DNA of 64,000 nt from Haloplanus rubicundus (GTDB taxonomy: Archaea > Halobacteriota > Halobacteria > Halobacteriales > Haloferacaceae): contig NZ_CP031148.1 in NCBI RefSeq assembly GCF_003342675.1, forward strand, positions 2,108,001-2,172,000. Direction: 5' to 3'. Below, piece by piece: positions 1 through 64,000 of the stretch (positions are counted from its first letter, which is position 1; every line of letters begins with the position of its first letter). The notes beneath the pieces were generated by a model, which saw nothing but the letters and a program-made list of their open reading frames with translations, made no database searches and was not told the origin of the DNA. The translations under genes were made by a program, and so were the position numbers.

Positions 1-364
1 CGATGCGGATGACGACGCTGTAGCGGCCGCCGTCGTCCGTCGACTTGCCGTACTCGCGCGCGGCGCGGACGAACCGCAACACGTCATCGGCCTCCTCGTT
101 GAGTTCGAGGAGGAAATCACCCGTGACGCGGTCGGTGACGCTGACGACGCCGGCGGCGTCGGGGTCGTCGAGCGGGTCCTGCAGGCGGAAGGCTACGTCC
201 GTCTCGGAGGCCTCAAGCAGGTTCCCCTCCGCGTCGGTCAGGCGGTCGGTCAGCGTCTCCCTCGGTCCGTTGAAGTCGATGATGACTTGGGGCTCGGCCG
301 GCGGATCGCCGGTCTCGACCCAGTCGATGTTGTCTGCCTCCAACTCGAAATGGTCGCGCCTCAT
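1..364 (-). CDS. DUF5793-like haloarchaeal protein, 3' end outside the window
   Basis: The gene starts with ATG at 364 on the minus strand and stays open to the window edge, so only the first 121 residues are visible. It begins MRRDHFELEADNIDWVE, is very acidic and has no membrane segment. This N-terminus resembles the haloarchaeal DUF5793 family, whose function I do not know; the family name is from memory. It lies in the same direction as the chemotaxis gene to its right, 107 bases away. That gap holds a 9-bp inverted repeat (390-398 and 462-470). Coding potential is strong; the family call is moderate. Confidence 0.7.
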   Translation of the reverse strand, partial: MRRDHFELEADNIDWVETGDPPAEPQVIIDFNGPRETLTDRLTDAEGNLLEASETDVAFRLQDPLDDPDAAGVVSVTDRVTGDFLLELNEEADDVLRFVRAAREYGKSTDDGGRYSVVIRI

Positions 365-471
365 TCCCTATCCTCGCCTTTGGGTTCAGACAGTATGAAC
401 GTAACGCCCCGCGTCTGACGCCCCAGGCGGGCGGTGCACGCCTGTCGCGACGGCTGGCGCGTCATACTGTA

Positions 472-1362
472 TCAGTCGCCGACCCCGTGAGCCGCCGTAC
501 CGTCCGCCGAGGCGTCGACGTGTTCGGTGACGAGAATCCAGCCCCGGGAGGTGAGTTCGACCTCGTCGTCGCCGAACCGAACGAGGCTGGCTTTCTCGAG
601 TCCGCGGAGGATGGCCGCCGACGCGTCCGACGGTCCGTCGAACAGCGTCGCCGGCGCGGCGGCACCGCGGAGCGAATAGAGTTCGTAGAGCGTCCGGACT
701 GCAACCTTGGGGACGTCCAGCCCCCGTACCGCCCGTCGGATCTTGTCGTACTCCTGTCGGAGGTGTCGACCCAGTAAGTGCTGTATCCGCGGCGGGTCGA
801 CCGACAGATCCAGCGAGACGGCCCGGCCGTCTCTCACGTACTGGAGTTCGATCATCGTCCGTTGGTCCCCGAGCAGTTCCCCCTCGGAACGCGAGAGGTG
901 GACGATCCTGTCGAGGTCGATCCCGAACGAGTAGTCGATGCCCGTACACCCGACTTTCCCGGGTGTGACCCGGAGCGTGCCGATGTCGAACGGTTGGCCG
1001 GTCACTCGGCCGCCGATCTCGGCCGGATGGCGGGCGGCTACCTCTCGCCCGTCGAGGAGCCACCGATAGAGGAGGCCGGCGTACGTCTCCAGGGAGTCAC
1101 GCGATCCGTCGACGAACAGTACTTCCCGGCCGTCCTCCGCGTCGAATCCGACCGTCAGGACCGGGCCAGTGAAGAAGTCGGTGGCGACCCGCGGCGACGA
1201 CCCAAGTCTGACGTCGAAGACGTCCGACTGCGCGACGGTGAGCGAATCCGTCTCGCTCTCCAGGCGGAGGTGGTCGTCTCCGAACGTGAGGTCCGCCGTG
1301 GTCGGCGCCTCGCCGACGCACTCACAGAACACGGTCGCCGAAAGCTCGATTCGACCCGACAT
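472..1362 (-). CDS. cheF: Archaeal taxis protein CheF
   Basis: CheF proteins link the bacterial-type Che system (CheY, CheD, CheC) to the archaellum motor, acting in the cytoplasm under the switch complex. The 296-residue product has the family's usual length and opening (MSGRIELSATVFCEC), an N-terminal region of beta character rich in charged residues, and a C-terminal winged-helix-like part (about residues 205-285, with VAVRTLYELYSL and a DEVELTSRGW wing). The reading frame is open upstream, but MSGRIEL at 1362 fits the family start. No other che or arl genes are in the window, so this is either a separate copy or its locus is split. The family call is from recognition of the sequence. Confidence 0.82.
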   Translation of the reverse strand: MSGRIELSATVFCECVGEAPTTADLTFGDDHLRLESETDSLTVAQSDVFDVRLGSSPRVATDFFTGPVLTVGFDAEDGREVLFVDGSRDSLETYAGLLYRWLLDGREVAARHPAEIGGRVTGQPFDIGTLRVTPGKVGCTGIDYSFGIDLDRIVHLSRSEGELLGDQRTMIELQYVRDGRAVSLDLSVDPPRIQHLLGRHLRQEYDKIRRAVRGLDVPKVAVRTLYELYSLRGAAAPATLFDGPSDASAAILRGLEKASLVRFGDDEVELTSRGWILVTEHVDASADGTAAHGVGD

Positions 1363-1595
1363 CGTCACGTCGTACCGACCGTCGGGACGGCGAGTCCGGG
1401 GCTCGTCTCCGAACCGCGTCCGTGACCCACGGCATCGCCTGCCGGGAACCGCCGCCAACCGTCGCTCTGTCCCCCCATACGACCATCCAAACACCATCCG
1501 ACGTATAGTAATTCGGACACAATTATCAGAGCTAATAGTATTCGAGCGGGCCGGCGCCGGTGGGTTTTATCCGATGGGCTGCGTCGGAGGCGCGT

Positions 1596-2099
1596 ATGTG
1601 GGTCCGGTCGGAGTACGCCGGCGAACTGGCCGTCCTCCTGACGTGGCTGTCGGCGCTCATCCCGTGGAACGTCTCGTACGCCTCGAACCCGAGCGGCGCC
1701 GCCGTGCTGTTCGTCCGCTTCCCCCTCGCGCAGGTGCGGTACGTCTTCGGTCTGTCCATCGCCCGCGGCGTCGTCGTCTCCGACCCGCTCTCGGCGCTCG
1801 CGTTCCAGCGGGGGAGTCCCATCGCCGCCGCCTATCGGGTGTGGGCACTCGGCGCCGCCGTCTTCGCCGTCGCCCTCGTCGTCTCCGTCGTCTACTACCG
1901 GCGGGAGGCGTGGGCCGAGTCGTGGCCCGTCGATCCGGTGCGGCTCCTCGGCGGGCTCCTCGCCGGCACGGGCCTCGTCTTCGCGGGCGCGACGTACCTC
2001 CTCCTCTCGCGTGGCTTCTCGTCGCTTCCCATCCCGCTCGGCGTCGTCTTCTTGCTCCTGTTCGGCGGCCTCCTCCTGACGGTCGACCGGACGGCGTGA
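1596..2099 (+). CDS. Small haloarchaeal integral membrane protein (TIGR04206-like)
   Basis: The product is 167 residues with about four hydrophobic helices and opens MWVRSEYAGELAVL. It resembles a haloarchaea-restricted membrane family that I remember as TIGR04206; no biochemical function is known to me. A TTTTAT box at 1565-1570 lies about 27 bases before the ATG at 1596, which fits a leaderless transcript and favours this start over an in-frame ATG at 1560. It is divergent from cheF and separated from the lysine operon by 250 bases. Confidence 0.72.
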   Translation: MWVRSEYAGELAVLLTWLSALIPWNVSYASNPSGAAVLFVRFPLAQVRYVFGLSIARGVVVSDPLSALAFQRGSPIAAAYRVWALGAAVFAVALVVSVVYYRREAWAESWPVDPVRLLGGLLAGTGLVFAGATYLLLSRGFSSLPIPLGVVFLLLFGGLLLTVDRTA

Positions 2100-2244
2100 G
2101 CGGGGTCGGGTCAGCCGACGCCCGCCGGAGTCACAAGCTATAAGCCTCACGACATCCCGACTGTACGTGTGCATCCGCTTCGCGTCGTCCTCGGCGACCG
2201 CCCGTCGCCAGCGACGCGTGGCCCCGCGACCCTTCTGAAAAAAC

Positions 2245-2266
2245 GCGAGCGGTAGTTTTCGCTCGC
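2245..2266. promoter_or_regulatory. Hairpin upstream of the lysine operon
   Basis: Arms GCGAGCG (2245-2251) and CGCTCGC (2260-2266) form a perfect 7-bp stem after an A-rich run, 85 bases before dapA. It could be a terminator for the membrane-protein gene or a leader structure of the dap operon. There is no poly-T tract on the plus strand, so the terminator reading is weak. Confidence 0.3.
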
Positions 2267-2350
2267 TGCGGGCGTAGCGACCCCGTCTCGGGCGCGCTTC
2301 GATCGGACCGTTCCGACACGACTAACAGCGCCGACACCCCACCCACGCAC

Positions 2351-3247
2351 ATGACACTCACCGAGTTCCGCGGGGTCTACCCCGCCATGACCACGCCGTT
2401 CCACGAGGACGGCAGCATCGACTTCGAAACGCTCCGCGAGGACGCCCGCCGTCTCGCCGACGCCGGCGTCGACGGCCTCGTTCCCGTCGGCTCCACCGGC
2501 GAGAGCGCGACCCTCTCCCACGACGAACACATCGAGGTGGTCGAGGCCGTCGTCGACGCCGTCGACGTCCCCGTCATCGCCGGCTCCGGATCGAACAACA
2601 CCGCCGAAGCCCTCTCGCTCTCCCGACGCTCCGCCGAGGCCGGCGCCGACGCCCTCCTTCTCATCTCGCCGTACTACAACAAGCCCGAACCGCAGGGCAT
2701 GTACGAACACTATCGGACCATCGCCGACGAGGTCGACCTCCCACAGATCGTCTACAACGTCCCCGGTCGCACGGGGCAGAACATCAGCGTCGACACGGCC
2801 GTCGACCTCGCCGCCCATCCCAACATCCTCGGCTACAAGGCCGCGAGCGGCGACCTGAATCAGGTCTCCGAGATCGTCGAGCGCACCCGAGACGAGGACT
2901 TTTCGGTCCTCGCCGGCGACGACGGCCTCATCCTGCCCACCCTCTCCGTGGGCGGGACGGGCACCATCAGCGTCGTCGCCAACGTCGAACCCGAGCGGAC
3001 GGTCGACATGGTCCACTCGGCGCTCGACGACGACTACGAACACGCCCGCGAGCGCCACCACGAACTCGGGCCGCTGATGCGCGCGCTGTTCTGGGAGACC
3101 AACCCCATCCCGGTCAACGAGGCGATGGCGATCCGCGGCTACGGCCCGGGACACGTTCGCCTCCCCCTCACCCGCCTCTCGGAGGAGCTTCGTCCCGACC
3201 TGGAAGCCGTCCTCGCCGATCTCGAACCGCTGGAGGCCGAGGCGTGA
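2351..3247 (+). CDS. dapA: 4-hydroxy-tetrahydrodipicolinate synthase
   Basis: DapA condenses pyruvate with aspartate semialdehyde, the first committed step to diaminopimelate and lysine, in the cytoplasm. The 298-residue protein is a full-length TIM-barrel aldolase: the substrate loop GSTGES is at 47-52, the catalytic Tyr135 is in IVYNVPGRTG, and the Schiff-base Lys163 is in GYKAASGD. It is the first gene of a six-gene operon and its TGA overlaps the GTG of dapB. Nothing in it looks unusual. Confidence 0.95.
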   Translation: MTLTEFRGVYPAMTTPFHEDGSIDFETLREDARRLADAGVDGLVPVGSTGESATLSHDEHIEVVEAVVDAVDVPVIAGSGSNNTAEALSLSRRSAEAGADALLLISPYYNKPEPQGMYEHYRTIADEVDLPQIVYNVPGRTGQNISVDTAVDLAAHPNILGYKAASGDLNQVSEIVERTRDEDFSVLAGDDGLILPTLSVGGTGTISVVANVEPERTVDMVHSALDDDYEHARERHHELGPLMRALFWETNPIPVNEAMAIRGYGPGHVRLPLTRLSEELRPDLEAVLADLEPLEAEA

Positions 3248-4041
3248 TCGAGGTCGCCGTCACCGGCGCCGGCGGCCACATGGGCCGGGAAGTGATCGAG
3301 GCCGCCACCCACCGCGACGGGATGGCGGTCACCCTCGCGGTCAACCGCACGGCGGTCGATCCGGTTGCCGGCCACGAGGTGGCCGACGAGGCGGACCTCC
3401 CCCGACTGCTCGACGACCGCGACCCCGACGTGCTGGTGGACTTTACCCTCCCCGACCCGAGCACGCGGTACGTCGAGGCCTGCGCGGACGCGGGCGTCGC
3501 CGCCGTCGTCGGGACGACGGGCTTCTCGGACGACCAACTCGCCCGCATCGCCGACGCCGCCGAGTCGGTGCCCGTCCTCCGCGCCTCGAACTTCGCACGC
3601 GGCGTGATGGCGCTCCGGCGGGCGGTCCGCGAGGCCGTCGCGGCGCTCCCGGACTACGATATCGAACTCACGGAGACTCACCACAACCGCAAGCGCGACG
3701 CGCCCTCGGGGACGGCGCTCTCGATTCTGGACGACGTCGACGAGGTGCGAGCGGAGCGACGCACCTCGGGGAGTCGGACGGAGTCCGGCGAGGAGGCGGC
3801 CGACCGCGTCCACGGCCGCGAAGGCGAACAGCCCCGCGAGGACGGTGAGGTGGGCGTCCACGCCCGCCGGGCCGGCGACGTGACCGGCGAACACGAACTA
3901 CTACTTGCGGGGAACCACGAGGTACTGACGCTCACGCATCGCGCCGAATCCCGGGGCGTCTTCGCCGCCGGGGCGCTCGATGCCGCCGACTGGCTCGTCG
4001 GCCGACCCGCCGGCGAGTACGACTTCGAGGACACGATATGA
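3244..4041 (+). CDS. dapB: 4-hydroxy-tetrahydrodipicolinate reductase
   Basis: DapB reduces the DapA product with NAD(P)H to tetrahydrodipicolinate. The 265-residue protein has the Rossmann motif GAGGHMG at 8-14 and the catalytic block with His146-His147, Lys150 and PSGTA. It starts with GTG inside the dapA stop (GTGA), so translation is probably coupled. The loop after the catalytic block (about residues 167-190) is encoded by a palindromic stretch, GAGGTGC at 3742-3748 and GCACCTC at 3761-3767, followed by a second repeat-like segment. This looks like an in-frame surface-loop insertion. Confidence 0.93.
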   Translation: MIEVAVTGAGGHMGREVIEAATHRDGMAVTLAVNRTAVDPVAGHEVADEADLPRLLDDRDPDVLVDFTLPDPSTRYVEACADAGVAAVVGTTGFSDDQLARIADAAESVPVLRASNFARGVMALRRAVREAVAALPDYDIELTETHHNRKRDAPSGTALSILDDVDEVRAERRTSGSRTESGEEAADRVHGREGEQPREDGEVGVHARRAGDVTGEHELLLAGNHEVLTLTHRAESRGVFAAGALDAADWLVGRPAGEYDFEDTI

Positions 4042-4871
4042 CACTGGAATCCGACGTATCCGACCTGTGGCAGCGCTACGACGACGACGACGTGGACGCC
4101 GAGACGGCGACCGCCGACGACTACGACACGCTCGACGCCTTCCTCGAGGGGCTAGAGGCGGGCGAGATTCGCGCCGCGGAGAAGCGGTCGGGCGAGTGGG
4201 AGGCCAACGAGTGGGTCAAGCGGGGCATCCTGCTGAACTTCGGCCTCCGCGCGACCGAGGCCCGCTCCTACGGCGGCGTCGACTACCACGACGTGCTCCC
4301 CCTGCGCGAGACGGGCGACCTGGGCGAGCGCGGCACCCGCAACACCCCCGACGGCACGACCATCCGCCGCGGCGCCTATCTGGGATCGGACTGCATCATG
4401 ATGAGCCCCTCCTTCGTCAACGTGGGCGCCTACGTCGGCGACGGCACCCTCGTCGACTCCTGTGACACCGTCGGCTCCTGTGCACAGATCGGCGCGAACG
4501 TCAAACTCGGTGCCAACACGCTCATCGGCGGCGTCCTCGAACCCGTCGAGGACGCGCCGGTCATCGTCGAGGACGGCGTCTCGCTGGGCGCCGGCTGTCG
4601 GGTTACCTCCGGCTTCGTCGTCGGCGAGAACACGGTGGTCGGGGAGAACACCCTCCTCTCGCCGCGCATCCCCGTCTACGACCTGGTGGCGGAGGAAGTC
4701 ATCTACGGCCACCTGCCGCCGGAGCGACGCGCCTTCACCCGGATGGTCGAGTCCTCTATCGGCGACCACGACCTCTTTGCCGGTGGTGCGTACAAACCGG
4801 CGGTGGTGGCGATGGACATCGAGGCCGACACACGGGACGCCACGAAGCGGGAGGAGGCGCTGCGGGAATGA
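4038..4871 (+). CDS. dapD: Tetrahydrodipicolinate N-succinyltransferase
   Basis: DapD transfers a succinyl group from succinyl-CoA to tetrahydrodipicolinate, which places this organism on the acylated (succinylase) branch of lysine synthesis. The 277-residue product has a helical N-terminal domain (residues 1-100) and then a left-handed beta helix of hexapeptide repeats (about 105-230), where Gly-Ala-Asn and Val-Gly-Glu-Asn repeats can be seen. The start overlaps the dapB stop by four bases (ATGA). An acetyltransferase relative is possible, but the dapE neighbour supports succinylation. Confidence 0.9.
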   Translation: MTLESDVSDLWQRYDDDDVDAETATADDYDTLDAFLEGLEAGEIRAAEKRSGEWEANEWVKRGILLNFGLRATEARSYGGVDYHDVLPLRETGDLGERGTRNTPDGTTIRRGAYLGSDCIMMSPSFVNVGAYVGDGTLVDSCDTVGSCAQIGANVKLGANTLIGGVLEPVEDAPVIVEDGVSLGAGCRVTSGFVVGENTVVGENTLLSPRIPVYDLVAEEVIYGHLPPERRAFTRMVESSIGDHDLFAGGAYKPAVVAMDIEADTRDATKREEALRE

Positions 4872-6157
4872 GCGGGGAGGCGGCCGGCCCCGCCGTGCGA
4901 CGCCTCGCGGACTGGTCGGCCGCCGACCTGACCGACCTGGCCGACGAGTACGGCACCCCCCTGTACGTCACGGATCTGGACCGGGTGCGCGAGAACGCGG
5001 CGCGGCTCCTCGACGCCTTCCCCGACGCCGACGTCAGCTACGCCGTCAAGGCCCACACCGGCCGGGCAGTCCTCGAAACCGTCCACGACGCCGGCCTCGG
5101 CGCCGAGTGTGCCTCCGCCGGCGAGGTGGTGCGCGCCCTCGACGCCGGCTACGACGAAGTGCAGTACACGGCGGTCAACCCGCCGGCCGAGGACCTCGAT
5201 ATCGTCCTCGACCACTGGCGCGACGGCGCGGGTCTGACCGTCGTCGCCGGCGCGCGCGACACCATCGACCGCCTTCGCGAACGGGGCTACGACGGCCGAC
5301 TCGCCGTTCGCGTCAACCCCGGCGTCGGCGCCGGCCACCACGAGAAGGTGACGACCGGCGGCCACGCCAAGTTCGGCGTCCCCTACGACCGCGCCCCCGA
5401 ACTCCTCGCCGGCGCCCGCGCCGACTTCGACGTGGTGGGCATCCACGCCCACGCGGGGAGCGGCATCAGCGGCGACGACCTGGACGCCCACCGCGAACTC
5501 GTCGCCCGGATGGGCGCGCTGGCTCGCGAGGTTGGCGACCTGGAGTTCGTCGACGTGGGCGGCGGTTTCGGCGTCCCGTACCGCGAGGACGACCAGCCGC
5601 TGGATCTGGACGCCGTGGCCGACGCCACCCGCGAGGCGCTGGGTGACGTGGACGCCGAGTTGGCAATCGAACCCGGCCGCTACCTCGTCGCCGACGCGGG
5701 CGTCCTCCTGACCCGCGTGAACACGGTCAAGCCCGTCGACGGCGACGGCTCGGACGGGACGGTACCCGTCGTCGCCGGCGTCGACGCCGGCATGACGACG
5801 CTCCTGCGCCCGGCGATGTACGACGCCTACCACGCCATCCGCAACCTGACCGCCGAGCGCCCCGAGCGCCCGGTCACGGTGGCCGGCCCCGTCTGTGAGA
5901 CGTCGGACCTCTTCTGCGAGGAGCGGCCGATGCCGACGCCGCGGCGGGGCGACCTCCTCGCTATCGGCAACGCCGGTGCCTACGGCTACGAGATGGCCAG
6001 TACGTACAACTCCCGGCCTCGGCCGGCGGAGGTCGTCTGCGAGGCGTCGGAGGCGCCTCGGGAGGCCGGCGAAGCCGGCGGACTCGTCGAAACCGCCAGC
6101 CTCGCCCGCGAACGCGAGACCATCGCCGGCGTCACCGGGCTGGAGGTCGACCGATGA
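4868..6157 (+). CDS. lysA: Diaminopimelate decarboxylase
   Basis: LysA decarboxylates meso-diaminopimelate to lysine with PLP. The 429-residue protein is a fold-type III alanine-racemase-like enzyme: PLP Lys61 in SYAVKAHT, His in GIHAHAGSGI, a Gly-rich phosphate loop (GGGFGVPY), EPGRYLVADAG, and the active-site Cys in GPVCETSDLF. It overlaps dapD and dapF by four bases each. Near the C-terminus the segment EASEAPREAGEAG is encoded by two adjacent palindromes (about 6042-6085), which resemble the palindromic insertion in the helicase gene at 19791. Confidence 0.94.
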   Translation: MSGEAAGPAVRRLADWSAADLTDLADEYGTPLYVTDLDRVRENAARLLDAFPDADVSYAVKAHTGRAVLETVHDAGLGAECASAGEVVRALDAGYDEVQYTAVNPPAEDLDIVLDHWRDGAGLTVVAGARDTIDRLRERGYDGRLAVRVNPGVGAGHHEKVTTGGHAKFGVPYDRAPELLAGARADFDVVGIHAHAGSGISGDDLDAHRELVARMGALAREVGDLEFVDVGGGFGVPYREDDQPLDLDAVADATREALGDVDAELAIEPGRYLVADAGVLLTRVNTVKPVDGDGSDGTVPVVAGVDAGMTTLLRPAMYDAYHAIRNLTAERPERPVTVAGPVCETSDLFCEERPMPTPRRGDLLAIGNAGAYGYEMASTYNSRPRPAEVVCEASEAPREAGEAGGLVETASLARERETIAGVTGLEVDR

Positions 6158-7038
6158 CGACGGTCACCGCCGAGAAGTACCACGGCACCGAGAACGACTT
6201 CCTCGTGCTGCCGGCGGACGCGCCGGTGCCGGACCGCGCGGCCTTCGCCCGCGTCCACTGCGACCGCGAGACGGGCGTGGGCGGCGAGCGAACCGGCGCC
6301 GACGGCGTGCTCTTTCTGGACCTCGACCCCACGGCGTCGCCCGTCCGGGTGACGATGACGCTCGTCCAGCCCGACGGCTCGACGGCCGAGATGTGTGGCA
6401 ACGGCGCGCGCGTCACCGCCGTCTGGGCCGCCCGCGAGACTGGCGCCCGCGAGGTATTGATCGAGACGCCCGCCGGCGACCGCCACGCCGTCGTGCAAAG
6501 CGAGGGCGTCACCGTCGAGATGGGGGTCCCGTCGTTCGACCCGGCGGACGTGCCCCTCGCCCACGACCACGACGGCCCACTGATCGAGGAGGCCGTCGAG
6601 GGCTTGCCCGTCACCGCCGTGAACACGGGCGTCCCCCACGCCGTCGCGTTCGTCGACGACGTGGACGCCGTGGACCTCGACGCCGTCGCGCCACCGGTCC
6701 GCCACGCCGAGGTGTTTCCGGATGGCGCGAACGTCACGCTCGCCTCGCGGGTCGAGGTGGGTGACGAGGCAACCGACGGCGCACCCGGCGACCCGGCCGC
6801 CTTCCGCCAGCGCACCTTCGAGCGCGGCGTCGAGGGCGAGACGCTGGCCTGCGGGACCGGTGCCGTCGCCGTCGTCGCCGCCGCGAAGCGCACCGGCCGC
6901 CTCGACACGGACGGCCCGGTCCGGGTGTCGCCGCCGGGCGGCGACCTCGTGATCGTCGTTCCCGACGACGGCCCGGCGACGCTCACCGGCCCCGTCGAAC
7001 GCGAGTTCGAGGTGGACCTGGAGGTCCTCGAGCCGTGA
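6154..7038 (+). CDS. dapF: Diaminopimelate epimerase
   Basis: DapF interconverts LL- and meso-diaminopimelate without a cofactor. Both catalytic cysteines are present: Cys81 in MCGNGAR and Cys233 in ACGTGA. The 294-residue length is normal for the family. It follows lysA with an ATGA overlap and precedes dapE with a GTGA overlap, so it should be made as part of the same mRNA. Confidence 0.93.
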   Translation: MTTVTAEKYHGTENDFLVLPADAPVPDRAAFARVHCDRETGVGGERTGADGVLFLDLDPTASPVRVTMTLVQPDGSTAEMCGNGARVTAVWAARETGAREVLIETPAGDRHAVVQSEGVTVEMGVPSFDPADVPLAHDHDGPLIEEAVEGLPVTAVNTGVPHAVAFVDDVDAVDLDAVAPPVRHAEVFPDGANVTLASRVEVGDEATDGAPGDPAAFRQRTFERGVEGETLACGTGAVAVVAAAKRTGRLDTDGPVRVSPPGGDLVIVVPDDGPATLTGPVEREFEVDLEVLEP

Positions 7039-8153
7039 GCGCCGCCTTCGACCCCGTCGACTTTCTCGATTCGGCCGTCCGCATCCAGTCCCACGAGGAC
7101 GTAACCGAGATGCGCGACTTTCTGGTCGAGACTCTCGCGGCCCACGGCGCCGACCCCGTCGTCGACGACGCGGGCAACACGCTCGCAACGACGGGGTCGG
7201 GCTCCCCCCACGTCGTCTGCAACACCCACATCGACACGGTGTCGCCGCACGTCCCCTACGACCGCGCGGACGGCGTGATCCACGGCCGCGGCTCCTGCGA
7301 CGCGAAGGGGCCGCTCGCGGCCATCCTGGCGGCCTTCCTCGGCTACGACGGCGACGCCGACGGCGGCCGCCTCTCGCTCGCCATTACGCCCGACGAGGAG
7401 GTGTACTCGACGGGGGCGGCGGCGCTCGACCTCTCCGTTCTGCCCACAATCGACTCCCCCACTGCCGACTACTACGTCGTCGGCGAACCCACCGGCCTCG
7501 ACGTGTGTACGGCCGCGAAGGGGCGCTTCGAGGGGACCGTTCACCTCACGGGGCGGAACGCCCACGCCGCCGAACCGGCGTCGGGGGTCAACGCCGTCGC
7601 CGCCGCCGAGGGCGCGCTGGCGGCGATTCGGACCTTCGACGCGGAGCGCGACCCCCACCCCGACCTCGGGTCGGCGACGCTGACGCCGACGGTGATCGCC
7701 GGCGGCGAGGCGACGAATCAGGTGCCCGCCGACTGTGCGATCACGGTCGACCGGCGGAGCGTCCCGCCGGAGACGGCCGAGGGCTTCGCGGCCGAACTCG
7801 AACGCGCCGTCGACGACGCCACGCCCGACCCCGTCGGCGTCGACTTCGTGCCCACCGAGCGCCCGACCCCGTTCCTCGAGGCGTTCGCGACGGACCCGGA
7901 CGCGCCGGTCGTCAGGCACCTGTCCGCGGCGGCCGACCGCGTCACCGACGGCGCGGCCGGCGCCGTGCGGCCCTTCACCGCCGCAACCGAGGCCTCCTAT
8001 TTCGCGCCGGCGCCGACCGTCGTGTTCGGTCCCGGCGTCCTCGCGGACGACGACGGCCCCGTCGCCCACGCCGACCGCGAGTACGTCCGCGTCGCCGAGG
8101 TGGAGCGCGCGGCGACGGCGCTGACCGAGGCACTCGACGCGCTGCTCGGCTGA
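7035..8153 (+). CDS. dapE: M20 peptidase, probable succinyl-diaminopimelate desuccinylase
   Basis: The 372-residue metallopeptidase most likely removes succinate from N-succinyl-LL-diaminopimelate. M20 signatures are visible: the zinc His and Asp in CNTHIDTVSPH, GRGSCDAKGPL, the catalytic Glu pair in TPDEEVYSTGAA, and a C-terminal zinc His region. M20 enzymes also deacylate other amino acids, so the substrate is inferred from its place as last gene of the operon. The start is GTG in the dapF stop. Its TGA stop is immediately followed by copy 1 of the 80-bp inverted-repeat element. A dedicated dapC aminotransferase is not in the operon. Confidence 0.88.
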   Translation: MSAAFDPVDFLDSAVRIQSHEDVTEMRDFLVETLAAHGADPVVDDAGNTLATTGSGSPHVVCNTHIDTVSPHVPYDRADGVIHGRGSCDAKGPLAAILAAFLGYDGDADGGRLSLAITPDEEVYSTGAAALDLSVLPTIDSPTADYYVVGEPTGLDVCTAAKGRFEGTVHLTGRNAHAAEPASGVNAVAAAEGALAAIRTFDAERDPHPDLGSATLTPTVIAGGEATNQVPADCAITVDRRSVPPETAEGFAAELERAVDDATPDPVGVDFVPTERPTPFLEAFATDPDAPVVRHLSAAADRVTDGAAGAVRPFTAATEASYFAPAPTVVFGPGVLADDDGPVAHADREYVRVAEVERAATALTEALDALLG

Positions 8154-8233
8154 TACGGTTTATTGTAAGTCATTACCGGTGGTTCGCCGGACCATCTCGG
8201 CGAACCACCGGTAAACAGTTACAATAAACCGTA
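8154..8233. repeat. 80-bp inverted-repeat element, copy 1
   Basis: This is an 80-base palindrome between two TGA triplets (8151-8153, the dapE stop, and 8234-8236). The outer arms TACGGTTTATTGTAA and TTACAATAAACCGTA are perfect complements. The inner arms are TACCGGTGGTTCGCCG and CGGCGAACCACCGGTA around a short loop. Five-base linkers between the arms do not pair and give the element an orientation; this copy is reversed relative to copies 2 and 3. It could be a non-autonomous mobile element, a terminator or an RNA structure. I know no named family for it. Confidence 0.9.
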
Positions 8234-8269
8234 TGAGGCTTTTTCCCGTCGGGGGCGCTGTACCGACCT

Positions 8270-8647
8270 ATGGTCCCCAGTCGCCGTGCTGTCCTTCGAG
8301 CCACCGGGACGACCACACTCGTCGGTTTCGCGGGCTGTCTCGGCGCCCTCCGATCCGGACGGGTCGGCGTCCGAATCGACAACCGCGACGACCGACGGCA
8401 CGCCGTCGACGTCGAATTTCTGTCCGACGGCGAACTCGTCGCCGAGAGGCGGTTCACCGTCGACGGCGGGACGGAACGGACGGCCGAGAACGTCGTCGTC
8501 GCCGGCGAGTACCGGGTGGACGTGACACTGGACGGCGAGACGCACACGTCCGTCGAGTTCACCATGCAGGGCTGTACGGACAACGCGCTGTTCGTCGGCA
8601 TCGACGCTGACGGGGCCGTCGAGGCCGGCGTCCTCGACGAGTGCTGA
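8270..8647 (+). CDS. Tat-exported lipoprotein of unknown function
   Basis: The 125-residue product starts with a twin-arginine signal (SRRAVLRATGTTTLVGFAGC) whose last residue fits a lipobox Cys, so it is probably exported folded and anchored in the membrane. The mature part is a small beta-rich domain with two further cysteines (QGCTD and DEC). I do not recognise the family. It sits between the 80-bp element and the RNase P genes, 52 bases before rnp3. Confidence 0.75.
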   Translation: MVPSRRAVLRATGTTTLVGFAGCLGALRSGRVGVRIDNRDDRRHAVDVEFLSDGELVAERRFTVDGGTERTAENVVVAGEYRVDVTLDGETHTSVEFTMQGCTDNALFVGIDADGAVEAGVLDEC

Positions 8648-8698
8648 CCGGCGGGCACAAACGCAACCCCCAAGCGCCCGGAGCGAGTGGACGGGAGC

Positions 8699-9388
8699 AT
8701 GTACGAGGCGGTCCACGCCCACCCCGACGGCGCCGCGACGGCCGCTCGCTTCGCCGCGACGGCCGCGCGCATGGGCTACGACGGCGTGGTGATCCGGGCA
8801 CGCGAGACGGCGCCCGACTACCCCGCGGTCGGCGAGGCGTCGGGCATCGACGTCGTCGACGCCGTCGAGATAGTGGCGTCGGACCCCGAGCGTGCGAGCG
8901 GTGCCGTCGGTGGCCTGCGCCCCGACCACACCCTCCTCTGCGTTCGCGGCGGCACCGACCGTCTCAACCGCTTCGCCGTCGAACAGGAGCGCATCGACGT
9001 GCTCACGCGGCCGATGGCCGGCGACGGCGACGTGAACCACGTCCTCGCCAACTGCGCCGCCGAGAACGGCGTCCGGATCGAGTTCGACTTCGGACCGGTG
9101 CTGCGCACGACCGGCGGTGAGCGCGTGCGAGCGCTGCGGGACCTGCGCAAACTCCGGGAACTCGTCGCGGACGCGGACGCTCCCTTCGTCGTCAGCGCGA
9201 ATCCGGCGTCGCATCTCGAACTCCGGGCGCCGCGGGAACTGGTCGCCGTCGGCGAGGCGGTCGGCTTCGACGCCGAGACGGTCCGAGCCGGCCTGCGCGA
9301 GTGGGGGGAACTCGCCGCCCGCAACCGCCACCGCCAGTCCGACTCGTTCGTCGAACCGGGGGTCGAACGGGGGCGATACGACGGATGA
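8699..9388 (+). CDS. rnp3: RNase P protein component 3 (Rpp30 homologue)
   Basis: Rnp3 is the Rpp30-type TIM-barrel subunit of archaeal RNase P and works with Rnp2 (Pop5) on the catalytic RNA during tRNA 5' maturation. The 229-residue protein shows the family's pattern (YDGVVIRARE, RIEFDFGPVL, then VVSANPASHLELRAPRELVAVGEAVGF). ATG at 8699 is chosen because MYEAVHAH is the family start; an in-frame ATG 12 bases upstream is possible. Its stop overlaps the rnp2 ATG by four bases, the normal haloarchaeal order rnp3-rnp2-psmA. Confidence 0.9.
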   Translation: MYEAVHAHPDGAATAARFAATAARMGYDGVVIRARETAPDYPAVGEASGIDVVDAVEIVASDPERASGAVGGLRPDHTLLCVRGGTDRLNRFAVEQERIDVLTRPMAGDGDVNHVLANCAAENGVRIEFDFGPVLRTTGGERVRALRDLRKLRELVADADAPFVVSANPASHLELRAPRELVAVGEAVGFDAETVRAGLREWGELAARNRHRQSDSFVEPGVERGRYDG

Positions 9389-9735
9389 AGCACCTGCCCA
9401 AACACCTCCAGCCGCGGTGGCGCTACCTCGCCGTGGGGCTGGAGGCGTGGCCCGATGCCGCTTTCTCCCGCTCGGACTTCCAGCGGGCGGTGTGGTACGC
9501 GGCGGGGAACCTGCTGGGCGATCCGGGGAGCGCGGACGCCGACCTGCGCGTCCTGCACTTTTCGTTCGCCGACGGCGCGGGCGAGGCGGTGGTGCGGGCG
9601 CGGCGCGGCGAAGTCGGGCCGGCGCGGGCCGCGCTGGCCTGTGTGGACGAGGTGGCCGGGCATCCGGTCGGCCTCCACGTCCGCGGCGTCTCGGGGACGG
9701 TCCGGGGCTGTGAAGAAAAGCATCTCAGGCACTGA
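9385..9735 (+). CDS. rnp2: RNase P protein component 2 (Pop5 homologue), C-terminal tail cut off by an insertion
   Basis: Rnp2 is the Pop5 subunit of RNase P. The 116-residue product keeps the conserved fold through VRGVSGTVRGCEEKHL and then ends RH-stop. The lost continuation is found 1.1 kb downstream (10847-11011), still in a readable frame up to a TGA just before psmA. The gene was therefore interrupted near its 3' end by inserted DNA. Archaeal Pop5 proteins outside haloarchaea end at about this point, so the short form may still work. Confidence 0.85.
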   Translation: MKHLPKHLQPRWRYLAVGLEAWPDAAFSRSDFQRAVWYAAGNLLGDPGSADADLRVLHFSFADGAGEAVVRARRGEVGPARAALACVDEVAGHPVGLHVRGVSGTVRGCEEKHLRH

Positions 9736-9797
9736 GCGTCCGGTAAATATGCATTATCTGTGGACGGATTAGACAAGGTTTGTAAATGAGTTAAGCA

Positions 9798-9806
9798 ATA
9801 AATAGT
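9798..9806 (+). promoter_or_regulatory. TATA box of the peptidase gene
   Basis: AATAAATAG lies about 27 bases before the ATG at 9828, the spacing expected for a leaderless haloarchaeal transcript. It supports that start and shows that the inserted gene has its own promoter. Confidence 0.5.
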
Positions 9807-9827
9807 ACCCAAATCCCGGAGTTAGCT

Positions 9828-10565
9828 ATGGTTCGAGATACCCAACTGTTGAAATATACGACGCTAATAAAATACGAGCTTGGGAGTGTGAAATATTCAG
9901 CCACAGGATGTTTCGTGAGAAATTCTGCTAATGAGGATTATCTCATCACAAACAAACACGTAATTAGCCATGAACACGGCATTAGTCCCGAATACTTTCG
10001 GATATTTGTCAGAAAGACAGGAGTGAATTCTGAAAGGGAATTTTTCGATCTATCTCTGAATGAGGGTTCACATAGACCACTCACACATCCGGAGTGTGAG
10101 GAAGCAGACGTTGCGGCCGTCCCCCTTGGAATAAACTTGGACGAATACGGAAGTGTTCCAATTCATCAAGATGAAGTTGTCCCTGAAGATACTGATGCTG
10201 TTCTCGCAGGAGGGGATGCTATCGTTATTGGATACCCTAATGAACTAAAGGAAGAATCTACGTACAACCCAATCATTCGACGTGCACTTGTCTCAACACC
10301 ATATGGGCAGGAATTCAATGACGAACCTTGTTTCCTAATGGACGCTCGTATGCATGTCGGGATGAGTGGAAGTCCCGTTTTTACCTCTCCGGCAGGACAT
10401 TATCTTTCCCCTGAGGGTGAAGTCGTGGTTTGGAAAGATGATGACTCACGAGAAGTTGTCCCCTCATTATTAGGAATTCACTCCGGACCTGTGGACCGGA
10501 GTTCTAATTTGGGACTCCACCGGGTCTGGTATCCAAGTGTTCTATTCGACATTGTTAACCAATGA
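9828..10565 (+). CDS. Trypsin-like serine peptidase, horizontally acquired
   Basis: The 245-residue protein has a chymotrypsin-type catalytic triad: His in ITNKHVISH, Asp in ECEEADVAAVPL and Ser in HVGMSGSPVF. There is no signal peptide, so it should act in the cytoplasm. Single-domain peptidases like this also occur as effectors in mobile or defence-associated loci, but no partner gene is visible here, so that role is a guess. Codon use is AT-rich and unlike both neighbours, in line with transfer. It is transcribed in the same direction as rnp2 and psmA. Confidence 0.82.
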   Translation: MVRDTQLLKYTTLIKYELGSVKYSATGCFVRNSANEDYLITNKHVISHEHGISPEYFRIFVRKTGVNSEREFFDLSLNEGSHRPLTHPECEEADVAAVPLGINLDEYGSVPIHQDEVVPEDTDAVLAGGDAIVIGYPNELKEESTYNPIIRRALVSTPYGQEFNDEPCFLMDARMHVGMSGSPVFTSPAGHYLSPEGEVVVWKDDDSREVVPSLLGIHSGPVDRSSNLGLHRVWYPSVLFDIVNQ

Positions 10566-10650
10566 TCTATCATCAACGCATTAATTTAAATACAAATTCC
10601 CGCTATCTGTCATCAAATACGTGCCTCCTACATTTGACGAGTACCCGCCG

Positions 10651-10779
10651 CTACCGTCGCACAGTCTTTTCTAAGGAGTCGTCACATTGAGGACATTTCT
10701 GTGGAATCTCGTCGATCTCGGTCAGCCCGAGTTTATGCCCGCAAACGTAGATCGCGTCGATACATTTTAGATCGTTCAT
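10651..10779 (-). CDS. 42-residue zinc-ribbon microprotein
   Basis: A short reading frame from ATG 10779 encodes MNDLKCIDAIYVCGHKL followed by a CPQC motif at residues 29-32. The CGH...CPQC pattern (Cys13, His15, Cys29, Cys32) is a plausible zinc site, typical of the many tiny zinc proteins of haloarchaea. It is convergent with the peptidase gene and inside the rnp2 insertion. I know no function for it. Support comes from the motif alone, so confidence is moderate. Confidence 0.5.
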   Translation of the reverse strand: MNDLKCIDAIYVCGHKLGLTEIDEIPQKCPQCDDSLEKTVRR

Positions 10780-10846
10780 ACTGCCGTAATCAGCCGACAC
10801 AGGGAAGTGACTTCCTGTGATGCGTTATCAGACACCACGCCCTTAA

Positions 10847-11011
10847 CAGGAAAGGTATTTAGGACGCCGGGCCGGAGTGCGGGCCGAGAGACGCGTCGTG
10901 TTCGAGAACGACCGTCGGCGTGGCTACGTCCGCGACGGCAACGTGGACGTTGACGGGCCGGAGGGGTTCACGGGCGCGACCGAACTCGATCTCGATTCAG
11001 AGTCAACGTGA
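10847..11011 (+). pseudogene. rnp2: Detached C-terminal tail of rnp2
   Basis: The frame ending at TGA 11009-11011 reads QERYLGRRAGVRAERRVVFE and goes on to GATELDLDSEST. This matches the haloarchaeal Rnp2 tail that should follow CEEKYL. It is preceded by an in-frame TAA at 10844 and has no start codon, so it is a remnant left by the insertion. It ends five bases before psmA, as an intact rnp2 would. Confidence 0.8.
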
Positions 11012-11015
11012 TACA

Positions 11016-11783
11016 ATGCAGGGACAAGCCCAACAGCAGGCATACGACCGCGGGATAACGATCTTCTCGCCCGATGGCCGCCTCTATCAGGTCGAATACG
11101 CGCGGGAGGCCGTCAAGCGAGGGACAGCGAGCATCGGCATCCGGACCGAAGACGGCGTCGTACTGGCGGCGGATAAGCGCTCCCGGTCGCCGCTGATGGA
11201 GCCGACGAGCGTCGAGAAGATCCACAAGGCCGACGACCACGCCGGCATCGCCTCCGCCGGTCACGTCGCCGACGCGCGCCAACTGATCGACTTCGCCCGT
11301 CGACAGGCCCAGATCAACCGCCTCCGATACAGCGAGCCCATCGGCATCGAGACGCTCACCAAGGAGGTCACGGACCACATCCAGCAGTACACGCAGGTCG
11401 GTGGTGCGCGCCCGTTCGGCGTCGCCCTCCTCATCGGCGGCATCGAGGACGGCGAGCCCCGCCTCTACGAGACCGACCCCTCGGGGACGCCCTACGAGTG
11501 GAAGGCGGTCTCCATCGGTGCCAACCGCGGCGAACTGCAGGAGTATCTCGAAGAGAACTACGAGGACGGCCTCGACCTCGACGGCGGGATCGAACTCGCG
11601 CTCCGAGCGCTCGCCACGACCAACGACGACACGCTCGAACCCGCAGGTGTCGACGTGGCGACCATCGACACCGACTCCGAGCAGTTCCACGAACTCACGA
11701 ACGACGAGATCGAGACCCACCTCGACGCCCTCGAACTCCTCCCCAGCGAGGACGACGAGGACGCCGACGAGGACGAGGAGTAA
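11016..11783 (+). CDS. psmA: Proteasome subunit alpha
   Basis: PsmA forms the outer heptameric rings of the 20S proteasome, which gate substrate entry and bind the PAN ATPases. The 255-residue product has the alpha signature YDRGITIFSPDGRLYQVEYA at 10-29 and a highly acidic C-terminal tail. The start MQGQAQQQAYDRG at 11016 is the family start; an in-frame ATG further upstream reads through rnp2 tail sequence and is unlikely. The insertion in rnp2 may separate psmA from the original rnp promoter. Confidence 0.94.
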   Translation: MQGQAQQQAYDRGITIFSPDGRLYQVEYAREAVKRGTASIGIRTEDGVVLAADKRSRSPLMEPTSVEKIHKADDHAGIASAGHVADARQLIDFARRQAQINRLRYSEPIGIETLTKEVTDHIQQYTQVGGARPFGVALLIGGIEDGEPRLYETDPSGTPYEWKAVSIGANRGELQEYLEENYEDGLDLDGGIELALRALATTNDDTLEPAGVDVATIDTDSEQFHELTNDEIETHLDALELLPSEDDEDADEDEE

Positions 11784-11884
11784 CTCCCGGCCGACTTCTT
11801 CCCGTCGCCTGCGGTCTCGGTGGACGGTTGTGACTGCGTCTCGTCGTCGAGCCGACCGACAGGAACGGCCGCGCCGCTCGTCGC

Positions 11885-12235
11885 CTAGTACTCTTCGTAC
11901 GCGAGATTCATCAGCCACTGCGAGAAGGCGTCGCTCCGCGGATCGACTTCCTCCTCGCCGATAAACGGCGAGAGCATGTCGCCGGCCATGAGGAGGGCGA
12001 ACTCGAGATCACGGGCGGTCGGCATCAGGAAGTAGGTGTTGTGGCCCTCGTAGACGGTCTCTTCGCGCTGGATCAGCCCCTGCTCGACCAGCGACTCGGC
12101 GAGGCGGCTCCCCTTCCGCGACGAGACGTCGAGCTCCTTCCACAGTTCGCTCTGGTGGATGCCGCGGGTGTCGAGAACGAGTTCGAGCGCCGCGCGTTCG
12201 TCGGCCGAGAGGTCGGCGTCGTCGGCCGCGCTCAT
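11885..12235 (-). CDS. Winged-helix transcriptional regulator
   Basis: The 116-residue protein has an HTH at about residues 10-65 (GIHQSELWKELDVSSRKGSRLAESL) followed by a wing with GHNTYFL, then an acidic helix. It is MarR/Lrp-like in outline and of a type common in haloarchaea; its target is unknown. The start MSAADDADLS at 12235 is chosen over ATG 12241 and 12274 by general resemblance. It is convergent with psmA. Confidence 0.75.
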   Translation of the reverse strand: MSAADDADLSADERAALELVLDTRGIHQSELWKELDVSSRKGSRLAESLVEQGLIQREETVYEGHNTYFLMPTARDLEFALLMAGDMLSPFIGEEEVDPRSDAFSQWLMNLAYEEY

Positions 12236-12289
12236 CGGCATCCCTCCCACGTGGTCCGGAACATACCTCCACAAATCGGTGGCGCGGGT

Positions 12290-13075
12290 TTAAACTTGAC
12301 CTTCGTCGGCGTCGGCGTCGGCCACGACCGCTTCGTACGCCGTCTCGCAGGGCGGCCCGGGGGCGAACCGATACTCGTCGCGGTCGCCGAGGCGGATCAA
12401 GGACGACGACCGGGTGCCGTAGCCGTTCTCGTGGAGACAGACGCCGAACTCGTGGTCGGCGAGGACGGCCGCCGCGCGGTCGAGCCACTCGCTCGCCGCC
12501 TCCCCCGGTTCGGGCGTCAGGGCGGTTCGGACCGCGCGGGCGTTCTCGGCCTGTTCGTTCGCCCGGTCGGTGCGGTCGGGGACCGACGGCGCCACGAAGG
12601 CGTCGGTGACGGCGCCGCCGCCGCCCAGCGCCGCGCCGCTGTTGACGACGACGTGGACGCCGGGATCGAGTTGGGTCACCCGGAGGTGGCCGTCCCACTC
12701 GAACAGGAAGGCGGCGTTCGCGTCCGCGACGACGAGGTTGAAGCCGTCGTAATCGTGGGCGTCGACCGACCGCTCGACGAGTCGGGCGGCCGACGTGGCG
12801 TCGGGTTCCCGGAGCGCGTCGGCGACGAGGAGGCCACGGGAGCGCTCGGGCGTCGTCCCCTCGACCCAGCGGTTCGTGATGCCGACGAAGACGCCGGCGT
12901 CGTTGTAGCCGATCCACGTCCCGCCGGCGCGGGCGTCGCGTGGGGCGACGACGGCCGGGTTCGACTCGGTTCGGCGCGGCGGCTCCGACGGCCGATCACG
13001 CCGCTCGTCGCGGTTGGCGGCGACGACGACCGGCGAATCGGGGAACACCTGCCACGCGAGCGTCAGCGTACACAC
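12290..13075 (-). CDS. NRDE (TANGO2) family protein
   Basis: The 261-residue protein opens MCTLTLAWQVFP and has the eponymous NRDE motif (AANRDERRDRPS), an N-terminal nucleophile-like Cys2, and the central GTWIGYNDAGVFVGITNR. TANGO2-type proteins are implicated in haem or lipid handling in eukaryotes; the archaeal role is not established. It lies between the HTH gene (55 bases) and folCP, all on the minus strand. Confidence 0.85.
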   Translation of the reverse strand: MCTLTLAWQVFPDSPVVVAANRDERRDRPSEPPRRTESNPAVVAPRDARAGGTWIGYNDAGVFVGITNRWVEGTTPERSRGLLVADALREPDATSAARLVERSVDAHDYDGFNLVVADANAAFLFEWDGHLRVTQLDPGVHVVVNSGAALGGGGAVTDAFVAPSVPDRTDRANEQAENARAVRTALTPEPGEAASEWLDRAAAVLADHEFGVCLHENGYGTRSSSLIRLGDRDEYRFAPGPPCETAYEAVVADADADEGQV

Positions 13076-13114
13076 GGGGCGCAGTAGGGGTGCCGGGCGG
13101 TTAAAGTCGGCGCG

Positions 13115-15577
13115 CTACGCCCGCCAGTCGTCGGGCACGTCCGCGGCGTCGGCCGTCGCGACGGCGGTGCGGACGGCGGCGACGTTCTCGGCCACGTCGT
13201 GGACGCGCACGATGTCGGCGCCGCGGTCGACCGCCAGCGCCGTCGCCGCAATCGTCGCGGGGAGGCGCTCGTCGGCCCCCTGCCCGACGTGGGCGAACAT
13301 CGACTTGTGGGAGTGACCGAGGAGGATCGGACAGTCGAGCGCCCGGAACTCGGGCAGGCGGTCGAGGAGGTCGAAGTTCTCGACGTCGCTTTTCCCGAAG
13401 CCGAGGCCGGGGTCGACGATCACCTGTTCGCGGTCCAGCCCCGCCCGCTCCGCGAGCGCCACCCGCTCCGCGAGTTCGTCGATCACGTCCGACACCACGT
13501 CGTCGTAGGTGACGGTCTTGCCGGGGACGACCGGCGCGTCGATGCTGTGCATCACGATCACCGGCACGTCGAACTCGGCGGCGAGAAAGCGCATCTCGGG
13601 GTCTTCGAGCCCCGTCACGTCGTTGAGGATGTCGGCGCCGGCCTCCAGAGCGGCCCGCCCGACGGCGGCCTTCCGGGTGTCGATGGACACCAGCGCGTCG
13701 AGGTCGGCGAGCGCCTCGATCACGGGTCGGACGCGCTCGATCTCCGCCTCGACGGGGACGGGATCGGCGCCGGGGCGCGTGCTCTCGCCGCCCACGTCGA
13801 TCACGTCGGCGCCCGCCTCGACCATCGCCTCGGCGCGCTCGACGGCAGCCGACGCGTCGAAGTACTCGCCGCCGTCGTGGAAGCTGTCGGGCGTGACGTT
13901 CAGCACCCCCATGACCGACGGCCGTTCGATCCAGGGGTAGTCGCGGTCGGCCGGCGCCCGCGTCGTCGCCCCGTCGATCCGCGGGCGCAAGGTGTCGGCG
14001 ACGTTCCCCAGTTCCCGGCGGTCGAGTGCCGCGAGCAACTCCTGGAGTTCGGCGTTCGTGCCGGCGACGACGGCGGCGCGGAGTTCGCGCCCGCTGCGGT
14101 AGTCGGCAGTGATGGCGGTGGCGCCGACGCGTCCGGCGGCGCGGTCGAGCGCCCGCGCCTCCTTGCGGTCGAGACGGACCGTCAGCACGTCGCTGACGCT
14201 CTCGCTCGCCGCCGCCGCGGCGTCGACGGCGTCGGGGTGGGCGCGGTCGAGCACCGCCCGCGCGTCGTCGACGCCGTCGACGTCACGGGTGATCGCGAGT
14301 CGGGACCAGCGCCGCCGCGCTTCGGCGACGGCGAAGAGCGAGCCGACGACGAGTACGCAGTCCTCGGGGGCGGCGGCGTCGCGGGCGGCGGCGAGGCCGG
14401 CGGCGACGGAGCCTGCGGGTTCCACGGTCTCACCCTCGCCAACCGCCTCGAACGCCGCCGCGAGCACCGCGGGGTCGGCGGCGCGTTCGAGCGCCGGCGC
14501 GCAGGTCCGCACCGACGCCGCCGGGGGGAGCGCCTCGACCATCGACCGGTGATCCTTGTCGTGCATCGCGCCGAAGACGAGGTGGAGGTCGTCGTAGTCG
14601 TACTCGGCGAGGGTTTCGGCGACCGCTTCGCAGGCGCCGGGGTTGTGCGCGCCGTCGAGGACGACCAGCGGGTCGCGCTCGACGACTTCGAACCGGCCGG
14701 GCCAGTGGGCGTTCCGGAGACCGCGGGCGAGATGCGTCTCGGTCACCCGGTCGCCGCCGAACTGTCGTGCCAAGGTCGCGGCGACCCCCGCGTTCCGCGC
14801 CTGATACGCGCCGGGGAGGGGGAGGCGCGTCTCGACGCCCCAGTCCTCGCCCGTCAGGGCGACGCCCGCCTCCGCGTGGTTGACCAGACCGTCGTAGCGG
14901 ACGCGCACGTCCGGCGACTCCTCGGCGAGACCGACCGAGAGCGCGTCGGGAGCGTGCCGGCGGACGGCCGCGAGCGACTCGCCGGTCGCCCCCGTCACCA
15001 GCGGCGCGTCCTCGGGGGCGACCGTCACCTTCTCCGCGGCGATGTCGTCCAGCGTGTCGCCGAGGATGTCGGTGTGTTCGAGACTCACCGCGGTCACCGC
15101 GGCGGCGACGGGGTCGACGACGCTCGTCGCGTCGAGGCGGCCGCCCATGCCGACTTCCAGCACCGCCACGTCCACGTCCGAGCGGCCGAAGTACCAGAGG
15201 CTCATCGCCGTCAGCGTCTCGAAGGAGGTGAGGGGGTCGCCCTCGACGGCCCGGTCGACGAGATACGGTCGAACCTCCTCGACGAACTCGACGACGGCGG
15301 ACTCCGTGATCTTCCGCCCGTCGACGCGAACCCGCTCCCGGATGTCGTCGAAATGTGGCGAGGTGTACAGTCCCGTGCGGTAGCCCGCCTCGCGGAGGAT
15401 GGATTCGGTCATGCGTGCGGTGCTGCCTTTCCCGTTCGAACCGGCGACTTGGACGAACGCGACGCCCTCGTGGGGGTCGTCGAGGAACTCGAGCAACTCT
15501 CGGATCGACTCCGTGCCCGGATCGAGCGCGAAGCGGCGGAGATCGGAGAGAAAGTCCGCCGCGGCGTGGTAGTCCAT
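13115..15577 (-). CDS. folCP: Bifunctional folylpolyglutamate synthase / dihydropteroate synthase
   Basis: This is a fusion of two folate enzymes. The N-terminal half is a Mur-ligase-type folylpolyglutamate synthase with the P-loop AGSNGKGST and a DGAHNPG motif. The C-terminal part, from about residue 550, is dihydropteroate synthase (GVLNVTPDSFHDGG, GGESTRPGADPV, LLGHSHKSMF). A linker of about 120 residues separates them. The fusion is known in haloarchaea and makes pterin joining and glutamylation a single 820-residue product. MDYHAAADF at 15577 is taken as start; ATG 15586 is a close alternative. Confidence 0.92.
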   Translation of the reverse strand: MDYHAAADFLSDLRRFALDPGTESIRELLEFLDDPHEGVAFVQVAGSNGKGSTARMTESILREAGYRTGLYTSPHFDDIRERVRVDGRKITESAVVEFVEEVRPYLVDRAVEGDPLTSFETLTAMSLWYFGRSDVDVAVLEVGMGGRLDATSVVDPVAAAVTAVSLEHTDILGDTLDDIAAEKVTVAPEDAPLVTGATGESLAAVRRHAPDALSVGLAEESPDVRVRYDGLVNHAEAGVALTGEDWGVETRLPLPGAYQARNAGVAATLARQFGGDRVTETHLARGLRNAHWPGRFEVVERDPLVVLDGAHNPGACEAVAETLAEYDYDDLHLVFGAMHDKDHRSMVEALPPAASVRTCAPALERAADPAVLAAAFEAVGEGETVEPAGSVAAGLAAARDAAAPEDCVLVVGSLFAVAEARRRWSRLAITRDVDGVDDARAVLDRAHPDAVDAAAAASESVSDVLTVRLDRKEARALDRAAGRVGATAITADYRSGRELRAAVVAGTNAELQELLAALDRRELGNVADTLRPRIDGATTRAPADRDYPWIERPSVMGVLNVTPDSFHDGGEYFDASAAVERAEAMVEAGADVIDVGGESTRPGADPVPVEAEIERVRPVIEALADLDALVSIDTRKAAVGRAALEAGADILNDVTGLEDPEMRFLAAEFDVPVIVMHSIDAPVVPGKTVTYDDVVSDVIDELAERVALAERAGLDREQVIVDPGLGFGKSDVENFDLLDRLPEFRALDCPILLGHSHKSMFAHVGQGADERLPATIAATALAVDRGADIVRVHDVAENVAAVRTAVATADAADVPDDWRA

Positions 15578-15634
15578 GTCCTGCATCGGTCGGGCGAGGG
15601 TTTTAGTCCCACGGGTCGTGACGAGCGTTGCCCG

Positions 15635-17419
15635 CTACACGTACCCCTGTTCGCGGGCGCGTTCCAGCGCCGACTCGTCGACGAACACGACGATTTCGTC
15701 GCTCCAGAGCCGGAAGTCGTGGCGGTGGCGTTCGTAGCCCGAGAGCTCTCGGGCCACGCGGTCCTCGTCCCAGCCCGCGGCGACGACCACCGGCGGCGGA
15801 TCAGCGGGGAGCGACGCGTCCGGTGCGGTGCTCGTCACCTCGGCGTCGTAGCGTTCGAGATACCACGGGAGCGGGAGGCGGGTGTGCCACGATGGCCCGC
15901 CCGGGCGGGGTTGCTGGAGCGTACTCTCGTTCGCGACGTAGAAGCGCACGTCGCTCGGGTTCCCCGGCGTGTGCGTGCCGACGAAGAGGACATCCGTTCC
16001 TTCGTTCGCGCGGACGACGCCGCGGACGAGTTCGAGCGTGTCCTTCAGGTCGTTCTCGGGCTGTGCCCACTGGATCACCTCGCCGGCCTCCGCGTCGGAC
16101 GCGCTGTTGGCGTAGGCGGCGTTGGCGCCGACGGTGCCCACCGCGGCGGCACAGAGCACGAGGGCCGCGAGGGCGGCAGGACGGGTCCACGCCGCGGGGG
16201 TGAGGAGACCGTTGGTGTCGGGGTCGTCGCCCGCCCGTGCCCGAACCGTCTCCCTGACGCGCCGGGCGGCGGCGGCGATGCCGACGGCCGCGGGGACGGC
16301 GAGCGGGATGACGGCGTGGACGGCGGCCCACGGCGCCCGGATGTCCGTCGCGATGGGGTAGCCGACGATGCTCACCGCGCCCCAGTAGGTCGCGAAGGCG
16401 ACGATATCGCGGTAGCCGTCGTCGCCGTAGCCGTCGGCGACGAAGCCGACGAGGGCAAAGAGGAGGACGAAGGGCGCGCCGTACAGCAGGGTTTCGAGGT
16501 AGTCGTAGAGGAAGGGGAGGTAGTCGTGGTTCTGGTGGCTACCGGCGACCCAGAGGCTGTAGAATGACTCCCACGAGCCGACGGTCGCCGCCTCGACGAC
16601 GCCGGGGAGGCGACTCGGCGCCGCGAGCGCCGTCCAGAGTTCCGGGCGGGGGGCGTAGAAGAACGTCACTACGGCGAAGAAGGCGACGAGGGCGCCGACG
16701 GTGTGGACGGCGGTGAGTCCGATCCCGCGGCGGACGGAGCCACCCCAGGCCTGGAGGCGGTAGGCGAGGGCCGTCCGCCAGTCACGGAGGACGAGCTGGC
16801 GGACCGAGCGGTCCGAGCGGGCGGCACGGAAGAGGCGGTGATCGATGAGGAGCGCCCCCGCACCGAGATAGCAGAGGACGTAGACGACGGCGTTCTCCTT
16901 GGTGGTGAAGGCGAGACCCATGGCCGCGGCGGCGGGGTAGACGAGGCGGGCGTCGCCCCGGTCGAGGGCGCGGACGAACATGGCGAGAGCGACGAACGCG
17001 AACGCGCCGACGAGGACGTCGTTGCGCATGAACCGCGAGTAGTAGACGAGCAGGGGGTTGATCGCGAGGACGACGGCGAGGGCGACGAGTTCGGCGTCGC
17101 GCAGGTGGTCGCGCAGCAGCCACGCCGAGAGGGGGAGGAGGCCGCCGACCACGGCGACGATCAGGCGGGCGCTGAAGTCGGAGGCGCCGAGGACGGGGAT
17201 CGAGAACACCCAGTCGTTGACGATAAAGAGGAAGGGACCGTGGACGATGGGCCGGTACGCGAACTGCCCGGACTCGTGATAGCGGAGTATCCAGTAGGCG
17301 ACGCGGCCCTCGTCCCAGTGGAAGATTCGGACGCCGAGGCCGACGAGCCGAACGGCGAGGGCGAGGGCCGTGATCGCGAGAACCGCCTGGAGGGCGCGGC
17401 GGCGGGCGTCGAACGGCAT
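15635..17419 (-). CDS. Agl23-like (TIGR03663) multispanning membrane protein
   Basis: The 594-residue protein has about ten membrane helices, an early loop with HWDEGRVAYWILRY and a second with RFMRNDVLVGAF, and an extracytoplasmic C-terminal domain of about 150 residues. The acidic DE in the first loop fits GT-C type glycosyltransferases. The family is called flippase-activity-associated Agl23 in haloarchaea, tied to the N-glycosylation lipid carrier. The start MPFDARRR at 17419 follows a long non-coding-looking upstream frame. It is divergent from ribH. Confidence 0.82.
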   Translation of the reverse strand: MPFDARRRALQAVLAITALALAVRLVGLGVRIFHWDEGRVAYWILRYHESGQFAYRPIVHGPFLFIVNDWVFSIPVLGASDFSARLIVAVVGGLLPLSAWLLRDHLRDAELVALAVVLAINPLLVYYSRFMRNDVLVGAFAFVALAMFVRALDRGDARLVYPAAAAMGLAFTTKENAVVYVLCYLGAGALLIDHRLFRAARSDRSVRQLVLRDWRTALAYRLQAWGGSVRRGIGLTAVHTVGALVAFFAVVTFFYAPRPELWTALAAPSRLPGVVEAATVGSWESFYSLWVAGSHQNHDYLPFLYDYLETLLYGAPFVLLFALVGFVADGYGDDGYRDIVAFATYWGAVSIVGYPIATDIRAPWAAVHAVIPLAVPAAVGIAAAARRVRETVRARAGDDPDTNGLLTPAAWTRPAALAALVLCAAAVGTVGANAAYANSASDAEAGEVIQWAQPENDLKDTLELVRGVVRANEGTDVLFVGTHTPGNPSDVRFYVANESTLQQPRPGGPSWHTRLPLPWYLERYDAEVTSTAPDASLPADPPPVVVAAGWDEDRVARELSGYERHRHDFRLWSDEIVVFVDESALERAREQGYV

Positions 17420-17560
17420 CGCTAATCCCTGTCGCCTCGGCGGTAACAACTCTTTCCCTTCGGGAGTGGTCGGCTCGGGCGCTGGGCGGTGGCGGATCGG
17501 CACGCGATGGCCATCACCGCGGAGGGCAAGGCCTTTGCCACCCCGCGCCGACCCGCGGAT

Positions 17561-17965
17561 ATGGTACGACTGGGGCTGGTGGTGGCGCAGTTCAACGCGT
17601 CCGTCACCGAGCCGATGGCGGAGGAAGCGCGGGCGGCGGCCGCCGAGGCGGACGCCGAGGTAGTCGAGGCCGTCGACGTGCCGGGAGCGTACGACGCGCC
17701 GCTGGCGGCGGATCGGCTCGCGCGCCGCGACGATATCGACGCGGTGGCGGTCATCGGTGCCATCGTCACCGGCGATACGGCGCACGACCGCGTCATCGCG
17801 GATGCGACGGCGGAGGCGCTGACGCAGGTGAGCCTCGACCGCGACACGCCAGTCACCTTCGGCGTCAGCGGGCCGGGAATGAGCGGGGCGGAAGCGCGAG
17901 AGCGCGTCGAGAAAGGAGCGGAAGCGGTAAACGCGGCCGTCGAGATGGTACGCACGTTACCATGA
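17561..17965 (+). CDS. ribH: 6,7-dimethyl-8-ribityllumazine synthase
   Basis: RibH joins the ribityl-pyrimidine and butanone phosphate to give the direct precursor of riboflavin. The 134-residue protein keeps the substrate motifs AQFN near the N-terminus, VPGAYDAPLA, and IGAIVTGDTAHDRV with the catalytic His. ATG 17561 is preferred to an upstream in-frame ATG because MVRLGLVVAQFN is the family opening. Its stop overlaps the start of the aminotransferase gene by four bases. Confidence 0.9.
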   Translation: MVRLGLVVAQFNASVTEPMAEEARAAAAEADAEVVEAVDVPGAYDAPLAADRLARRDDIDAVAVIGAIVTGDTAHDRVIADATAEALTQVSLDRDTPVTFGVSGPGMSGAEARERVEKGAEAVNAAVEMVRTLP

Positions 17966-19113
17966 CGGACTTCGATTTCGCGGCGCGCGTCGGGCGCGTC
18001 GAACCGAGTGCGACTCTCGCGATCAGCAACCTCGCCAACGAACTAGAGGCCGACGGCATCGACGTCGTCGACCTCTCGGTCGGCGAACCCGACTTCGACA
18101 CGCCGGACAACATCAAACAGGCGGCCGAAGCGTCGCTGGAAGCCGGCGACACGGGCTACACCTCCTCGAACGGCATCCCGGAGCTTCGCGAGGCCATCGC
18201 GGACAAACTGCGTGCGGACGACATCGACTGCACCGCGGACAACGTGGTCGTCACCCCCGGCGGCAAGCAGGCGCTCTACGAACTCTTCCACACCCTGATC
18301 GACCAGGGGGACGAGGTGGTCCTCCTCGACCCCGCGTGGGTCTCCTACGAGGCGCAGGCGAAGATGGCCGGCGCCGACCTCTCGCGGGTCGACCTCTCAC
18401 CCTATGGCTTCCAGCTCGAACCCGCGCTCGACGACCTCGCCGGGGCCGTCTCCGACGACACCGAACTCCTCGTGGTCAACTCGCCGTCGAACCCGACGGG
18501 CGCCGTCTACTCCGACGCGGCGCTCGAGGGCGTCCGTGACCTCGCCGTCGAGCACGACGTCACCGTCATCTCCGACGAGATGTACGACGAGATCACCTAC
18601 GGCGTCGAGCAGACGAGCCTCGGGAGCCTGGAGGGCATGGGCGACCGGACGCTCACGGTCAACGGTTTCTCGAAGGCCTACGCGATGACGGGGTGGCGGC
18701 TCGGCTACTTCTGTGCGCCCGAGGACTTCGTCTCGCAGGCGGGCAAGATCCAGTCCCACTCCGTCTCCTGTGCGGTCAACTTCGTCCAGCACGCGGGCGT
18801 CGAGGCCCTCCGCAACACCGACGAGGCGGTCGGCGAGATGCGCGACGCCTTCCGCGAGCGCCGCGACATGCTCGCGGACCTCTTCGCCGACCACGGCGTC
18901 GACGTCCCCGTCGGCGACGGCGCGTTCTACATGATGCTCCCCGTCGACGAGGACGACCAAGCGTGGTGTGAGGGCGCCATCGAGGAGGCCCACGTCGCCA
19001 CGGTTCCGGGGAGCGCGTTCGGGACGCCCGGCTACGCCCGCCTCTCCTACGCGGCGAGTCAGGAGCGACTGCAGGAGGGCGTCGAGCGGCTAGCCGAACA
19101 CGACTACATCTAA
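17962..19113 (+). CDS. Class I/II PLP aminotransferase (aspartate aminotransferase-like)
   Basis: The 383-residue enzyme has the fold-type I layout: N-terminal VGEPDFDTP, GYTSSNGIPELREAI, NSPSNPTGA, the PLP Lys in NGFSKAYAMTGWRLGY, and a C-terminal ARLSY arginine. Close families act on aspartate, aromatic amino acids or N-succinyl-diaminopimelate. It could supply the DapC step missing from the dap operon, but sequence alone does not decide. It is translationally coupled to ribH. Confidence 0.88.
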   Translation: MTDFDFAARVGRVEPSATLAISNLANELEADGIDVVDLSVGEPDFDTPDNIKQAAEASLEAGDTGYTSSNGIPELREAIADKLRADDIDCTADNVVVTPGGKQALYELFHTLIDQGDEVVLLDPAWVSYEAQAKMAGADLSRVDLSPYGFQLEPALDDLAGAVSDDTELLVVNSPSNPTGAVYSDAALEGVRDLAVEHDVTVISDEMYDEITYGVEQTSLGSLEGMGDRTLTVNGFSKAYAMTGWRLGYFCAPEDFVSQAGKIQSHSVSCAVNFVQHAGVEALRNTDEAVGEMRDAFRERRDMLADLFADHGVDVPVGDGAFYMMLPVDEDDQAWCEGAIEEAHVATVPGSAFGTPGYARLSYAASQERLQEGVERLAEHDYI

Positions 19114-19146
19114 GGTTTAGGTACGGGCGCGTCGAACGGCTACCCG

Positions 19147-21081
19147 ATGCGCGTCCGGGACCTCCCGCTGTCGGCAGCCGTCATCGACCACTTCGAATCG
19201 CGGGGGATCGAGGAGCTATACCCCCCGCAAGCGGCGGCCGTCGAGGCCGGCGTCTGCGAGGGCCGCCGCCTCGTCGCCGCCGTCCCCACCGCCAGCGGCA
19301 AGACGTTCGTCGCGACGCTCGCAATGCTGACCGCGGACGGTCCCGGTCTCTACATCGTCCCACTCCGGGCGCTCGCCCGCGAGAAGTACGAGACCTTCTC
19401 GGCGCTGCCGGGCGTGAGCGTCGGCATCTCGACCGGCGACTTCGACGAACGCGCCACCGAGTTGGGCGATCACGACATCGTGGTCGCCACGAGCGAGAAG
19501 GTGGATTCGGCCATCCGCAACGGCGCCGACTGGATCGCCGACCTCGCCTGCGTCGTCGTCGACGAGGTACACCTCGTGGGGAGCGAGGGCCGCGGGCCGA
19601 CCCTCGAAGTCACGCTCGCCACCCTCGGACGCCGGGCGCCGGGGGTACAGATCGTCGCCCTGTCGGCGACGGTGGCCAACCCCGACGAACTCGCCGACTG
19701 GCTGGACGCGGGGCTCGTGCAGTCGACGTGGCGGCCGGTCGACCTCCGAACCGGCGTCTACGCCGCGGGTAGGGTCGGCTTCGACAGCGAGGCGTCGAAG
19801 ACGCCTCGGGCAGCCGGCGACGACGGCACCGAGCGGGACGTGTCGGTACCGGGCGACCCCGCCGACGCCACGGACGCCACCGACGCCCTCGTCACCGAGG
19901 CGGTCGACGACGGGGGACAGGCGCTCGCGTTCGTCCGCTCCCGGCGCGAGGCGGAGACGCTCGCGGAGCGACTCGCGGCCGCGGACCTCGGGTCGTCGCC
20001 CGAGGTGGCCGACGAGATTCGCGGCCTCGACGGCACCGAGACGGGCCGCCGCCTCGCCGACTGCGTCGAGGGGGGCGTCGCCTTCCACCACGCCGGCCTG
20101 CGGAGCGCCCACCGGGTCGCCGTCGAGCGCGCCTTTCGGGACAGGGAGTTGAAGGCCATCTGCGCGACGCCGACCCTCGCAGCGGGCGTGAACGTGCCCG
20201 CGCGTCGGGTGGTCGTCCGCGATCAGAAGCGATACACCGGATCGGGGATGGAGTGGCTCCCGACGCTCGAAGTCCACCAGATGTGTGGCCGAGCGGGACG
20301 CCCCCACCTCGACCCCTACGGCGAGGCCGTCCTCGTCGGCGACGAGACGACCCGCGACGAACTGTGGGAGCGCTACGTCGAAGCGGGCCCGGAGCGCGTC
20401 GACTCGAAGCTCGCCGATCCGAACGCACTCCGCACCCACGTCCTCTCGGTCGTCGCCTCGGACTTCGCGGCGTCGCGCGAGGGCGTCCTCGACGTGCTGG
20501 ACGCCACGTTTTTCGCCCACGGGACGCCTACGTCCGAACTTGGCGGTGTCGTCGACACTGCCATCGCCGACCTCGTGGAGATGGGGATGATCGTCGACGA
20601 GGACGGGCTGGCGGCGACCGATCTCGGCGCGCAGGTGTCGCGGCAGTACGTCACGCCGGAGACGGGCGCCCGCGTCGTCGACGGCCTGCGGACGGCCACG
20701 GGGATGGCGACGGTGACGGGACTCACGGCCCTGGAAATCGTCTGTGACACGCCGGACATGCAGGATACGTACCTCGGCAACCGCGAACGCGCCGATATGT
20801 ACCAGTTCGCACAAGACCACGCCGACGAGTTCACCACCCGGATGGGGGAAACCGAGGATTTCGAGGGATGGTTGACGGCAGTGAAGACGGCGCGAGTCCT
20901 CTACGAGTGGACCGAGGGGGCAAGCGCGGAGGACCTGGTCGAGCGGTTCCGCATCGGTCCCGGTGACCTGGAGTCGCGGATCGAACGCGCGGAGTGGTTG
21001 CTCGGCGCCGCCGACGCCATCGCGAGCGTCGTCGACGCCGACGCGACGGTACCGTTCCGGGAGCGGCGGGCGCGGCTCTAG
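19147..21081 (+). CDS. Hel308-like superfamily 2 DNA helicase without the usual C-terminal domain
   Basis: The 644-residue protein has the Ski2/Hel308 motifs: Q-like LYPPQAAAV, Walker A PTASGKT, DEVH box, SAT, and motif VI MCGRAGRP, then winged-helix and ratchet-like domains. Hel308-type enzymes unwind stalled replication forks. This copy ends soon after the ratchet region (ESRIERAEWLLGAADAI) and I see no helix-hairpin-helix brake domain, which haloarchaeal homologues usually have. A perfect palindrome, GAGGCGTCGAAGACGCCTC at about 19791, encodes SEASKTPR inside the helicase core. The stop overlaps the convergent trx stop by four bases. Confidence 0.85.
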   Translation: MRVRDLPLSAAVIDHFESRGIEELYPPQAAAVEAGVCEGRRLVAAVPTASGKTFVATLAMLTADGPGLYIVPLRALAREKYETFSALPGVSVGISTGDFDERATELGDHDIVVATSEKVDSAIRNGADWIADLACVVVDEVHLVGSEGRGPTLEVTLATLGRRAPGVQIVALSATVANPDELADWLDAGLVQSTWRPVDLRTGVYAAGRVGFDSEASKTPRAAGDDGTERDVSVPGDPADATDATDALVTEAVDDGGQALAFVRSRREAETLAERLAAADLGSSPEVADEIRGLDGTETGRRLADCVEGGVAFHHAGLRSAHRVAVERAFRDRELKAICATPTLAAGVNVPARRVVVRDQKRYTGSGMEWLPTLEVHQMCGRAGRPHLDPYGEAVLVGDETTRDELWERYVEAGPERVDSKLADPNALRTHVLSVVASDFAASREGVLDVLDATFFAHGTPTSELGGVVDTAIADLVEMGMIVDEDGLAATDLGAQVSRQYVTPETGARVVDGLRTATGMATVTGLTALEIVCDTPDMQDTYLGNRERADMYQFAQDHADEFTTRMGETEDFEGWLTAVKTARVLYEWTEGASAEDLVERFRIGPGDLESRIERAEWLLGAADAIASVVDADATVPFRERRARL

Positions 21082-21482
21082 GCGTACTGATCGATCAGCG
21101 CCGACAGCTGATCCTCGCTCTGCACGCCGACCACTCGCTCGACGGTGTCACCGTCGGCGAACAGGAGGAGCGTCGGCACGCCGCGGACGCCGTACTCCGA
21201 GGCGAGACCCTGATTCGCGTCGACGTCGACTTTGGCGACGGCCGCCGGCGTCGACGCCGCCAGCGACTCGACGATCGGTTCGAGCATCTGGCAGGGTCCA
21301 CACCAGTCGGCGTAGAAATCGACGAGGACGACGCCGTACTCGGCAGTCAGGTCGGCGAGATGGGCCGGCCCGTCGACGTGGATGGGGTCGTCGGGTGCGG
21401 TCGCCGCGCCGTCCTGCAGGTCGCGTTCGAGGCTCTCGCGTTTCTCGGCACGAATCCGTTCGATGTCGTCGGTGTCGCTCAT
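21078..21482 (-). CDS. Thioredoxin
   Basis: The 134-residue protein is a thioredoxin fold with the active site WCGPC at about residues 60-64 (DFYADWCGPCQMLEP) and the cis-Pro motif VRGVPTLLLF. A charged N-terminal helix of about 40 residues precedes the domain, as in many haloarchaeal thioredoxins. It should reduce disulfides in the cytoplasm. It is convergent with the helicase gene. Confidence 0.93.
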   Translation of the reverse strand: MSDTDDIERIRAEKRESLERDLQDGAATAPDDPIHVDGPAHLADLTAEYGVVLVDFYADWCGPCQMLEPIVESLAASTPAAVAKVDVDANQGLASEYGVRGVPTLLLFADGDTVERVVGVQSEDQLSALIDQYA

Positions 21483-21536
21483 CGGCGGCTAGTCGGTGCC
21501 GAATCGACTTAACAGTTTTGTGGGTTTTGGGCAATA

Positions 21537-22832
21537 CTAACTGTCGCGGTCGTACGCCCCCGCCTTCCGGAGACGCCCCACCTCGTCCAGTACCGCCGGC
21601 GTCCGACAGACCCCCGGGGCGCCCGTCACCTGCGGCACCGCGCAGTTGTTACAGGAAGCACAGACGGCGCTCGCCTCGGCGTCGGCGAGCAGACGTGCGG
21701 GGAGTTCGGGTTCGGCGTAGAACGGGCGGGCCATCCCCACCATGTCGCAGGCGTCGCCGAGGAGACGGTCGATGCGCGGGCGTTCGCGGATGCCCCCCTC
21801 ACAGCAGACGGGCACCGAGACGGCGTCGCGGACGGACCGGCAGAGGTCGGCGTTCCACGCGGGGTCGAAGTCGTACCAGCGGGCCTGGACGCGGTTGGCG
21901 AGGGCGACCAGTCCGGCGCGGAGGCGGCCGCCGAACGCCTCGGCGTAGCCCTCGCGGAACCCCTCGTCGCGCCACGCCCGCGCGGGGAACCGCCCGCGGA
22001 CGATACTCATGTCCCAGAAGACGGAGCCGGAGACGGGGACGAGGGCGTCGTAGCCGATTCTGTCGAGGCGGCGACAGATCTCGACGGCGTCGGCCCGCGA
22101 CAGACGACGCCGGACGACGGGCGGCGCCGCCGTCTCGGCGGGCACCTTCGTCAGCAGGGGCACGTCGCCGGCGTGGTCGCGGACGGCGTCGTGAACGACT
22201 TCGAGGAAGCGAACGCCGTCGCCGAACTCGTCGTCGCGTCGGTTGTAGAAGGGAGAGAGGAACTGATGGACGATACCCATGTTGGCGCCGGCGAGGTGGA
22301 CCAGGTCGTAGCCGGCGTCGGCAGCGTGGCCCGCGGCGCGCCCGAAGTCGTCGGCCAGGTCGTACACCTCCGCGGTCGTGAGGACGTGCGGATCGTAGCC
22401 GAGGAAGCCGAGGCGGTCGAGGGCACGTAAGAGAGCGGGGGGACGCGAGACGGCGAGTTGCCGGAGGTCGGGATGCTCGTCCCGGTAGCCGGCGTGCCAC
22501 GTCTCCATGCTCCGCAGGCCGCCGTGTTCGAGTTGGATGGCGACCGTCGTCCCGTACTCGTGGAGACGGTCTGTCAGGCGTCCGAGGCGGGAGACGAAGT
22601 CCGGGTCGTGGACGCGGGTCATCCCGGGCGCGGCACAGCCCCCCTCGTCGCGGACGATGGTGGCGCCCTGACACACCAGCCCGGCACCCGACGCCGCCGC
22701 GGGTTCGAGGTGGTCGATCAGCCGGTCGACCGCGTCGTCGCCGTTGCCCGCACACTCCAGCAGGGGGGCACGGTAGAGCCGGTTCGGAACGGTCACGTCG
22801 CCGATCCGGAGGGGGTCGGAGAGCCGGACCAT
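21537..22832 (-). CDS. Old yellow enzyme-like NADH:flavin oxidoreductase
   Basis: The 431-residue protein is an FMN TIM barrel of the OYE/2,4-dienoyl-CoA reductase type: N-terminal DPLRIGDVTVPNRLYRAPL, QLEHGG, FYNRRDDEFG (the NRRxDxxG phosphate and FMN region) and DMVGMARPFYAEPEL. The C-terminal cysteines (CASCNNC and a fourth Cys 14 residues later) resemble the iron-sulfur motif of the dienoyl-CoA reductase subgroup, although no second flavin domain follows. The substrate is unknown. Confidence 0.82.
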   Translation of the reverse strand: MVRLSDPLRIGDVTVPNRLYRAPLLECAGNGDDAVDRLIDHLEPAAASGAGLVCQGATIVRDEGGCAAPGMTRVHDPDFVSRLGRLTDRLHEYGTTVAIQLEHGGLRSMETWHAGYRDEHPDLRQLAVSRPPALLRALDRLGFLGYDPHVLTTAEVYDLADDFGRAAGHAADAGYDLVHLAGANMGIVHQFLSPFYNRRDDEFGDGVRFLEVVHDAVRDHAGDVPLLTKVPAETAAPPVVRRRLSRADAVEICRRLDRIGYDALVPVSGSVFWDMSIVRGRFPARAWRDEGFREGYAEAFGGRLRAGLVALANRVQARWYDFDPAWNADLCRSVRDAVSVPVCCEGGIRERPRIDRLLGDACDMVGMARPFYAEPELPARLLADAEASAVCASCNNCAVPQVTGAPGVCRTPAVLDEVGRLRKAGAYDRDS

Positions 22833-22862
22833 AGGGGAGGTAGGGACGGCCGGCGCAAAACC

Positions 22863-23783
22863 CTACTCCCCGTCACCGCCGAGGATGCGGTGCCGGAAGC
22901 GATAGAGGAGACCCCCGGCCACCGCGATGGGCGAGAGGAAGACGAGGAGGTAGGGGGCGGCGTAGGCGACGCCGACGACGACTGCCCGGAGGACGACGCC
23001 GACGCCGTGGACGGAGTCGAGGAAGGCGGCGAGGACGGGCGTGTCGTACCACTGGTCGGGCGCGGGGCGGTCCGGACGGGGTTCGCGCATCTCGACGGTG
23101 ATGGTCGAGTAGGCGACCCGACGCTCGAGGCTCTGGAGGCGCGCCTCCGTCCGTTCGATTTCAGTCTGGACCTCGGAGAGGCGGCGCTCCACCGCGAGGA
23201 CGTCCTCGGTGTCGTTGGCGCGCTGGTACAGTTCGCGGAGGCGCTCGCGCTCCGCACGGAGGTTCTCCAGACGCGCCTGCAGGTCGACCACCTGTTCGGT
23301 CACGTCCTGCGTCGAAGTGCTCGATTCGACCACGCGGCCCTCGCTCTCGACGGCGGTCATCGTCCCGGAGAAGTTCTCGGCGGGGACCCGGAGGACGACC
23401 CGACCGGAGGTCCACGACTCCTCGCCGCTGTCGTGGACCCGTTGGGTCGAGTCGCTGACGTAGCCGCCGCGGGCCTCGACGGCCGCGGTCAGGTTCGCCC
23501 GCGCCGCCTCGAAGTTCTCGACGCGGAGCTGTACCTCGCCGGTGCGGATGATCGACCGGCCGGCCGCGAGCGATCCGTCGGTTTGGCCGCTCGTGCCGCC
23601 GTCGCCGCCATCGCCTTGGGCGCCCGCGTCGCCGCCGTCCGCCGCCCGCTCGGCTTCCACGTTCGCCTCCGCGACTGTCGCGGCGTCGCCGCCGCCTCCT
23701 TGCGCGCTGCCGGCCGAGCCACCACAGCCGGCGAGCAGGACCAACAGCACGAGCACCACGGTGATCGACCGACTTCGGTTCAT
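22863..23783 (-). CDS. DUF4349 lipoprotein with C-terminal membrane helix
   Basis: The 306-residue protein starts with a lipoprotein signal (LVLLVLLAGCGG), then a Gly/Asp-rich linker, the DUF4349 domain (IIRTGEVQLRVENFEAAR, GGYVSDS), a coiled-coil-like stretch (about residues 165-215, LQARLENLRAERERL), and a C-terminal transmembrane helix followed by a basic tail. It is thus anchored at both ends with the domain outside. No function is established. It ends 30 bases from the OYE-like gene. Confidence 0.85.
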   Translation of the reverse strand: MNRSRSITVVLVLLVLLAGCGGSAGSAQGGGGDAATVAEANVEAERAADGGDAGAQGDGGDGGTSGQTDGSLAAGRSIIRTGEVQLRVENFEAARANLTAAVEARGGYVSDSTQRVHDSGEESWTSGRVVLRVPAENFSGTMTAVESEGRVVESSTSTQDVTEQVVDLQARLENLRAERERLRELYQRANDTEDVLAVERRLSEVQTEIERTEARLQSLERRVAYSTITVEMREPRPDRPAPDQWYDTPVLAAFLDSVHGVGVVLRAVVVGVAYAAPYLLVFLSPIAVAGGLLYRFRHRILGGDGE

Positions 23784-23925
23784 GGGTCGACTTACTCCAG
23801 GGCGGCCCTAAACCCCACTCAAAACACAAACGACCGTTTGACCGATTCCACAGCTACCGGTCCCTCGGTAGCACTACATATATTATATGCGTTATTTTTA
23901 TCTCGACACGACGAGTGGGCGAGGT

Positions 23926-24057
23926 ATGATACCCGATCACGCGACCGCCGAACCCTCGTCCGGAATTCGGAGCTGTTCCGAGCGGCGGGACGACGCCGCG
24001 ACCGGGTCGACGCCGCCGACTGATCGACGCCGACCCACGAGTAGCGTGGTCGAATGA
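23926..24057 (+). CDS. Possible 43-residue leader protein
   Basis: In the 270-base gap after the DUF4349 gene, an AT-rich promoter-like stretch (ATATATTATATGCG, 23876-23892) is followed by a short reading frame from ATG 23926 whose TGA overlaps the next gene's ATG by four bases. The product is Pro/Arg-rich and has no recognisable domain. It may be a real small protein or only the 5' leader of the following gene. Confidence 0.3.
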   Translation: MIPDHATAEPSSGIRSCSERRDDAATGSTPPTDRRRPTSSVVE

Positions 24058-24797
24058 CTGCTCGGATCGACGCGGCGCTCGACGCCGTCGCCGAGGAGCG
24101 GGCGACGGTTCGCGACGAGTACGAGGCGCTCGAGGCGTTCGACCGGCGGGTCGCCGACCTCTCGACGGTGACCGTCTCGACCGGGCCGCCCCTCGTCACC
24201 GATCCCCGACCGTCCGGGCAGTCACTGGAGCGCGTCCGGACGGCCTACGCGGAGACGGTGATGAGCACCTCCCACTACGAGACGGAGTACGGCGACACCG
24301 TCGCCGAGAGCCTCGCCGCCGAGTTCGGCGACGACCTCGCGGCGGCGCTGCTCGGCGGCACGGCGCTGACGCCGGAGTTGCGCGACGCCGTCCGGGCGGC
24401 GACCGACGCGGCCCGGCGCGAACGCGAGGAGTTCCTCGACGTGCTGGACCGCGAAGCCGACTCGCTGTCGACGGCAGCCGACGACATCGCCGACGTGACG
24501 GCGGCGTTCGAATCACTCGACGACCGCCCGGTCCCGGCCCGGAGCTTCGACGACCTGCACGATCGGTGGGCGACGATCCGGGAGTTACAGGCGCGGGTCG
24601 ACGGCATCGGGCTGTGCCGCCAGGAGACGATTCGTGGCCACCGGACCCACCTGCCCGGCGTCCCGACCGACCTGTCCGAGTATCTCTATGCCGACCTCTC
24701 GTCGTCGTACCCCGCCCTCGCCTCGGTGGCCGACCTCGGCGAGCGACTCGACCGCGCCCGTGACCGGGTCGAGCACGCACTCGCGGAATCCGTCTAG
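24054..24797 (+). CDS. DUF7260-like haloarchaeal protein
   Basis: The 247-residue protein is helical, acidic and without membrane segments or cysteine pairs. It opens MTARIDAALDAVAEER and resembles a haloarchaeal family I remember as DUF7260, which is of unknown function. A central region of about 45 residues has heptad-like spacing and could form a coiled coil. It lies 36 bases before the class V aminotransferase gene. Confidence 0.72.
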   Translation: MTARIDAALDAVAEERATVRDEYEALEAFDRRVADLSTVTVSTGPPLVTDPRPSGQSLERVRTAYAETVMSTSHYETEYGDTVAESLAAEFGDDLAAALLGGTALTPELRDAVRAATDAARREREEFLDVLDREADSLSTAADDIADVTAAFESLDDRPVPARSFDDLHDRWATIRELQARVDGIGLCRQETIRGHRTHLPGVPTDLSEYLYADLSSSYPALASVADLGERLDRARDRVEHALAESV

Positions 24798-24833
24798 GAA
24801 ACGTTGAGGTGACCGCCGGCCTCACGGTGTCGC

Positions 24834-25940
24834 ATGGACCCCGAAGACCTCCGGGCGGCGATTCCGGTCTGTGACCGCGGCGTCTACTTCAACACCGGCG
24901 CGTCCGGTCCGGCTCCCCGGCACGTCGTCGAGGCGGCGACCGAGTTCCTCGAACACCACGAGTACGCCTCTCCGGTCGAGGAAGGCGCGTACCCCGCCGC
25001 CTTCGAGACGTTCGACGAGACCCGCGAGGCCGTCGCGGACTTCCTCGGCGCCGACCCGCAGGAAATCGCCCTGACCGACAGCACGGCCGACGGCATCGCC
25101 CGAGTCGCCGCCGCAATCGACTGGGAGCCCGGCGACGTCGTCGTCCGGACCGACCTCGAACACTCCGCGGGCGTGATCCCGTGGTGGAACCTCCGCGAGC
25201 AGGGCGTCGAGGTGGAGGTACTCGACACCGAAGCCGGACGGCTCGACCTCGACGCCCTCACCGACGCCGTCTCGGACCCGGACGCGCGCCTGCTCTGTTG
25301 TAACTCCATCACCTGGAACTACGGCACGCAACTCCCCATCTCGACGGTCGTCGACATCGCCCACGAACACGATACGCTCGTACTCGTCGACGCGGTGCAG
25401 TCGCCGGGACAGGTTCCCGTCGACGTTCACGAGTGGGGCGCCGACTTCGTCGCCGCCGCGGGCCACAAGTGGCTGCTCGGGCCGTGGGGCGCCGGCTTCC
25501 TCTACGTCGACCGCGAGGTGGCCGACGGGTTGACGCCGGGTGTCGTGGGCTATCGGAGCGTCACGGACACCGGTGCCGACGACCTGGAGCTCAAACCCGG
25601 TGCCCCACGGCTGGAGGTCGGGACCACCTCGCCGGCGCCCTACCGTGGCCTGATCGCCGCCATCGACACCGTCGAGGCGCTCGGCTACGACACCATCACC
25701 GGCCGGATCGAACGCCTGACCGACCGCCTGAAGGCGGGGCTGGGTGACCGGCTCCTGAGCCCCCGGGAGTACGAGTCGGGGCTGGTCACCTTCGCGGCCG
25801 ACGACCCCGAGGCGCTGGTCGAGCGCCTCGCCGACCGGGGAATCCACGTCCGCTCGCTCCCGTATCCCGACGCGGTGCGGGCGTCGGTCCACGTCTTCAA
25901 CACCCCCGGGGACGTGGACGCGTTGCTCGACGCGCTGTGA
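24834..25940 (+). CDS. Class V PLP-dependent aminotransferase-fold enzyme
   Basis: The 368-residue enzyme opens with VYFNTGASGPAPRHV, has DSTADGIARVA, a histidine-containing EHSAGVIPWWNL, the PLP Asp in LVLVDAVQSPGQ and the PLP Lys in AAGHKWLLGPWGAG. The fold groups it with cysteine desulfurases, isopenicillin-epimerase-like and kynureninase-like enzymes. The active-site Cys loop of SufS/IscS is not seen, so desulfurase activity is unlikely. The substrate is unknown. Confidence 0.85.
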   Translation: MDPEDLRAAIPVCDRGVYFNTGASGPAPRHVVEAATEFLEHHEYASPVEEGAYPAAFETFDETREAVADFLGADPQEIALTDSTADGIARVAAAIDWEPGDVVVRTDLEHSAGVIPWWNLREQGVEVEVLDTEAGRLDLDALTDAVSDPDARLLCCNSITWNYGTQLPISTVVDIAHEHDTLVLVDAVQSPGQVPVDVHEWGADFVAAAGHKWLLGPWGAGFLYVDREVADGLTPGVVGYRSVTDTGADDLELKPGAPRLEVGTTSPAPYRGLIAAIDTVEALGYDTITGRIERLTDRLKAGLGDRLLSPREYESGLVTFAADDPEALVERLADRGIHVRSLPYPDAVRASVHVFNTPGDVDALLDAL

Positions 25941-26037
25941 CGGCTGTGACGCGACTTGCCACCGCCGCGCCCGGCACCTATTTGAATCGCCGACTGGAAG
26001 CCGTTGGCATGTTCGACCGTCGCGGTGGAGGGGTGCG

Positions 26038-26499
26038 ATGAACCGCCTCCACCCACGGGTACGTGTCGTCTGGGGCGCGCAGGCCGCCGTCACGGCCGTC
26101 GTCGTCGGCCTCGTCGTCTTCGCGGTGAGCCGGTTTGCCCTCGCCCTGCCGGTGTGGGCGCCTGTCGCCGCCTTCGCCGTCTTCCTCGTCGGCGGCGTCG
26201 GCCTCGCGCTCGCCCGCTATCGCGTCTGGCGGTACGAGGTCCGTGACGACGCCCTCTATCTCGAACGTGGCGTCTTCACCCGCGTGCGGACCGTCGTTCC
26301 CTTCGTCCGCATCCAGCACGTCGACTCCTCGCGCGGCCCGGTGGAGCGACTCGCCGGCCTCGCCAGCACGGTCGTCTACACCGCCGGCTCTCGCGGCGCG
26401 GACGTGACGGTGCCGGGGCTGACCCCCGACGGCGCCGACGGCCTGCGCGAACGGCTGAAACGACTCGCCATCCGCGCCGAGGGCGAGGACGCCGTATGA
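26038..26499 (+). CDS. Bacterial-PH (YdbS-like) membrane protein
   Basis: The 153-residue protein has two N-terminal membrane helices (about residues 12-58) followed by one bPH2 domain starting YEVRDDALYLERGVFTRVRTVVPFVRIQHVD. YdbS and YdbT are commonly encoded side by side and may form one membrane complex of unknown role. The next gene, 79 bases on, is the YdbT-like partner. Confidence 0.85.
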   Translation: MNRLHPRVRVVWGAQAAVTAVVVGLVVFAVSRFALALPVWAPVAAFAVFLVGGVGLALARYRVWRYEVRDDALYLERGVFTRVRTVVPFVRIQHVDSSRGPVERLAGLASTVVYTAGSRGADVTVPGLTPDGADGLRERLKRLAIRAEGEDAV

Positions 26500-26578
26500 C
26501 GAGTACGGTCGGCCGCCGTCCCCGGCGGTTCGCCGCCCCGTCCCGACGAAGCGTCCGAATCCAGTCACGACGACATCC

Positions 26579-28162
26579 ATGAGCCGGACGCTCTCGTCGC
26601 TCTCGGTCCCCTATCGCATCGTCGAGCGCGGGGGGAGCATCGTCTTCACCGCCGCCATCCTCTTTTCGGGTGCGTCGGCGGCGTTCGGGCCGGCCGGCGG
26701 CCTCGTCGGCGTCGTCCTCGTCGGCCTCGCGCTCCTCGCGCTGATCGCGTACGAGGTGGCGTACTTCCGTCGCTTCGAGTACGACCTCGGAAGCGATACG
26801 CTCGACATCCGGTCGGGCGTCGTCTCGCGCCGAAACCGCGAGATTCCGATCCGTCGGATTCAGAACGTCGACATCAGCCGGAACGTCGTCCAGCGCTTCC
26901 TCGACATCGCCGCCGTCGACTTCGAGACGGCCGGCGGGAGCGAGACGGAGGCCTCGCTCCGCTTCGTCGACTTCGAGGAGGCCAAACGCCTCCAGCGCGA
27001 AATCGGGCGCCTGAAACGCGGCGTCGAGGGGAGCGAAGCGGGGGACCCCGAACCTCCCGCCGACGAACTGTTCGCGCTCACGCCGCGCGAACTCGCGCTC
27101 GTCGGCGCCCTCTCCTTCGACGTGCGGATTCCGGGGCTCCTCTTCGTCCTCGTCTCGGGGAGCCTCCCCGCGATGTCGTCGGTCGTCCCACCGGGGTCCG
27201 GAACCGCCGTCGTCGCCGCGGGGCTGGTGGTCGGCGCGCTCGCCGTCGTCCTCGTCTCGTGGGTCGCCGGCGCGACGGCGGCCGTCCTCAACTACTACGG
27301 CTTCCGGCTGACGCAAGTCGAGGACGAACTCCAGTACGAACGCGGGCTGTTGCGGCGGTACGACGGCTCGATCCCACTGGACAAGGTCCAGACGCTGACC
27401 GTCGTCGACGACCCGCTGAAGCGGTACTTCGGCTTCGCGTCGCTCCGCATCGAGACGGCGGGCTACGCCCCGGGGAGTGGCGAGAGCGGCTCGGAGGCGG
27501 CCGTCCCCCTCGCCCGCCGAGACCGGGTGTTCGCCCTCGCCAACCGGATCGAGTCGTTCGGGTCGCCCGACTTTCGCCGGCCACCGAAGCGCGTGCGCCG
27601 CCGCTACGCCGTCCGCTATCTCCTCGTGCTCGGCGGCCTCACGGCGCTGCTCTACGGCGCCGAGGCGGTCACCGCGGGGGCGCTCCCCTGGCCGCCGTAC
27701 GCGCCGGTGCCGCTCGCGCTCCTCGCGCCGGTCGCCGCCCACCTCAAGTGGCGCCATCGCGGCTACTGGCTCGGCGAGCATCACTTCGTCACGCGCAACG
27801 GCTTCCTGCGCCGGCGGGTCAAGGTGGTCCCGTACTACCGGATACAGACGGTCATCGACTCGCGGACGATATTCCAGCGGCGCTGGAACGTGGCGACCGT
27901 CACCGCCGACACCGCGGGGTCGCTCTCGCTCGTCGGCAGCGACGCCGCCGCCGTCGACGTGGCCGACGCCGACGCCGACGACCTGCGGGCGACGCTCGCG
28001 ACGCGGCTCAGGGAGTCGCTCGCGGCGCGGCGCGGATGGATCGAGGCGACGGTCGACGCCGTGGGCACGGAGAGCGACGACGACGGCGACGACATTGACG
28101 ACATCGACGACGGCGACGGGGACCCGGATTCCCGGAGCGACGGTCGCGCCGACGATCCGTAA
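26579..28162 (+). CDS. Triple bacterial-PH (YdbT-like) membrane protein
   Basis: The 527-residue protein repeats the helix-pair plus bPH2 unit three times, each with the pattern RRxxxIPxxRIQxVxxxxxxxxRxF (IPIRRIQNVDIS near residue 98; IPLDKVQTLTVV near 263; VVPYYRIQTVIDS near 419). The C-terminal 30 residues are a highly acidic Asp-rich tail. It pairs with the YdbS-like gene upstream and is convergent with the ABC permease gene. Confidence 0.87.
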   Translation: MSRTLSSLSVPYRIVERGGSIVFTAAILFSGASAAFGPAGGLVGVVLVGLALLALIAYEVAYFRRFEYDLGSDTLDIRSGVVSRRNREIPIRRIQNVDISRNVVQRFLDIAAVDFETAGGSETEASLRFVDFEEAKRLQREIGRLKRGVEGSEAGDPEPPADELFALTPRELALVGALSFDVRIPGLLFVLVSGSLPAMSSVVPPGSGTAVVAAGLVVGALAVVLVSWVAGATAAVLNYYGFRLTQVEDELQYERGLLRRYDGSIPLDKVQTLTVVDDPLKRYFGFASLRIETAGYAPGSGESGSEAAVPLARRDRVFALANRIESFGSPDFRRPPKRVRRRYAVRYLLVLGGLTALLYGAEAVTAGALPWPPYAPVPLALLAPVAAHLKWRHRGYWLGEHHFVTRNGFLRRRVKVVPYYRIQTVIDSRTIFQRRWNVATVTADTAGSLSLVGSDAAAVDVADADADDLRATLATRLRESLAARRGWIEATVDAVGTESDDDGDDIDDIDDGDGDPDSRSDGRADDP

Positions 28163-28168
28163 TCCGCC

Positions 28169-28921
28169 CTACTCCGTCCGTGGGACGGCGAGGGCGCCGG
28201 CGACGAAGAACGCGAGCGCGACGGCCGCGAGGACGAGGAGGGCAACGGTGGGGTCGGCGCCCGAGGTGGCCGCGCGGACGCCGCGCGAGAAGTACGTCAG
28301 CGGCGAGATCGCGGTCACGGAGCGGAACCACGCCGGCAGCATCGCGGGCGGGACGAACGTCTCCGAGAGCACCCAGACGGGGAAGGCGACGGCGTTGCTC
28401 GCGGCGATGACGCCGTCCTGCGAGTCCGCGACGCGGCCGATGATCGACCCCAGCCCACAGAACAGCGCGACGCCCGCGACCACCAGCGGCGCGAGGGCGA
28501 GGAGGCCGGGACCGACGACCACGGTCGCCCCCGTCACGAGGAGGACCAGCGCGAACAGTATCAGGGCCGCGAGACCGATGATGGCGACGTTGACGAGGGT
28601 GTGAGCCAGCAGCCACTCCCAGCGCCGGAGCGGCGTCGTCGCCAGTTTCTCGAAGCGGTTGCCGTCGCGGTGGCGGGCGATGGTGCTTCCGACCCGCGAC
28701 AGCGGGGTGAACACCACCACGACGCCGAGATAGCCCGGGATGTAGTACGCCGGCGGCCGGGCGAACAGGCCGCCACCCGTGGGCTGTGTCTGCACCAGCG
28801 CCCCGAAGATCAGAATGATCAGGATGGGGAAGAAGAAGGTGAAGAAGACGGCCGTCTTCCGGCGGGCAAAGGCCAGTAAGGCGGCCACGAACGCCGCCCG
28901 GATGCGACGACTGCGGCTCAT
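28169..28921 (-). CDS. ABC-2 type transporter permease
   Basis: The 250-residue protein has six hydrophobic helices, opens MSRSRRIRAAFVAALLAFARRKTA and fits the ABC-2 exporter permease family (drug, polysaccharide or lipid export). The ATG at 28921 overlaps the stop of the ATPase gene by four bases, so the two are co-translated. The open frame continues far upstream inside the ATPase gene, but that part is a shadow. The substrate is unknown. Confidence 0.87.
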   Translation of the reverse strand: MSRSRRIRAAFVAALLAFARRKTAVFFTFFFPILIILIFGALVQTQPTGGGLFARPPAYYIPGYLGVVVVFTPLSRVGSTIARHRDGNRFEKLATTPLRRWEWLLAHTLVNVAIIGLAALILFALVLLVTGATVVVGPGLLALAPLVVAGVALFCGLGSIIGRVADSQDGVIAASNAVAFPVWVLSETFVPPAMLPAWFRSVTAISPLTYFSRGVRAATSGADPTVALLVLAAVALAFFVAGALAVPRTE

Positions 28922-29847
28922 CGGCTCGCCTCCCTGTCCATCGTCTCGCCGGTCAGCCGGAGATACACGTCCTCCAGACTCGGCTCGGCCCACGTGAAGG
29001 AGTCGAAGTCGACGCCCGCGGCCTCCAAGTCGGCGACGACCCCACCCACGTCCGCGAGCGTGACGTTCCGGACGACGAGTCGGCCGTCGCGCTCGGCCAC
29101 CTCGGCGTCGAGCGCCGCGGAGACGGCCGCGGCTTCGACGGCCGGGGCGTCGAGAAGCAGGTGACTGTCGCCGCCGTGGTCGGCGATCAACTCGTCCGGC
29201 GAGCCGACGGCGACGAGCGAGCCGTCGCGGAGGAGACCGACGCGGTCCGCGAGGCGCTCCACCTCGGCCATCGAGTGACTGGTGAGCAGGACGGTCGTCC
29301 CGCCGGCCGCGAGGCCGTCGATCAGCGCCCACAGCGACCGCCGGCCCGCGGGGTCGATACCCGTCGTCGGCTCGTCCAGAAAGAGCACGTCGGGGTCGTT
29401 GACGAGTGCCGTCCCCACGCAGGCCCGGCGTTGCTGGCCGCCCGAGAGGTTCTCGTACCAGGTGTCGGCGTCGTCGGCGAGGCCCACGTCGTCGAGGACG
29501 GCGTCGACGGCGCGGGCCTCGTCGTAGAGGCCGGCGTAGTAGGCGATCAGTTCCCGCGCCGTGAGGCGGTCCGCCGGGTTGAACGACTGGGGGAGGAGAC
29601 CGACGCGGTGGGCGTCGACGGTGTCCGGCGCCGCTCCGAGGACACGTATCGACCCCTCACACCGGGTCGTCCCCGTCAGCGCGCGGACGAGCGTCGTCTT
29701 CCCTGCGCCGTTCGGCCCGACGAGTCCGAACACCTCGCCCGTGGGAATCGAGAGCGACACGCCGTCGAGCGCCACGGTATCGCCGTAGCGCTTGCGGACA
29801 TCGTCGGCGACGAGCGCCGCCGCCTCCCGTCCGTCGGCCTCGACCAT
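28918..29847 (-). CDS. ABC transporter ATP-binding protein
   Basis: The 309-residue protein has Walker A GPNGAGKTT, the signature LSGGQQRRA, Walker B VLFLDEPTTGIDPAGRR and a switch His in LLTSHSMAEVE, then the C-terminal extension typical of CcmA/DrrA-type exporters. ATG 29847 gives the normal N-terminus; the frame is open for another 66 codons upstream through repeat-like DNA. It forms an exporter with the downstream permease. Confidence 0.92.
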   Translation of the reverse strand: MVEADGREAAALVADDVRKRYGDTVALDGVSLSIPTGEVFGLVGPNGAGKTTLVRALTGTTRCEGSIRVLGAAPDTVDAHRVGLLPQSFNPADRLTARELIAYYAGLYDEARAVDAVLDDVGLADDADTWYENLSGGQQRRACVGTALVNDPDVLFLDEPTTGIDPAGRRSLWALIDGLAAGGTTVLLTSHSMAEVERLADRVGLLRDGSLVAVGSPDELIADHGGDSHLLLDAPAVEAAAVSAALDAEVAERDGRLVVRNVTLADVGGVVADLEAAGVDFDSFTWAEPSLEDVYLRLTGETMDREASR

Positions 29848-29899
29848 ACCCGACGCTGGCGGCGGTGTGGCAGTAAGGGTTCCGTTTCGGCGGCCGGCT

Positions 29900-29947
29900 C
29901 GGCAAGGGGTATCGTACCCGTCCGGAGGTGACTTATGATAAACCGTC
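29900..29947 (-). repeat. Degenerate half copy of the 80-bp inverted-repeat element
   Basis: On the minus strand the TGA of the SelT/W gene (29950-29948) is followed by GACGGTTTATCATAAGTCAC. This matches the first 20 bases of copy 1 after its TGA (TACGGTTTATTGTAAGTCAT) at 16 of 20 positions. The second half of the palindrome is not recognisable. It may be a decayed copy. Confidence 0.5.
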
Positions 29948-30184
29948 TCAGTCGACCCGGTCGCGCACCGTCGCCACGAGGGCGTCCACGTCGTAGTCGC
30001 CGTCCTCGTCCTTGTCGTAGATGGTGTCGCCGTCGACGTGGACACGGAAGACGCCCTTGTCGCCGGTCACCAGCGCCACGGCGTCGAGTTCCTCCCCCAG
30101 CGACGTGAGCAGGGCGTGCTGTACCTCCTCGGCACGGTCGAGAAAGCCACACGGGACGCAGTATTCGATGCGTACGTCGGCCAT
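29948..30184 (-). CDS. SelT/SelW/SelH (Rdx) family protein
   Basis: The 78-residue protein is a thioredoxin-like Rdx-family protein with a CxxC active site near the N-terminus (IEYCVPCGFLDRA), where selenoprotein relatives carry selenocysteine. It ends with an acidic stretch. A redox role in the cytoplasm is inferred from the family. It is the last core gene before the tRNA-Arg and the accessory island. Confidence 0.85.
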   Translation of the reverse strand: MADVRIEYCVPCGFLDRAEEVQHALLTSLGEELDAVALVTGDKGVFRVHVDGDTIYDKDEDGDYDVDALVATVRDRVD

Positions 30185-30273
30185 GCTCTCCCGTTCGGGA
30201 CGTGGCGAATTAAACGTCGGGTCCGAGCGAATCGGTTACTTTATGACTGGCGGGCGTCCGATTACGGACGACG

Positions 30274-30348
30274 GGGCGCTTAGCTCAGCCTGGACAGAGT
30301 GTCTGGCTTCGGACCAGATTGTCGCGGGTTCAAATCCTGCAGCGCCCA
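30274..30348 (+). tRNA. tRNA-Arg (anticodon TCG)
   Basis: The acceptor arms GGGCGCT (30274-30280) and AGCGCCC (30341-30347) pair perfectly. The anticodon stem TCTGG/CCAGA holds the loop CTTCGGA, giving anticodon TCG (codon CGA, Arg), and the T-arm carries GGTTCAAATCC. CCA is not encoded. A hairpin CGTCCG-ATTA-CGGACG (30255-30270) sits just upstream and a TATA-like TTTATG lies near 30241. Its 3' end is the apparent attachment site of the island: the last 14-23 bases recur eight times downstream. Confidence 0.95.
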
Positions 30349-30700
30349 TGATTCTTCCGCGAACGATAGTGAGCGGAGAATCACCTACCGCGAAGGATTT
30401 GAATCAGGGAGTGGAGCGAACGGAGTGAGCGGAACGACCGTGGTTCAAATCCTGCAGCGCCCATTGCTGATTTCTTGCTCGTAATCGCATGACAATGTCG
30501 GGGTAATCGTCGATATCATCGTCTCTGACTACAATGTCGTTGATTTCGTTCAGCTACTGAACGATTCCGACCGACGGCGGTTTGGTCCTCTGGTTCGCTG
30601 CCTTTACCGCGTGGCGCATGGCTGCTAATCATTGGGTCATTGATGTCTCTCGGCTGCAATCAACTGAGCCCAGCAGTATTGAGAGCTGAGAGTGGTTGGT
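30349..30700 (+). repeat. Att spacer and conserved module A
   Basis: From 30349 to 30453 is a spacer in which the tRNA T-arm appears inverted (GGATTTGAATC at about 30396) before the direct copy at 30441-30464. The module follows: ATTTCTTGCTCGTAATCGCA, a hairpin CGTTCAGCTACTGAACG at about 30548, a GGTTCGCTGCC box and TGCTAATCATTGG at about 30623. No gene is seen in this stretch or on to 31075. The remaining gap is AT-rich and I recognise nothing in it. Confidence 0.7.
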
Positions 30701-31075
30701 CACAAGCCACCTACTATTGCTGATTGAGGGTTGTCTTCGTGGTCCCCCGCTCCGGCGGATAGATTTTAATACTACGTTTCAATTTGGTCAAATGAATCGG
30801 GAGCGACATTTTATTGGAATTCGTGAATGAGATGTGTCGGTTTTAGTGGAATGATCATAGCAATAATCACGGGTCCCTTGAACTACCCCGCCGTCGGTGA
30901 CGCACGAATACTGTAACCGCCTCACGACGACGCTTCCGCGGGTAGAGCCCTCAAACACGGGGTTCGAGTTTGCTCTAGTTACCCTCGGCCGAGGCTGAGG
31001 CGATGGCAAAGGAGTAAATCCGCTATAGGACTAATGGACTCAACCTATATTAAGACAAAGCCCGAACGATATTGT

Positions 31076-31534
31076 ATGACCGAAGACGGGTCGAACTCCG
31101 AGAGCGTGATGGAACGCCAGACCACGGGTGAAGACCGGGTTCGGATGACCTCCCGGCAGCTGTCGGAGCCGCGGACGGCCAACTGGGTCGCCTCCGAAGC
31201 GGGCTGGTCACACGAACCAACCAAGCGCGTCCTTGAACGGCTCGTCGACGACGGTATTCTCCATCGTGACGAGAGCGGCACCCACACGACGTACTACCCT
31301 GATTATCGCCGTCAGGCGATGCAGGAGGCGATGCGTCTTCGAGATAGTGGGCACACTGTCGAAGAGCTCACCGACCGTCTCGCCGATATGAAGACGCAGA
31401 TCCGCGACTGGGAAGACGAATTCGACGTTGAGTCACCGAACCAACTTCGCGGAACGCTCGCTGACGAGTCCCTTGACGCTGACGAGGAAACCCGTCGCCG
31501 TGAGATTGCCCGTGAGTGGGAGCACCTGCAGTGA
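31076..31534 (+). CDS. HTH protein of the DUF7342 type, first gene of a possible toxin-antitoxin-like pair
   Basis: The 152-residue protein has a winged HTH at about residues 15-80 (RQLSEPRTANWVASEAGWSH, KRVLERLVDDGILHRDESG) and a charged helical C-terminal half with LTDRLADMKTQIRDWEDEFD. A TATATTA box near 31047 lies about 27 bases before ATG 31076, favouring this start over ATG 31034. A homologue, in the opposite direction, lies at 40864-41403 beside a homologue of the next gene. The pair therefore travels as a unit; regulation of the partner is inferred. Confidence 0.75.
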   Translation: MTEDGSNSESVMERQTTGEDRVRMTSRQLSEPRTANWVASEAGWSHEPTKRVLERLVDDGILHRDESGTHTTYYPDYRRQAMQEAMRLRDSGHTVEELTDRLADMKTQIRDWEDEFDVESPNQLRGTLADESLDADEETRRREIAREWEHLQ

Positions 31535-31618
31535 CGTATCCAGATCGTTGGCTTCGCCATCCGCGAATGGGACTTCCTCACTCCAACGACAGAACCTGCT
31601 GAGGCCAACAGCTAACGG

Positions 31619-32077
31619 ATGTCTGTCCCGCATCTAGGTGGTGATCCGAACGCGAACCTCTATGCTCAGCTGAAGCGGGACGTCCTCGATCGTGTACCAC
31701 AGATTTCAGCGGTCGAGTTCGTTCCGGATGATATCGAGGCCAAGCAGCTGCGAGCGATTTTCGATCCGGGCCGCCTTGATCCCCCGACAGGCCCTGAATC
31801 ACCTGAACTCACCATCAAGTGGTATCGACAGGATCCAGACGATTGGTTTCGTATCAACTACACGGACCCGAACACGGGCTTTCACGCCGGCTGGCACCAA
31901 GACGAGGACCATCCCGGTCTCGGGCAGGCGCATTTTCAGTACTCAACCGCCGATACCGAGGACCGCTGGGGGATTACATTTGAGCACGAAATCCCTTCCC
32001 TGGTCCTTTGGGAAATCATCGAAGAGCTTCTCAAGGACGTCCGTCCGACCTACCAGTACGCGAACGAAGAATCATGA
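31619..32077 (+). CDS. 'GWHQD' protein, partner of the DUF7342-like HTH gene
   Basis: The 152-residue acidic protein contains WYRQDPDDWFRINYTDP followed by GFHAGWHQDEDHPGLGQAHF. The protein at 40373-40864 has the same core (GWHQDDTHDDLGPVHLQ), and both sit beside a DUF7342-type HTH gene. The His/Asp-rich core loosely recalls TumE/DUF6516-type toxins, but I cannot confirm that. Toxin-antitoxin function is an inference from gene pairing and mobility. The gap to the HTH gene is 84 bases. Confidence 0.68.
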   Translation: MSVPHLGGDPNANLYAQLKRDVLDRVPQISAVEFVPDDIEAKQLRAIFDPGRLDPPTGPESPELTIKWYRQDPDDWFRINYTDPNTGFHAGWHQDEDHPGLGQAHFQYSTADTEDRWGITFEHEIPSLVLWEIIEELLKDVRPTYQYANEES

Positions 32078-32472
32078 CTCCCGGTACACTTCGAAACCGT
32101 TCCGATTAGTCACTTCTGGCGGAGACGACAGTGGTGGCCGTTGATCTGACGCCAGCAATGGTCCAACGCACTGACAATCGCCCAGTCGGTGACCGTCCCG
32201 ATTCGTCTCCCCAATTCCGGAGCGAACAACTCGTATGTCCGGCGGAGATTCCGGTACACGGACGGGTATATACGACCGATAGGACTTCGAATTTGCTACC
32301 CAGTTGGGCACACCATCCACGTCTCCTATTTTCCCAATACAGTCCGGACATTTTGCTGATTACACTCTCTGTATCGGTCACGCTATTTCTGGCAGGTAGC
32401 CGGTGCGTATCCGCTGTGTCATCGGAGCGGAATACTAACAGTTCTCAAGTGTGGTGACCGCACAGCGAGAAC
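32078..32472. other. Intergenic stretch without a recognisable gene
   Basis: These 395 bases lie between two genes that end towards each other. Open frames of about 90-108 codons exist on both strands, but their compositions are not like haloarchaeal proteins and they overlap each other. I see no repeat or RNA gene here. Confidence 0.4.
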
Positions 32473-32895
32473 TCACTCGTAGTAACTCAACCGTTCGACA
32501 ACCTCGGCGAAGGCGACGTTTTGCCGTACATCGGTGATCTCAATGTTGACTCGCTCACTCTTTTTGGTATCAGGTACGATTACGACGAAGCCACGTTCAA
32601 CCCGAGTAATGCCATCACCCTGTTCGCCGAGGTCTTCAATCTCGACTTCCCGAGTCTCACCTTCCTCAACTGGTGGCTCCGGTGGCTGACGCTGTTGCTG
32701 TGATTCCGGTTCAGCCTGTTCGGTCTGTTCCGACTCGCTCTGTGTCGGAGAAGATACGAGTGCGACGCGATATGTTTCTCCTTGCTGTAGGTCACCCAGT
32801 TGCAGTTCGCGCTCGGGGACCTCAATCACGGACGATCCGTCCTGTTCTACGATCGAGGCTGAAAACAAACATTCGAGTTCTTCAGAAATCTCCAT
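32473..32895 (-). CDS. TRAM-domain protein
   Basis: The 140-residue protein opens MEISEELECLFSASIVEQDG, has a Gln/Glu/Pro-rich linker (residues 55-85) and ends in a TRAM domain (EIEDLGEQGDGITRVERGFV ... VNIEITDVRQNVAFAEVV). TRAM domains bind RNA, and small TRAM proteins act as RNA chaperones in archaea. MEISEE at 32895 is chosen over ATG 32931. The linker is unusually Gln-rich for this organism, and the gene is in the accessory island, not the core. Confidence 0.82.
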   Translation of the reverse strand: MEISEELECLFSASIVEQDGSSVIEVPERELQLGDLQQGETYRVALVSSPTQSESEQTEQAEPESQQQRQPPEPPVEEGETREVEIEDLGEQGDGITRVERGFVVIVPDTKKSERVNIEITDVRQNVAFAEVVERLSYYE

Positions 32896-32964
32896 TAGTT
32901 GGCCTCTCAGCAGGGTAATAGAGCAGAACACTTGATTCTACTGTCGCAACGCAGTCCTGAATGC

Positions 32965-33147
32965 TCACTCGGACCTTACGACATCATCGCAAACCGAACA
33001 CTCTGCCAAGATTCCAGTCGTCCCATCGTCTTTCTCATATTCGACTAAGATATGTGCAGCAGAAATACTCTCATCACACTCCAGACATCGCCCGTGTTTC
33101 GGAGTCTTGCCGGTTATCAGGGATAGGAGGGAGCCTGTGACAAGTTC
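32965..33147 (-). pseudogene. Zinc-ribbon protein remnant lacking a start codon
   Basis: A frame open from a TAG at 33150-33148 to TGA at 32967-32965 encodes GRCLECDESISAAHILVEYE, then DDGTTGILAECSVCDDVV. The two CxxC motifs 26 residues apart form a zinc ribbon like a common haloarchaeal small-protein family (I remember it as DUF7837-like). No ATG, GTG or TTG precedes the domain after the TAG, so the start seems lost, or a non-standard start is used. Confidence 0.5.
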
Positions 33148-33195
33148 CTATAACTTACCTGTATGGCGACTCAACCACTTTGTATACCTCTCAGT

Positions 33196-33618
33196 ATGCC
33201 TCCAGCAGATGCTACTCGACCGGATCCTGACGACATCCAAGGCCATCCACCCATCCAGTGCGAGGACTGTGAGTCTGCTCTCCACAGCCGCGACGACGAC
33301 AGTGTTTCCTTCCTACTTCTGGATCAGCTTACCATCCCTATCATCGGTTGCGGAGACCACGTCGACCAGTTCGTTTCTATCTGCGAACTCACGACTACTG
33401 GTAGAGCAGACATCATCAAGCATCGACCGGCTGGAGGTATCCGCTGCCCCAGTTGCCAGCTCGCACACTACAATCTCCATCAACCAGTAATCCCGATCCA
33501 AACCGGAGCAGTCGCCCTCATGGCCTGCCCACAGCACCAAACAGAAGTCCTCAACCGCTTCCAATCAGGGCTGGAAACACAGCAACATCTGACATCCTCC
33601 ATCGACACATCACTATAG
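33196..33618 (+). CDS. Zinc-binding haloarchaeal protein of unknown function
   Basis: The 140-residue protein has three metal-site candidates: CEDC near residue 23, GCGDH near 53, and CPSC near 83, with a CPQH later. The text around DDDSVSFLLLDQLTIPIIGC feels familiar from haloarchaeal genomes, but I cannot name the family. ATG 33196 (MPPADATRPDPDD) is preferred; ATG 33163 would add 11 less typical residues. It is divergent from the zinc-ribbon remnant. Confidence 0.65.
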   Translation: MPPADATRPDPDDIQGHPPIQCEDCESALHSRDDDSVSFLLLDQLTIPIIGCGDHVDQFVSICELTTTGRADIIKHRPAGGIRCPSCQLAHYNLHQPVIPIQTGAVALMACPQHQTEVLNRFQSGLETQQHLTSSIDTSL

Positions 33619-33759
33619 GCTGAGAAACTCAATCCCCCAGTATAATTTGAGTTTATTGGTGCGGTTGTGATGGTTTGTCCTGTCAAGCGCGCGTGTCGTA
33701 AAGAACATTTTATACTCGAATGCGAAAGGCCAAACGTCGCTCTCCCGTACTATCAGTTA

Positions 33760-33960
33760 ATGAGTGAGTCAGAAGACACTGCCACTAAGCCACAAATATC
33801 AGTTGCAGTTGTAGACGAGTCACACACGAACGAGATTCCCGACAATATTGACTCGGATCTATATACAACAACAAGACCAGAGTCATCGTTGGTTGAGTTT
33901 ACGGTTGACCCTGATGGAGAACTGGCGGAGGCACTCAGGCGGAACGGATTCGACGTGTGA
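33760..33960 (+). CDS. Small acidic protein of unknown function
   Basis: A 66-residue acidic product (MSESEDTATKPQISVAVVDE...) with no motif that I recognise. The in-frame ATG at 33667 would add a basic, Cys-containing stretch that looks non-coding, so 33760 is chosen. The next small frame starts 25 bases after its stop, which suggests a two-gene unit. Confidence 0.5.
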   Translation: MSESEDTATKPQISVAVVDESHTNEIPDNIDSDLYTTTRPESSLVEFTVDPDGELAEALRRNGFDV

Positions 33961-33985
33961 ACTAATCCACTATCGATCGGCTGTC

Positions 33986-34147
33986 GTGTCTGACCAAGGC
34001 GTCCTCACGGAGTTCTCATATCAGGTTGTGCTTGAGAATGGCGGTGAGGTGATCATCGTTACGCAGTCGGGCGAAATCACAGACCTCGGATCCACTGATG
34101 TGCGCGAACCGAGGTGGCTTGCTGATGCCCGTGCCGCCACGAACTAA
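33986..34147 (+). CDS. Small protein of unknown function, GTG start
   Basis: From GTG 33986 a 53-residue product reads SDQGVLTEFSYQVVLENGG and ends LGSTDVREPRWLADARAATN. It looks like a compact beta-rich domain. The frame is open further upstream through the end of the preceding gene, so a longer or frameshifted parent protein is possible. The function is unknown. Confidence 0.45.
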   Translation: MSDQGVLTEFSYQVVLENGGEVIIVTQSGEITDLGSTDVREPRWLADARAATN

Positions 34148-34217
34148 CAGCTAATCTCTCTTCGATATCTGCTTTCTCGGGAGCACTACTTGTGACTCTT
34201 GCAGCGCAGTCCAGGCC

Positions 34218-34541
34218 TCACACTTCGGCGTTGGCCTCGCTCTTCCCTGTCTGCTCTGACTGGTCATCGTCGACTGCCACCTCAAAGTCATCAATCGTGT
34301 GGTCCCGCCGACTGATCCGTTCGGCGATCAGAAATTTCCGGAGGCGGTCAAGTTGCTCCCAGTGGAGATGTGGAGGTGGATCCGCATCCAACTCATTGAA
34401 CCGCTCGATAACCACAGTATTGACGAACCGATCGAACTCTCCGCAAACGCCGCACGTGCGGGAAAGATGTGAAACGTCGAATTCACGCGTGACGGTCTCG
34501 TCCATACAGGTGATACAGCGGTACTTCGAGGAGTGGCTCAC
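34218..34541 (-). CDS. Zinc-ribbon protein
   Basis: The 107-residue protein opens MSHSSKYRCITCMDETV and has a second pair CGVC 22 residues later, making a C2-C2 zinc ribbon at residues 9-34. A helical region follows (HWEQLDRLRKFLIAERIS), and the tail is acidic. It might be a nucleic-acid binding or regulatory protein. It is the last gene before module B and points away from it. Confidence 0.65.
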   Translation of the reverse strand: MSHSSKYRCITCMDETVTREFDVSHLSRTCGVCGEFDRFVNTVVIERFNELDADPPPHLHWEQLDRLRKFLIAERISRRDHTIDDFEVAVDDDQSEQTGKSEANAEV

Positions 34542-34686
34542 ATCTATTCTTTGGGGAGAGTCGTCTTGTATTCACGGATCGAACCCGGTGCGATGGAAAC
34601 GGATCCTCGATCTGCGATATGCGAGTCGTCTCTCGGAGTGTCAGCGACCGAGACCGACATATCCTTCTCAGCAGTGTATTCAGCAC

Positions 34687-34990
34687 CCCCGATTTCGGCC
34701 GTTTCAGGCCCAACAAGGGACTTCGTTCACCGAGCGAACGAGCGCCTGCAGCGCCCATCGCCGATTTCTCGTTCGTAATCGCACGACAGCGACGGGGTGA
34801 ACGTCGATATTATCGTCTCTGAGTGCACTGCCATTGATTTCGTTCAGCTACTGAACGATTCCGATCGGCGGCAGTTTCGTCCTCTGGTTCGCTGCCTTTA
34901 CCGCGTGGCGCATGGCTGCTAATCATTGGCCCATTGAACGTCTCCCAATCACGGTCGACTGTCCCCCAGCAAAACGAGAGTTAGTGGATC
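34687..34990 (+). repeat. Conserved module B with tRNA-Arg 3' end
   Basis: The upstream arm CCCGATTTCGGCCGTTTCAG (about 34690) is shared with modules D, E and F. The partial tRNA end is at 34745-34758. The body follows with GATTTCTCGTTCGTAATCGC, the hairpin CGTTCAGCTACTGAACG (about 34841) and TGCTAATCATTGG. Beyond it the sequence matches module C (AATCACGGTCGAC, AGCAAAACGAGAG) and not A or D, defining a B/C subtype. No gene is seen up to 35215; that part is AT-rich. Confidence 0.72.
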
Positions 34991-35169
34991 TTGATTACGG
35001 GAACTCCGCACTGCCGTTGATTGACCGGACCGACTACGTTAGGAACACATAATTTTCGCCAATATGCTAACTGCAGGGACTGTTTCTCCGCGAGCAGTAC
35101 CGAACACACCACATCGTCGATAATGCCCAATACCTTTGATTGCAAGAGTTACACCATCCACTACCTCGC

Positions 35170-35181
35170 TTTCTTAAGAAA
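35170..35181. promoter_or_regulatory. Palindromic operator-like site before the metal permease gene
   Basis: TTTCTTAAGAAA is a perfect 12-bp palindrome 34 bases before the permease ATG, in an AT-rich promoter region (AAAAAATAACAAAAC follows). Its position next to the expected TATA region suits a repressor site. The regulator could be the HTH protein encoded at 36749, but this is unproven. Confidence 0.4.
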
Positions 35182-35215
35182 AAATAACAAAACAGATGGC
35201 TGAGATAGTCTAGGT

Positions 35216-36616
35216 ATGCAAGCCGCCCTCGTCGACGGAATCTTCGAGTCGTTGCGGATCGGCGTCGGTTTCCTCTGGACCGCCGCGTGGGCGATCATCA
35301 TGGGGCTCGTCATCACGAGTCTCGTCCAGGTCTACGTCTCGAAGGAGCGGATGGCCCAGATCCTTGGAACTGATGACCTGAGTGGACTCACCAAAGCAAC
35401 GGTGTTCGGCGCCGCGAGTAGCGGCTGTAGCTTCGGGGCCGTCGCTATTGGGAAGGGGCTGTTCAAAAAGGGTGGGCACGTCGTGAACGTCCTCGCGTTC
35501 ATGTTCGCCTCGACGAATCTCATCGTTGAGCTCGGTCTGATGATCCTGATCCTCCTCGGCTGGGAGTTTCTGGTCGCAGAACTCCTCGGCGGCATCATCC
35601 TCATCGCCGTGATGGCGCTGCTCGTCCACGTGACGCTCCCCGAGAACCTCTTCGACGAGGTGCGGCAGAAACTGAACGAACGCGACCAGGAACACGGTGT
35701 CACCGAGGATCCGACCTGCGGGATGGAAGGCAAAGACGAGTACTCGCTGACGACCGACGGTGGCGAGACACTGAAGTTCTGCTCGGAAGGCTGTATGGAA
35801 ACCTATGAGCAGGAGACCGCAAGTAGCGGTGAGTGGCGCGATGAGCTGCTCTCGTGGGGGGGCTGGTACAAAGTCGGGAACCAATACCGCAAGGAGTGGT
35901 CGATGATCTGGAAAGACGTCGTTGCGGGCTTTCTCATCTCAGGATTCGTCATTGTGTTCGTCCCGCAGTGGGTGTGGAACGCGCTCTTCCTCCAAGGCGA
36001 TGGGTTGCTTGTCAGCGCGGAGAATGCGGTTATGGGCGTCGTCATCGCGGTTCTCAGCTTCGTCGGCAGCATGGGCAATGTCCCGTTCGCCGTCGCGCTC
36101 TGGGGCGGTGGGGTCAGCTTCGCGGGCGTTATTGCGTTCGTATACGCCGATCTCATCACCATCCCCGTCCTGAACGTCTACCGGAAGTACTACGGCTGGA
36201 AGGTGATGCTGTATATCCTCGGCATCTTCTTCGTGACGATGGCCTTTACGGGCTTCCTCATGGAGGTGCTATTCGACGCCTTCGGCATCGTCCCGGATCT
36301 GGCCGGAGGAGAGACTGCAACCAAACAGACGTACTTCGAACTCAACTACACCTTCTACCTCAACATCATCGCGTTCGCCCTCTCTGGCTACCTCCTCTAC
36401 GTGTATCGCCGTGGCCTCGGTGCCCCCGGCCAGTACCGCGACCCCGTCTGTGGGATGCGAACCGACGACAGTGGGCCGAGCCTCTCCCACGATGGCGAGA
36501 CGTACTACTTCTGTTCGGATCGATGCAAGCGATCGTTCGAGAAGCACCCCTCCGAATTCGCACAACACCCACAGGTCTCGGAGACGGGGTCTTCCCAGAG
36601 CCATGAACATCACTGA
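35216..36616 (+). CDS. DUF318-type permease with two YHS/TRASH metal-binding domains
   Basis: The 466-residue protein has two blocks of about four membrane helices each (residues 15-140 and 230-405), with permease motifs GAASSGCSFGAVAIGKGLF and FVGSMGNVPFAVALWGGG. After each block is a YHS/TRASH-type domain: DPTCGMEG...LKFCSEGCMETYE and DPVCGMRT...YYFCSDRCKRSFE. The C-terminus is HEHH. YHS domains bind copper or similar metals, so metal export or handling is likely. It heads a cluster of metal-linked genes on the same strand. Confidence 0.82.
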   Translation: MQAALVDGIFESLRIGVGFLWTAAWAIIMGLVITSLVQVYVSKERMAQILGTDDLSGLTKATVFGAASSGCSFGAVAIGKGLFKKGGHVVNVLAFMFASTNLIVELGLMILILLGWEFLVAELLGGIILIAVMALLVHVTLPENLFDEVRQKLNERDQEHGVTEDPTCGMEGKDEYSLTTDGGETLKFCSEGCMETYEQETASSGEWRDELLSWGGWYKVGNQYRKEWSMIWKDVVAGFLISGFVIVFVPQWVWNALFLQGDGLLVSAENAVMGVVIAVLSFVGSMGNVPFAVALWGGGVSFAGVIAFVYADLITIPVLNVYRKYYGWKVMLYILGIFFVTMAFTGFLMEVLFDAFGIVPDLAGGETATKQTYFELNYTFYLNIIAFALSGYLLYVYRRGLGAPGQYRDPVCGMRTDDSGPSLSHDGETYYFCSDRCKRSFEKHPSEFAQHPQVSETGSSQSHEHH

Positions 36617-36748
36617 ACGCCGCATCGTGATACCGAGTTTTGCGGCTAGGCAGCCCCGAATATTGCGTTTGTCAATCACAACTGGTACAGCGATGTCTCA
36701 CGAACTCTCATGTATGAGCAAATACCTCGGCGGATCCAGGTGGGAGAG

Positions 36749-37342
36749 ATGAATCGACGGCGAGCCGATACAGTAGTCGGTGGCTTGGTCGCTGCCATCC
36801 TCATCGTCGGCGGGGTGCTCAGCTGGCAAGCGTACCAGCAACAGCAGGCCTTCGACCAGATGGGGTCGATGATGGGCACGTCGATGGGAGCAGTTCATGG
36901 AACGAATCCGCTCTGGTACGTCCTCGGAACTCTCCTCGTCTCGGCCGTCATCGGTGGGGGATATCTCGTGATTCGGGACGAACTCAGTAGCACGGACGCA
37001 CCCGACCGCTCACAGATGGAGATGACGAATTCGACCGATCCTGAGAGTGCCGAATCGCCGGAGGAAGACACCCAATCGGCGGGGAATCTCAATCCAGAGG
37101 CTCAGCCACAGGCACGCATATTAGACCTCTTGCCGGATGATGAGCGCCGGATCCTCGAACCGGTCCTCTCCTCGCCCGGCATCACACAGATCGAACTCAG
37201 GGACCGCTCGGACTTCTCGAAGAGCAAGGTGAGCCAGACGGTGAGTGCTCTCGAGAAACGCGGCCTGTTGTACCGCGAGCGCCAAGGGCGGACGTATCGT
37301 ATCTATCCGAGTGACGACCTACAAGAGAAGCAAATGAACTAG
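36749..37342 (+). CDS. Membrane-anchored winged-helix regulator
   Basis: The 197-residue protein has two membrane helices (about residues 9-27 and 54-75) with a Met-rich loop between them (MGSMMGTSMGAVHG), an acidic linker, and a C-terminal winged HTH (ARILDLLPDDERRILEPVL, ITQIELRDRSDFSKSKVSQT). The Met-rich loop facing outside would suit copper or silver sensing. A GGGAGAG stretch precedes ATG 36749. It follows the permease gene in the same direction and may control the cluster; that is inference. Confidence 0.78.
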   Translation: MNRRRADTVVGGLVAAILIVGGVLSWQAYQQQQAFDQMGSMMGTSMGAVHGTNPLWYVLGTLLVSAVIGGGYLVIRDELSSTDAPDRSQMEMTNSTDPESAESPEEDTQSAGNLNPEAQPQARILDLLPDDERRILEPVLSSPGITQIELRDRSDFSKSKVSQTVSALEKRGLLYRERQGRTYRIYPSDDLQEKQMN

Positions 37343-37440
37343 CGGGCCATTCCCGCCGTTGCAGAACCATTCATCGGAGTCGTAGGTGCTGAAATCGAAC
37401 CGAGCGATGGTCGGATGAGCCTCCTTCAGCGCGAGGCACG

Positions 37441-37942
37441 TGGGCCGTTCAAACGGATGCGCTCGATGAACCACCAGCTAGGGCTGTTGTCGAGTACGAG
37501 TCAGCGGGCGGGAGCCCGCAGCGTCCGTCGTCGGCCGGTAACCGACTGCAGTACGGAGACTTGCGGTCGATCTCCTCACTTGACGGGGTGAGTGGAGAGC
37601 CGGATCGAACGTTCGATCTGACGCTCTCACGCGGCAGAGGCCAGTCCTACACGTGGACGATAGACGGACAGGCCTACCCGGACGCCGATCCGCTCCAGGT
37701 TCGGCCCGACGAACACGTCCGAATTCGGATGACTAATCAGAGCCCGGTCGTTCACCCGATGCACCTTCACCGCCACTTCTTCCAAGGGCAACGCGATCAA
37801 AGACACGGTCATCGTTCCGGGACATCGAGGGCAGGTGACGATCGACTTCCACGCCGACAATCCCGGCCGGTGGTTGTTCCACTGTCACAATCTCTACCAT
37901 CTCGATGCAGGAATGGCGCGTGTCGTGAGATACGTCGAGTGA
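37441..37942 (+). pseudogene. Multicopper oxidase fragment with frameshift
   Basis: The frame reads WAVQTDALDEPPARAVVEYE ... NRLQYGDLRS ... YTWTIDGQAYPDADPL and [11 protein letters not shown], then shifts near 37792, after which [20 protein letters not shown] and [19 protein letters not shown] continue to TGA at 37940-37942. The copper ligands HPMHLH and HCHNLYH are intact, but domains 1-2 are missing and the frame is broken. This is the C-terminal third of a laccase-like oxidase and is surely non-functional. Confidence 0.8.
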
Positions 37943-38074
37943 CTCGGTTGAAGCCCCGGTTTCGGATCGTTCAGGCTGCCGTTCGTGTGGTCGTGGTTCT
38001 TCCTGAGAGGAGGGTCGAGTGCCAATCCGGCGAATTCGGCCCGGACAAACGATCCTATCTCTGAAAAACGGTTA

Positions 38075-38121
38075 GAACGTCTTATACACGTTTTTGGACG
38101 TTCTCCTGTGTGAATTCACAC
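38075..38121. promoter_or_regulatory. Promoter with two inverted repeats before the Met/His-rich gene
   Basis: GAACGTC (38075-38081) and GACGTTC (38097-38103) flank a TATA-like CTTATAC, and GTGTGAATTCACAC (38108-38121) is a perfect 14-bp palindrome around the expected transcription start. Two operator-like sites over one promoter point to a tightly regulated, probably metal-induced, transcript. Confidence 0.5.
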
Positions 38122-38171
38122 CCACGTCGATAACCCCAGAGGGGGCCTACGAGTAACCGAGGAGAAAGACA

Positions 38172-38492
38172 ATGACCAACTTCAAACTCGGCCGCTGGCT
38201 GCTCGTGGCCCTCGCGATTGTCGGACTCGTGTTTGCTGCGCCCGTTGTCAGCGCACACGGCAACGACACGACCGCTGACGACGCGCCCACGGACAATGCC
38301 ACCGCAGATGAATGGGCCACTTGGATGGAAACGCAGATGACCGACCACATGGGTCCGGGTGCTGTCGAGTGGATGGAGTCGCACATGGGTGTGACCGTCG
38401 ACGAGATGGCCCAGGACATGGCTGACGAGGAATACCACGGTGGGGCTGACGACGACCACGACCGCGGGATGTCCAGGCAGGGCCACTGCTGA
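38172..38492 (+). CDS. Secreted Met/His-rich protein, probable copper-binding
   Basis: The 106-residue protein has a Sec-type signal peptide (WLLVALAIVGLVFAAPVVSA, residues 9-28) and a mature part rich in Met, His, Asp and Glu, with WMETQMTDHMGPGAVEWMES and a C-terminal HGGADDDHDRGM...GHC. Such spacing of Met and His is typical of extracytoplasmic copper or silver binders. It is the first of four small genes running in one direction. Confidence 0.72.
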   Translation: MTNFKLGRWLLVALAIVGLVFAAPVVSAHGNDTTADDAPTDNATADEWATWMETQMTDHMGPGAVEWMESHMGVTVDEMAQDMADEEYHGGADDDHDRGMSRQGHC

Positions 38493-38549
38493 CGGCCCTG
38501 ACCGTTTCGATCGCTCCAACTGGACACCGCGATTCACCAACGCAAGATA

Positions 38550-38903
38550 ATGACGCAACTCACCACTCACATCGGACGCACTGCTCGTCGACTCGCGATC
38601 CTCGCAGTCCCGCTGCTGGTCGCGGCGACAGGAACGGCTGCTGCCCACGGTAGTGGGAGCTACGGCGGCGGCATGATGGGCGGCGGCTGGGGCCTCTTCG
38701 GCGGAGCGATGGGGCTCTGGGGACTCCTCTGGATGGGGCTCCTCGTCGCCGTTCCGCTCTACATCGTCTATGCGCTCCTCAACCGCGAATCCGGCGGGAA
38801 CGAGGAACAGTCGCTGTCGGTTCTCCGTGAGCGCTACGCCCGCGGTGAGGTCTCGGACGACGAATTCGATCGACGGCGAAAACAACTGGAACGTACCGGA
38901 TGA
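38550..38903 (+). CDS. SHOCT-domain membrane protein
   Basis: The 117-residue protein has a signal or first membrane helix (residues 14-35), a Gly/Met-rich stretch (GGGMMGGGWGLFGGAMG), a second helix, and a C-terminal SHOCT domain (LRERYARGEVSDDEFDRRRK). SHOCT proteins are short helical oligomerisation modules. It resembles the protein at 39419, so the two are probably paralogues within the metal cluster. Confidence 0.78.
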   Translation: MTQLTTHIGRTARRLAILAVPLLVAATGTAAAHGSGSYGGGMMGGGWGLFGGAMGLWGLLWMGLLVAVPLYIVYALLNRESGGNEEQSLSVLRERYARGEVSDDEFDRRRKQLERTG

Positions 38904-38996
38904 CCGGATCCGGCTTGTTCCAGCCGATACATCACATTCTCAACGCCCGCCGTTGCGGCACCTAACCGTTAACCCCGTTGACGGGGTATGTGATTC

Positions 38997-39413
38997 ATAA
39001 ACTATACAATACAAACAGCAGTAACCGGCGAATTCGACGACGTCGTCGACACGACGATCGCAGCGCTCGAAGACGAAGGATTCGGCGTCCTCTGTGACAT
39101 CGACATCCAGGCGACGCTCAAGGAGAAACTCGGCGAAGAATTCCGCCAGTACCGCATTCTCGGTGCATGCAATCCCCCGCTGGCATACGAGGGGCTGACC
39201 GAAGAAATCGAACTCGGCGCACTCCTCCCGTGTAACGTCATCGTCTACGAAACCGTTGACGGCGATATCGTTGTGAGTGCTGTCGATCCGAAGCAACTGG
39301 TCAGCATCGCGGACAACGATGCGCTCGACTCGGTCGCGACCGAGGTCAACGAGCGGTTCGAGCGTGTTCTCTCGGCCGTGACGGACGAACTAGAATCCAT
39401 GTCGGAGGCCTGA
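38997..39413 (+). CDS. DUF302 protein without a standard start codon
   Basis: From ATA 38997 the frame reads NYTIQTAVTGEFDDVVDTTI and continues through FGVLCDIDIQATLKEKLGEE and LGACNPPLAYEGLT to VTDELESMSEA, a complete DUF302 domain of 138 residues. The position where related proteins have the initial Met holds ATA, and TGA lies one codon further upstream. Either ATA is used or the start is lost. A hairpin ACCCCGT-TG-ACGGGGT sits just upstream. DUF302 proteins often accompany copper or thiosulfate genes. Confidence 0.7.
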   Translation: MNYTIQTAVTGEFDDVVDTTIAALEDEGFGVLCDIDIQATLKEKLGEEFRQYRILGACNPPLAYEGLTEEIELGALLPCNVIVYETVDGDIVVSAVDPKQLVSIADNDALDSVATEVNERFERVLSAVTDELESMSEA

Positions 39414-39418
39414 TCTCG

Positions 39419-39769
39419 ATGTCTTCATCGAACCAACTCGACACTACGACCATTATCCTCCTCATCCTCGGGGCAATCGTTGTCTTGCCCTTGCTCACGA
39501 TGGGGATGGGCTTCGGCGGGATGACGGGATACGGCGGGATGATGGGTTATGGCGGTACTGGTGGGTGGTGGCCGTTCGTCGGGATGCTCGTCCCGCTGAT
39601 CTTCCTCCTTATCTTTCTCGGCGGTGGCTACCTCGTCTTCCGGCGCATGAGCGAAACGCAGGCTTCTCGAGATCCCGCGATGGAGGAACTCCGCACGGCA
39701 TACGCTCGTGGAGACCTCACTGACGACGAGTTCGAGGTCCGCCGCGAGAGGCTTGAACGGTCGGAGTAA
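39419..39769 (+). CDS. SHOCT-domain membrane protein, paralogue
   Basis: The 116-residue protein has one N-terminal membrane helix, a Met/Gly/Tyr-rich segment (MGMGFGGMTGYGGMMGYGG), a second helix, and the SHOCT motif LRTAYARGDLTDDEFEVRRE. It starts five bases after the DUF302 stop, so the two are co-transcribed. The Met-rich part may contact copper. It is the last gene of the metal cluster. Confidence 0.78.
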   Translation: MSSSNQLDTTTIILLILGAIVVLPLLTMGMGFGGMTGYGGMMGYGGTGGWWPFVGMLVPLIFLLIFLGGGYLVFRRMSETQASRDPAMEELRTAYARGDLTDDEFEVRRERLERSE

Positions 39770-40372
39770 CCCAACAGATACCTACCACGGCGCGTGTTCC
39801 CAAGCCTGTGTGATCGAATTCGTTTGTATGCTACTCCCGATTACCGCCGTGTGAGCGCGGACAGCAGTCAGGCAGGCGTCTATCGTGGAATTGAGTCCGG
39901 AATGGACCCACAATAGCGAAAGCTCTAGACGACCTGTTTGGTTGTTCCAGCCCTCTATTTCTGTATTCGAACATATTATCCGAAAAAATACTCATCGAGA
40001 TACGGGCACTACCTCAAACTGCAATGGGCGACACGACTCAGTTCCGCGTCCTCAACTTCGACTGCCCGAATGCGACCGTCTTACGCCCCAAAGGACGATT
40101 CGTTCACTAACTGACCGAGCGCTTGCAGCGCCCATCGCCGATTTCTCGTTCGTAATCGCACGACAACGGCGGGGTGAACGTCGATGTCACCGTCTCTGGC
40201 AACAATGCCGTTGATTTCGTTCAGCGACTGAACGATTCCGATCGACGGCGGTTTCGTCCTCTGGTTCGCTGCCTCTACGGCGTGGGGCACGGCCTCTAAT
40301 CATTGGCCCGTTGAACGTCCCCCAATCACGGTCGACCGTCCCCCAAGCAAAACGAGAGTCAGTGGGCTTTGG
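39770..40372 (+). repeat. Conserved module C with tRNA-Arg 3' end
   Basis: The first 300 bases hold no gene that I recognise. The module core spans about 40075-40360: partial tRNA end at 40123-40135, GATTTCTCGTTCGTAATCGC, the hairpin CGTTCAGCGACTGAACG (about 40219), the GGTTCGCTGCC box and CTAATCATTGG. Its far end matches module B. The arm upstream of the tRNA end is diverged compared with B, D, E and F. Confidence 0.7.
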
Positions 40373-40864
40373 TTAGGAATCGAGTCCGACGGGTCGTCCC
40401 TGCTCCCACTCGACCGTGAGAATTACATCTCGTAGCGAGGTGAATCTCCGCTCGATGACATCTAACGGATGTGAGTCGATGAACTGCGCCGGTTCGTGCG
40501 CGGCGGACGTCGCGCAGTCATTCACCTGCAGATGAACTGGGCCGAGATCATCGTGGGTGTCGTCCTGATGCCACCCGACGAGCAGACTACGCTCCGGTTC
40601 GATCCAGTTGAACCAGTAGTACTCGTACGGATCGCCAGTCTGCAGTTGGAACCCGATCTCGACCCGCGCGCTCGTCACCGGATACTCGTCGTCATCGAGG
40701 AACTGGCGTGGGTCTACCTCAGCGACGACACGGTACGGACCGGCTTCGCGAGGTTCAGCACGTCGTCGTCGGACGTTATCGAATTCGCCGCTGAGCCGGT
40801 TCTGGATGCGGTCGTGGAGCCGCTTACTCTGCAAGTTCGCTCGATTAGCGAGGAAGACGACCAT
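40373..40864 (-). CDS. 'GWHQD' protein, second copy of the family
   Basis: The 163-residue protein shares with the one at 31619 an NxANL N-terminus and the core WFNWIEPERSLLVGWHQDDT...LGPVHLQ. It has an Arg-rich N-terminal third and no membrane segment or cysteine pair. Its ATG overlaps the HTH gene's TGA by one base (TGATG), so synthesis is coupled. This is typical of toxin-antitoxin operons with the regulator first, but toxicity is not shown. Confidence 0.68.
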   Translation of the reverse strand: MVVFLANRANLQSKRLHDRIQNRLSGEFDNVRRRRAEPREAGPYRVVAEVDPRQFLDDDEYPVTSARVEIGFQLQTGDPYEYYWFNWIEPERSLLVGWHQDDTHDDLGPVHLQVNDCATSAAHEPAQFIDSHPLDVIERRFTSLRDVILTVEWEQGRPVGLDS

Positions 40865-41403
40865 CAGGCGAGCGTCGAGGGAGAGTCAGTCCGCGGTGAC
40901 GAGAGTTCGCTGACATCGTCGTACAGTTGGAGAGCGTGCTTCACGAGCCCGAGTTCCGTATTGATCGCATCCCACGTCGCGATCACGTTGCGACGTTCAC
41001 GGAGTTCCTCTGCAGAGAGTTCCTCGTCAGCGAGCCGTTCTCGGAACTCGTCGAGTGAACTGACGTCGTACTCCGTCGCCAGCGCTTCCTGTTCCTCCTT
41101 CAGCTCCGTGAGCTGGCTCTCCAGTTCGTCACGCGAGTGGGCCTCGATCAAGTCCGTCACTTCGTCGAAGAGCATCCGGACTGGGTTCAGGTCGTACGCC
41201 TTCGTCCCTTCAAGCGTCGTCTCAGTGACCCAATCGTCACTCTTCAAGCGCTGGAGTTCATCGTCGGCCGTCGTGCGCGAGACATCTGCTCGGTCTGCGA
41301 TCTCCTGAACCGGCGTTGGCTCGTCCAGCAATTCCACGACGTGCCGGACGCGCTCACGCCCACTCATACTTTCTGTCCACGATTCCGGATGCGGTTCGGT
41401 CAT
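40864..41403 (-). CDS. DUF7342-type HTH regulator, second copy
   Basis: The 179-residue protein has a winged HTH at residues 12-75 (VQEIADRADVSRTTADDELQ) and a coiled-coil-like C-terminal half (ELESQLTELKEEQEALATEY, LRERRNVIATWDAINTELG). The start MTEPHPESW at 41403 is about 27 bases after an AAATTATTT promoter box on the minus strand. It is upstream of and coupled to the 'GWHQD' gene, the same order as at 31076-32077 but inverted. Confidence 0.75.
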   Translation of the reverse strand: MTEPHPESWTESMSGRERVRHVVELLDEPTPVQEIADRADVSRTTADDELQRLKSDDWVTETTLEGTKAYDLNPVRMLFDEVTDLIEAHSRDELESQLTELKEEQEALATEYDVSSLDEFRERLADEELSAEELRERRNVIATWDAINTELGLVKHALQLYDDVSELSSPRTDSPSTLA

Positions 41404-41588
41404 CGTACTAGCTCTCACACTGCGAGACTCAAATAATTTGTCTCTGTTCAGACATTCAAAACGAGGGGCGGTTACCCGCGGAAGTGTCCCTCAGCAACCA
41501 CCCGAAACAAGAGATAGCAGTGCTTGCTACAGTTCTCGCCGAATCACCGTATCGATCCGGTAATTATCGCTGCCCCATCCTCCTCACG

Positions 41589-41804
41589 TCACGGTTCCTT
41601 TCGGACCTCGTTGATTCGCTCGGGTCCACGCTCGTTGATTTTGTCGGCGATGTCCCGCACGTCGCTCTCGGTGAGTTCGCTCCCACTGGTGAGTTCGTCC
41701 ATCACTTCGAGCGTCTCGATTTTCTCTTGAATAGCCTGTCGCGTCACCTCGCTCCAGTTGATCTCCGGGTGCTTCTCCATCCGCTCTTTGAGGTCGTCGT
41801 CCAC
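41589..41804 (-). CDS. VapB-type antitoxin without its toxin
   Basis: The protein contains DDDLKERMEKHPEINWSEVT and IQEKIETLEVMDELTSGSEL, the ribbon-helix-helix and linker of haloarchaeal VapB antitoxins. The expected N-terminus (TPSITVNV) is readable up to 41825, but its first codon is ACG instead of ATG. A GTG at 41804 is the only standard start and would remove the first beta strand. No vapC follows. It looks like an orphan in decay. Confidence 0.62.
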   Translation of the reverse strand: MDDDLKERMEKHPEINWSEVTRQAIQEKIETLEVMDELTSGSELTESDVRDIADKINERGPERINEVRKEP

Positions 41805-41877
41805 ATTGACCGTGATCGAAGGCGTACGGAAATAGATGGGATTACAGAATACTGTGTTTTCGGGTGTATTCTATAGT

Positions 41878-42200
41878 CCCCGATTTCGACCGTCTCAGGC
41901 CCAGCAAGGGACTTCGTTCGCCGAGCGTACGAGCGCCTGCAGCGCCCATCGCCGATTTCTCGTTCGTAATCGCACGACTGCGTCGGAATGATCGTCGATA
42001 TCACCGTTTCTGAGTGTACTGCCGTTGATTTCGTTTAGCTACTGAACGATTCCGAACGACGACGGTTTCGTCCCGTGGTTCGCTGTCTCTACGGCGTGGC
42101 GCATGGCTGCTAATCATTGGCTCGTTGACCATCACTCGGTCACGAGCAACTGGGTCCCAGCAACTTCGAGAACTGGGAGTGGTTGGTAACGGAACTCCAT
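41878..42200 (+). repeat. Conserved module D with tRNA-Arg 3' end
   Basis: The upstream arm CCCGATTTCGACCGTCTCAG starts near 41878; the partial tRNA end is at 41936-41949. The body has GATTTCTCGTTCGTAATCGC, a hairpin variant CGTTTAGCTACTGAACG, GGTTCGCTGTC and TGCTAATCATTGG. The far end (GAGAACTGGGAGTGGTTGGT) matches module A and not B or C, so A and D belong to one subtype. Confidence 0.72.
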
Positions 42201-42768
42201 ACTGTCGCCGAGTGGTGGTTTCGACGTAGGGGATCGGAGATACTTGGGATAGTACCTGAAAACGAGGTACCCCAGTCGTAGTTCGATCGTCGGATCGACT
42301 GGCAGTTGTTAATTACGGGTGTTCCACATTCAGAAACTACTAGTAGACTCGACGCTGGCTGTTCCTGCCAGGAGAATCACCAGATAGCAGTAGATCTGGA
42401 TGATATGAAAATGAACCGGTGCCCGTGCTGAATCCTCCCTTTCTGGGTGTTTTAGAGGCGCTATTACCTACTCAGCATGGCATTACTGAATTCGCGTAGA
42501 ATTCGTTACGGGTTGTGTTGGGAGTCTTCGCCGGCTGTGATTCGCGTTCCCCGGTTCGGGGACAGGACACACAGCCGCCAGAAAATCAATCGCTCAGTGA
42601 GTACGCACCCGGCCAGGCCGCGCCACGCTGCCACACTGGCCAACCGGTCGGGAATTGACAGCCAGATAGCATCGACACCTGGCTCTGACAGTCGTGTCGG
42701 ACCCGCTCGTCACCGATTGGTGAACTCGACGCTGGTAATTTCGAAGTGTTTATTTTGGTAATATCCGC
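42201..42768. other. Stretch without a convincing gene before selO
   Basis: About 570 bases of mixed composition. A plus-strand frame of 94 codons (42477-42761) encodes a basic, Arg/Ser-rich product unlike haloarchaeal proteins, so I leave it out. An inverted repeat CCCCGGTTCGGGG is present near 42549. The stretch could be the remains of an inactivated gene or insertion sequence, but I cannot identify it. Confidence 0.35.
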
Positions 42769-44163
42769 TCAAGTATTACAGTACGTTGTATACTCTGCAT
42801 CGAACTCTCGTGGCGGTGGTTGCTGGAATTGTGGACCCATATCCTTCGATGTATAGGGGTTTTCCAACACGGTCAGTAACCTCTTGAATTTGGATAGATC
42901 CCCAGTTTCGAGATACTCATCCAGTGCCTCTTCAACTAGGTAGTTGCGGGGGATATACCGCGGATTGGCTTCCTGTATCAACTCCTCATCCAGGCCGACA
43001 GCAGCCAACTTATTCCTAAGCCGTTCGAATTCTGCAGTTGCAAACGCTGGGTCATCAAACGTACCGGGCGTCTCTAATTCGAGGAACGTATTGGTATAGT
43101 CTGCGTTCGATTTGCGAAGCCACTCCAAGAATTCATCGACGAGTTCTTCCTCGCCATCTGAGTTGATCCCCAGTTTCCTCCGCATCATCGTGTAGTATTG
43201 CGCATCAAATCGATCCTCGAACTCGTCTAGTTTGCCTTCGATTTCATCATACGTGAGCGCTGACTGTGTACACAGCGGTTGGAGTGCCTCTGCGAACCGT
43301 TCGAGATTCCACCGCAAGATGGGTCGCTGGTTTCCGAATGCATATCGCCCGTGCTTATCGATTGAGCTGAACACCGTCTCCTCATCATAGTAATTCATGA
43401 AGGCACAGGGTCCGTAATCAAATGTTTCTCCATCGATACTCATATTATCCGTATTCATGACGCCATGAATGAATCCGACACGTAACCAGTCAACGACCAT
43501 CTCAATCGACGACTGCATGACTGCATCGAAGAACTCTAGGTACGTACGATCTTTTTCATTTAATTGCGGGTAGTGCCGGTCAATAACGTAGTCAGTGAAT
43601 CGCCGTAGTTCGTCGGATGCCTGGCCTGCAACGTACTGGAAGGTCCCGTATCGAATGTGACTGTTCATCACTCGGACAAGGGTGGCTCCAGGTTCTGTCT
43701 GTCGTCGTTCGACTGCTTCGTCAGTTTCGACGACTGCCAGACTTCTCGATGTTTTGATGTTTAGATTCTGCATCGCATATGAATACAGGTACTCTCTGAG
43801 CATCGAGCTGACAGTTGCGTTACCATCGCCTCTTCCGGAGTACGGCGTTCGACCAGACCCTTTCAGTTGAATATCGTATCTATTACCATCGTGCACATGT
43901 TCGCCGAGTATCATCGCTCTCCCATCGCCCAAGACGGTAAAACTTCCATACTGGTGGCCTGCATATGCTTGGGCGATTGGTTCTTCCAAGCGGTCCTGGC
44001 CTGCTAGAATCTTAGCATTGAGCTTCGTTATATCCAATCCAAGATCAGCACATAGCCTGTCATTAAGAACCAAAATTTTGGGATTAGCGATACTTTTGGG
44101 CGTTACTCTCGAATAGAGGTTTGAGTCTAAATCTTTGTAAGTGGTGTCAAATGAAAAGACCAT
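42769..44163 (-). CDS. selO: SelO (YdiU) family protein AMPylase
   Basis: SelO proteins are pseudokinases that transfer AMP to protein Ser, Thr or Tyr residues in oxidative-stress signalling. The 464-residue product has AGHQYGSFTVLGDGRA, the ATP-contacting LKGSGRTPYSGRGDG, REYLYSYAMQNLNI, and the catalytic-loop-like GFIHGVMNTDNMSIDGETFDYGP region. The length is close to the shorter SelO forms. Codon use is clearly AT-richer than its neighbours, and Lys, Asn and Ile are frequent, so the gene was probably acquired from outside haloarchaea. Confidence 0.9.
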   Translation of the reverse strand: MVFSFDTTYKDLDSNLYSRVTPKSIANPKILVLNDRLCADLGLDITKLNAKILAGQDRLEEPIAQAYAGHQYGSFTVLGDGRAMILGEHVHDGNRYDIQLKGSGRTPYSGRGDGNATVSSMLREYLYSYAMQNLNIKTSRSLAVVETDEAVERRQTEPGATLVRVMNSHIRYGTFQYVAGQASDELRRFTDYVIDRHYPQLNEKDRTYLEFFDAVMQSSIEMVVDWLRVGFIHGVMNTDNMSIDGETFDYGPCAFMNYYDEETVFSSIDKHGRYAFGNQRPILRWNLERFAEALQPLCTQSALTYDEIEGKLDEFEDRFDAQYYTMMRRKLGINSDGEEELVDEFLEWLRKSNADYTNTFLELETPGTFDDPAFATAEFERLRNKLAAVGLDEELIQEANPRYIPRNYLVEEALDEYLETGDLSKFKRLLTVLENPYTSKDMGPQFQQPPPREFDAEYTTYCNT

Positions 44164-44251
44164 TCAGTTTCATATGGCGTTATCTCGCTTGCTTCAATAA
44201 TCTTGTCTTTGGAAATATTAAGCATCGATCGATTAGAGAGGTTCAAATTGG

Positions 44252-44417
44252 CGTGTGCTGCATACACGCTCTGTATCTCGCAGACCGGTACTGGCAGATG
44301 CTCGGTAGTTCGTCGAGGCGCTGCTGCATACAGGGCGCGTATACAGCACACGAAACCGCGGCGACTGGGACCGTTGGGACGCCGAGTTCCCCTGTTGGCT
44401 CTGCTCTAGGAGCAGAG
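44252..44417. repeat. Long imperfect inverted repeat and hairpin upstream of selO
   Basis: The 25-base arms 44252-44276 and 44328-44352 pair at 22 positions (CGTGTGCTG and CAGCACACG at the outer ends) around a 51-base loop. A second stem, CTCTGCTC/GAGCAGAG with loop TAG, lies at 44399-44417. The first lies about 90-190 bases before the selO start, outside the expected promoter. It could be an RNA structure, a terminator or the end of a decayed element. No gene is seen between 44164 and 44773. Confidence 0.55.
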
Positions 44418-44773
44418 TCGATGTGCGTATCCAGCACCCCCGGCTTAAGAATCCCCTGTATATCAGAGTTCGTCGCCGACCGATCCGAGTCGTACACATT
44501 TCATAGCATCGGCGGTCCCTCAATAGCGGTAGTTATGGCGTGAGTTGCCGGGTGCAAGATTCTCTATTGAGAACCATTTGATTTAGTGGTTTGTTTTCTA
44601 TCACACGATCGACTGGATAGCCCGTCGGATGAGCCGTCGGCGAAACTATGCGGTCGAAACGGGTAAAAAGTGTGTACGGCTGACCCTGTATCGCTTCCCT
44701 ATTTCCCTAGAGAGCACATTCGGGGGACTGACGGACCTGCCATCTTAGGCCCCTGGGGCCCTACACCGGACAG

Positions 44774-46042
44774 ATGCCCGACACCAAACGACAGCACGAC
44801 ATGGTCGTCTGGGGTGCCACGGGCGTCGCCGGACGGCTCGTCGCCGAGTTCCTCACCGAGCAGTACGACCCGGACGCGCTCACGCTGGCGATTGGCGGCC
44901 GGAACGAGGAGCGTCTCGAAGCGCTGGCGGCCGACCTCACCGTGGGGACCGAGTGGGACGACGTTCCGATACTCCTCGGCGACGCGACCGACCCGAAGAG
45001 TCTCCGGGAGATAGCCGCCAGCACGGCAGTCGTCTGCACGACCGTCGGCCCGTACACCACGTACGGCACACCGTTGGTCGAGGCGTGTATCGACGCCAGA
45101 ACCGACTACTGCGACCTGACCGGCGAAGTGAACTGGATCCGCGAGACTGTCGACCGGTTCCACGACGCGGCGGTTGAGGCGGAGACGCGTATCGTCCACA
45201 GTTGCGGGTTCGACTCCGTGCCTGCAGACATCGGGACCGCGCTCGTCCAGTCGTTCGCCCGCGAGACGTTCGGTGTCCCCTGCGAAGCGGTCCGCATTTA
45301 CCTCGAGGACGGCAGCGGGGGCGTCAGCGGCGGCACGCTGGCCAGCTTCGGTGAACTGTTCGAAGCCGCCTCTGAGGACCCGGTGGTCCGGCGGACGCTA
45401 GTGAACCCATACTCGCTGGCCCCGCCCGGCGAGCGCAAGGGCGTCGACCCGGGCGAACAGCGGTGGCCCCGGAAGGACCCGTTGCGGGACGAGTGGACGG
45501 CACCGTCGCCGATGGCCCCCATCAACGAGCGCATCGTCAGGCGGAGCAACGCCCTCTTGGGCTACCCTTGGGGTCGGGAGTTCCGCTGTTCGGAGGTCGT
45601 TCCCACCGGGCGCGGCCTCAGAGGCGCGGCGACGGCGGGGGCGGTCGCCGGGGGTCTGGGATTGTTCTCGGCGGTGATGTCAGTCGGACCGCTCCGGTCG
45701 GGCATCCGGAAATACGTCTTCCCCGACCCGGGCGAGGGGCCGACGAGCGAGGAGACCGAACAGGGTTACTTCACGGTCCGGGTGCTCGGCCGCGGAACGA
45801 CCGACGACGACCCCTTCACCGTCGAGGCGCAGTTCGGGGCCGACTGGGGACCGGGGTACGGCGCAACTGCGCGGATGCTCGGGGAGACTGGAATGTGCCT
45901 GCGAGAGGACGACACAGACTCGCCGCTCTCCGGCGGCGTGTTGACCCCCGCCGCTGCGATCGGGACGCCGCTGGCCGACCGCCTGCGTGCAGTCGGGTTC
46001 ACCGCAACCGTGGGCGAGGCGACAGGGATGGGAGACGAGTAA
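44774..46042 (+). CDS. Saccharopine dehydrogenase-like NAD(P)-binding oxidoreductase
   Basis: The 422-residue protein has a Rossmann start (DMVVWGATGVAGRLVAEFLT), YCDLTGEVNWIRE, HSCGFDSVPAD and a short hydrophobic segment near residues 280-305, the layout of the saccharopine-dehydrogenase-like trans-acting enoyl reductase family linked to lipid metabolism. It is unlikely to make lysine. Composition is GC-rich like the core genome, unlike selO before it. It lies 48 bases from the next dehydrogenase-like gene. Confidence 0.85.
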   Translation: MPDTKRQHDMVVWGATGVAGRLVAEFLTEQYDPDALTLAIGGRNEERLEALAADLTVGTEWDDVPILLGDATDPKSLREIAASTAVVCTTVGPYTTYGTPLVEACIDARTDYCDLTGEVNWIRETVDRFHDAAVEAETRIVHSCGFDSVPADIGTALVQSFARETFGVPCEAVRIYLEDGSGGVSGGTLASFGELFEAASEDPVVRRTLVNPYSLAPPGERKGVDPGEQRWPRKDPLRDEWTAPSPMAPINERIVRRSNALLGYPWGREFRCSEVVPTGRGLRGAATAGAVAGGLGLFSAVMSVGPLRSGIRKYVFPDPGEGPTSEETEQGYFTVRVLGRGTTDDDPFTVEAQFGADWGPGYGATARMLGETGMCLREDDTDSPLSGGVLTPAAAIGTPLADRLRAVGFTATVGEATGMGDE

Positions 46043-46090
46043 GAGTGAGCCAACCGAACACCCTTGCCGTAACGGCCCGTACACTCATCA

Positions 46091-46975
46091 ATGCGTGTCC
46101 TCGTCGTTGGTGCAACTGGATTCGTCGGTGGTCGGCTCGTCGAGTCGCTGCGCTCGGCCGGCCACGAAGTCGTCGCCTTCTCTCGGAGTGCGAGTCGGTC
46201 GAGCTTTCCGGACGATGTCGAGATATTCGAAGGCGACCTCGCCGATCCGGCATCCTTGGAAGGGCTCTGTGACGGCATCGACGCGGCCTACTACCTCATC
46301 CACTCGCTGACAGCCAAGAATTTCGCGGATCTGGACCGAACTTACGCCCGCCGGTTCCGAGAGCGGGCGTCGGCGGCCGGCGTCGACAGGGTGGTCTACC
46401 TGAGCGGCATCAGCGGCGACGAGCGGAATCTCTCGCCACACCTCGCCTCCCGCCGGGAGGTCGAGTCGGTCCTCGAAGCGGGGAGCTTCGATCTGACCGT
46501 CCTCCGGGCGGCGATCATCATCGGTGCCGGCAGCGCGAGCTTCCGTATCGTCGACGACCTCACCGACCGGCTGCCCGTGATGACGGTCCCGAAGTGGGTG
46601 AGTACGCCGTGTCAGCCGATCGGCATCGACGACGCCGTCGCCTATCTCATCGGCGTCCTCGACGTCGAGGAGACCCGTGGCGGAATCTACGACATCGGCG
46701 CGCCAACAGTGTGGTCGTACAAATCACTGCTGAAGCTGACTGCCGAGGAGAAAGGCAAACGCGTGCTCATCGTGCCCGTCCCGGTGATGTCTCCGGGGCT
46801 CTCTTCGCACTGGCTCCGACTGACAACGGACGTCCAGTACGCCATCGCCCGCCCGCTGGCTGAGAGTATGCGGAACCCCGTGACGGTCGACCCCGACCGG
46901 GACCTGCAGTCAGTCGTTCCCATCGAGCAGACGTCGGTCGAGGTGGCGGTCCAGCGGGCGCTGGCGGATGGCTGA
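46091..46975 (+). CDS. NAD(P)H-binding atypical SDR protein
   Basis: The 294-residue protein opens MRVLVVGATGFVGGRLVESL with GxxGxxG at residues 7-13, and continues with FEGDLADPASL, AAYYLIHSL and VYLSGISGDE. It belongs to the NmrA/atypical SDR group, which includes enzymes and redox sensors without catalytic activity. The catalytic YxxxK is not seen. It is likely co-transcribed with the saccharopine-dehydrogenase-like gene and ends against the convergent gene at 46976. Confidence 0.84.
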   Translation: MRVLVVGATGFVGGRLVESLRSAGHEVVAFSRSASRSSFPDDVEIFEGDLADPASLEGLCDGIDAAYYLIHSLTAKNFADLDRTYARRFRERASAAGVDRVVYLSGISGDERNLSPHLASRREVESVLEAGSFDLTVLRAAIIIGAGSASFRIVDDLTDRLPVMTVPKWVSTPCQPIGIDDAVAYLIGVLDVEETRGGIYDIGAPTVWSYKSLLKLTAEEKGKRVLIVPVPVMSPGLSSHWLRLTTDVQYAIARPLAESMRNPVTVDPDRDLQSVVPIEQTSVEVAVQRALADG

Positions 46976-47404
46976 TCAGTCCTCCTCGATGGGGGCCTCC
47001 TCGACAGGTATCTCCTGGACCTGTCGAAGATCCGTGAGGTGGGATGCGGCCGCCGCCGACAGCGGGAACGTCCCGTCGAGATCCGCAATCGTTCGTCCGT
47101 GGATCAGTCGGCCAACCGGGGCGCCGCCGGCCGCATAGGCTCGTTTTAGTCCCGCAACCAGCGGGTCGGCGAGGCCCAGTCGACTGAGTATCCGTCCGAC
47201 CGTCTCCGTGCCGACGTGGACAGACTCGCCCTCGACGAGGATGAACGCGAAGGGGCGAGAATCAAACTGCGCTTCGAGGAATGCCTGTATTGGCTTGGCG
47301 TCCCAGCGGACGGCCACGACGCCGTCTACTTGGCGGGTCGCCGCCTCTGCGGCCGCACGGAACATCGGGTTGCTACCGTCGTACACGAGGAGCGACTGTG
47401 TCAC
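46976..47404 (-). CDS. Cysteine-free protein resembling the DUF393 thiol-oxidoreductase group
   Basis: The 142-residue protein opens SLLVYDGSNPMFRAAAEAAT. In DUF393/DCC proteins the equivalent spot is YDGxCxxC, so both cysteines would be replaced (S and F). The rest, with FILVEGESVHVGTETV and LKRAYAAGGAPVGRLIHGRT, also fits that thioredoxin-like family loosely. If right, it is redox-inactive. The assignment is tentative; coding potential is good. Confidence 0.62.
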   Translation of the reverse strand: MTQSLLVYDGSNPMFRAAAEAATRQVDGVVAVRWDAKPIQAFLEAQFDSRPFAFILVEGESVHVGTETVGRILSRLGLADPLVAGLKRAYAAGGAPVGRLIHGRTIADLDGTFPLSAAAASHLTDLRQVQEIPVEEAPIEED

Positions 47405-47862
47405 GTCTCCGTTAGCTGCTTTGGGGATTTGAGTGTTTGCGAGCGGAGTGGTCGTATAGCTGGGTCTCGTGCGTCCGACAACCTACTGACGGACTACCGG
47501 CAGACCAAGCTTATTCAGAACTGCGGTCCAACGTCTCTATATAGGGTCGCTCGGTAAACGCGCGATCAACGGAGTTAGCTCGGCGGTGGGCACGTTGCCC
47601 AAATGCCAGCGCGAAGGGGAGAAATTGGAAGATGACGACCAGATATCGACGGGACATCCCTCTCATTCTCTAAAATATACGAAGGGCGTGGTCGACAACT
47701 TGCAGTACGAACGTCGTTTTCGAGCAAGGAGGATATGTGAATGAGCGACCGCCTCAATTTCGGCGTATCCACCCTGAACCAATTACATGAGCGGTCGGAC
47801 ACGAAATGAAGTTACTGATCGGGGGACGGATCCTGTGAGAACCCGCTGCGACGGGGGACGGA
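47405..47862. other. Stretch without a recognisable gene
   Basis: About 460 bases between the DUF393-like gene and the CBS remnant. Short frames occur on both strands, but none has a recognisable motif or typical acidic composition. There is no repeat in common with the island modules. Confidence 0.35.
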
Positions 47863-47990
47863 TTACTCGTCCGGCTCGAATTCGCGGGACTGGCTCTCGA
47901 TCACGGCAGCGACGTCGTCCAGCGTGGCGATTCCAACGAGCCTCCATCGTCGTCGACGACTGGAATCCGCCGAACTTGGCCGTCGGCCAT
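47863..47990 (-). pseudogene. CBS-domain fragment with frameshift
   Basis: One frame reads MADGQVRRIPVVDDDGGSL, and after a shift near 47937 another reads LVGIATLDDVAAVIESQSRE to the TAA at 47863. Together they form the last 40 residues of a CBS domain (IPVVDDDG...VGIATLDDV). The rest of the gene is absent upstream. It is a broken remnant, of the kind that collects next to integration sites. Confidence 0.65.
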
Positions 47991-48184
47991 CGTCATCTCG
48001 GTCGGTCATCGATTCCCCATTCGTGAATGACGAACATGAGTCTGTGGTCCGTGCCCGGGCCGGGGTGCCCGGCAGCAATCGACTCTTCGGGGTTGCTCCG
48101 AGTCGGTTCTGTGTGCTCGCTACGCTTCCACCAAGTTCGCTGTCCTCACGGCTGATCAGCCACCCGGCGACAGCACTGACGAGG

Positions 48185-48560
48185 CGACCGTGACATCTTC
48201 CCAGCGGTGATTTTCAGTGCGTTCAGTACCCTTCGATTTCGACCGTCTCAGGCCCGGCAAGGAATCTCGTTCACCGCGTGAACGAGCGCCTGCAGCGCCC
48301 ATCTTCCTGTGACGAACTGACGTGAGGAGCGGAAGATGTACCGCGAGGGATTTGAACCAGAGAGCGAGCGTTAGCGAGCGACCGTGGTTCAAAATCCTGC
48401 AGCGCCCATCGCCGATTTCTCGTTCGTAATCGCACGACAACGACGGGATGATCGTCGAGATCACCGTCTCTGACAACAATGCCGTTGATTTCGTTCAGCG
48501 ACTGAACAATTCCGACCGATGGCGGTTTCGTCCCGCGGTTCGCTGTCTCTACGGCGTGGT
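48185..48560 (+). repeat. Conserved module E with two tRNA-Arg 3' ends
   Basis: Starts CGACCGTGACATCTTCCC, with the arm CGATTTCGACCGTCTCAG, partial tRNA ends at 48289-48302 and 48385-48409, an inverted T-arm copy (GGGATTTGAACC, about 48348) between them, and then the module body with hairpin CGTTCAGCGACTGAAC. It is nearly identical to module F with no length change over the first 214 bases; together they bound a 1,689-bp unit. Module-like sequence continues to about 48650. Confidence 0.75.
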
Positions 48561-48709
48561 GCACGACCTCTAATCATTGGGTCGTTGAACGTCTCTCGGT
48601 CGCGAGCAACTGTGTCCCAACAAAATCGGGAGGTACTGGTCACGGAAACGCGACACTACATAGTTGATGGGAACGAGTACAGAACACGCTCGGTCATCCT
48701 GCCCTCGAA

Positions 48710-49255
48710 TCAGTCGAACTCGGGGACGAAATCCTCGGCGAGTTCGGCAGCGAGTTCACTACCGGTGAGCCAGGTGATTTGCTCGTCGTCGAATCCGTAG
48801 TTCGGAAGTAGCGATTCGGCTGCTTCGCCGAGTGGAATATCGTTCGTGACGACGAGAACTCGATCCCCAGCCCCATCAAGCAGGGTTTCGAGCGCCAGTC
48901 CCACGATTTCCGTATCCGCTTTCTCGACGATGTCCTCCGGGCGATCGCTGGAGTTCGAAATGAAGCTCCGTGCCCGATCCATCACTGTCGAGACATCCGA
49001 GTCCGAATAGGCCGGACTCTCGGTAACCTTCATCCACCCCTCCTGTACTGCCTCGTCGACAGGAGACCGATCAGGAGAATACGCGTCGAGTGCAGTATCA
49101 CCAGTCACCTCGGCATATACTTGTGGTGAGATCCGGAAGATCGCATCACGCTGACGGGCCTCGCGGGCGAGTGCTTGGAACCCCGCACTGTCACGTCGAC
49201 CGCAACTGATGAGAACCGACGAATCGATGAAGATGACCTCTCCGTCGCGTTCCAT
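48710..49255 (-). CDS. PIN-domain toxin-like nuclease
   Basis: The 181-residue protein has the PIN acidic pattern: Asp in VIFIDSSVLIS (residue 11), Glu in QVYAEVTGD, Asp/Glu in KADTEIVGLAL, and Asp in VVTNDIPLGEAAE. PIN proteins of this size are usually RNases and often VapC-like toxins. It starts six bases after the stop of an HTH gene in the same direction, forming a regulator-toxin pair inside the 1.69-kb direct-repeat unit. Confidence 0.82.
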   Translation of the reverse strand: MERDGEVIFIDSSVLISCGRRDSAGFQALAREARQRDAIFRISPQVYAEVTGDTALDAYSPDRSPVDEAVQEGWMKVTESPAYSDSDVSTVMDRARSFISNSSDRPEDIVEKADTEIVGLALETLLDGAGDRVLVVTNDIPLGEAAESLLPNYGFDDEQITWLTGSELAAELAEDFVPEFD

Positions 49256-49261
49256 ACCGGA

Positions 49262-49777
49262 TCAGTCCTCGACGACGGGCCGGAGTGCATCCAAAATGAC
49301 GCCTGCTTCCAACGGAGAGAGTTCCTGTTCACGAGCCATAATCCGGTGTGTGACGGACCCGTCGGCGTATTCACGGGCGTAGTCGAGTGCGACGGCGAGC
49401 CCGTCGAGCCCGTGGCGATCGATGTACGTATCGACGTCGTCATCCCGCATTCGACGGGCGATCGCCTCGACTAGCTCCGGCGTGATTCGTCGTTCGGCAT
49501 CGCCTGCGACCAGTTGGAGATCGATCTCGTGAGCGGTATATTCCGCCGGCCGTCCGTCATTCGACTGTTCGACGAAGCCCGCGGCTTCGAGGTCGCCGAC
49601 GTATTCGTAGACCGTTCGCTGTGGGAGATCGAGCGTCCCGACGACATCCTGGATCGTCGTCGCCGGATGATGGTCGATATAGGTGTAGATCCACGCTTTT
49701 CGCGGATTCCCGAGGAGCGCGAACACCTCGCCACCAGTATCGAGTGGAGTATCCCAGTTTGCTTCTCTCGTCGCCAT
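49262..49777 (-). CDS. HTH regulator paired with the PIN protein (DUF7437-like)
   Basis: The 171-residue protein has an HTH at about residues 15-70 (EVFALLGNPRKAWIYTYIDH, LDLPQRTVYEYVGDLEAAGF) and a helical C-terminal domain (PELVEAIARRMRDDDVDTYI). It resembles a haloarchaeal antitoxin-like family that I remember as DUF7437. ATG 49777 is chosen because a promoter box (ACTTATT on the minus strand) and tandem operator-like repeats lie just upstream; an in-frame ATG at 49840 is less likely. It probably represses its own operon. Confidence 0.78.
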   Translation of the reverse strand: MATREANWDTPLDTGGEVFALLGNPRKAWIYTYIDHHPATTIQDVVGTLDLPQRTVYEYVGDLEAAGFVEQSNDGRPAEYTAHEIDLQLVAGDAERRITPELVEAIARRMRDDDVDTYIDRHGLDGLAVALDYAREYADGSVTHRIMAREQELSPLEAGVILDALRPVVED

Positions 49778-49785
49778 CAGTAGTA

Positions 49786-49806
49786 GCAAATTGCACGCAA
49801 ATTGCA
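49786..49806. promoter_or_regulatory. Tandem operator-like repeat before the HTH/PIN operon
   Basis: GCAAATTGCA occurs twice in direct orientation (49786-49795 and 49797-49806), 9-29 bases before the HTH gene's start codon, overlapping the expected transcription start. The 11-bp period puts both sites on one face of the helix. Autoregulation by the HTH protein is the likely use. Confidence 0.5.
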
Positions 49807-49873
49807 ATAAGTCTTGTTGAGATGGAGTCGTCACTGACATCAGGTTTCTACGAGCGCGTGGAGGGCTATCGTA

Positions 49874-50232
49874 CGACCGTGACATCTTCCCGGCAGTGAT
49901 TTTCAGTGTGTTCAGCGCTCTTCGATTTCGACCGTTTCAGGCACAGCAAGGGACTTCGTTCGTCGAGCGTACAAGCGCCTGCAGCGCCCATCTTCCTGCG
50001 ACGAACTGACGTGAGGAGCGGAAGATGTACCGCGAGGGATTTGAACCAGAGAGCGAGCGTTAGCGAGCGACCGTGGTTCAAAATCCTGCAGCGCCCATCG
50101 CCGACTTCTCGTTCGTAATCGCACGATAGCGTCGGGATGGTCGTCGATATTACCGTCTCTGAGTGCAATGCCGTTGATTTCGTTCAGCCACTGAACGATT
50201 CCGAACGACGGCGGTTTCGTCCCGTGGTTCGC
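49874..50232 (+). repeat. Conserved module F with two tRNA-Arg 3' ends, right boundary of the island
   Basis: Same structure as module E: partial tRNA ends at 49978-49991 and 50074-50098, with an inverted T-arm copy between, then GACTTCTCGTTCGTAATCGC and the hairpin CGTTCAGCCACTGAACG (about 50181). Similarity to the other modules stops in GGTTCGCTAC near 50232, and core-like DNA follows. This is the outermost copy and so probably the oldest right end. Confidence 0.75.
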
Positions 50233-50338
50233 TACATCTATACCGCGGTCAGACGGATCTACTCATCGAGCCATCGAACGTGATTCCTACCCGGCCGCAG
50301 GAACTGGGTCTAAGCCGACCGGCTCCGACACACGGTGA

Positions 50339-51634
50339 TCAGTCCGATCGTTCGGCGTCGTCCCTCGCGACGTTGCCCCGATACGCCTCTGCCTGTAGCA
50401 CGCTCTCGACGGCGCGCGTGTACGCCGCTTCTCGCCAGGTGCGTGTCGTCTCGGACGCCGTTTTGATCTCTCGAAGGTCGGCGAATGCTTCTCGGAGCTG
50501 TGTCGCCAACTTCTCACGCACCCGCTCTTCCGTCCAGTACTCGTTCGTCGTGTTCTGCACCCACTCGAAGTACGACGCCGTGACCCCGCCGGCGTTGGCG
50601 AGAATGTCCGGGACGACCGGAATCCCCCGCTCTGTGAGGTGTTCATCGGCCCGCGACGTCGTCGGTCCGTTGGCCATCTCCAGCACTGCATCCGCCTGAA
50701 CCTCCGCCACGTTGGCCTCGGTGATCTGATTCTCGATGGCGGCCGGAATCAGCACGTCGACGTCGAGTGTCAACAGGTCGGCGTTGGTGATCTCCGCCGC
50801 ACCGAACTCGAATAGGTCGTCGCTGGACTCGTACGCATCGAACAGCGCCGGCACGTCGATACCGCTCGAATCGTATATTCCGCCGTCGACGTTGCTGACC
50901 GATACGACGTCGTACCCCCGCTCGTGAAGGAACTTCGCGAGGTAGGAGCCGACGTTTCCGAACCCCTGAACCGCGACGGTCGTTCCCTCCCGTGTCATTC
51001 CAACCTCGTTCACGAACTCGTCGAGGATCACTGCCCCGCCGAGGGAGGTCGCGTATTCGCGGCCCTCGCTCCCGCCGAGTTCGACCGGTTTCCCCGTGAT
51101 CACGCCCGGTGCCTGCCGTCCGGTGATCGACTCGTATTCGTCCCGCATCCACGCCATGATCCGGCCGTCGGTGTTCACGTCGGGCGCGGGGATGTCCGTC
51201 TCCGGGCCGATGTTCCGGTGGTACTCGTTGATGTAGGCTCGCGAAAGGCGCTCCAGTTCCCCCTCCGAGAGCCGCGACGGGTCGACCTGTATCCCTCCTT
51301 TGGCGCCGCCGAACGGGATGTTGGCGACGGCACACTTCAGCGACATCAGGAAGGCCAGTTCGTCGACTTCGTCGGCATTCACCGACGGGTGGTAGCGAAT
51401 TCCACCTTTCGTCGGTCCACGGGCGGTGTTGTACTGGATCCGGAAGGAGGGGAACACCTCCACGCTCCCGTCGTCCATTCGTATCGGGATGTTCACGTTG
51501 ATACGACGTTTGGGCTGTCGGAGGAGGTCCAGTTCCCGATCGGCGAGCCGTCCGATTTTCGATACGCGATCCAGTTCGGTCGTACACACGTCACAGAGCG
51601 TTTCCGTCCCGGTGGGTCCGAGGTCAGTATCCAT
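50339..51634 (-). CDS. Glu/Leu/Phe/Val dehydrogenase (glutamate dehydrogenase)
   Basis: The 431-residue enzyme has the family's catalytic segment KGGIRYHPSVNADEVDELAF, the Lys in MSLKCAVANIPFGGAKGG, and a Rossmann domain with VAVQGFGNVGSYLAKFL. It should interconvert glutamate and 2-oxoglutarate. The N-terminus carries CDVCTTEL, a possible small metal or redox motif not typical of bacterial enzymes. It is the first intact core-like gene after the island and reads towards it. Confidence 0.92.
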   Translation of the reverse strand: MDTDLGPTGTETLCDVCTTELDRVSKIGRLADRELDLLRQPKRRINVNIPIRMDDGSVEVFPSFRIQYNTARGPTKGGIRYHPSVNADEVDELAFLMSLKCAVANIPFGGAKGGIQVDPSRLSEGELERLSRAYINEYHRNIGPETDIPAPDVNTDGRIMAWMRDEYESITGRQAPGVITGKPVELGGSEGREYATSLGGAVILDEFVNEVGMTREGTTVAVQGFGNVGSYLAKFLHERGYDVVSVSNVDGGIYDSSGIDVPALFDAYESSDDLFEFGAAEITNADLLTLDVDVLIPAAIENQITEANVAEVQADAVLEMANGPTTSRADEHLTERGIPVVPDILANAGGVTASYFEWVQNTTNEYWTEERVREKLATQLREAFADLREIKTASETTRTWREAAYTRAVESVLQAEAYRGNVARDDAERSD

Positions 51635-51791
51635 CGACTGTCACCGATCGATCGTTCACTGAAACACGACAAATAGTCCCGGCGAGTGTGCAACGCCGTT
51701 CACACGGCACTATTACAATCCCGAACCGAGGCGGCGACGAGTTCACACACCGCAGGTCCGACACCACACATCACTCCGCGGCGAATTCGGA

Positions 51792-52691
51792 TTAGCGTCG
51801 ACTGTTGTTTCGGGCCGAAAGCACGACGCTTCCGGCATTTTTCCGGACGGATTGATTCGTCGATCCGAACATGAACTTCCGCAGACGGCCTTTCGTCGGA
51901 GCGCCGATGATCGTGAGGTCGTAGCATCGCGATTGGTCGATGATCGCCGCCAGAGTGTCTGTCGTCTCGAGTACCCACTTCGTCGTGGTATCAGGGCGGC
52001 CGATCCGACGGTGGACGTTGTCTACCAACTCTTCGGCATCGTTTCGCCGCTGATCGGGTGCGTCATCGTCGATGACGTGTAGAATGTCGATCCAAGCGTC
52101 GGAGCCGGTGGCGATAGAGGCTGCCACATCGGCGGCTAGCCCTGAGTGAGGGCCGCCAGCAATCGGGAGGAGAATCGATGCCGGATCCTTGAATCCGGTC
52201 CGACCGTTCACGACGACCACGTCCGCATCGGCGTGGGCCGCAATCCGTTCGGTGATGCCCATGCGGAGGCGACGCTCACGGCTGCTCCCGGGCACGACGA
52301 GGGTATCCACGTTTCGCGTTCTGACTGCTTGGAGGATGCCGGTCACGACACCACGAGTGTAGACACAATCCCCGTTCACTCGTGGAAGCGACTCGGTGGT
52401 CTGATCGAACACCCACTCCAGAAGGTCGGCTTCGTCGCCATCGGATATCTCGTGATGGTATTCGTTGGGTGTTCCTGAGAGAGTACTATCCGGATTGATG
52501 ACCGTCAGCGAGGCGTCCGTCGCGCGTGCGAGCGTCGTCGCGACTTTCAACTGATCGGTCAGCGCAGGAACCGATCGGGTGAGGAGCGGAACGAGAATCT
52601 GATTTCCATCGAATCGCCCTACTACGTGGGATGTCGCATCGGGCGTCTCACCGTCGGTTGCGAGTAATCCACCCAGCGACGGTGAATGCAT
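51792..52691 (-). CDS. Universal stress protein with two UspA domains
   Basis: The 299-residue protein has tandem UspA-type halves: ILVPLLTRSVPALTDQLKVA...VVVVNGRTG and ILLPIAGGPHSGLAADVAAS...TIIGAPTKGRLRKFMFGSTNQ. The second half keeps the ATP-binding GxxxxGxxxxxxxGS pattern in modified form. Role in stress tolerance is inferred from the family. It is in the same direction as the glutamate dehydrogenase gene but 157 bases away. Confidence 0.82.
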   Translation of the reverse strand: MHSPSLGGLLATDGETPDATSHVVGRFDGNQILVPLLTRSVPALTDQLKVATTLARATDASLTVINPDSTLSGTPNEYHHEISDGDEADLLEWVFDQTTESLPRVNGDCVYTRGVVTGILQAVRTRNVDTLVVPGSSRERRLRMGITERIAAHADADVVVVNGRTGFKDPASILLPIAGGPHSGLAADVAASIATGSDAWIDILHVIDDDAPDQRRNDAEELVDNVHRRIGRPDTTTKWVLETTDTLAAIIDQSRCYDLTIIGAPTKGRLRKFMFGSTNQSVRKNAGSVVLSARNNSRR

Positions 52692-52854
52692 ACTCCGTAC
52701 ATCAGAGTCGACTTACAAAAATCAGCGGGTCCGTCTGGTGTCCAGTCGCGCTGATCGCTATACTACATTCGGGAGGTGCCGGGAATCTTCGGTGAACGAA
52801 GCGTATATCCTCGTGTCGAGAGCTTCTTCCGTAGTTCGTTCGAACGGGGGAACG

Positions 52855-52998
52855 ATGGCCTCTCGATCCGTGCGGCCAATCACCATCGACGACATCTTCG
52901 ACACCGGTCACCCCTTCCCGACGTTCAGCGAGGCGTTCAAACACGCCTGTCAGGCGTTCCGCAGGGACACGTCCACGATGAGTTGCTGCGTCGAATGA
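52855..52998 (+). CDS. Possible 47-residue protein with C-terminal Cys pair
   Basis: In the 540-base gap between the Usp gene and the DUF3179 gene, a frame from ATG 52855 encodes MASRSVRPITIDDIFDTGHP and ends SCCVE. The composition is reasonable and the ending is distinctive, but I know no homologue. It may be a small protein or chance. The rest of the gap, including AT-rich TATATGC near 53074, shows no gene. Confidence 0.35.
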   Translation: MASRSVRPITIDDIFDTGHPFPTFSEAFKHACQAFRRDTSTMSCCVE

Positions 52999-53234
52999 GA
53001 CGATCCGATACGACCGTTTTCGTGACAGTCGCCACGACGACAACAGCCACGATTGGCGGGATAGTAGACGCCAATATATGCTTTTCGCGCACGGGAGGGT
53101 CGTTGTAGCGAGCGAACTGGATTAAACAGCCACCCTGTCCTGCAGTCTGCTGTCATGGGTGTTCGAATCGACTGTCGGTCAGTGTCGGTCACGTTTGATC
53201 TCCAGATGTCGCTGTCCATCCCCGGAGGTACTCC

Positions 53235-54476
53235 ATGATCGACCTGTTCAACGTCGGGCTCTACACCTTCGGTGTCGCGCTGTTGGCCGTCACGTATCTC
53301 CCGTTTTCACCGGCTACGGTCGACCTGGTGCTGTACTCGCGCGAGAAACAGATTGCCCTCTTCGAACGCCGGTGGCTACTCAGAGGCGTCGGCATCCTCT
53401 CGTTGCTCGTCCTGTTCGTACGTGCGCTCGCCGACGGGCAGTTCCGCTGGATCGGGCTTCTCGGAGCGACGACACTCGTGTCGGCCGTCGCGTTCTGGAT
53501 CGGCTACGTCCCCTCGGTCATGTCGCCCCCGAAAGAACGAACCGTGCTCTCGGCGGCGGAGGGAGACGAACTGCTCGCTCCGGACGAGACGGTGCTCGGT
53601 CTCGACCACGATGGCGAGGCGAGGGCGTATCCGCGGAAACACATCGCTCGGCCCCACTATCTTCCCGATGTCGTCCAGGGGGATTCGCTCGTCGTCACGT
53701 ACTGTGTGCTCTGTAACAGCGGCGTCGCGTTTCACGCGGACTTCGACGGCGAGCCGATGGATATCCTCCCCATCACGGCTCCCGACAACAACATCCTGTT
53801 GCTGGACCGGAACACCGGAAATTACATTCAGCAACTCGAGGCGCGCGTCGTCGCGGGGCCCGACGACGGAACGGTACTGGAGTCGATCCCCGTCCAGATC
53901 GCCAAGTGGGGAGAGTGGAAACGGCTCCATCCGGAGACGACGCTGGTGTCCGCTCCACCGCAATCCCTCCGGGACAGAATCGTCGCCGTCATGCTCGATA
54001 TGATGGTCGCCATCCCGAAACTCGAAGCGAGGGACACGCCATTCCACGGTCTCACAACTGCCGTCGACGACCGACTCCCGGCGATGTCGTACGTCCTCGG
54101 GATCGAACGCGACGGGGAGCGGGTCGCGATTCCGCGGGCAGTCCTCGACGAGCGATCCGTCATCAACGAAACGGTCGGCGGGACGGCTATCGCCGTGCTG
54201 TACGATCCCGAACGGGAAATTGGCAACGTCTTTTACCGACAGGTTGGGGAACACGTTCTCACGTTTCGTCCCGCGCCCGACGGTCCGGACGAGGCCGTCG
54301 CTCGGGACGACGAAACCGGGACGTACTGGACGCTCTCGGGGGAGGCCGTCGCTGGGGAGCTCGCGGGGCAGACGCTCGACCAACATCCCCACTGGGACGA
54401 CCTCTTCTGGTTCAGTTGGGCGGCGTTCAGACCGGATACCCGCGTGTTCACGTCGGTGGCGACCTCGACCGGATGA
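53235..54476 (+). CDS. DUF3179 membrane-anchored protein
   Basis: The 413-residue protein has two or three N-terminal membrane helices (residues 5-30, 48-65, 73-95) and then a large DUF3179 domain with PRKHIARPHYLPDVV, VTYCVLCNSGVAF (a Cys pair separated by two residues) and a long Trp-rich end (HWDDLFWFSWAAFRPDTR). The domain's role is not established; the CxxC suggests redox or metal binding outside the membrane. It stands alone on the plus strand. Confidence 0.85.
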   Translation: MIDLFNVGLYTFGVALLAVTYLPFSPATVDLVLYSREKQIALFERRWLLRGVGILSLLVLFVRALADGQFRWIGLLGATTLVSAVAFWIGYVPSVMSPPKERTVLSAAEGDELLAPDETVLGLDHDGEARAYPRKHIARPHYLPDVVQGDSLVVTYCVLCNSGVAFHADFDGEPMDILPITAPDNNILLLDRNTGNYIQQLEARVVAGPDDGTVLESIPVQIAKWGEWKRLHPETTLVSAPPQSLRDRIVAVMLDMMVAIPKLEARDTPFHGLTTAVDDRLPAMSYVLGIERDGERVAIPRAVLDERSVINETVGGTAIAVLYDPEREIGNVFYRQVGEHVLTFRPAPDGPDEAVARDDETGTYWTLSGEAVAGELAGQTLDQHPHWDDLFWFSWAAFRPDTRVFTSVATSTG

Positions 54477-54552
54477 GATGCCGCATCCGAGCGTGTGGCT
54501 CCGATGCACAGCCGATACGGGGTTAAGAGGGTTCCCGTCGTCGCTGGTACCA

Positions 54553-54813
54553 ATGGCTGGTCACGCTACCGTCCCGTCGTCGCCGGAACCATCGTCGTTA
54601 CGAGCACTCCCGCCGAGCGCGAAACTGGTCGTCAAGACACTCGAATACGAGGGTCGACTCACCCAAGCGGAACTCGTCGAATCGACGCGACTTCCGGACC
54701 GAACTGTTCGGTATGCACTGCGAGAACTCGAAGACGAGGACTTGGTGACCTCCCGGATTTCGTTTGCCGACGCCCGACAGCGCGTCTACTCGCTCACGAC
54801 CGCAGAATCGTAG
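54553..54813 (+). CDS. Small MarR-type winged-helix protein
   Basis: The 86-residue protein is one winged HTH (SAKLVVKTLEYEGRLTQAEL, STRLPDRTVRYALRELEDED) with a short Pro/Ser-rich start. MAGHATVPSS at 54553 is chosen; the frame is open far upstream inside the DUF3179 gene, which is a shadow. It is convergent with the flavoprotein gene 43 bases away. Its target is unknown. Confidence 0.8.
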   Translation: MAGHATVPSSPEPSSLRALPPSAKLVVKTLEYEGRLTQAELVESTRLPDRTVRYALRELEDEDLVTSRISFADARQRVYSLTTAES

Positions 54814-54856
54814 GGGTGCGAGAGGGGAGGGGATCAGTCCTGTCTACTGCACGCAA

Positions 54857-56281
54857 TCAGTGATCGTGCCCGCCGCGGGTGAACTGCCCGGAGAACGCCC
54901 GCTGAACGACTTCGGGGAGGGCCGGGTGGATGTGAATGCTCTCGCGGATGTCCTGCACGGTTCCGGAACCGGCCGTCATCGCGACGACGACTTCCTGCAC
55001 GAGCGTGGAGGCGTCGGGGCCGATGATGTGGCAACCGAGTATTTCACCGTCGAGGTCGATGAGCACCTTCACGAAGCCTTCGGCTTTCATCGCGTCGCCG
55101 CGGGCGGTCTCCTCGTATCGGTAGGTGTTGGTCGCGTAGTCCCGTCCCTCGGCTTGTAGCTCGCTCTCGCTGGCGCCGACGCCCGCCACTTCCGGCGAGG
55201 CGAACACGGCAAAGGGCATCGCGCTGTAATCGATCGCTTCGAGGTCGCTCCCGAAGACGTTTCGCGCGACGGTCCGTGCTTCGTGGTTGGCGTTGTGTTT
55301 CAGCAGGTATTCGCCGACGATGTCGCCCAGCGCCCAGACGCCGTCCGCGGCCGTTCGGAGGTATTCGTCGGTTTCGACGAAGCCTCTCTCGTCTGTCTCG
55401 ACTGCCGTCGCATCGAGATTCAGCGTGTCGGCGTTCGACACGCGCCCGGCGGCGATCAGCAACTCGTCGCCCGTCACGGTGACACCCGCTTCCTCGTCGA
55501 CGATGCCCCCATCGTCTCCGTATTCGTACGGCTGTGCCTCGACGGACACGGTTCCGTTACTCTCGGAGACTGCAGTGGCCATGTGGCCGGTGTGGACGGT
55601 GAATCGCTCGGCGTAGCGTTCGGTGAAGGACTCGGCGACTTCGTCGTCGGCTTCCGGAAGCAGGTTCGGTCGACGGCCGATGATCGTCACGTCGCTTCCG
55701 AACGTCCCGAAGAAGTGGCCGAGTTCGGCAGCGATGTAGCCCCCACCGACGATCACGAGATGGTCGGGGGGCGTTTCGAGCTGGAGCGCCTCCGTGCTCG
55801 TCAAATGACCGACCTCGTCGATGCCGTCGATGGCCGGAATCGACGGCCGTGATCCCGCCGCAATGAGGATCGTCTCGGCCCGGAGTCGGGCCCCGTCGTC
55901 TTCGCCGTCGACGACTTCGACCGTGTGGTCGTCGACGAACCGTCCTTCTCCCTCGAACAGGCTGTGTTGGGAAGACGAGCGGAGGCCCTGTCGAATGGAT
56001 TCCGCGTCCGCCTCGACTTCCTCGTTCACTTCCCGGACGATATCGGCGAAGCCGACGTCCTCGACGCGAGCGTCGATGTGAAACTCTCCGGCGCGCTCGA
56101 TCGTTTCGAGGACGTCCGCGTGATAGAGCAGTAACTTCGATGGGATACAGCCGCGATTGAGACAGGTCCCGCCCAACGGTCCTTTCTCGACCACGGCGAC
56201 GGACTGCCCTTGATTCGCTGCAACGTTGGCGACGTCGAGCCCCGACCCGGAGCCGATCACCAGAAAGTCGAACTCTTCCAT
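54857..56281 (-). CDS. Dihydrolipoyl-dehydrogenase-like disulfide oxidoreductase
   Basis: The 474-residue flavoprotein has FAD-binding IGSGSGLDVANVAANQG, the redox-active disulfide GGTCLNRGCIPSK, NAD-binding VIVGGGYIAAELGHFF, the second FAD motif GVWALGDIVGEYLL and the catalytic His in HPALPEVV. Substrate groups that share this layout include lipoamide, mycothiol-type disulfides and mercuric ion. The first FAD loop is GSGSGLDVA, unusual compared with GxGxxG-A. ATG 56281 gives MEEFDFLVIGSG; the frame is open upstream. Confidence 0.87.
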   Translation of the reverse strand: MEEFDFLVIGSGSGLDVANVAANQGQSVAVVEKGPLGGTCLNRGCIPSKLLLYHADVLETIERAGEFHIDARVEDVGFADIVREVNEEVEADAESIRQGLRSSSQHSLFEGEGRFVDDHTVEVVDGEDDGARLRAETILIAAGSRPSIPAIDGIDEVGHLTSTEALQLETPPDHLVIVGGGYIAAELGHFFGTFGSDVTIIGRRPNLLPEADDEVAESFTERYAERFTVHTGHMATAVSESNGTVSVEAQPYEYGDDGGIVDEEAGVTVTGDELLIAAGRVSNADTLNLDATAVETDERGFVETDEYLRTAADGVWALGDIVGEYLLKHNANHEARTVARNVFGSDLEAIDYSAMPFAVFASPEVAGVGASESELQAEGRDYATNTYRYEETARGDAMKAEGFVKVLIDLDGEILGCHIIGPDASTLVQEVVVAMTAGSGTVQDIRESIHIHPALPEVVQRAFSGQFTRGGHDH

Positions 56282-56411
56282 ACGCCCGTTCACACGCCCT
56301 GGAGTATGAACGTCCGGTTGCAACCCGACATTTCTTCGTGGTAACCTACTCACCAATTGGTTAGCCAATTGATTATTGTTGTGGCGTGCGTGGACTGTAA
56401 CGGAGACTACT

Positions 56412-56903
56412 ATGGCAACAGAAACCACAACCGCGTCGCCAGTATCGTCAGTAACATCCGAACAATGGATTGCCGGAGCGGTCGGCGGGTTCGTCGGGAG
56501 TATCCTCTTCGGGCTGATGATGATGTTCGTCATGCCGGCCCCGCTGCTGGAGGTGGTAATCCCGGCCATGTACGGGATCGAAGGCCCGGCGTTGCTCGCA
56601 GGCTGGGCGATTCACCAGTTCCACGGTGTCGTCCTCGGTCTCGTGTACGTCGCGCTCGTCCAGTTCGGACCGCTCCGTGAACCCGCTCGGGAACTCACGG
56701 GATCGATCGGTCTCGGCGTCGTCTACGGCGTCCTGACGACGCTCGTCCTCGCGGCACTCGTGATGCCGCTGTGGCTCGCGGCCGTCGGCTTCCCCGCCGC
56801 GCCCCCGTTCCCGAACGTCGCGTTCCCGGCGACGGTCGTCTCGACGATCGGCCACATCGTCTACGCGATCCCCCTCACCGTCGCGTACGCGATGTCGACG
56901 TAG
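56412..56903 (+). CDS. Four-helix haloarchaeal membrane protein
   Basis: The 163-residue protein has four hydrophobic helices with Met-rich first helix (SILFGLMMMFVMPAPLLEVV), IHQFHGVVLGLVYVAL in the second and VGFPAAPPFPNVAFPAT before the fourth. Similar proteins are sometimes mislabelled histidine kinase; no such domain is here. ATG 56412 (MATETTT) is preferred to the in-frame start at 56376. It is divergent from the flavoprotein gene. The function is unknown. Confidence 0.75.
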   Translation: MATETTTASPVSSVTSEQWIAGAVGGFVGSILFGLMMMFVMPAPLLEVVIPAMYGIEGPALLAGWAIHQFHGVVLGLVYVALVQFGPLREPARELTGSIGLGVVYGVLTTLVLAALVMPLWLAAVGFPAAPPFPNVAFPATVVSTIGHIVYAIPLTVAYAMST

Positions 56904-57075
56904 GGTGATTCTACAGGAGCGTTTGGAACCCTTTGAACTCCCGATCGCACGCGATCATGCGATCGGGGTCCACTGATTAACAACTGCTCCTACACTCCCC
57001 TTCGCACTCGCCTGTGCAACGCCGTCCCAACGTCGCTTCAGGTATTAGATACCACGCTGCGTCCGAGCGTGTGCA

Positions 57076-58056
57076 ATGCCAACAGCAACCGTGCGCGGAC
57101 ACGAGATCCACTACCGAAAGGACGGCGACGAGGGGCCCCCGATCGTGATGGTCCACGGTGTGCCCACCAACAGTTCCCAGTGGGAACCGATTCAGGACCT
57201 CCTCTCGCCGTATTTCGAGACGTACGCCATCGACCTCATCGGTATGGGACAGAGCGACAAACCACTGGACGACTGGGAGTACTCCTGGGAGAACGACTCC
57301 CACATCATCGCGGAGCTGATGGACGAGTGGGGCCACGACTCGATGATCGTCGCAGGCGACGACTGGGGCGGTGGTATCGCGCTCGACTTCGCCGCTCGCT
57401 ACCCAGACAAGACGGACATCTGTGTCGCCGTCGATCCGGTCGCTTACGACAACTGGCCGGTCGCGGAGATCGAATCCATCGGCCGGCTGGCCTTCGTCGA
57501 CGACGAGGAGGAGTTCCGGAAGGCCGTCGCGGATTTCCCGATGAAACTCGTCCAGACGCTTCGGACGATGGTGCACGAACCGAGCAACTTCCGGGGTGGA
57601 GCGGTCAAAGAGGACGTTCCGACCGCGCGAACGACCCACGACCTCCGGAAACTTCGCGAACCGTACGAGACGGTCGACTACGCCGCCGGCGGCTCACAGC
57701 TCAACGGCGACGCCGGCTACGGCTCGCCGAAACTCGACGCCATCCGCGCCCTCGCGCTTCGCGGGGCGTCGCTCGATCCCGACTGGATGCTCGACATTCC
57801 CTACGAGGACATCACCGCCCCGACGATGCTCCTCTGGGGGTTGCAGGACATCATGATGGATTCGGCGATCCGGTTCCGGTTCCGATACGACATCACGAAC
57901 GCGCCCGTTCGCATCCAGCCACTCCAGGAGGCGGGCCACCTCGCCCTGGTGGATCAACCCCACCTCGGTGCCGATGCCATCATCGACTTCGTCACCGAAC
58001 ACCAGGGCACCGACGTTCTCGCCGACCGGTACATGGGGTTCCCCGAAATCCTGTGA
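57076..58056 (+). CDS. Alpha/beta hydrolase of the haloalkane dehalogenase / epoxide hydrolase type
   Basis: The 326-residue protein has the oxyanion motif MVHGVPTNS, a nucleophile elbow AGDDWGGGIAL with Asp as nucleophile (as in dehalogenases and epoxide hydrolases, not Ser esterases), a helical lid, and the catalytic His in QEAGHLALVDQP. Which halide or epoxide it acts on cannot be seen. It is a single gene with a TATA-poor upstream region. Confidence 0.85.
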   Translation: MPTATVRGHEIHYRKDGDEGPPIVMVHGVPTNSSQWEPIQDLLSPYFETYAIDLIGMGQSDKPLDDWEYSWENDSHIIAELMDEWGHDSMIVAGDDWGGGIALDFAARYPDKTDICVAVDPVAYDNWPVAEIESIGRLAFVDDEEEFRKAVADFPMKLVQTLRTMVHEPSNFRGGAVKEDVPTARTTHDLRKLREPYETVDYAAGGSQLNGDAGYGSPKLDAIRALALRGASLDPDWMLDIPYEDITAPTMLLWGLQDIMMDSAIRFRFRYDITNAPVRIQPLQEAGHLALVDQPHLGADAIIDFVTEHQGTDVLADRYMGFPEIL

Positions 58057-58164
58057 TCGGTCGTGTACCGTCGTTGCACGCCGCCGCGTGGCTTTTTATA
58101 CCGGAGCATCCATCGACGGTATGGATTTCCGAGCACGAATTCCTCTTCGGGGGATGCAGAGCGC

Positions 58165-58440
58165 ATGAATGCGAACGAGAACTGGGTACGACGGGAGCGC
58201 TCGTTCCGCGGTATTTCGGAACGTCTCGCGATCAACTATCTCGAAAATCTCGGCGCCGAACAGGTCGACGACGACCACGTCGAAGCCGACGACTGGATGG
58301 TGACGCTCTCCTCACAGACCGTCGGGATCGGCCCGTCCGTTTCGTTGACGCAGGTCGACCTGATCTTCGAGGGTGATCCCGACGCCCTCGATTCGCTCAT
58401 CGAACGTTTCGCCCAGAAGGCGATGCGTGCCGGCGGATAA
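58165..58440 (+). CDS. Small conserved-looking haloarchaeal protein
   Basis: The 91-residue acidic protein reads MNANENWVRRERSFRGISER and then LAINYLENLGAEQVDDDHVE, VGIGPSVSLTQVDLIFEGDP and FAQKAMRAGG. It looks like one compact alpha-beta domain. The family seems familiar from haloarchaeal genomes, but I cannot name it or a function. ATG 58165 is chosen; another frame start at 58063 adds non-coding-looking residues. Confidence 0.7.
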   Translation: MNANENWVRRERSFRGISERLAINYLENLGAEQVDDDHVEADDWMVTLSSQTVGIGPSVSLTQVDLIFEGDPDALDSLIERFAQKAMRAGG

Positions 58441-58624
58441 GCGCCGCAGTAAAACGTATCTCTAATTTATACTCGACACTTGAGTGTCGGTCGATCCGAT
58501 CACGTATCGAATCAGTTCGTCGTATGATGGACGACGATCCGTAATCGTCGGTAGCCCGCAATCGACTGACTGTCCTCGAATGGTCCGTCTCTAAGTTCAC
58601 GCGCGGTGTGAGAGACGACAGTTA

Positions 58625-58981
58625 TCAGAACGTAATAACTTCGTACCCGTCGGCGACGAGCGACCGAATGCTCGGGTGCCCATCGTGGTCGTCGAGCGTT
58701 ACCAGTCCGGCGTCGTTCACGACGTCGTCGACGCCGAACGCCCCGGCGCAGTAGTCACAGACGGACGTGTCGTCGCGGACTGTCTGATAGAGTTCGTGGT
58801 AGTCGCTGTCTTCGTCTTCGAGTTCGGGAATCCACTGCGTCCCGGCGCCGTCGAAGATGAGTTCGACGTCGTCGCCCTCGGTCTCGGCGAACTCCTTGGC
58901 CGTTTCGAGCCCGTTCGCGAGACGACCCTGGTCGGCGTGCGAGTCGGTGCCTGCGAGGATGATAACTGCTGCTTTCGTCAT
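58625..58981 (-). CDS. DsrE-family protein
   Basis: The 118-residue protein has the DsrE/YchN-like fold pattern: KAAVIILAGTDSHADQGRLA, VELIFDGAGTQWIPEL and CDYCAGAFGVDDVV, where a CxxC sits at the place of the family's active Cys. DsrE-type proteins carry or transfer sulfur in several pathways. It could relate to the TauE/SafE permease gene at 61682, but they are not in one operon. Confidence 0.82.
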   Translation of the reverse strand: MTKAAVIILAGTDSHADQGRLANGLETAKEFAETEGDDVELIFDGAGTQWIPELEDEDSDYHELYQTVRDDTSVCDYCAGAFGVDDVVNDAGLVTLDDHDGHPSIRSLVADGYEVITF

Positions 58982-59171
58982 TCTAGGTGTCGATACGGAG
59001 CCGTCTCATATAGGGACCGCGTGGCTGTGCAATCCGTACACGCTGTCCCCGTTTATTTAAATAGTTCTTGTCGGGGGCGCAGATTGAGACTGGCCTTCGA
59101 GGCCAGTCGGCTAGTGATCGGGATCCACAGGGAGTGGTTCTCGAGAGTCGACACAATCTCGGCCGGGAGGA

Positions 59172-59477
59172 CTAAAGTTCGACGTCGCTGACGCTCTCGA
59201 CGTCGAATCGAGTTACGTCGGGCTCACCGTCGAGCAGTTCGGGAAGCGCCGCCTCGAACTCGCCGAAATGATCAGTTTCGACGTGTGCGCCGAACGCCGC
59301 TTCACTCTCGTACTGTTCGACGAACCGGAACAGATTCGGGTCGTCGATATCGGTGTTGACCCGATAGTCGATGATTCCGTCCTCAGCCCGGGAGTGTTCG
59401 GCCAGCTCCCGCATCAGCTCGACCGCTCGGTCGCGGTGGTTCGGATCGATCGGAAACGTCGCATGGACGACGAGCAT
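59172..59477 (-). CDS. ABM-domain (quinol monooxygenase-like) protein
   Basis: The 101-residue protein is a single ABM ferredoxin-like domain (MLVVHATFPIDPNHRDRAVE, AEDGIIDYRVNTDIDDPNLF, FVEQYESEAAFGAHVETDHF). Relatives oxidise quinols or degrade haem, often against oxidative stress. The start at 59477 is chosen over ATG 59531. It follows the DsrE gene in the same direction after 190 bases. Confidence 0.83.
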   Translation of the reverse strand: MLVVHATFPIDPNHRDRAVELMRELAEHSRAEDGIIDYRVNTDIDDPNLFRFVEQYESEAAFGAHVETDHFGEFEAALPELLDGEPDVTRFDVESVSDVEL

Positions 59478-59617
59478 TGCACTCCTACCCGGGACGCGCG
59501 GGTGTATATACGCTCGGCAGGCGTGCGGCACCGTTGCACGAGACCGGTCCGTTGTCGTCCTCGTTGTGGTCCAGCGGTGTGGCGACCGCCACGGGGATCG
59601 ACCACGGACTCACACAC

Positions 59618-60631
59618 CTAATCGTACGTGTGGAACTCGGTGGCCTGTTCGAGGAGTTCGTCCGGCATTCCGGGCACTTCGTCGCTTCGGACGGGGCCCT
59701 GTTCGGCGACGAGGTCGGGATCTCGCGGGAAATCCCGCAACGTCCAGTGGATCGAAATACCCGCTTTCGCGCCGTCTCCCAGCGCGATCGGCACCTGGTT
59801 GTGGCCGGGCGTGAGGTCGCCGACCGCGTAGACGCCGTCGACGCTCGTCCGGCCGTGGTCGTCTACCTCCACGGTCCCGTCGTCGTTCAGTTCACAGCCG
59901 AGGTCGGTCGCCAGTCCGTTGTTGTAGTCGGCCCCGTACAGCGCGAAGCCACCCTTGTACTCGCGGACGGCTCCATCTTCGAATTCCAGCGCCTTCAGCC
60001 ACCCGTCGCTCCCGTTCTGGACACCGGTCACGTCCTCGTGAATCACGTCGATCGGATGTGTTTCGAGCATCTCGTCGGTGTCGTCGCTCCACTCTGGCTC
60101 GTCACCTCGAGTCAGCAGGTCGACCTCGTCGGTGAAGTTGAGCAGGATTGCAGCGACGTGCGCCGCGCTCTCGCCGTATCCCATCACGTACACGGGCTCG
60201 TCCGCGAACATGTGTGCGTCACAGTGGAGGCAGTAGTGGAGTCCGCGACCGGTCCGAGGGAGCGGCGGGTCCGGTCGCACGTCGTTCATGCCCGTCGCCA
60301 GCGCGACCGCGTCGGCCACGTAGTCCACGTCGGTCCCACACAGACGGAACCGGTCGTCGTCGGTTCGGCCGGCCGATCCGATTCGATCAGAGAGTACCGT
60401 ACAGCCGTACCCCTCCAGTTGCTCCTTCCCGATCTGCAGGAGTTCCATTCCGCTCGTCTCTTCGGTCGTTCCGACGAGGTTGTGGACGTCTTTCATCATC
60501 GCTGCCCGGCCACCGCCGCGGTCGACGAGTGCTGTCTCGTGCCCGAGTCGCACGCTGTACAGTGCCGCCGAGAGCCCCGCTGGTCCGCCACCGACGACGA
60601 CGACTTCGTACTCTTGCTGGTCTACAGCCAT
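59618..60631 (-). CDS. Thioredoxin-reductase-like NAD(P)/FAD oxidoreductase
   Basis: The 337-residue protein has FAD-binding VVVVGGGPAGLSAALYSVR, the redox disulfide in HYCLHCDAH, a NAD(P)-binding region modified to VYVMGYGESAAHVAAI, and the second FAD motif VYAVGDLTPGHNQVPIALGDG. It resembles thioredoxin reductase but with CLHC instead of CATC, and it may reduce a different partner. The open frame upstream of ATG 60631 is non-coding-looking. Confidence 0.87.
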   Translation of the reverse strand: MAVDQQEYEVVVVGGGPAGLSAALYSVRLGHETALVDRGGGRAAMMKDVHNLVGTTEETSGMELLQIGKEQLEGYGCTVLSDRIGSAGRTDDDRFRLCGTDVDYVADAVALATGMNDVRPDPPLPRTGRGLHYCLHCDAHMFADEPVYVMGYGESAAHVAAILLNFTDEVDLLTRGDEPEWSDDTDEMLETHPIDVIHEDVTGVQNGSDGWLKALEFEDGAVREYKGGFALYGADYNNGLATDLGCELNDDGTVEVDDHGRTSVDGVYAVGDLTPGHNQVPIALGDGAKAGISIHWTLRDFPRDPDLVAEQGPVRSDEVPGMPDELLEQATEFHTYD

Positions 60632-60737
60632 ACGACGACCGTCGGTGGGGGAGCTAAACGTACTATCCCGAGTGTGTAGCGGCGTTAAACGCCCGCGCTT
60701 CGGTTTAATACACGTCTGTCGTACCGTACGCCGTCGC

Positions 60738-60959
60738 ATGGCCTCAATCATCGCTGGCTTGGCCGGTGGATTGCTCGCGACGATCGTCATGACCGCCGTA
60801 ATGATGATGCTAGGCGATGGCGGCTCACCGCCGACGGCTGCTCTCGTCGAGAAATTCGCTGGTGGCGAACCGAACGACCACGCCACGCCGGGAATGATCC
60901 TTCACATGGTCTACGCCGTCGTCCTCGTCGGGTTCCTGGGGGCCGGCATCCTCGCGTGA
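60738..60959 (+). CDS. Short membrane protein ending at the 80-bp element
   Basis: The 73-residue product has two hydrophobic helices (SIIAGLAGGLLATIVMTAVM and LHMVYAVVLVGFLGAGILA) around a polar loop with GGEPNDHATPGM. It resembles the start of longer four-helix haloarchaeal proteins, such as the one at 56412 in general style, so it could be cut short. Its TGA is the first flank of the 80-bp element copy 2, so the truncation, if real, may come from that insertion. Confidence 0.6.
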   Translation: MASIIAGLAGGLLATIVMTAVMMMLGDGGSPPTAALVEKFAGGEPNDHATPGMILHMVYAVVLVGFLGAGILA

Positions 60960-61039
60960 TACGGATTAGTGTAACTGTTTACCGGTGGTTCGCCGACCTG
61001 TCTTGGCGAACCACCGGTACTGACTTACAATAATCCGTA
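60960..61039. repeat. 80-bp inverted-repeat element, copy 2
   Basis: Exactly 80 bases between TGA 60957-60959 (stop of the small membrane gene) and TGA 61040-61042. Outer arms TACGGATTAGTGTAA and TTACAATAATCCGTA pair with one mismatch. Inner arms are TACCGGTGGTTCGCC and GGCGAACCACCGGTA. The linkers CTGTT and CTGAC match copy 3, so both point the same way. The change from GTT to GAT in one arm is matched in the other arm. Confidence 0.9.
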
Positions 61040-61090
61040 TGAATCACTGGATAGCATTGTAACCGATCACACCACAACCACACGAAACCA

Positions 61091-61654
61091 ATGTCACGAC
61101 TACCACTACTCGAACTGGACGAGATTCCGGAAGAGTACCACTACCTGTTCACGGACGACTACCTCGGTGACCGACACATCTTCCGGGCGTGGGCGCACAA
61201 CCCCGAAATTCTCGAGGCGACGCTCGAGTATCTGAACACGCTGTACGAAGGGATCGGCCAGCGCCGCAAGGAACTGGTCATCCTCACCGTGGCGCGAGCA
61301 CGCGGTGCCCGATACGAGTGGCACCAGCACGTCGACATCGCCCGCGACAAGGGCGTTACCGTCGAGGAGATGCGAGCGATCGGGGGTGACGACCTCTCGC
61401 CGTTCGACGACGCGGAGTTCGTCCTGCTCCAGTACGCCCGCGCAGTCGAATCGGGGACCGTAACCGACCCCATCCACGACGCACTGGAACGGCACTACTC
61501 GTCGGCTGAGATCGTCGCGATCGGCCTCCTCGTCGACTTCTACGTCGGCCTGTGCAACTACATCGCGTCCGTCGATCTACCCTTCGAAGGCGGCGAGTTC
61601 GTCGGCTGGCATCCCGATCCAGACACCGTGGCGGAGTTATTCGATGACGCGTGA
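61091..61654 (+). CDS. Carboxymuconolactone decarboxylase family protein
   Basis: The 187-residue helical protein has the CMD core (RRKELVILTVARARGARYEWHQ split over residues 58-79, with QHVDIARDKGVTVEEMRAIGG after it). The Cys pair of AhpD-type peroxidase partners is not present; the usual place reads YEWHQH, as in many decarboxylase-like members. The substrate is unknown. It starts 48 bases after copy 2 of the 80-bp element. Confidence 0.85.
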   Translation: MSRLPLLELDEIPEEYHYLFTDDYLGDRHIFRAWAHNPEILEATLEYLNTLYEGIGQRRKELVILTVARARGARYEWHQHVDIARDKGVTVEEMRAIGGDDLSPFDDAEFVLLQYARAVESGTVTDPIHDALERHYSSAEIVAIGLLVDFYVGLCNYIASVDLPFEGGEFVGWHPDPDTVAELFDDA

Positions 61655-61681
61655 CTGCTCGATGAACTGCCGGTGACATAC

Positions 61682-62671
61682 ATGATGGATGATCGCGCCG
61701 TCGGTGCTGGGCACCTCGTCGCTGTACTCGGAGCGGGGATTCCGCTCGTCGCGCTTGGAACACTCGATGTCGGGACGGCTGGCTCGCTACTCACGAGTCT
61801 CCCGGTTCCCGCCGGGTTTCCAGTCGATCAGTTCCTCGCGCACTGGTGGGTGTTCCCCGCCTCGATCCTCTTTTCGATGATCGCGCTCTCCTCGGGCGTC
61901 TCGGGTGCCCTATTTTTCAGTCCCTTCTTCATTCTCGTCGTCGGCCTGTCGCCCGCACAGGCCATCGGCGCCGGGCTCATGACCGAGGTGTTCGGCATGG
62001 GAAACGGCCTCCTGAACTACGTCCGTCAGAACGTCGTCGACTACGCGACGGCGAAGTGGCTCCTACTCGGGGCCGTCCCGTCCATCGTCGTCGGGGCGCT
62101 CGCCGCGCACTACGTCCCGACGACGCTTCTCACGCTCGCCTTCGGCGTCGGTCTCCTCGGACTCGGTGGCTTCCTCGTCGTTCACGATCCGCCGGAGGCG
62201 TGTGTGCCCGGTGAGGAGGAAGGCGAGTTCCTCGAACGAAAGAACGCGGGCCGGGGTACGACGGTCGTCGAGGCGGCCGATGGCGAGACCTTCACTTACG
62301 ATACCTGCTGGCGACTGCCCGGAGTCATCCTGGCCACCGTCGGTGGGTTCGTCACGGGCCTCATCAGCGCCGGACTTCCCGAAATCACGACGACCCAGCT
62401 CATCGTCCGGTGTCGACTCCCACCTCGCGTGGCCATCGCGACGAGCGTGTTCGTCCTCGGTATTGCCGCCATGGCCGGCGCCATCGTCCACGCCCTCGCT
62501 GCGACACCCGTCTGGTACGTCGTAGCGTGGTCCATCCCCGGTGTCCTCATCGGTGGCACCATCGGGACCCGAATCGGTAAGTACCTCCCCAGCGACCTCA
62601 TGGAGTGGGCACTTGGGGTCGTGTTCGTCGGCGTCGGCCTGATCGTCCTCGGGAGCGAACTGCTGGTCTGA
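61682..62671 (+). CDS. TauE/SafE family sulfite or sulfonate permease
   Basis: The 329-residue protein has about eight membrane helices with a central cytoplasmic segment (residues 165-205, charged, with one Cys). SSGVSGALFFSPFFILVVGL and TGLISAGLPEITTTQLIVRC are the paired TauE motifs. The family moves sulfite, sulfoacetate or related anions. Upstream GTG 61673 is an alternative start. It starts 27 bases after the CMD gene and its stop is the flank of 80-bp element copy 3. Confidence 0.86.
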   Translation: MMDDRAVGAGHLVAVLGAGIPLVALGTLDVGTAGSLLTSLPVPAGFPVDQFLAHWWVFPASILFSMIALSSGVSGALFFSPFFILVVGLSPAQAIGAGLMTEVFGMGNGLLNYVRQNVVDYATAKWLLLGAVPSIVVGALAAHYVPTTLLTLAFGVGLLGLGGFLVVHDPPEACVPGEEEGEFLERKNAGRGTTVVEAADGETFTYDTCWRLPGVILATVGGFVTGLISAGLPEITTTQLIVRCRLPPRVAIATSVFVLGIAAMAGAIVHALAATPVWYVVAWSIPGVLIGGTIGTRIGKYLPSDLMEWALGVVFVGVGLIVLGSELLV

Positions 62672-62751
62672 TAGTGTTTATTGTAACTGTTTACCGGTGG
62701 TTCGCCGACCCGTTCTGGCGAACCACCGGTACTGACTTACAATGATCACTA
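62672..62751. repeat. 80-bp inverted-repeat element, copy 3
   Basis: Exactly 80 bases between TGA 62669-62671 (stop of the permease gene) and TGA 62752-62754. Outer arms begin TAGTG and end CACTA, where copies 1 and 2 have TACGG and CCGTA, so three positions changed on both arms together. Two inner positions of the outer stem are mismatched. The inner arms and linkers equal copy 2. The compensating changes show that pairing is kept by selection or by the way the element is copied. Confidence 0.9.
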
Positions 62752-62973
62752 TGACGGACGGTCGCCCGTCGTCGATTCTTGCGTGTGAGAACGGTCAATT
62801 CTCGTAGGTCGACACGGTACTTCGAGTAGCAGTCGGGTCGGTAACGGCTCCTTGTTCGGCACACAGACCGCGTATAGGCTACGTAGCTTTCCCGATCTCG
62901 GTGTACGAACAGGGGATCGACGGTTCACTCGCGCGGCGCAACCGTTAAGCCGCTGATAGTTTATCGATACGTC

Positions 62974-63204
62974 ATGACGAACTGGTCCCCTCCTTCGATT
63001 CCACGCAACTGGTTCGTGGCGATAGTGGTGTTCTACGTCCTCCTCATCGCGTATTCGGTGCTCATCGTGGGGCAGTTGTTACTCGGTGTCCTGTCGGGAT
63101 TCGTCTTCGTGTTTCTGTACTTCTTGTGGAGATGTCTCGTTGCCGTGGAAGCGATTGCCGATGCGCAACAGCGAATGGCCTTCCAACAGGAGGAAAACGG
63201 ATAG
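62974..63204 (+). CDS. Small membrane protein
   Basis: The 76-residue protein has two adjacent hydrophobic helices (residues 14-34 and 36-56) and a polar C-terminal helix (AIADAQQRMAFQQEENG). It is similar in style to small haloarchaeal membrane proteins of unknown role. A TTTATC promoter-like box lies 14 bases before the ATG, closer than usual. The 220 bases between element copy 3 and this gene hold nothing recognised. Confidence 0.68.
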   Translation: MTNWSPPSIPRNWFVAIVVFYVLLIAYSVLIVGQLLLGVLSGFVFVFLYFLWRCLVAVEAIADAQQRMAFQQEENG

Positions 63205-63274
63205 ATATGAACACCTACCTGCGGCCGTCTCGGTGGTGAGCATATCGAATAACTGGGATCGATCCACGCTGAGC

Positions 63275-63451
63275 CTAGTACCGGAGCAGATCCGACAGGA
63301 GTCCCTTCACGTTCGTTCGGAAACCACCCTCGATGTCACCGGAAGGGCGAGGAGCACTCGCAGTACCATACTTCGTCGAGGGACCCGCAGGCGCGACCGA
63401 ACAGCCCGCGAGAACGGTCGGTAGTGACGCGAGGAGGGCACGTCTCTGCAT
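63275..63451 (-). CDS. Short lipoprotein or lipoprotein remnant
   Basis: From ATG 63451 the 58-residue product starts MQRRALLASLPTVLAGCSVA, a lipoprotein signal with lipobox Cys17, followed by only 41 residues. It may be the remaining N-terminus of a longer lipoprotein or a small cell-surface peptide. The open frame upstream of the ATG is non-coding-looking. Confidence 0.5.
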   Translation of the reverse strand: MQRRALLASLPTVLAGCSVAPAGPSTKYGTASAPRPSGDIEGGFRTNVKGLLSDLLRY

Positions 63452-63769
63452 ACTGGGTAGCCCAACGGACGGCGTAAAAATGAATTGGACGTTGTCGTGA
63501 TGGGTGGGGCAGCGGTCCCGCGCGAAGACGGGGGCGAAAGCAGACGCTGAGCGTACAAGAGCAGAGCTTTTGTGACGGCAGACACCGTCGAAGAACAGTT
63601 CAGTTACACCGCAAATGGGCGTTTCCGGTGGGGAAAGTCGGAGCTGTTCGACGACGACCTGTGGCACCACCACACGCCGAGACAGGCGGTCTGGTATCCA
63701 CGCTGGTGAGCAGAAGCGTTCGTTAGGTCTTCCGCAATTCTCCGCCGTGTATCGGGTTCCTGTTCAGGG
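63452..63769. other. Intergenic stretch without a recognisable gene
   Basis: About 320 bases. Short frames are present, but they have no motif and no typical composition. I see no repeat shared with the rest of the window. Confidence 0.35.
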
Positions 63770-64000
63770 CTAGGCCTGCATCGACGCCTCGCCAGCGCCC
63801 GACTGATTCTCGAAGTACCCCCGAATTCGTCGAAGTACGGTACCGATCAAGAACCCCGTCACCCCCAGTGGGAGACCGACCACTACAGCAATCATCAGAC
63901 CGATGGCTGTCGCGTCTGGGATTCCGACTGTGCCATAGTACTCGGTCGAGAGACCATAGCGCGCGAATCCGATACCGAACGTCGGTGCCATCGCGAGGAC
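63770..64000 (-). CDS. Two-helix membrane protein, 5' end possibly outside the window
   Basis: The frame is open from the right edge to a stop at 63770. With ATG 63991 the product is 73 residues with one or two hydrophobic helices (AIGLMIAVVVGLPLGVTGFL) and a polar C-terminus. The three codons before the ATG are also open, so the true start may lie beyond the edge. The family is not recognised. Confidence 0.55.
   Translation of the reverse strand, partial: VLAMAPTFGIGFARYGLSTEYYGTVGIPDATAIGLMIAVVVGLPLGVTGFLIGTVLRRIRGYFENQSGAGEASMQA

Follow-up and report, generated by a model that had tools for sequence, protein, structure and literature searches.

MITEs are short elements without coding capacity that have terminal inverted repeats, duplicate their target, and occur as many dispersed copies whose presence or absence varies between related genomes. 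Elements of the Tourist/PIF-Harbinger and IS5/IS1031 types generate a 3-bp duplication of the TNA type at the middle of a 9-bp palindromic target whose core resembles CTNAG. Placement at stop codons is not mentioned in a 2024 review of MITEs (PMC10969869). Among haloarchaea, the SMR-A and SMR-B elements of Haloquadratum walsbyi are ~80-110 bp long, have inverted repeats that are unrelated to known transposons, and have a mode of mobilisation that is described as unknown; reportedly, they do not duplicate their target and use other mobile elements as insertion sites (PMC3119063). Palindromic elements of the IS605 type are common in haloarchaea and also make no target duplication (PMC3119063).

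Here, a palindromic repeat is described that occurs three times in a 64,000-nucleotide stretch of the Haloplanus rubicundus genome (the window; positions 2,108,001 to 2,172,000 of contig NZ_CP031148.1) and that is very probably a non-autonomous, MITE-like haloarchaeal mobile element of ~80 bp, inserting at TNA with a 3-bp duplication and accumulating as copies at stop codons. The three 80-bp near-palindromes lie exactly where the first-pass annotation had placed them, at 8154-8233 (copy 1, minus strand, with the B arm first on the plus strand), 60960-61039 (copy 2, plus strand) and 62672-62751 (copy 3, plus strand), and each has a TGA on either side, the first being the stop codon of a gene. 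For copy 1, this stop (8151-8153, plus strand) terminates a gene encoding an M20 family peptidase (DapE/ArgE-like; 7035-8153, plus strand; PF01546, 5.2e-24), and the second TGA is at 8234-8236 (plus strand). Copy 2, with outer arms at ~60960-60976 and ~61023-61039 and an inner hairpin at ~60981-61018, follows the stop codon (60957-60959, plus strand) of a small ORF (frame 60480-60959) that shows a coding signal in its last ~60 codons; its downstream TGA is at 61040-61042 (plus strand). The host gene of copy 3 encodes a TauE/SafE permease (61673-62671, plus strand; PF01925, 1.1e-32), with its stop codon at 62669-62671 and the downstream TGA at 62752-62754 (both plus strand). As had been proposed, the orientation of copy 1 is opposite to that of copies 2 and 3, which is apparent from two asymmetric motifs of the inner arms, AACTGT and AAGTCA. 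The ends read TACGG...CCGTA in copies 1 and 2 and TAGTG...CACTA in copy 3. The outer arm of copy 3 had been described as differing at three positions, all matched on the other side; counted against the bases common to copies 1 and 2, two differences are present in the left arm and three in the right; two pairs of changes stand, and the third change on the right is unpaired. As RNA, the window copies fold at -47 to -57 kcal/mol, 10-12.6 SD below shuffled sequences. No match to the element was obtained in Rfam 15 at the gathering score, a tRNA being the sole match in the window.

Across the genome, the arm pattern (with at most two mismatches) matched 87 + 81 times (168), compared to 3 + 3 (6) for a reversed control, and chance can therefore be excluded. 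A covariance model made from 27 oriented copies identified 85 distinct copies in the genome, all on the main chromosome contig. The oriented copies have a common outer arm, TACGGWTTAKTGTAA, and an inner hairpin, ACCGGTGGTTCGCC, and the part between arm and hairpin is asymmetric, with AACTGT on one side and AAGTCA on the other. The outer ~16 bp of the two terminal arms are near-identical, and the arms are imperfect overall. Further, the arms of these copies co-vary: compensated double changes exceed expectation outside the loop (e.g., at positions 3-4, 27, and 30), and two-sided changes are counted at 8 pairs by RNAalifold. This concerted variation may stem from founder lineages, from a single enzyme that both ends have to match, or from repair of the hairpin.

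Related palindromes are also present in this genome. A second family, 77-78 bp in length and of the form TACTGTCGGCTGT...ACAGCCGACAGTA, is represented by ~18 near-complete copies that mostly start exactly at stop codons (G000:C2, L400-L427; e.g., 352147-352230, the 1563043 region, and 2207209-2207292) and that also have the AACTGT/AAGTCA inner asymmetry. A third related family, with ends TAGGGATTATCGTAACTGTC, the inner hairpin AGATTCTCGCCGG, and an asymmetry of the AACTGT/AAGTCA type, was observed at three loci (L203, L205, and L208; G000:C2 ~805854, 620950, and 1051140). At G000:C2:577765-577897, the 80-bp element is nested in a TGA within a copy of the 78-bp family that itself starts at a stop codon. 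Additionally, a ~51-bp derivative (L204 2854-2905; G000:C2:2879854) has kept both ends and lost the inner hairpin through internal deletion, at a TGA...CGA site.

Mobility of the element is evident from orthologous sites in relatives. The joined flanks of 14 copies were used as queries in 11 same-genus genomes, and the sites were then aligned. For the 12 stop-codon sites examined, the aligned sites in relatives consisted of a single stop codon and no element, with clean single-TGA empty sites corresponding to positions 1536558, 2168957, 2170669, 1790719, 2362977, and 2994071. Window copy 2 (2168957) has a single TGA and no element in G001 and G006, where the flanks are 95-97% identical, and is occupied in G005; at the copy 3 site, G002 lacks the element and G005 has it; and copy 1 is empty in G005, where a single TGA stop is followed by diverged sequence. 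A copy that is not at a stop codon (712796) is likewise cleanly empty, in G009. Since the empty sites have one TGA and the occupied sites read TGA-80 bp-TGA, the element plus one triplet was inserted, and the second TGA is a 3-bp target duplication. Nearly every same-genus genome contains copies, from 15 to at least 74. It should be noted that the stop codon at G000:C2:1790719 (G006:C1:604755) holds elements of different sequence in two species and is empty in two others, a pattern of independent insertion or loss.

The duplicated triplet is not confined to TGA. Flanks are TGA/TGA or TCA/TCA and hardly ever TGA/TCA, and TAA/TAA pairs occur in the own genome (G000) and in G008 and G009 (e.g., 3203904, 1733597, L238, L261, and L268); the duplicated triplet therefore comes from the target and not from the element. 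Relative to unoccupied stops, occupied sites are enriched in G at positions -3 and +1 and in C at positions -1 and +3. The target logo at stop and non-stop sites has frequencies of 0.77-0.79 for C at -1, 0.59-0.64 for G at +1, 0.52-0.66 for G at -3, and 0.41-0.64 for C at +3. Because the same logo is seen at non-stop insertions in the named genomes, it characterises the target and not merely coding sequence. The target is thus approximately GAC-TSA-GTC, a 9-bp palindrome centred on the duplicated TNA. The downstream duplicated TGA was observed to change specifically to CGA with age, in 0 of 48 young versus 24 of 99 older copies (own genome, G006, G008, and G009), with the mirror change nearly absent.

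A strong bias of the copies toward stop codons was observed. In the own genome, 65 of the 85 copies (76%) are immediately flanked by the stop codon that closes the best coding frame, coding calls here being those of a simple codon model trained on this genome and not curated annotation. The upstream triplet at these 65 copies is TGA in 59, TAA in 5, and TAG in 1, and both orientations are used equally (34:31). Of the other copies, 11 lie at a TGA without this role and 9 have a decayed flank. By expectation, stops account for ~9% of non-coding TNA sites, or 15-18% when sites are weighted by the motif. The first-pass annotation had proposed a miniature mobile element with a 3-bp TGA duplication and a preference for stop codons, to be checked by a genome scan with tabulated flanking triplets and by comparison of empty sites in relatives. 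The genome-wide copies, their exact placement at stops, the mostly identical flanking triplets, and the largely empty orthologous sites, several with a single TGA, bear this proposal out, with the refinement that a TGA duplication at stop codons describes most copies and not all: the duplicated unit is TNA, the target is a longer palindrome, and some sites are not stops.

The stop fraction varies with age in part of the data. In four same-genus genomes, in which the age of a copy was taken as its divergence from the nearest sibling, the fraction at stops from youngest to oldest was 12/22, 19/26, 36/45, and 43/54 (young versus old, Fisher p 0.026), such that 55% of the youngest and ~80% of the older copies are at stops. 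No age gradient was detected in the wider set of named genomes, where about half of the copies listed are at stops throughout (23/44, 14/28, 10/16, and 8/16). Coding regions hold ~48% of motif-weighted targets, and copies within coding sequence number 1 of 147 in the genus set and 0 of the 104 listed in the named set (44 of these near-identical). Roughly a fifth to a half of copies are at TNA sites that are not stops, and many of these are 1-50 nt downstream of a stop. The target motif alone was rejected as the cause of stop placement, the motif-weighted 15-18% being lower than the fraction in even the youngest copies, and this shortfall also means that motif and purging together are not the whole explanation. 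The bias is probably in part survivorship on a target that is well fitted to stop codons, and a further preference for gene ends, beyond motif and survivorship, is likely.

In one alternative, a feature beyond sequence, such as translation or transcription termination complexes, R-loops, or a host factor, steers insertion to gene ends, making the choice of stops a property of the insertion machinery. The near absence of copies from coding sequence, the stop fraction of the youngest copies in the genus, and the many copies shortly downstream of a stop are each consistent with such steering; nevertheless, the target palindrome is the same at non-stop copies, an equivalent pattern would arise if gene-disrupting insertions were quickly lost, and in the genus set the share of copies at stops increases with age. 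Steering is viewed as somewhat improbable, and it is not the explanation that we favour.

That the repeats are instead RNA hairpins selected at 3' ends (a terminator, a 3' stabiliser, or a ribosome pausing element), with their placement due to host selection and not transposition, appears improbable. A very stable hairpin directly after a stop codon, arms that vary in concert, and the higher stop fraction among older copies of the genus set would all be expected of such a structure. Yet matching arms are also expected if both ends must fit one transposase, the two orientations are equally frequent, the hairpin comes with a second copy of the target triplet, most orthologous sites in same-genus genomes are empty, and no T tract follows the element (as checked behind copies 2 and 3). 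With its sites mostly empty in relatives and no T tract, the element is not a conserved terminator, and the first-pass suggestion of a selected 3'-end RNA structure maintained behind the same genes is not upheld. The repeat is very unlikely to be a REP/RAYT-like or PATE-like palindrome that an IS200/IS605-type HUH (Y1) transposase mobilises in single-stranded form, despite its hairpin architecture, the high copy number outside genes, and the abundance of IS605-type palindromes in haloarchaea, given that true terminal inverted repeats are present and that TGA and TAA targets are both duplicated, whereas IS605-type elements make no duplication (PMC3119063), and the corresponding model of the second TGA as the element's own part is ruled out by the TAA...TAA copies and the single-TGA empty sites.

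Under the favoured reading, that of a non-autonomous, MITE-like element, the duplication points to a DDE-type transposase that would act in trans and cut TNA with a 3-bp stagger in the middle of a 9-bp palindrome close to GAC-TSA-GTC, after which gap repair would duplicate the three bases. A gene whose final sense codon is, for instance, GAC and whose stop is TGA fits this target, and any TNA is a stop codon, TGA or TAA, when read on one of the two strands; after insertion at a stop codon, the gene therefore still ends at its own stop, ahead of the element. Copies that land within genes or promoters would presumably be lost, and copies at stop codons would accumulate as a result.

Candidates for the mobilising enzyme were sought in several ways. 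In the own genome, no longer element or transposase with these ends was found among end-like sequences (those with at most two mismatches fully listed, and some with three); the 10 regions that were read as potential autonomous partners were all copies, derivatives, solitary ends, or chance matches. In G006, a recently active genome in which six of the copies read are identical, a complete list of exact 18-base ends was drawn up and every unpaired one inspected; each of the seven proved to be an 80-bp copy, and no longer element was present. A 3.3-kb candidate in L352 was rejected since it encloses a redox enzyme and a membrane protein and no transposase, with translations judged by eye. The PF13359 and PF13340 domains (DDE_Tnp_4/DUF4096 type), which are typical of Tourist/PIF-Harbinger and IS5/IS1031 transposases, were detected in 0 of 60 genomes (the own genome and 59 relatives), and controls detected both elsewhere. 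Among plasmid matches, four regions that were read had no annotated transposase within ~3-4 kb.

Sequence-diverged relatives of the element, nearly all 77-80 bp in length, occur across Halobacteria, and 98 of 105 copies listed from named haloarchaea have identical flanking triplets. The named-species matches listed include Haloarcula, Halomicrobium, Halapricum, Natrialba, Natronorubrum, Natrarchaeobius, Halobiforma, Natronosalvus, Salinadaptatus, and Saliphagus, along with several MAGs; one MAG, QH_10_67_22, has young identical copies. Most other genera of the taxonomic family to which the window genome belongs have no copies. Element families with other arms and inner hairpins and with the same length, triplet flanks, and stop placement were found elsewhere in the order, in further genera and taxonomic families (G026, G040, G056, and G057). 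Plasmids also carry matches, the closest being in Haloplanus sp. GDY1; phage records had no match to the element, and viral contigs had none to the strict inner-hairpin pattern. A bolder and tentative proposal, which we consider somewhat improbable, is that these repeats form a palindromic superfamily of 77-80 bp across Halobacteria in which the insertion machinery is itself selective for stop codons and the 3' ends of genes, with a duplication that regenerates the stop and would render insertion harmless by design.

In the open literature, with subscription journals and IS databases outside the search, no stop-codon-inserting repeat and no named family with this habit was found to be described. 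With a target duplication that is the stop codon itself, the element is a clean example of a harmless insertion, and it accounts for hairpins that immediately follow haloarchaeal genes in hundreds of cases. Many unrelated mRNAs are followed by a strong hairpin of near-identical sequence, which could alter their 3' ends, a natural experiment that is open to RNA sequencing. Moreover, once the enzyme is identified, it could be learned whether transposases are able to recognise stop codons or gene ends in themselves.

Compared to known systems, the element does not match an intrinsic terminator, as no T run is present after copies 2 and 3 and orthologous sites are empty. REP/BIME sequences and haloarchaeal PATEs are likewise abundant hairpins outside genes and often near gene ends, but they lack a target duplication and depend on HUH chemistry, and PATEs lack terminal inverted repeats. 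SMR-A and SMR-B share the haloarchaeal host, short length, and inverted repeats, and are set apart, by their description and not by sequence, through the duplicated TNA and the position behind host genes seen here. The 3-bp TNA duplication within a palindromic target is shared with Tourist/PIF-Harbinger or IS1031-like elements, from which the repeat differs in its end sequences, in host domain, and in the absence of PF13359 and PF13340 from the 60 genomes. Like a MITE, it is short (80 bp) and non-coding, with terminal inverted repeats, 85 copies in the own genome, a target duplication, and insertion polymorphism; unlike a MITE, it is palindromic over almost its whole length and strongly placed at stop codons. 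No parental transposon with the same ends was found in the own genome or G006. Because it duplicates its target and SMRs and REP/PATE sequences do not, the element belongs to neither of those groups, and it works like a MITE.
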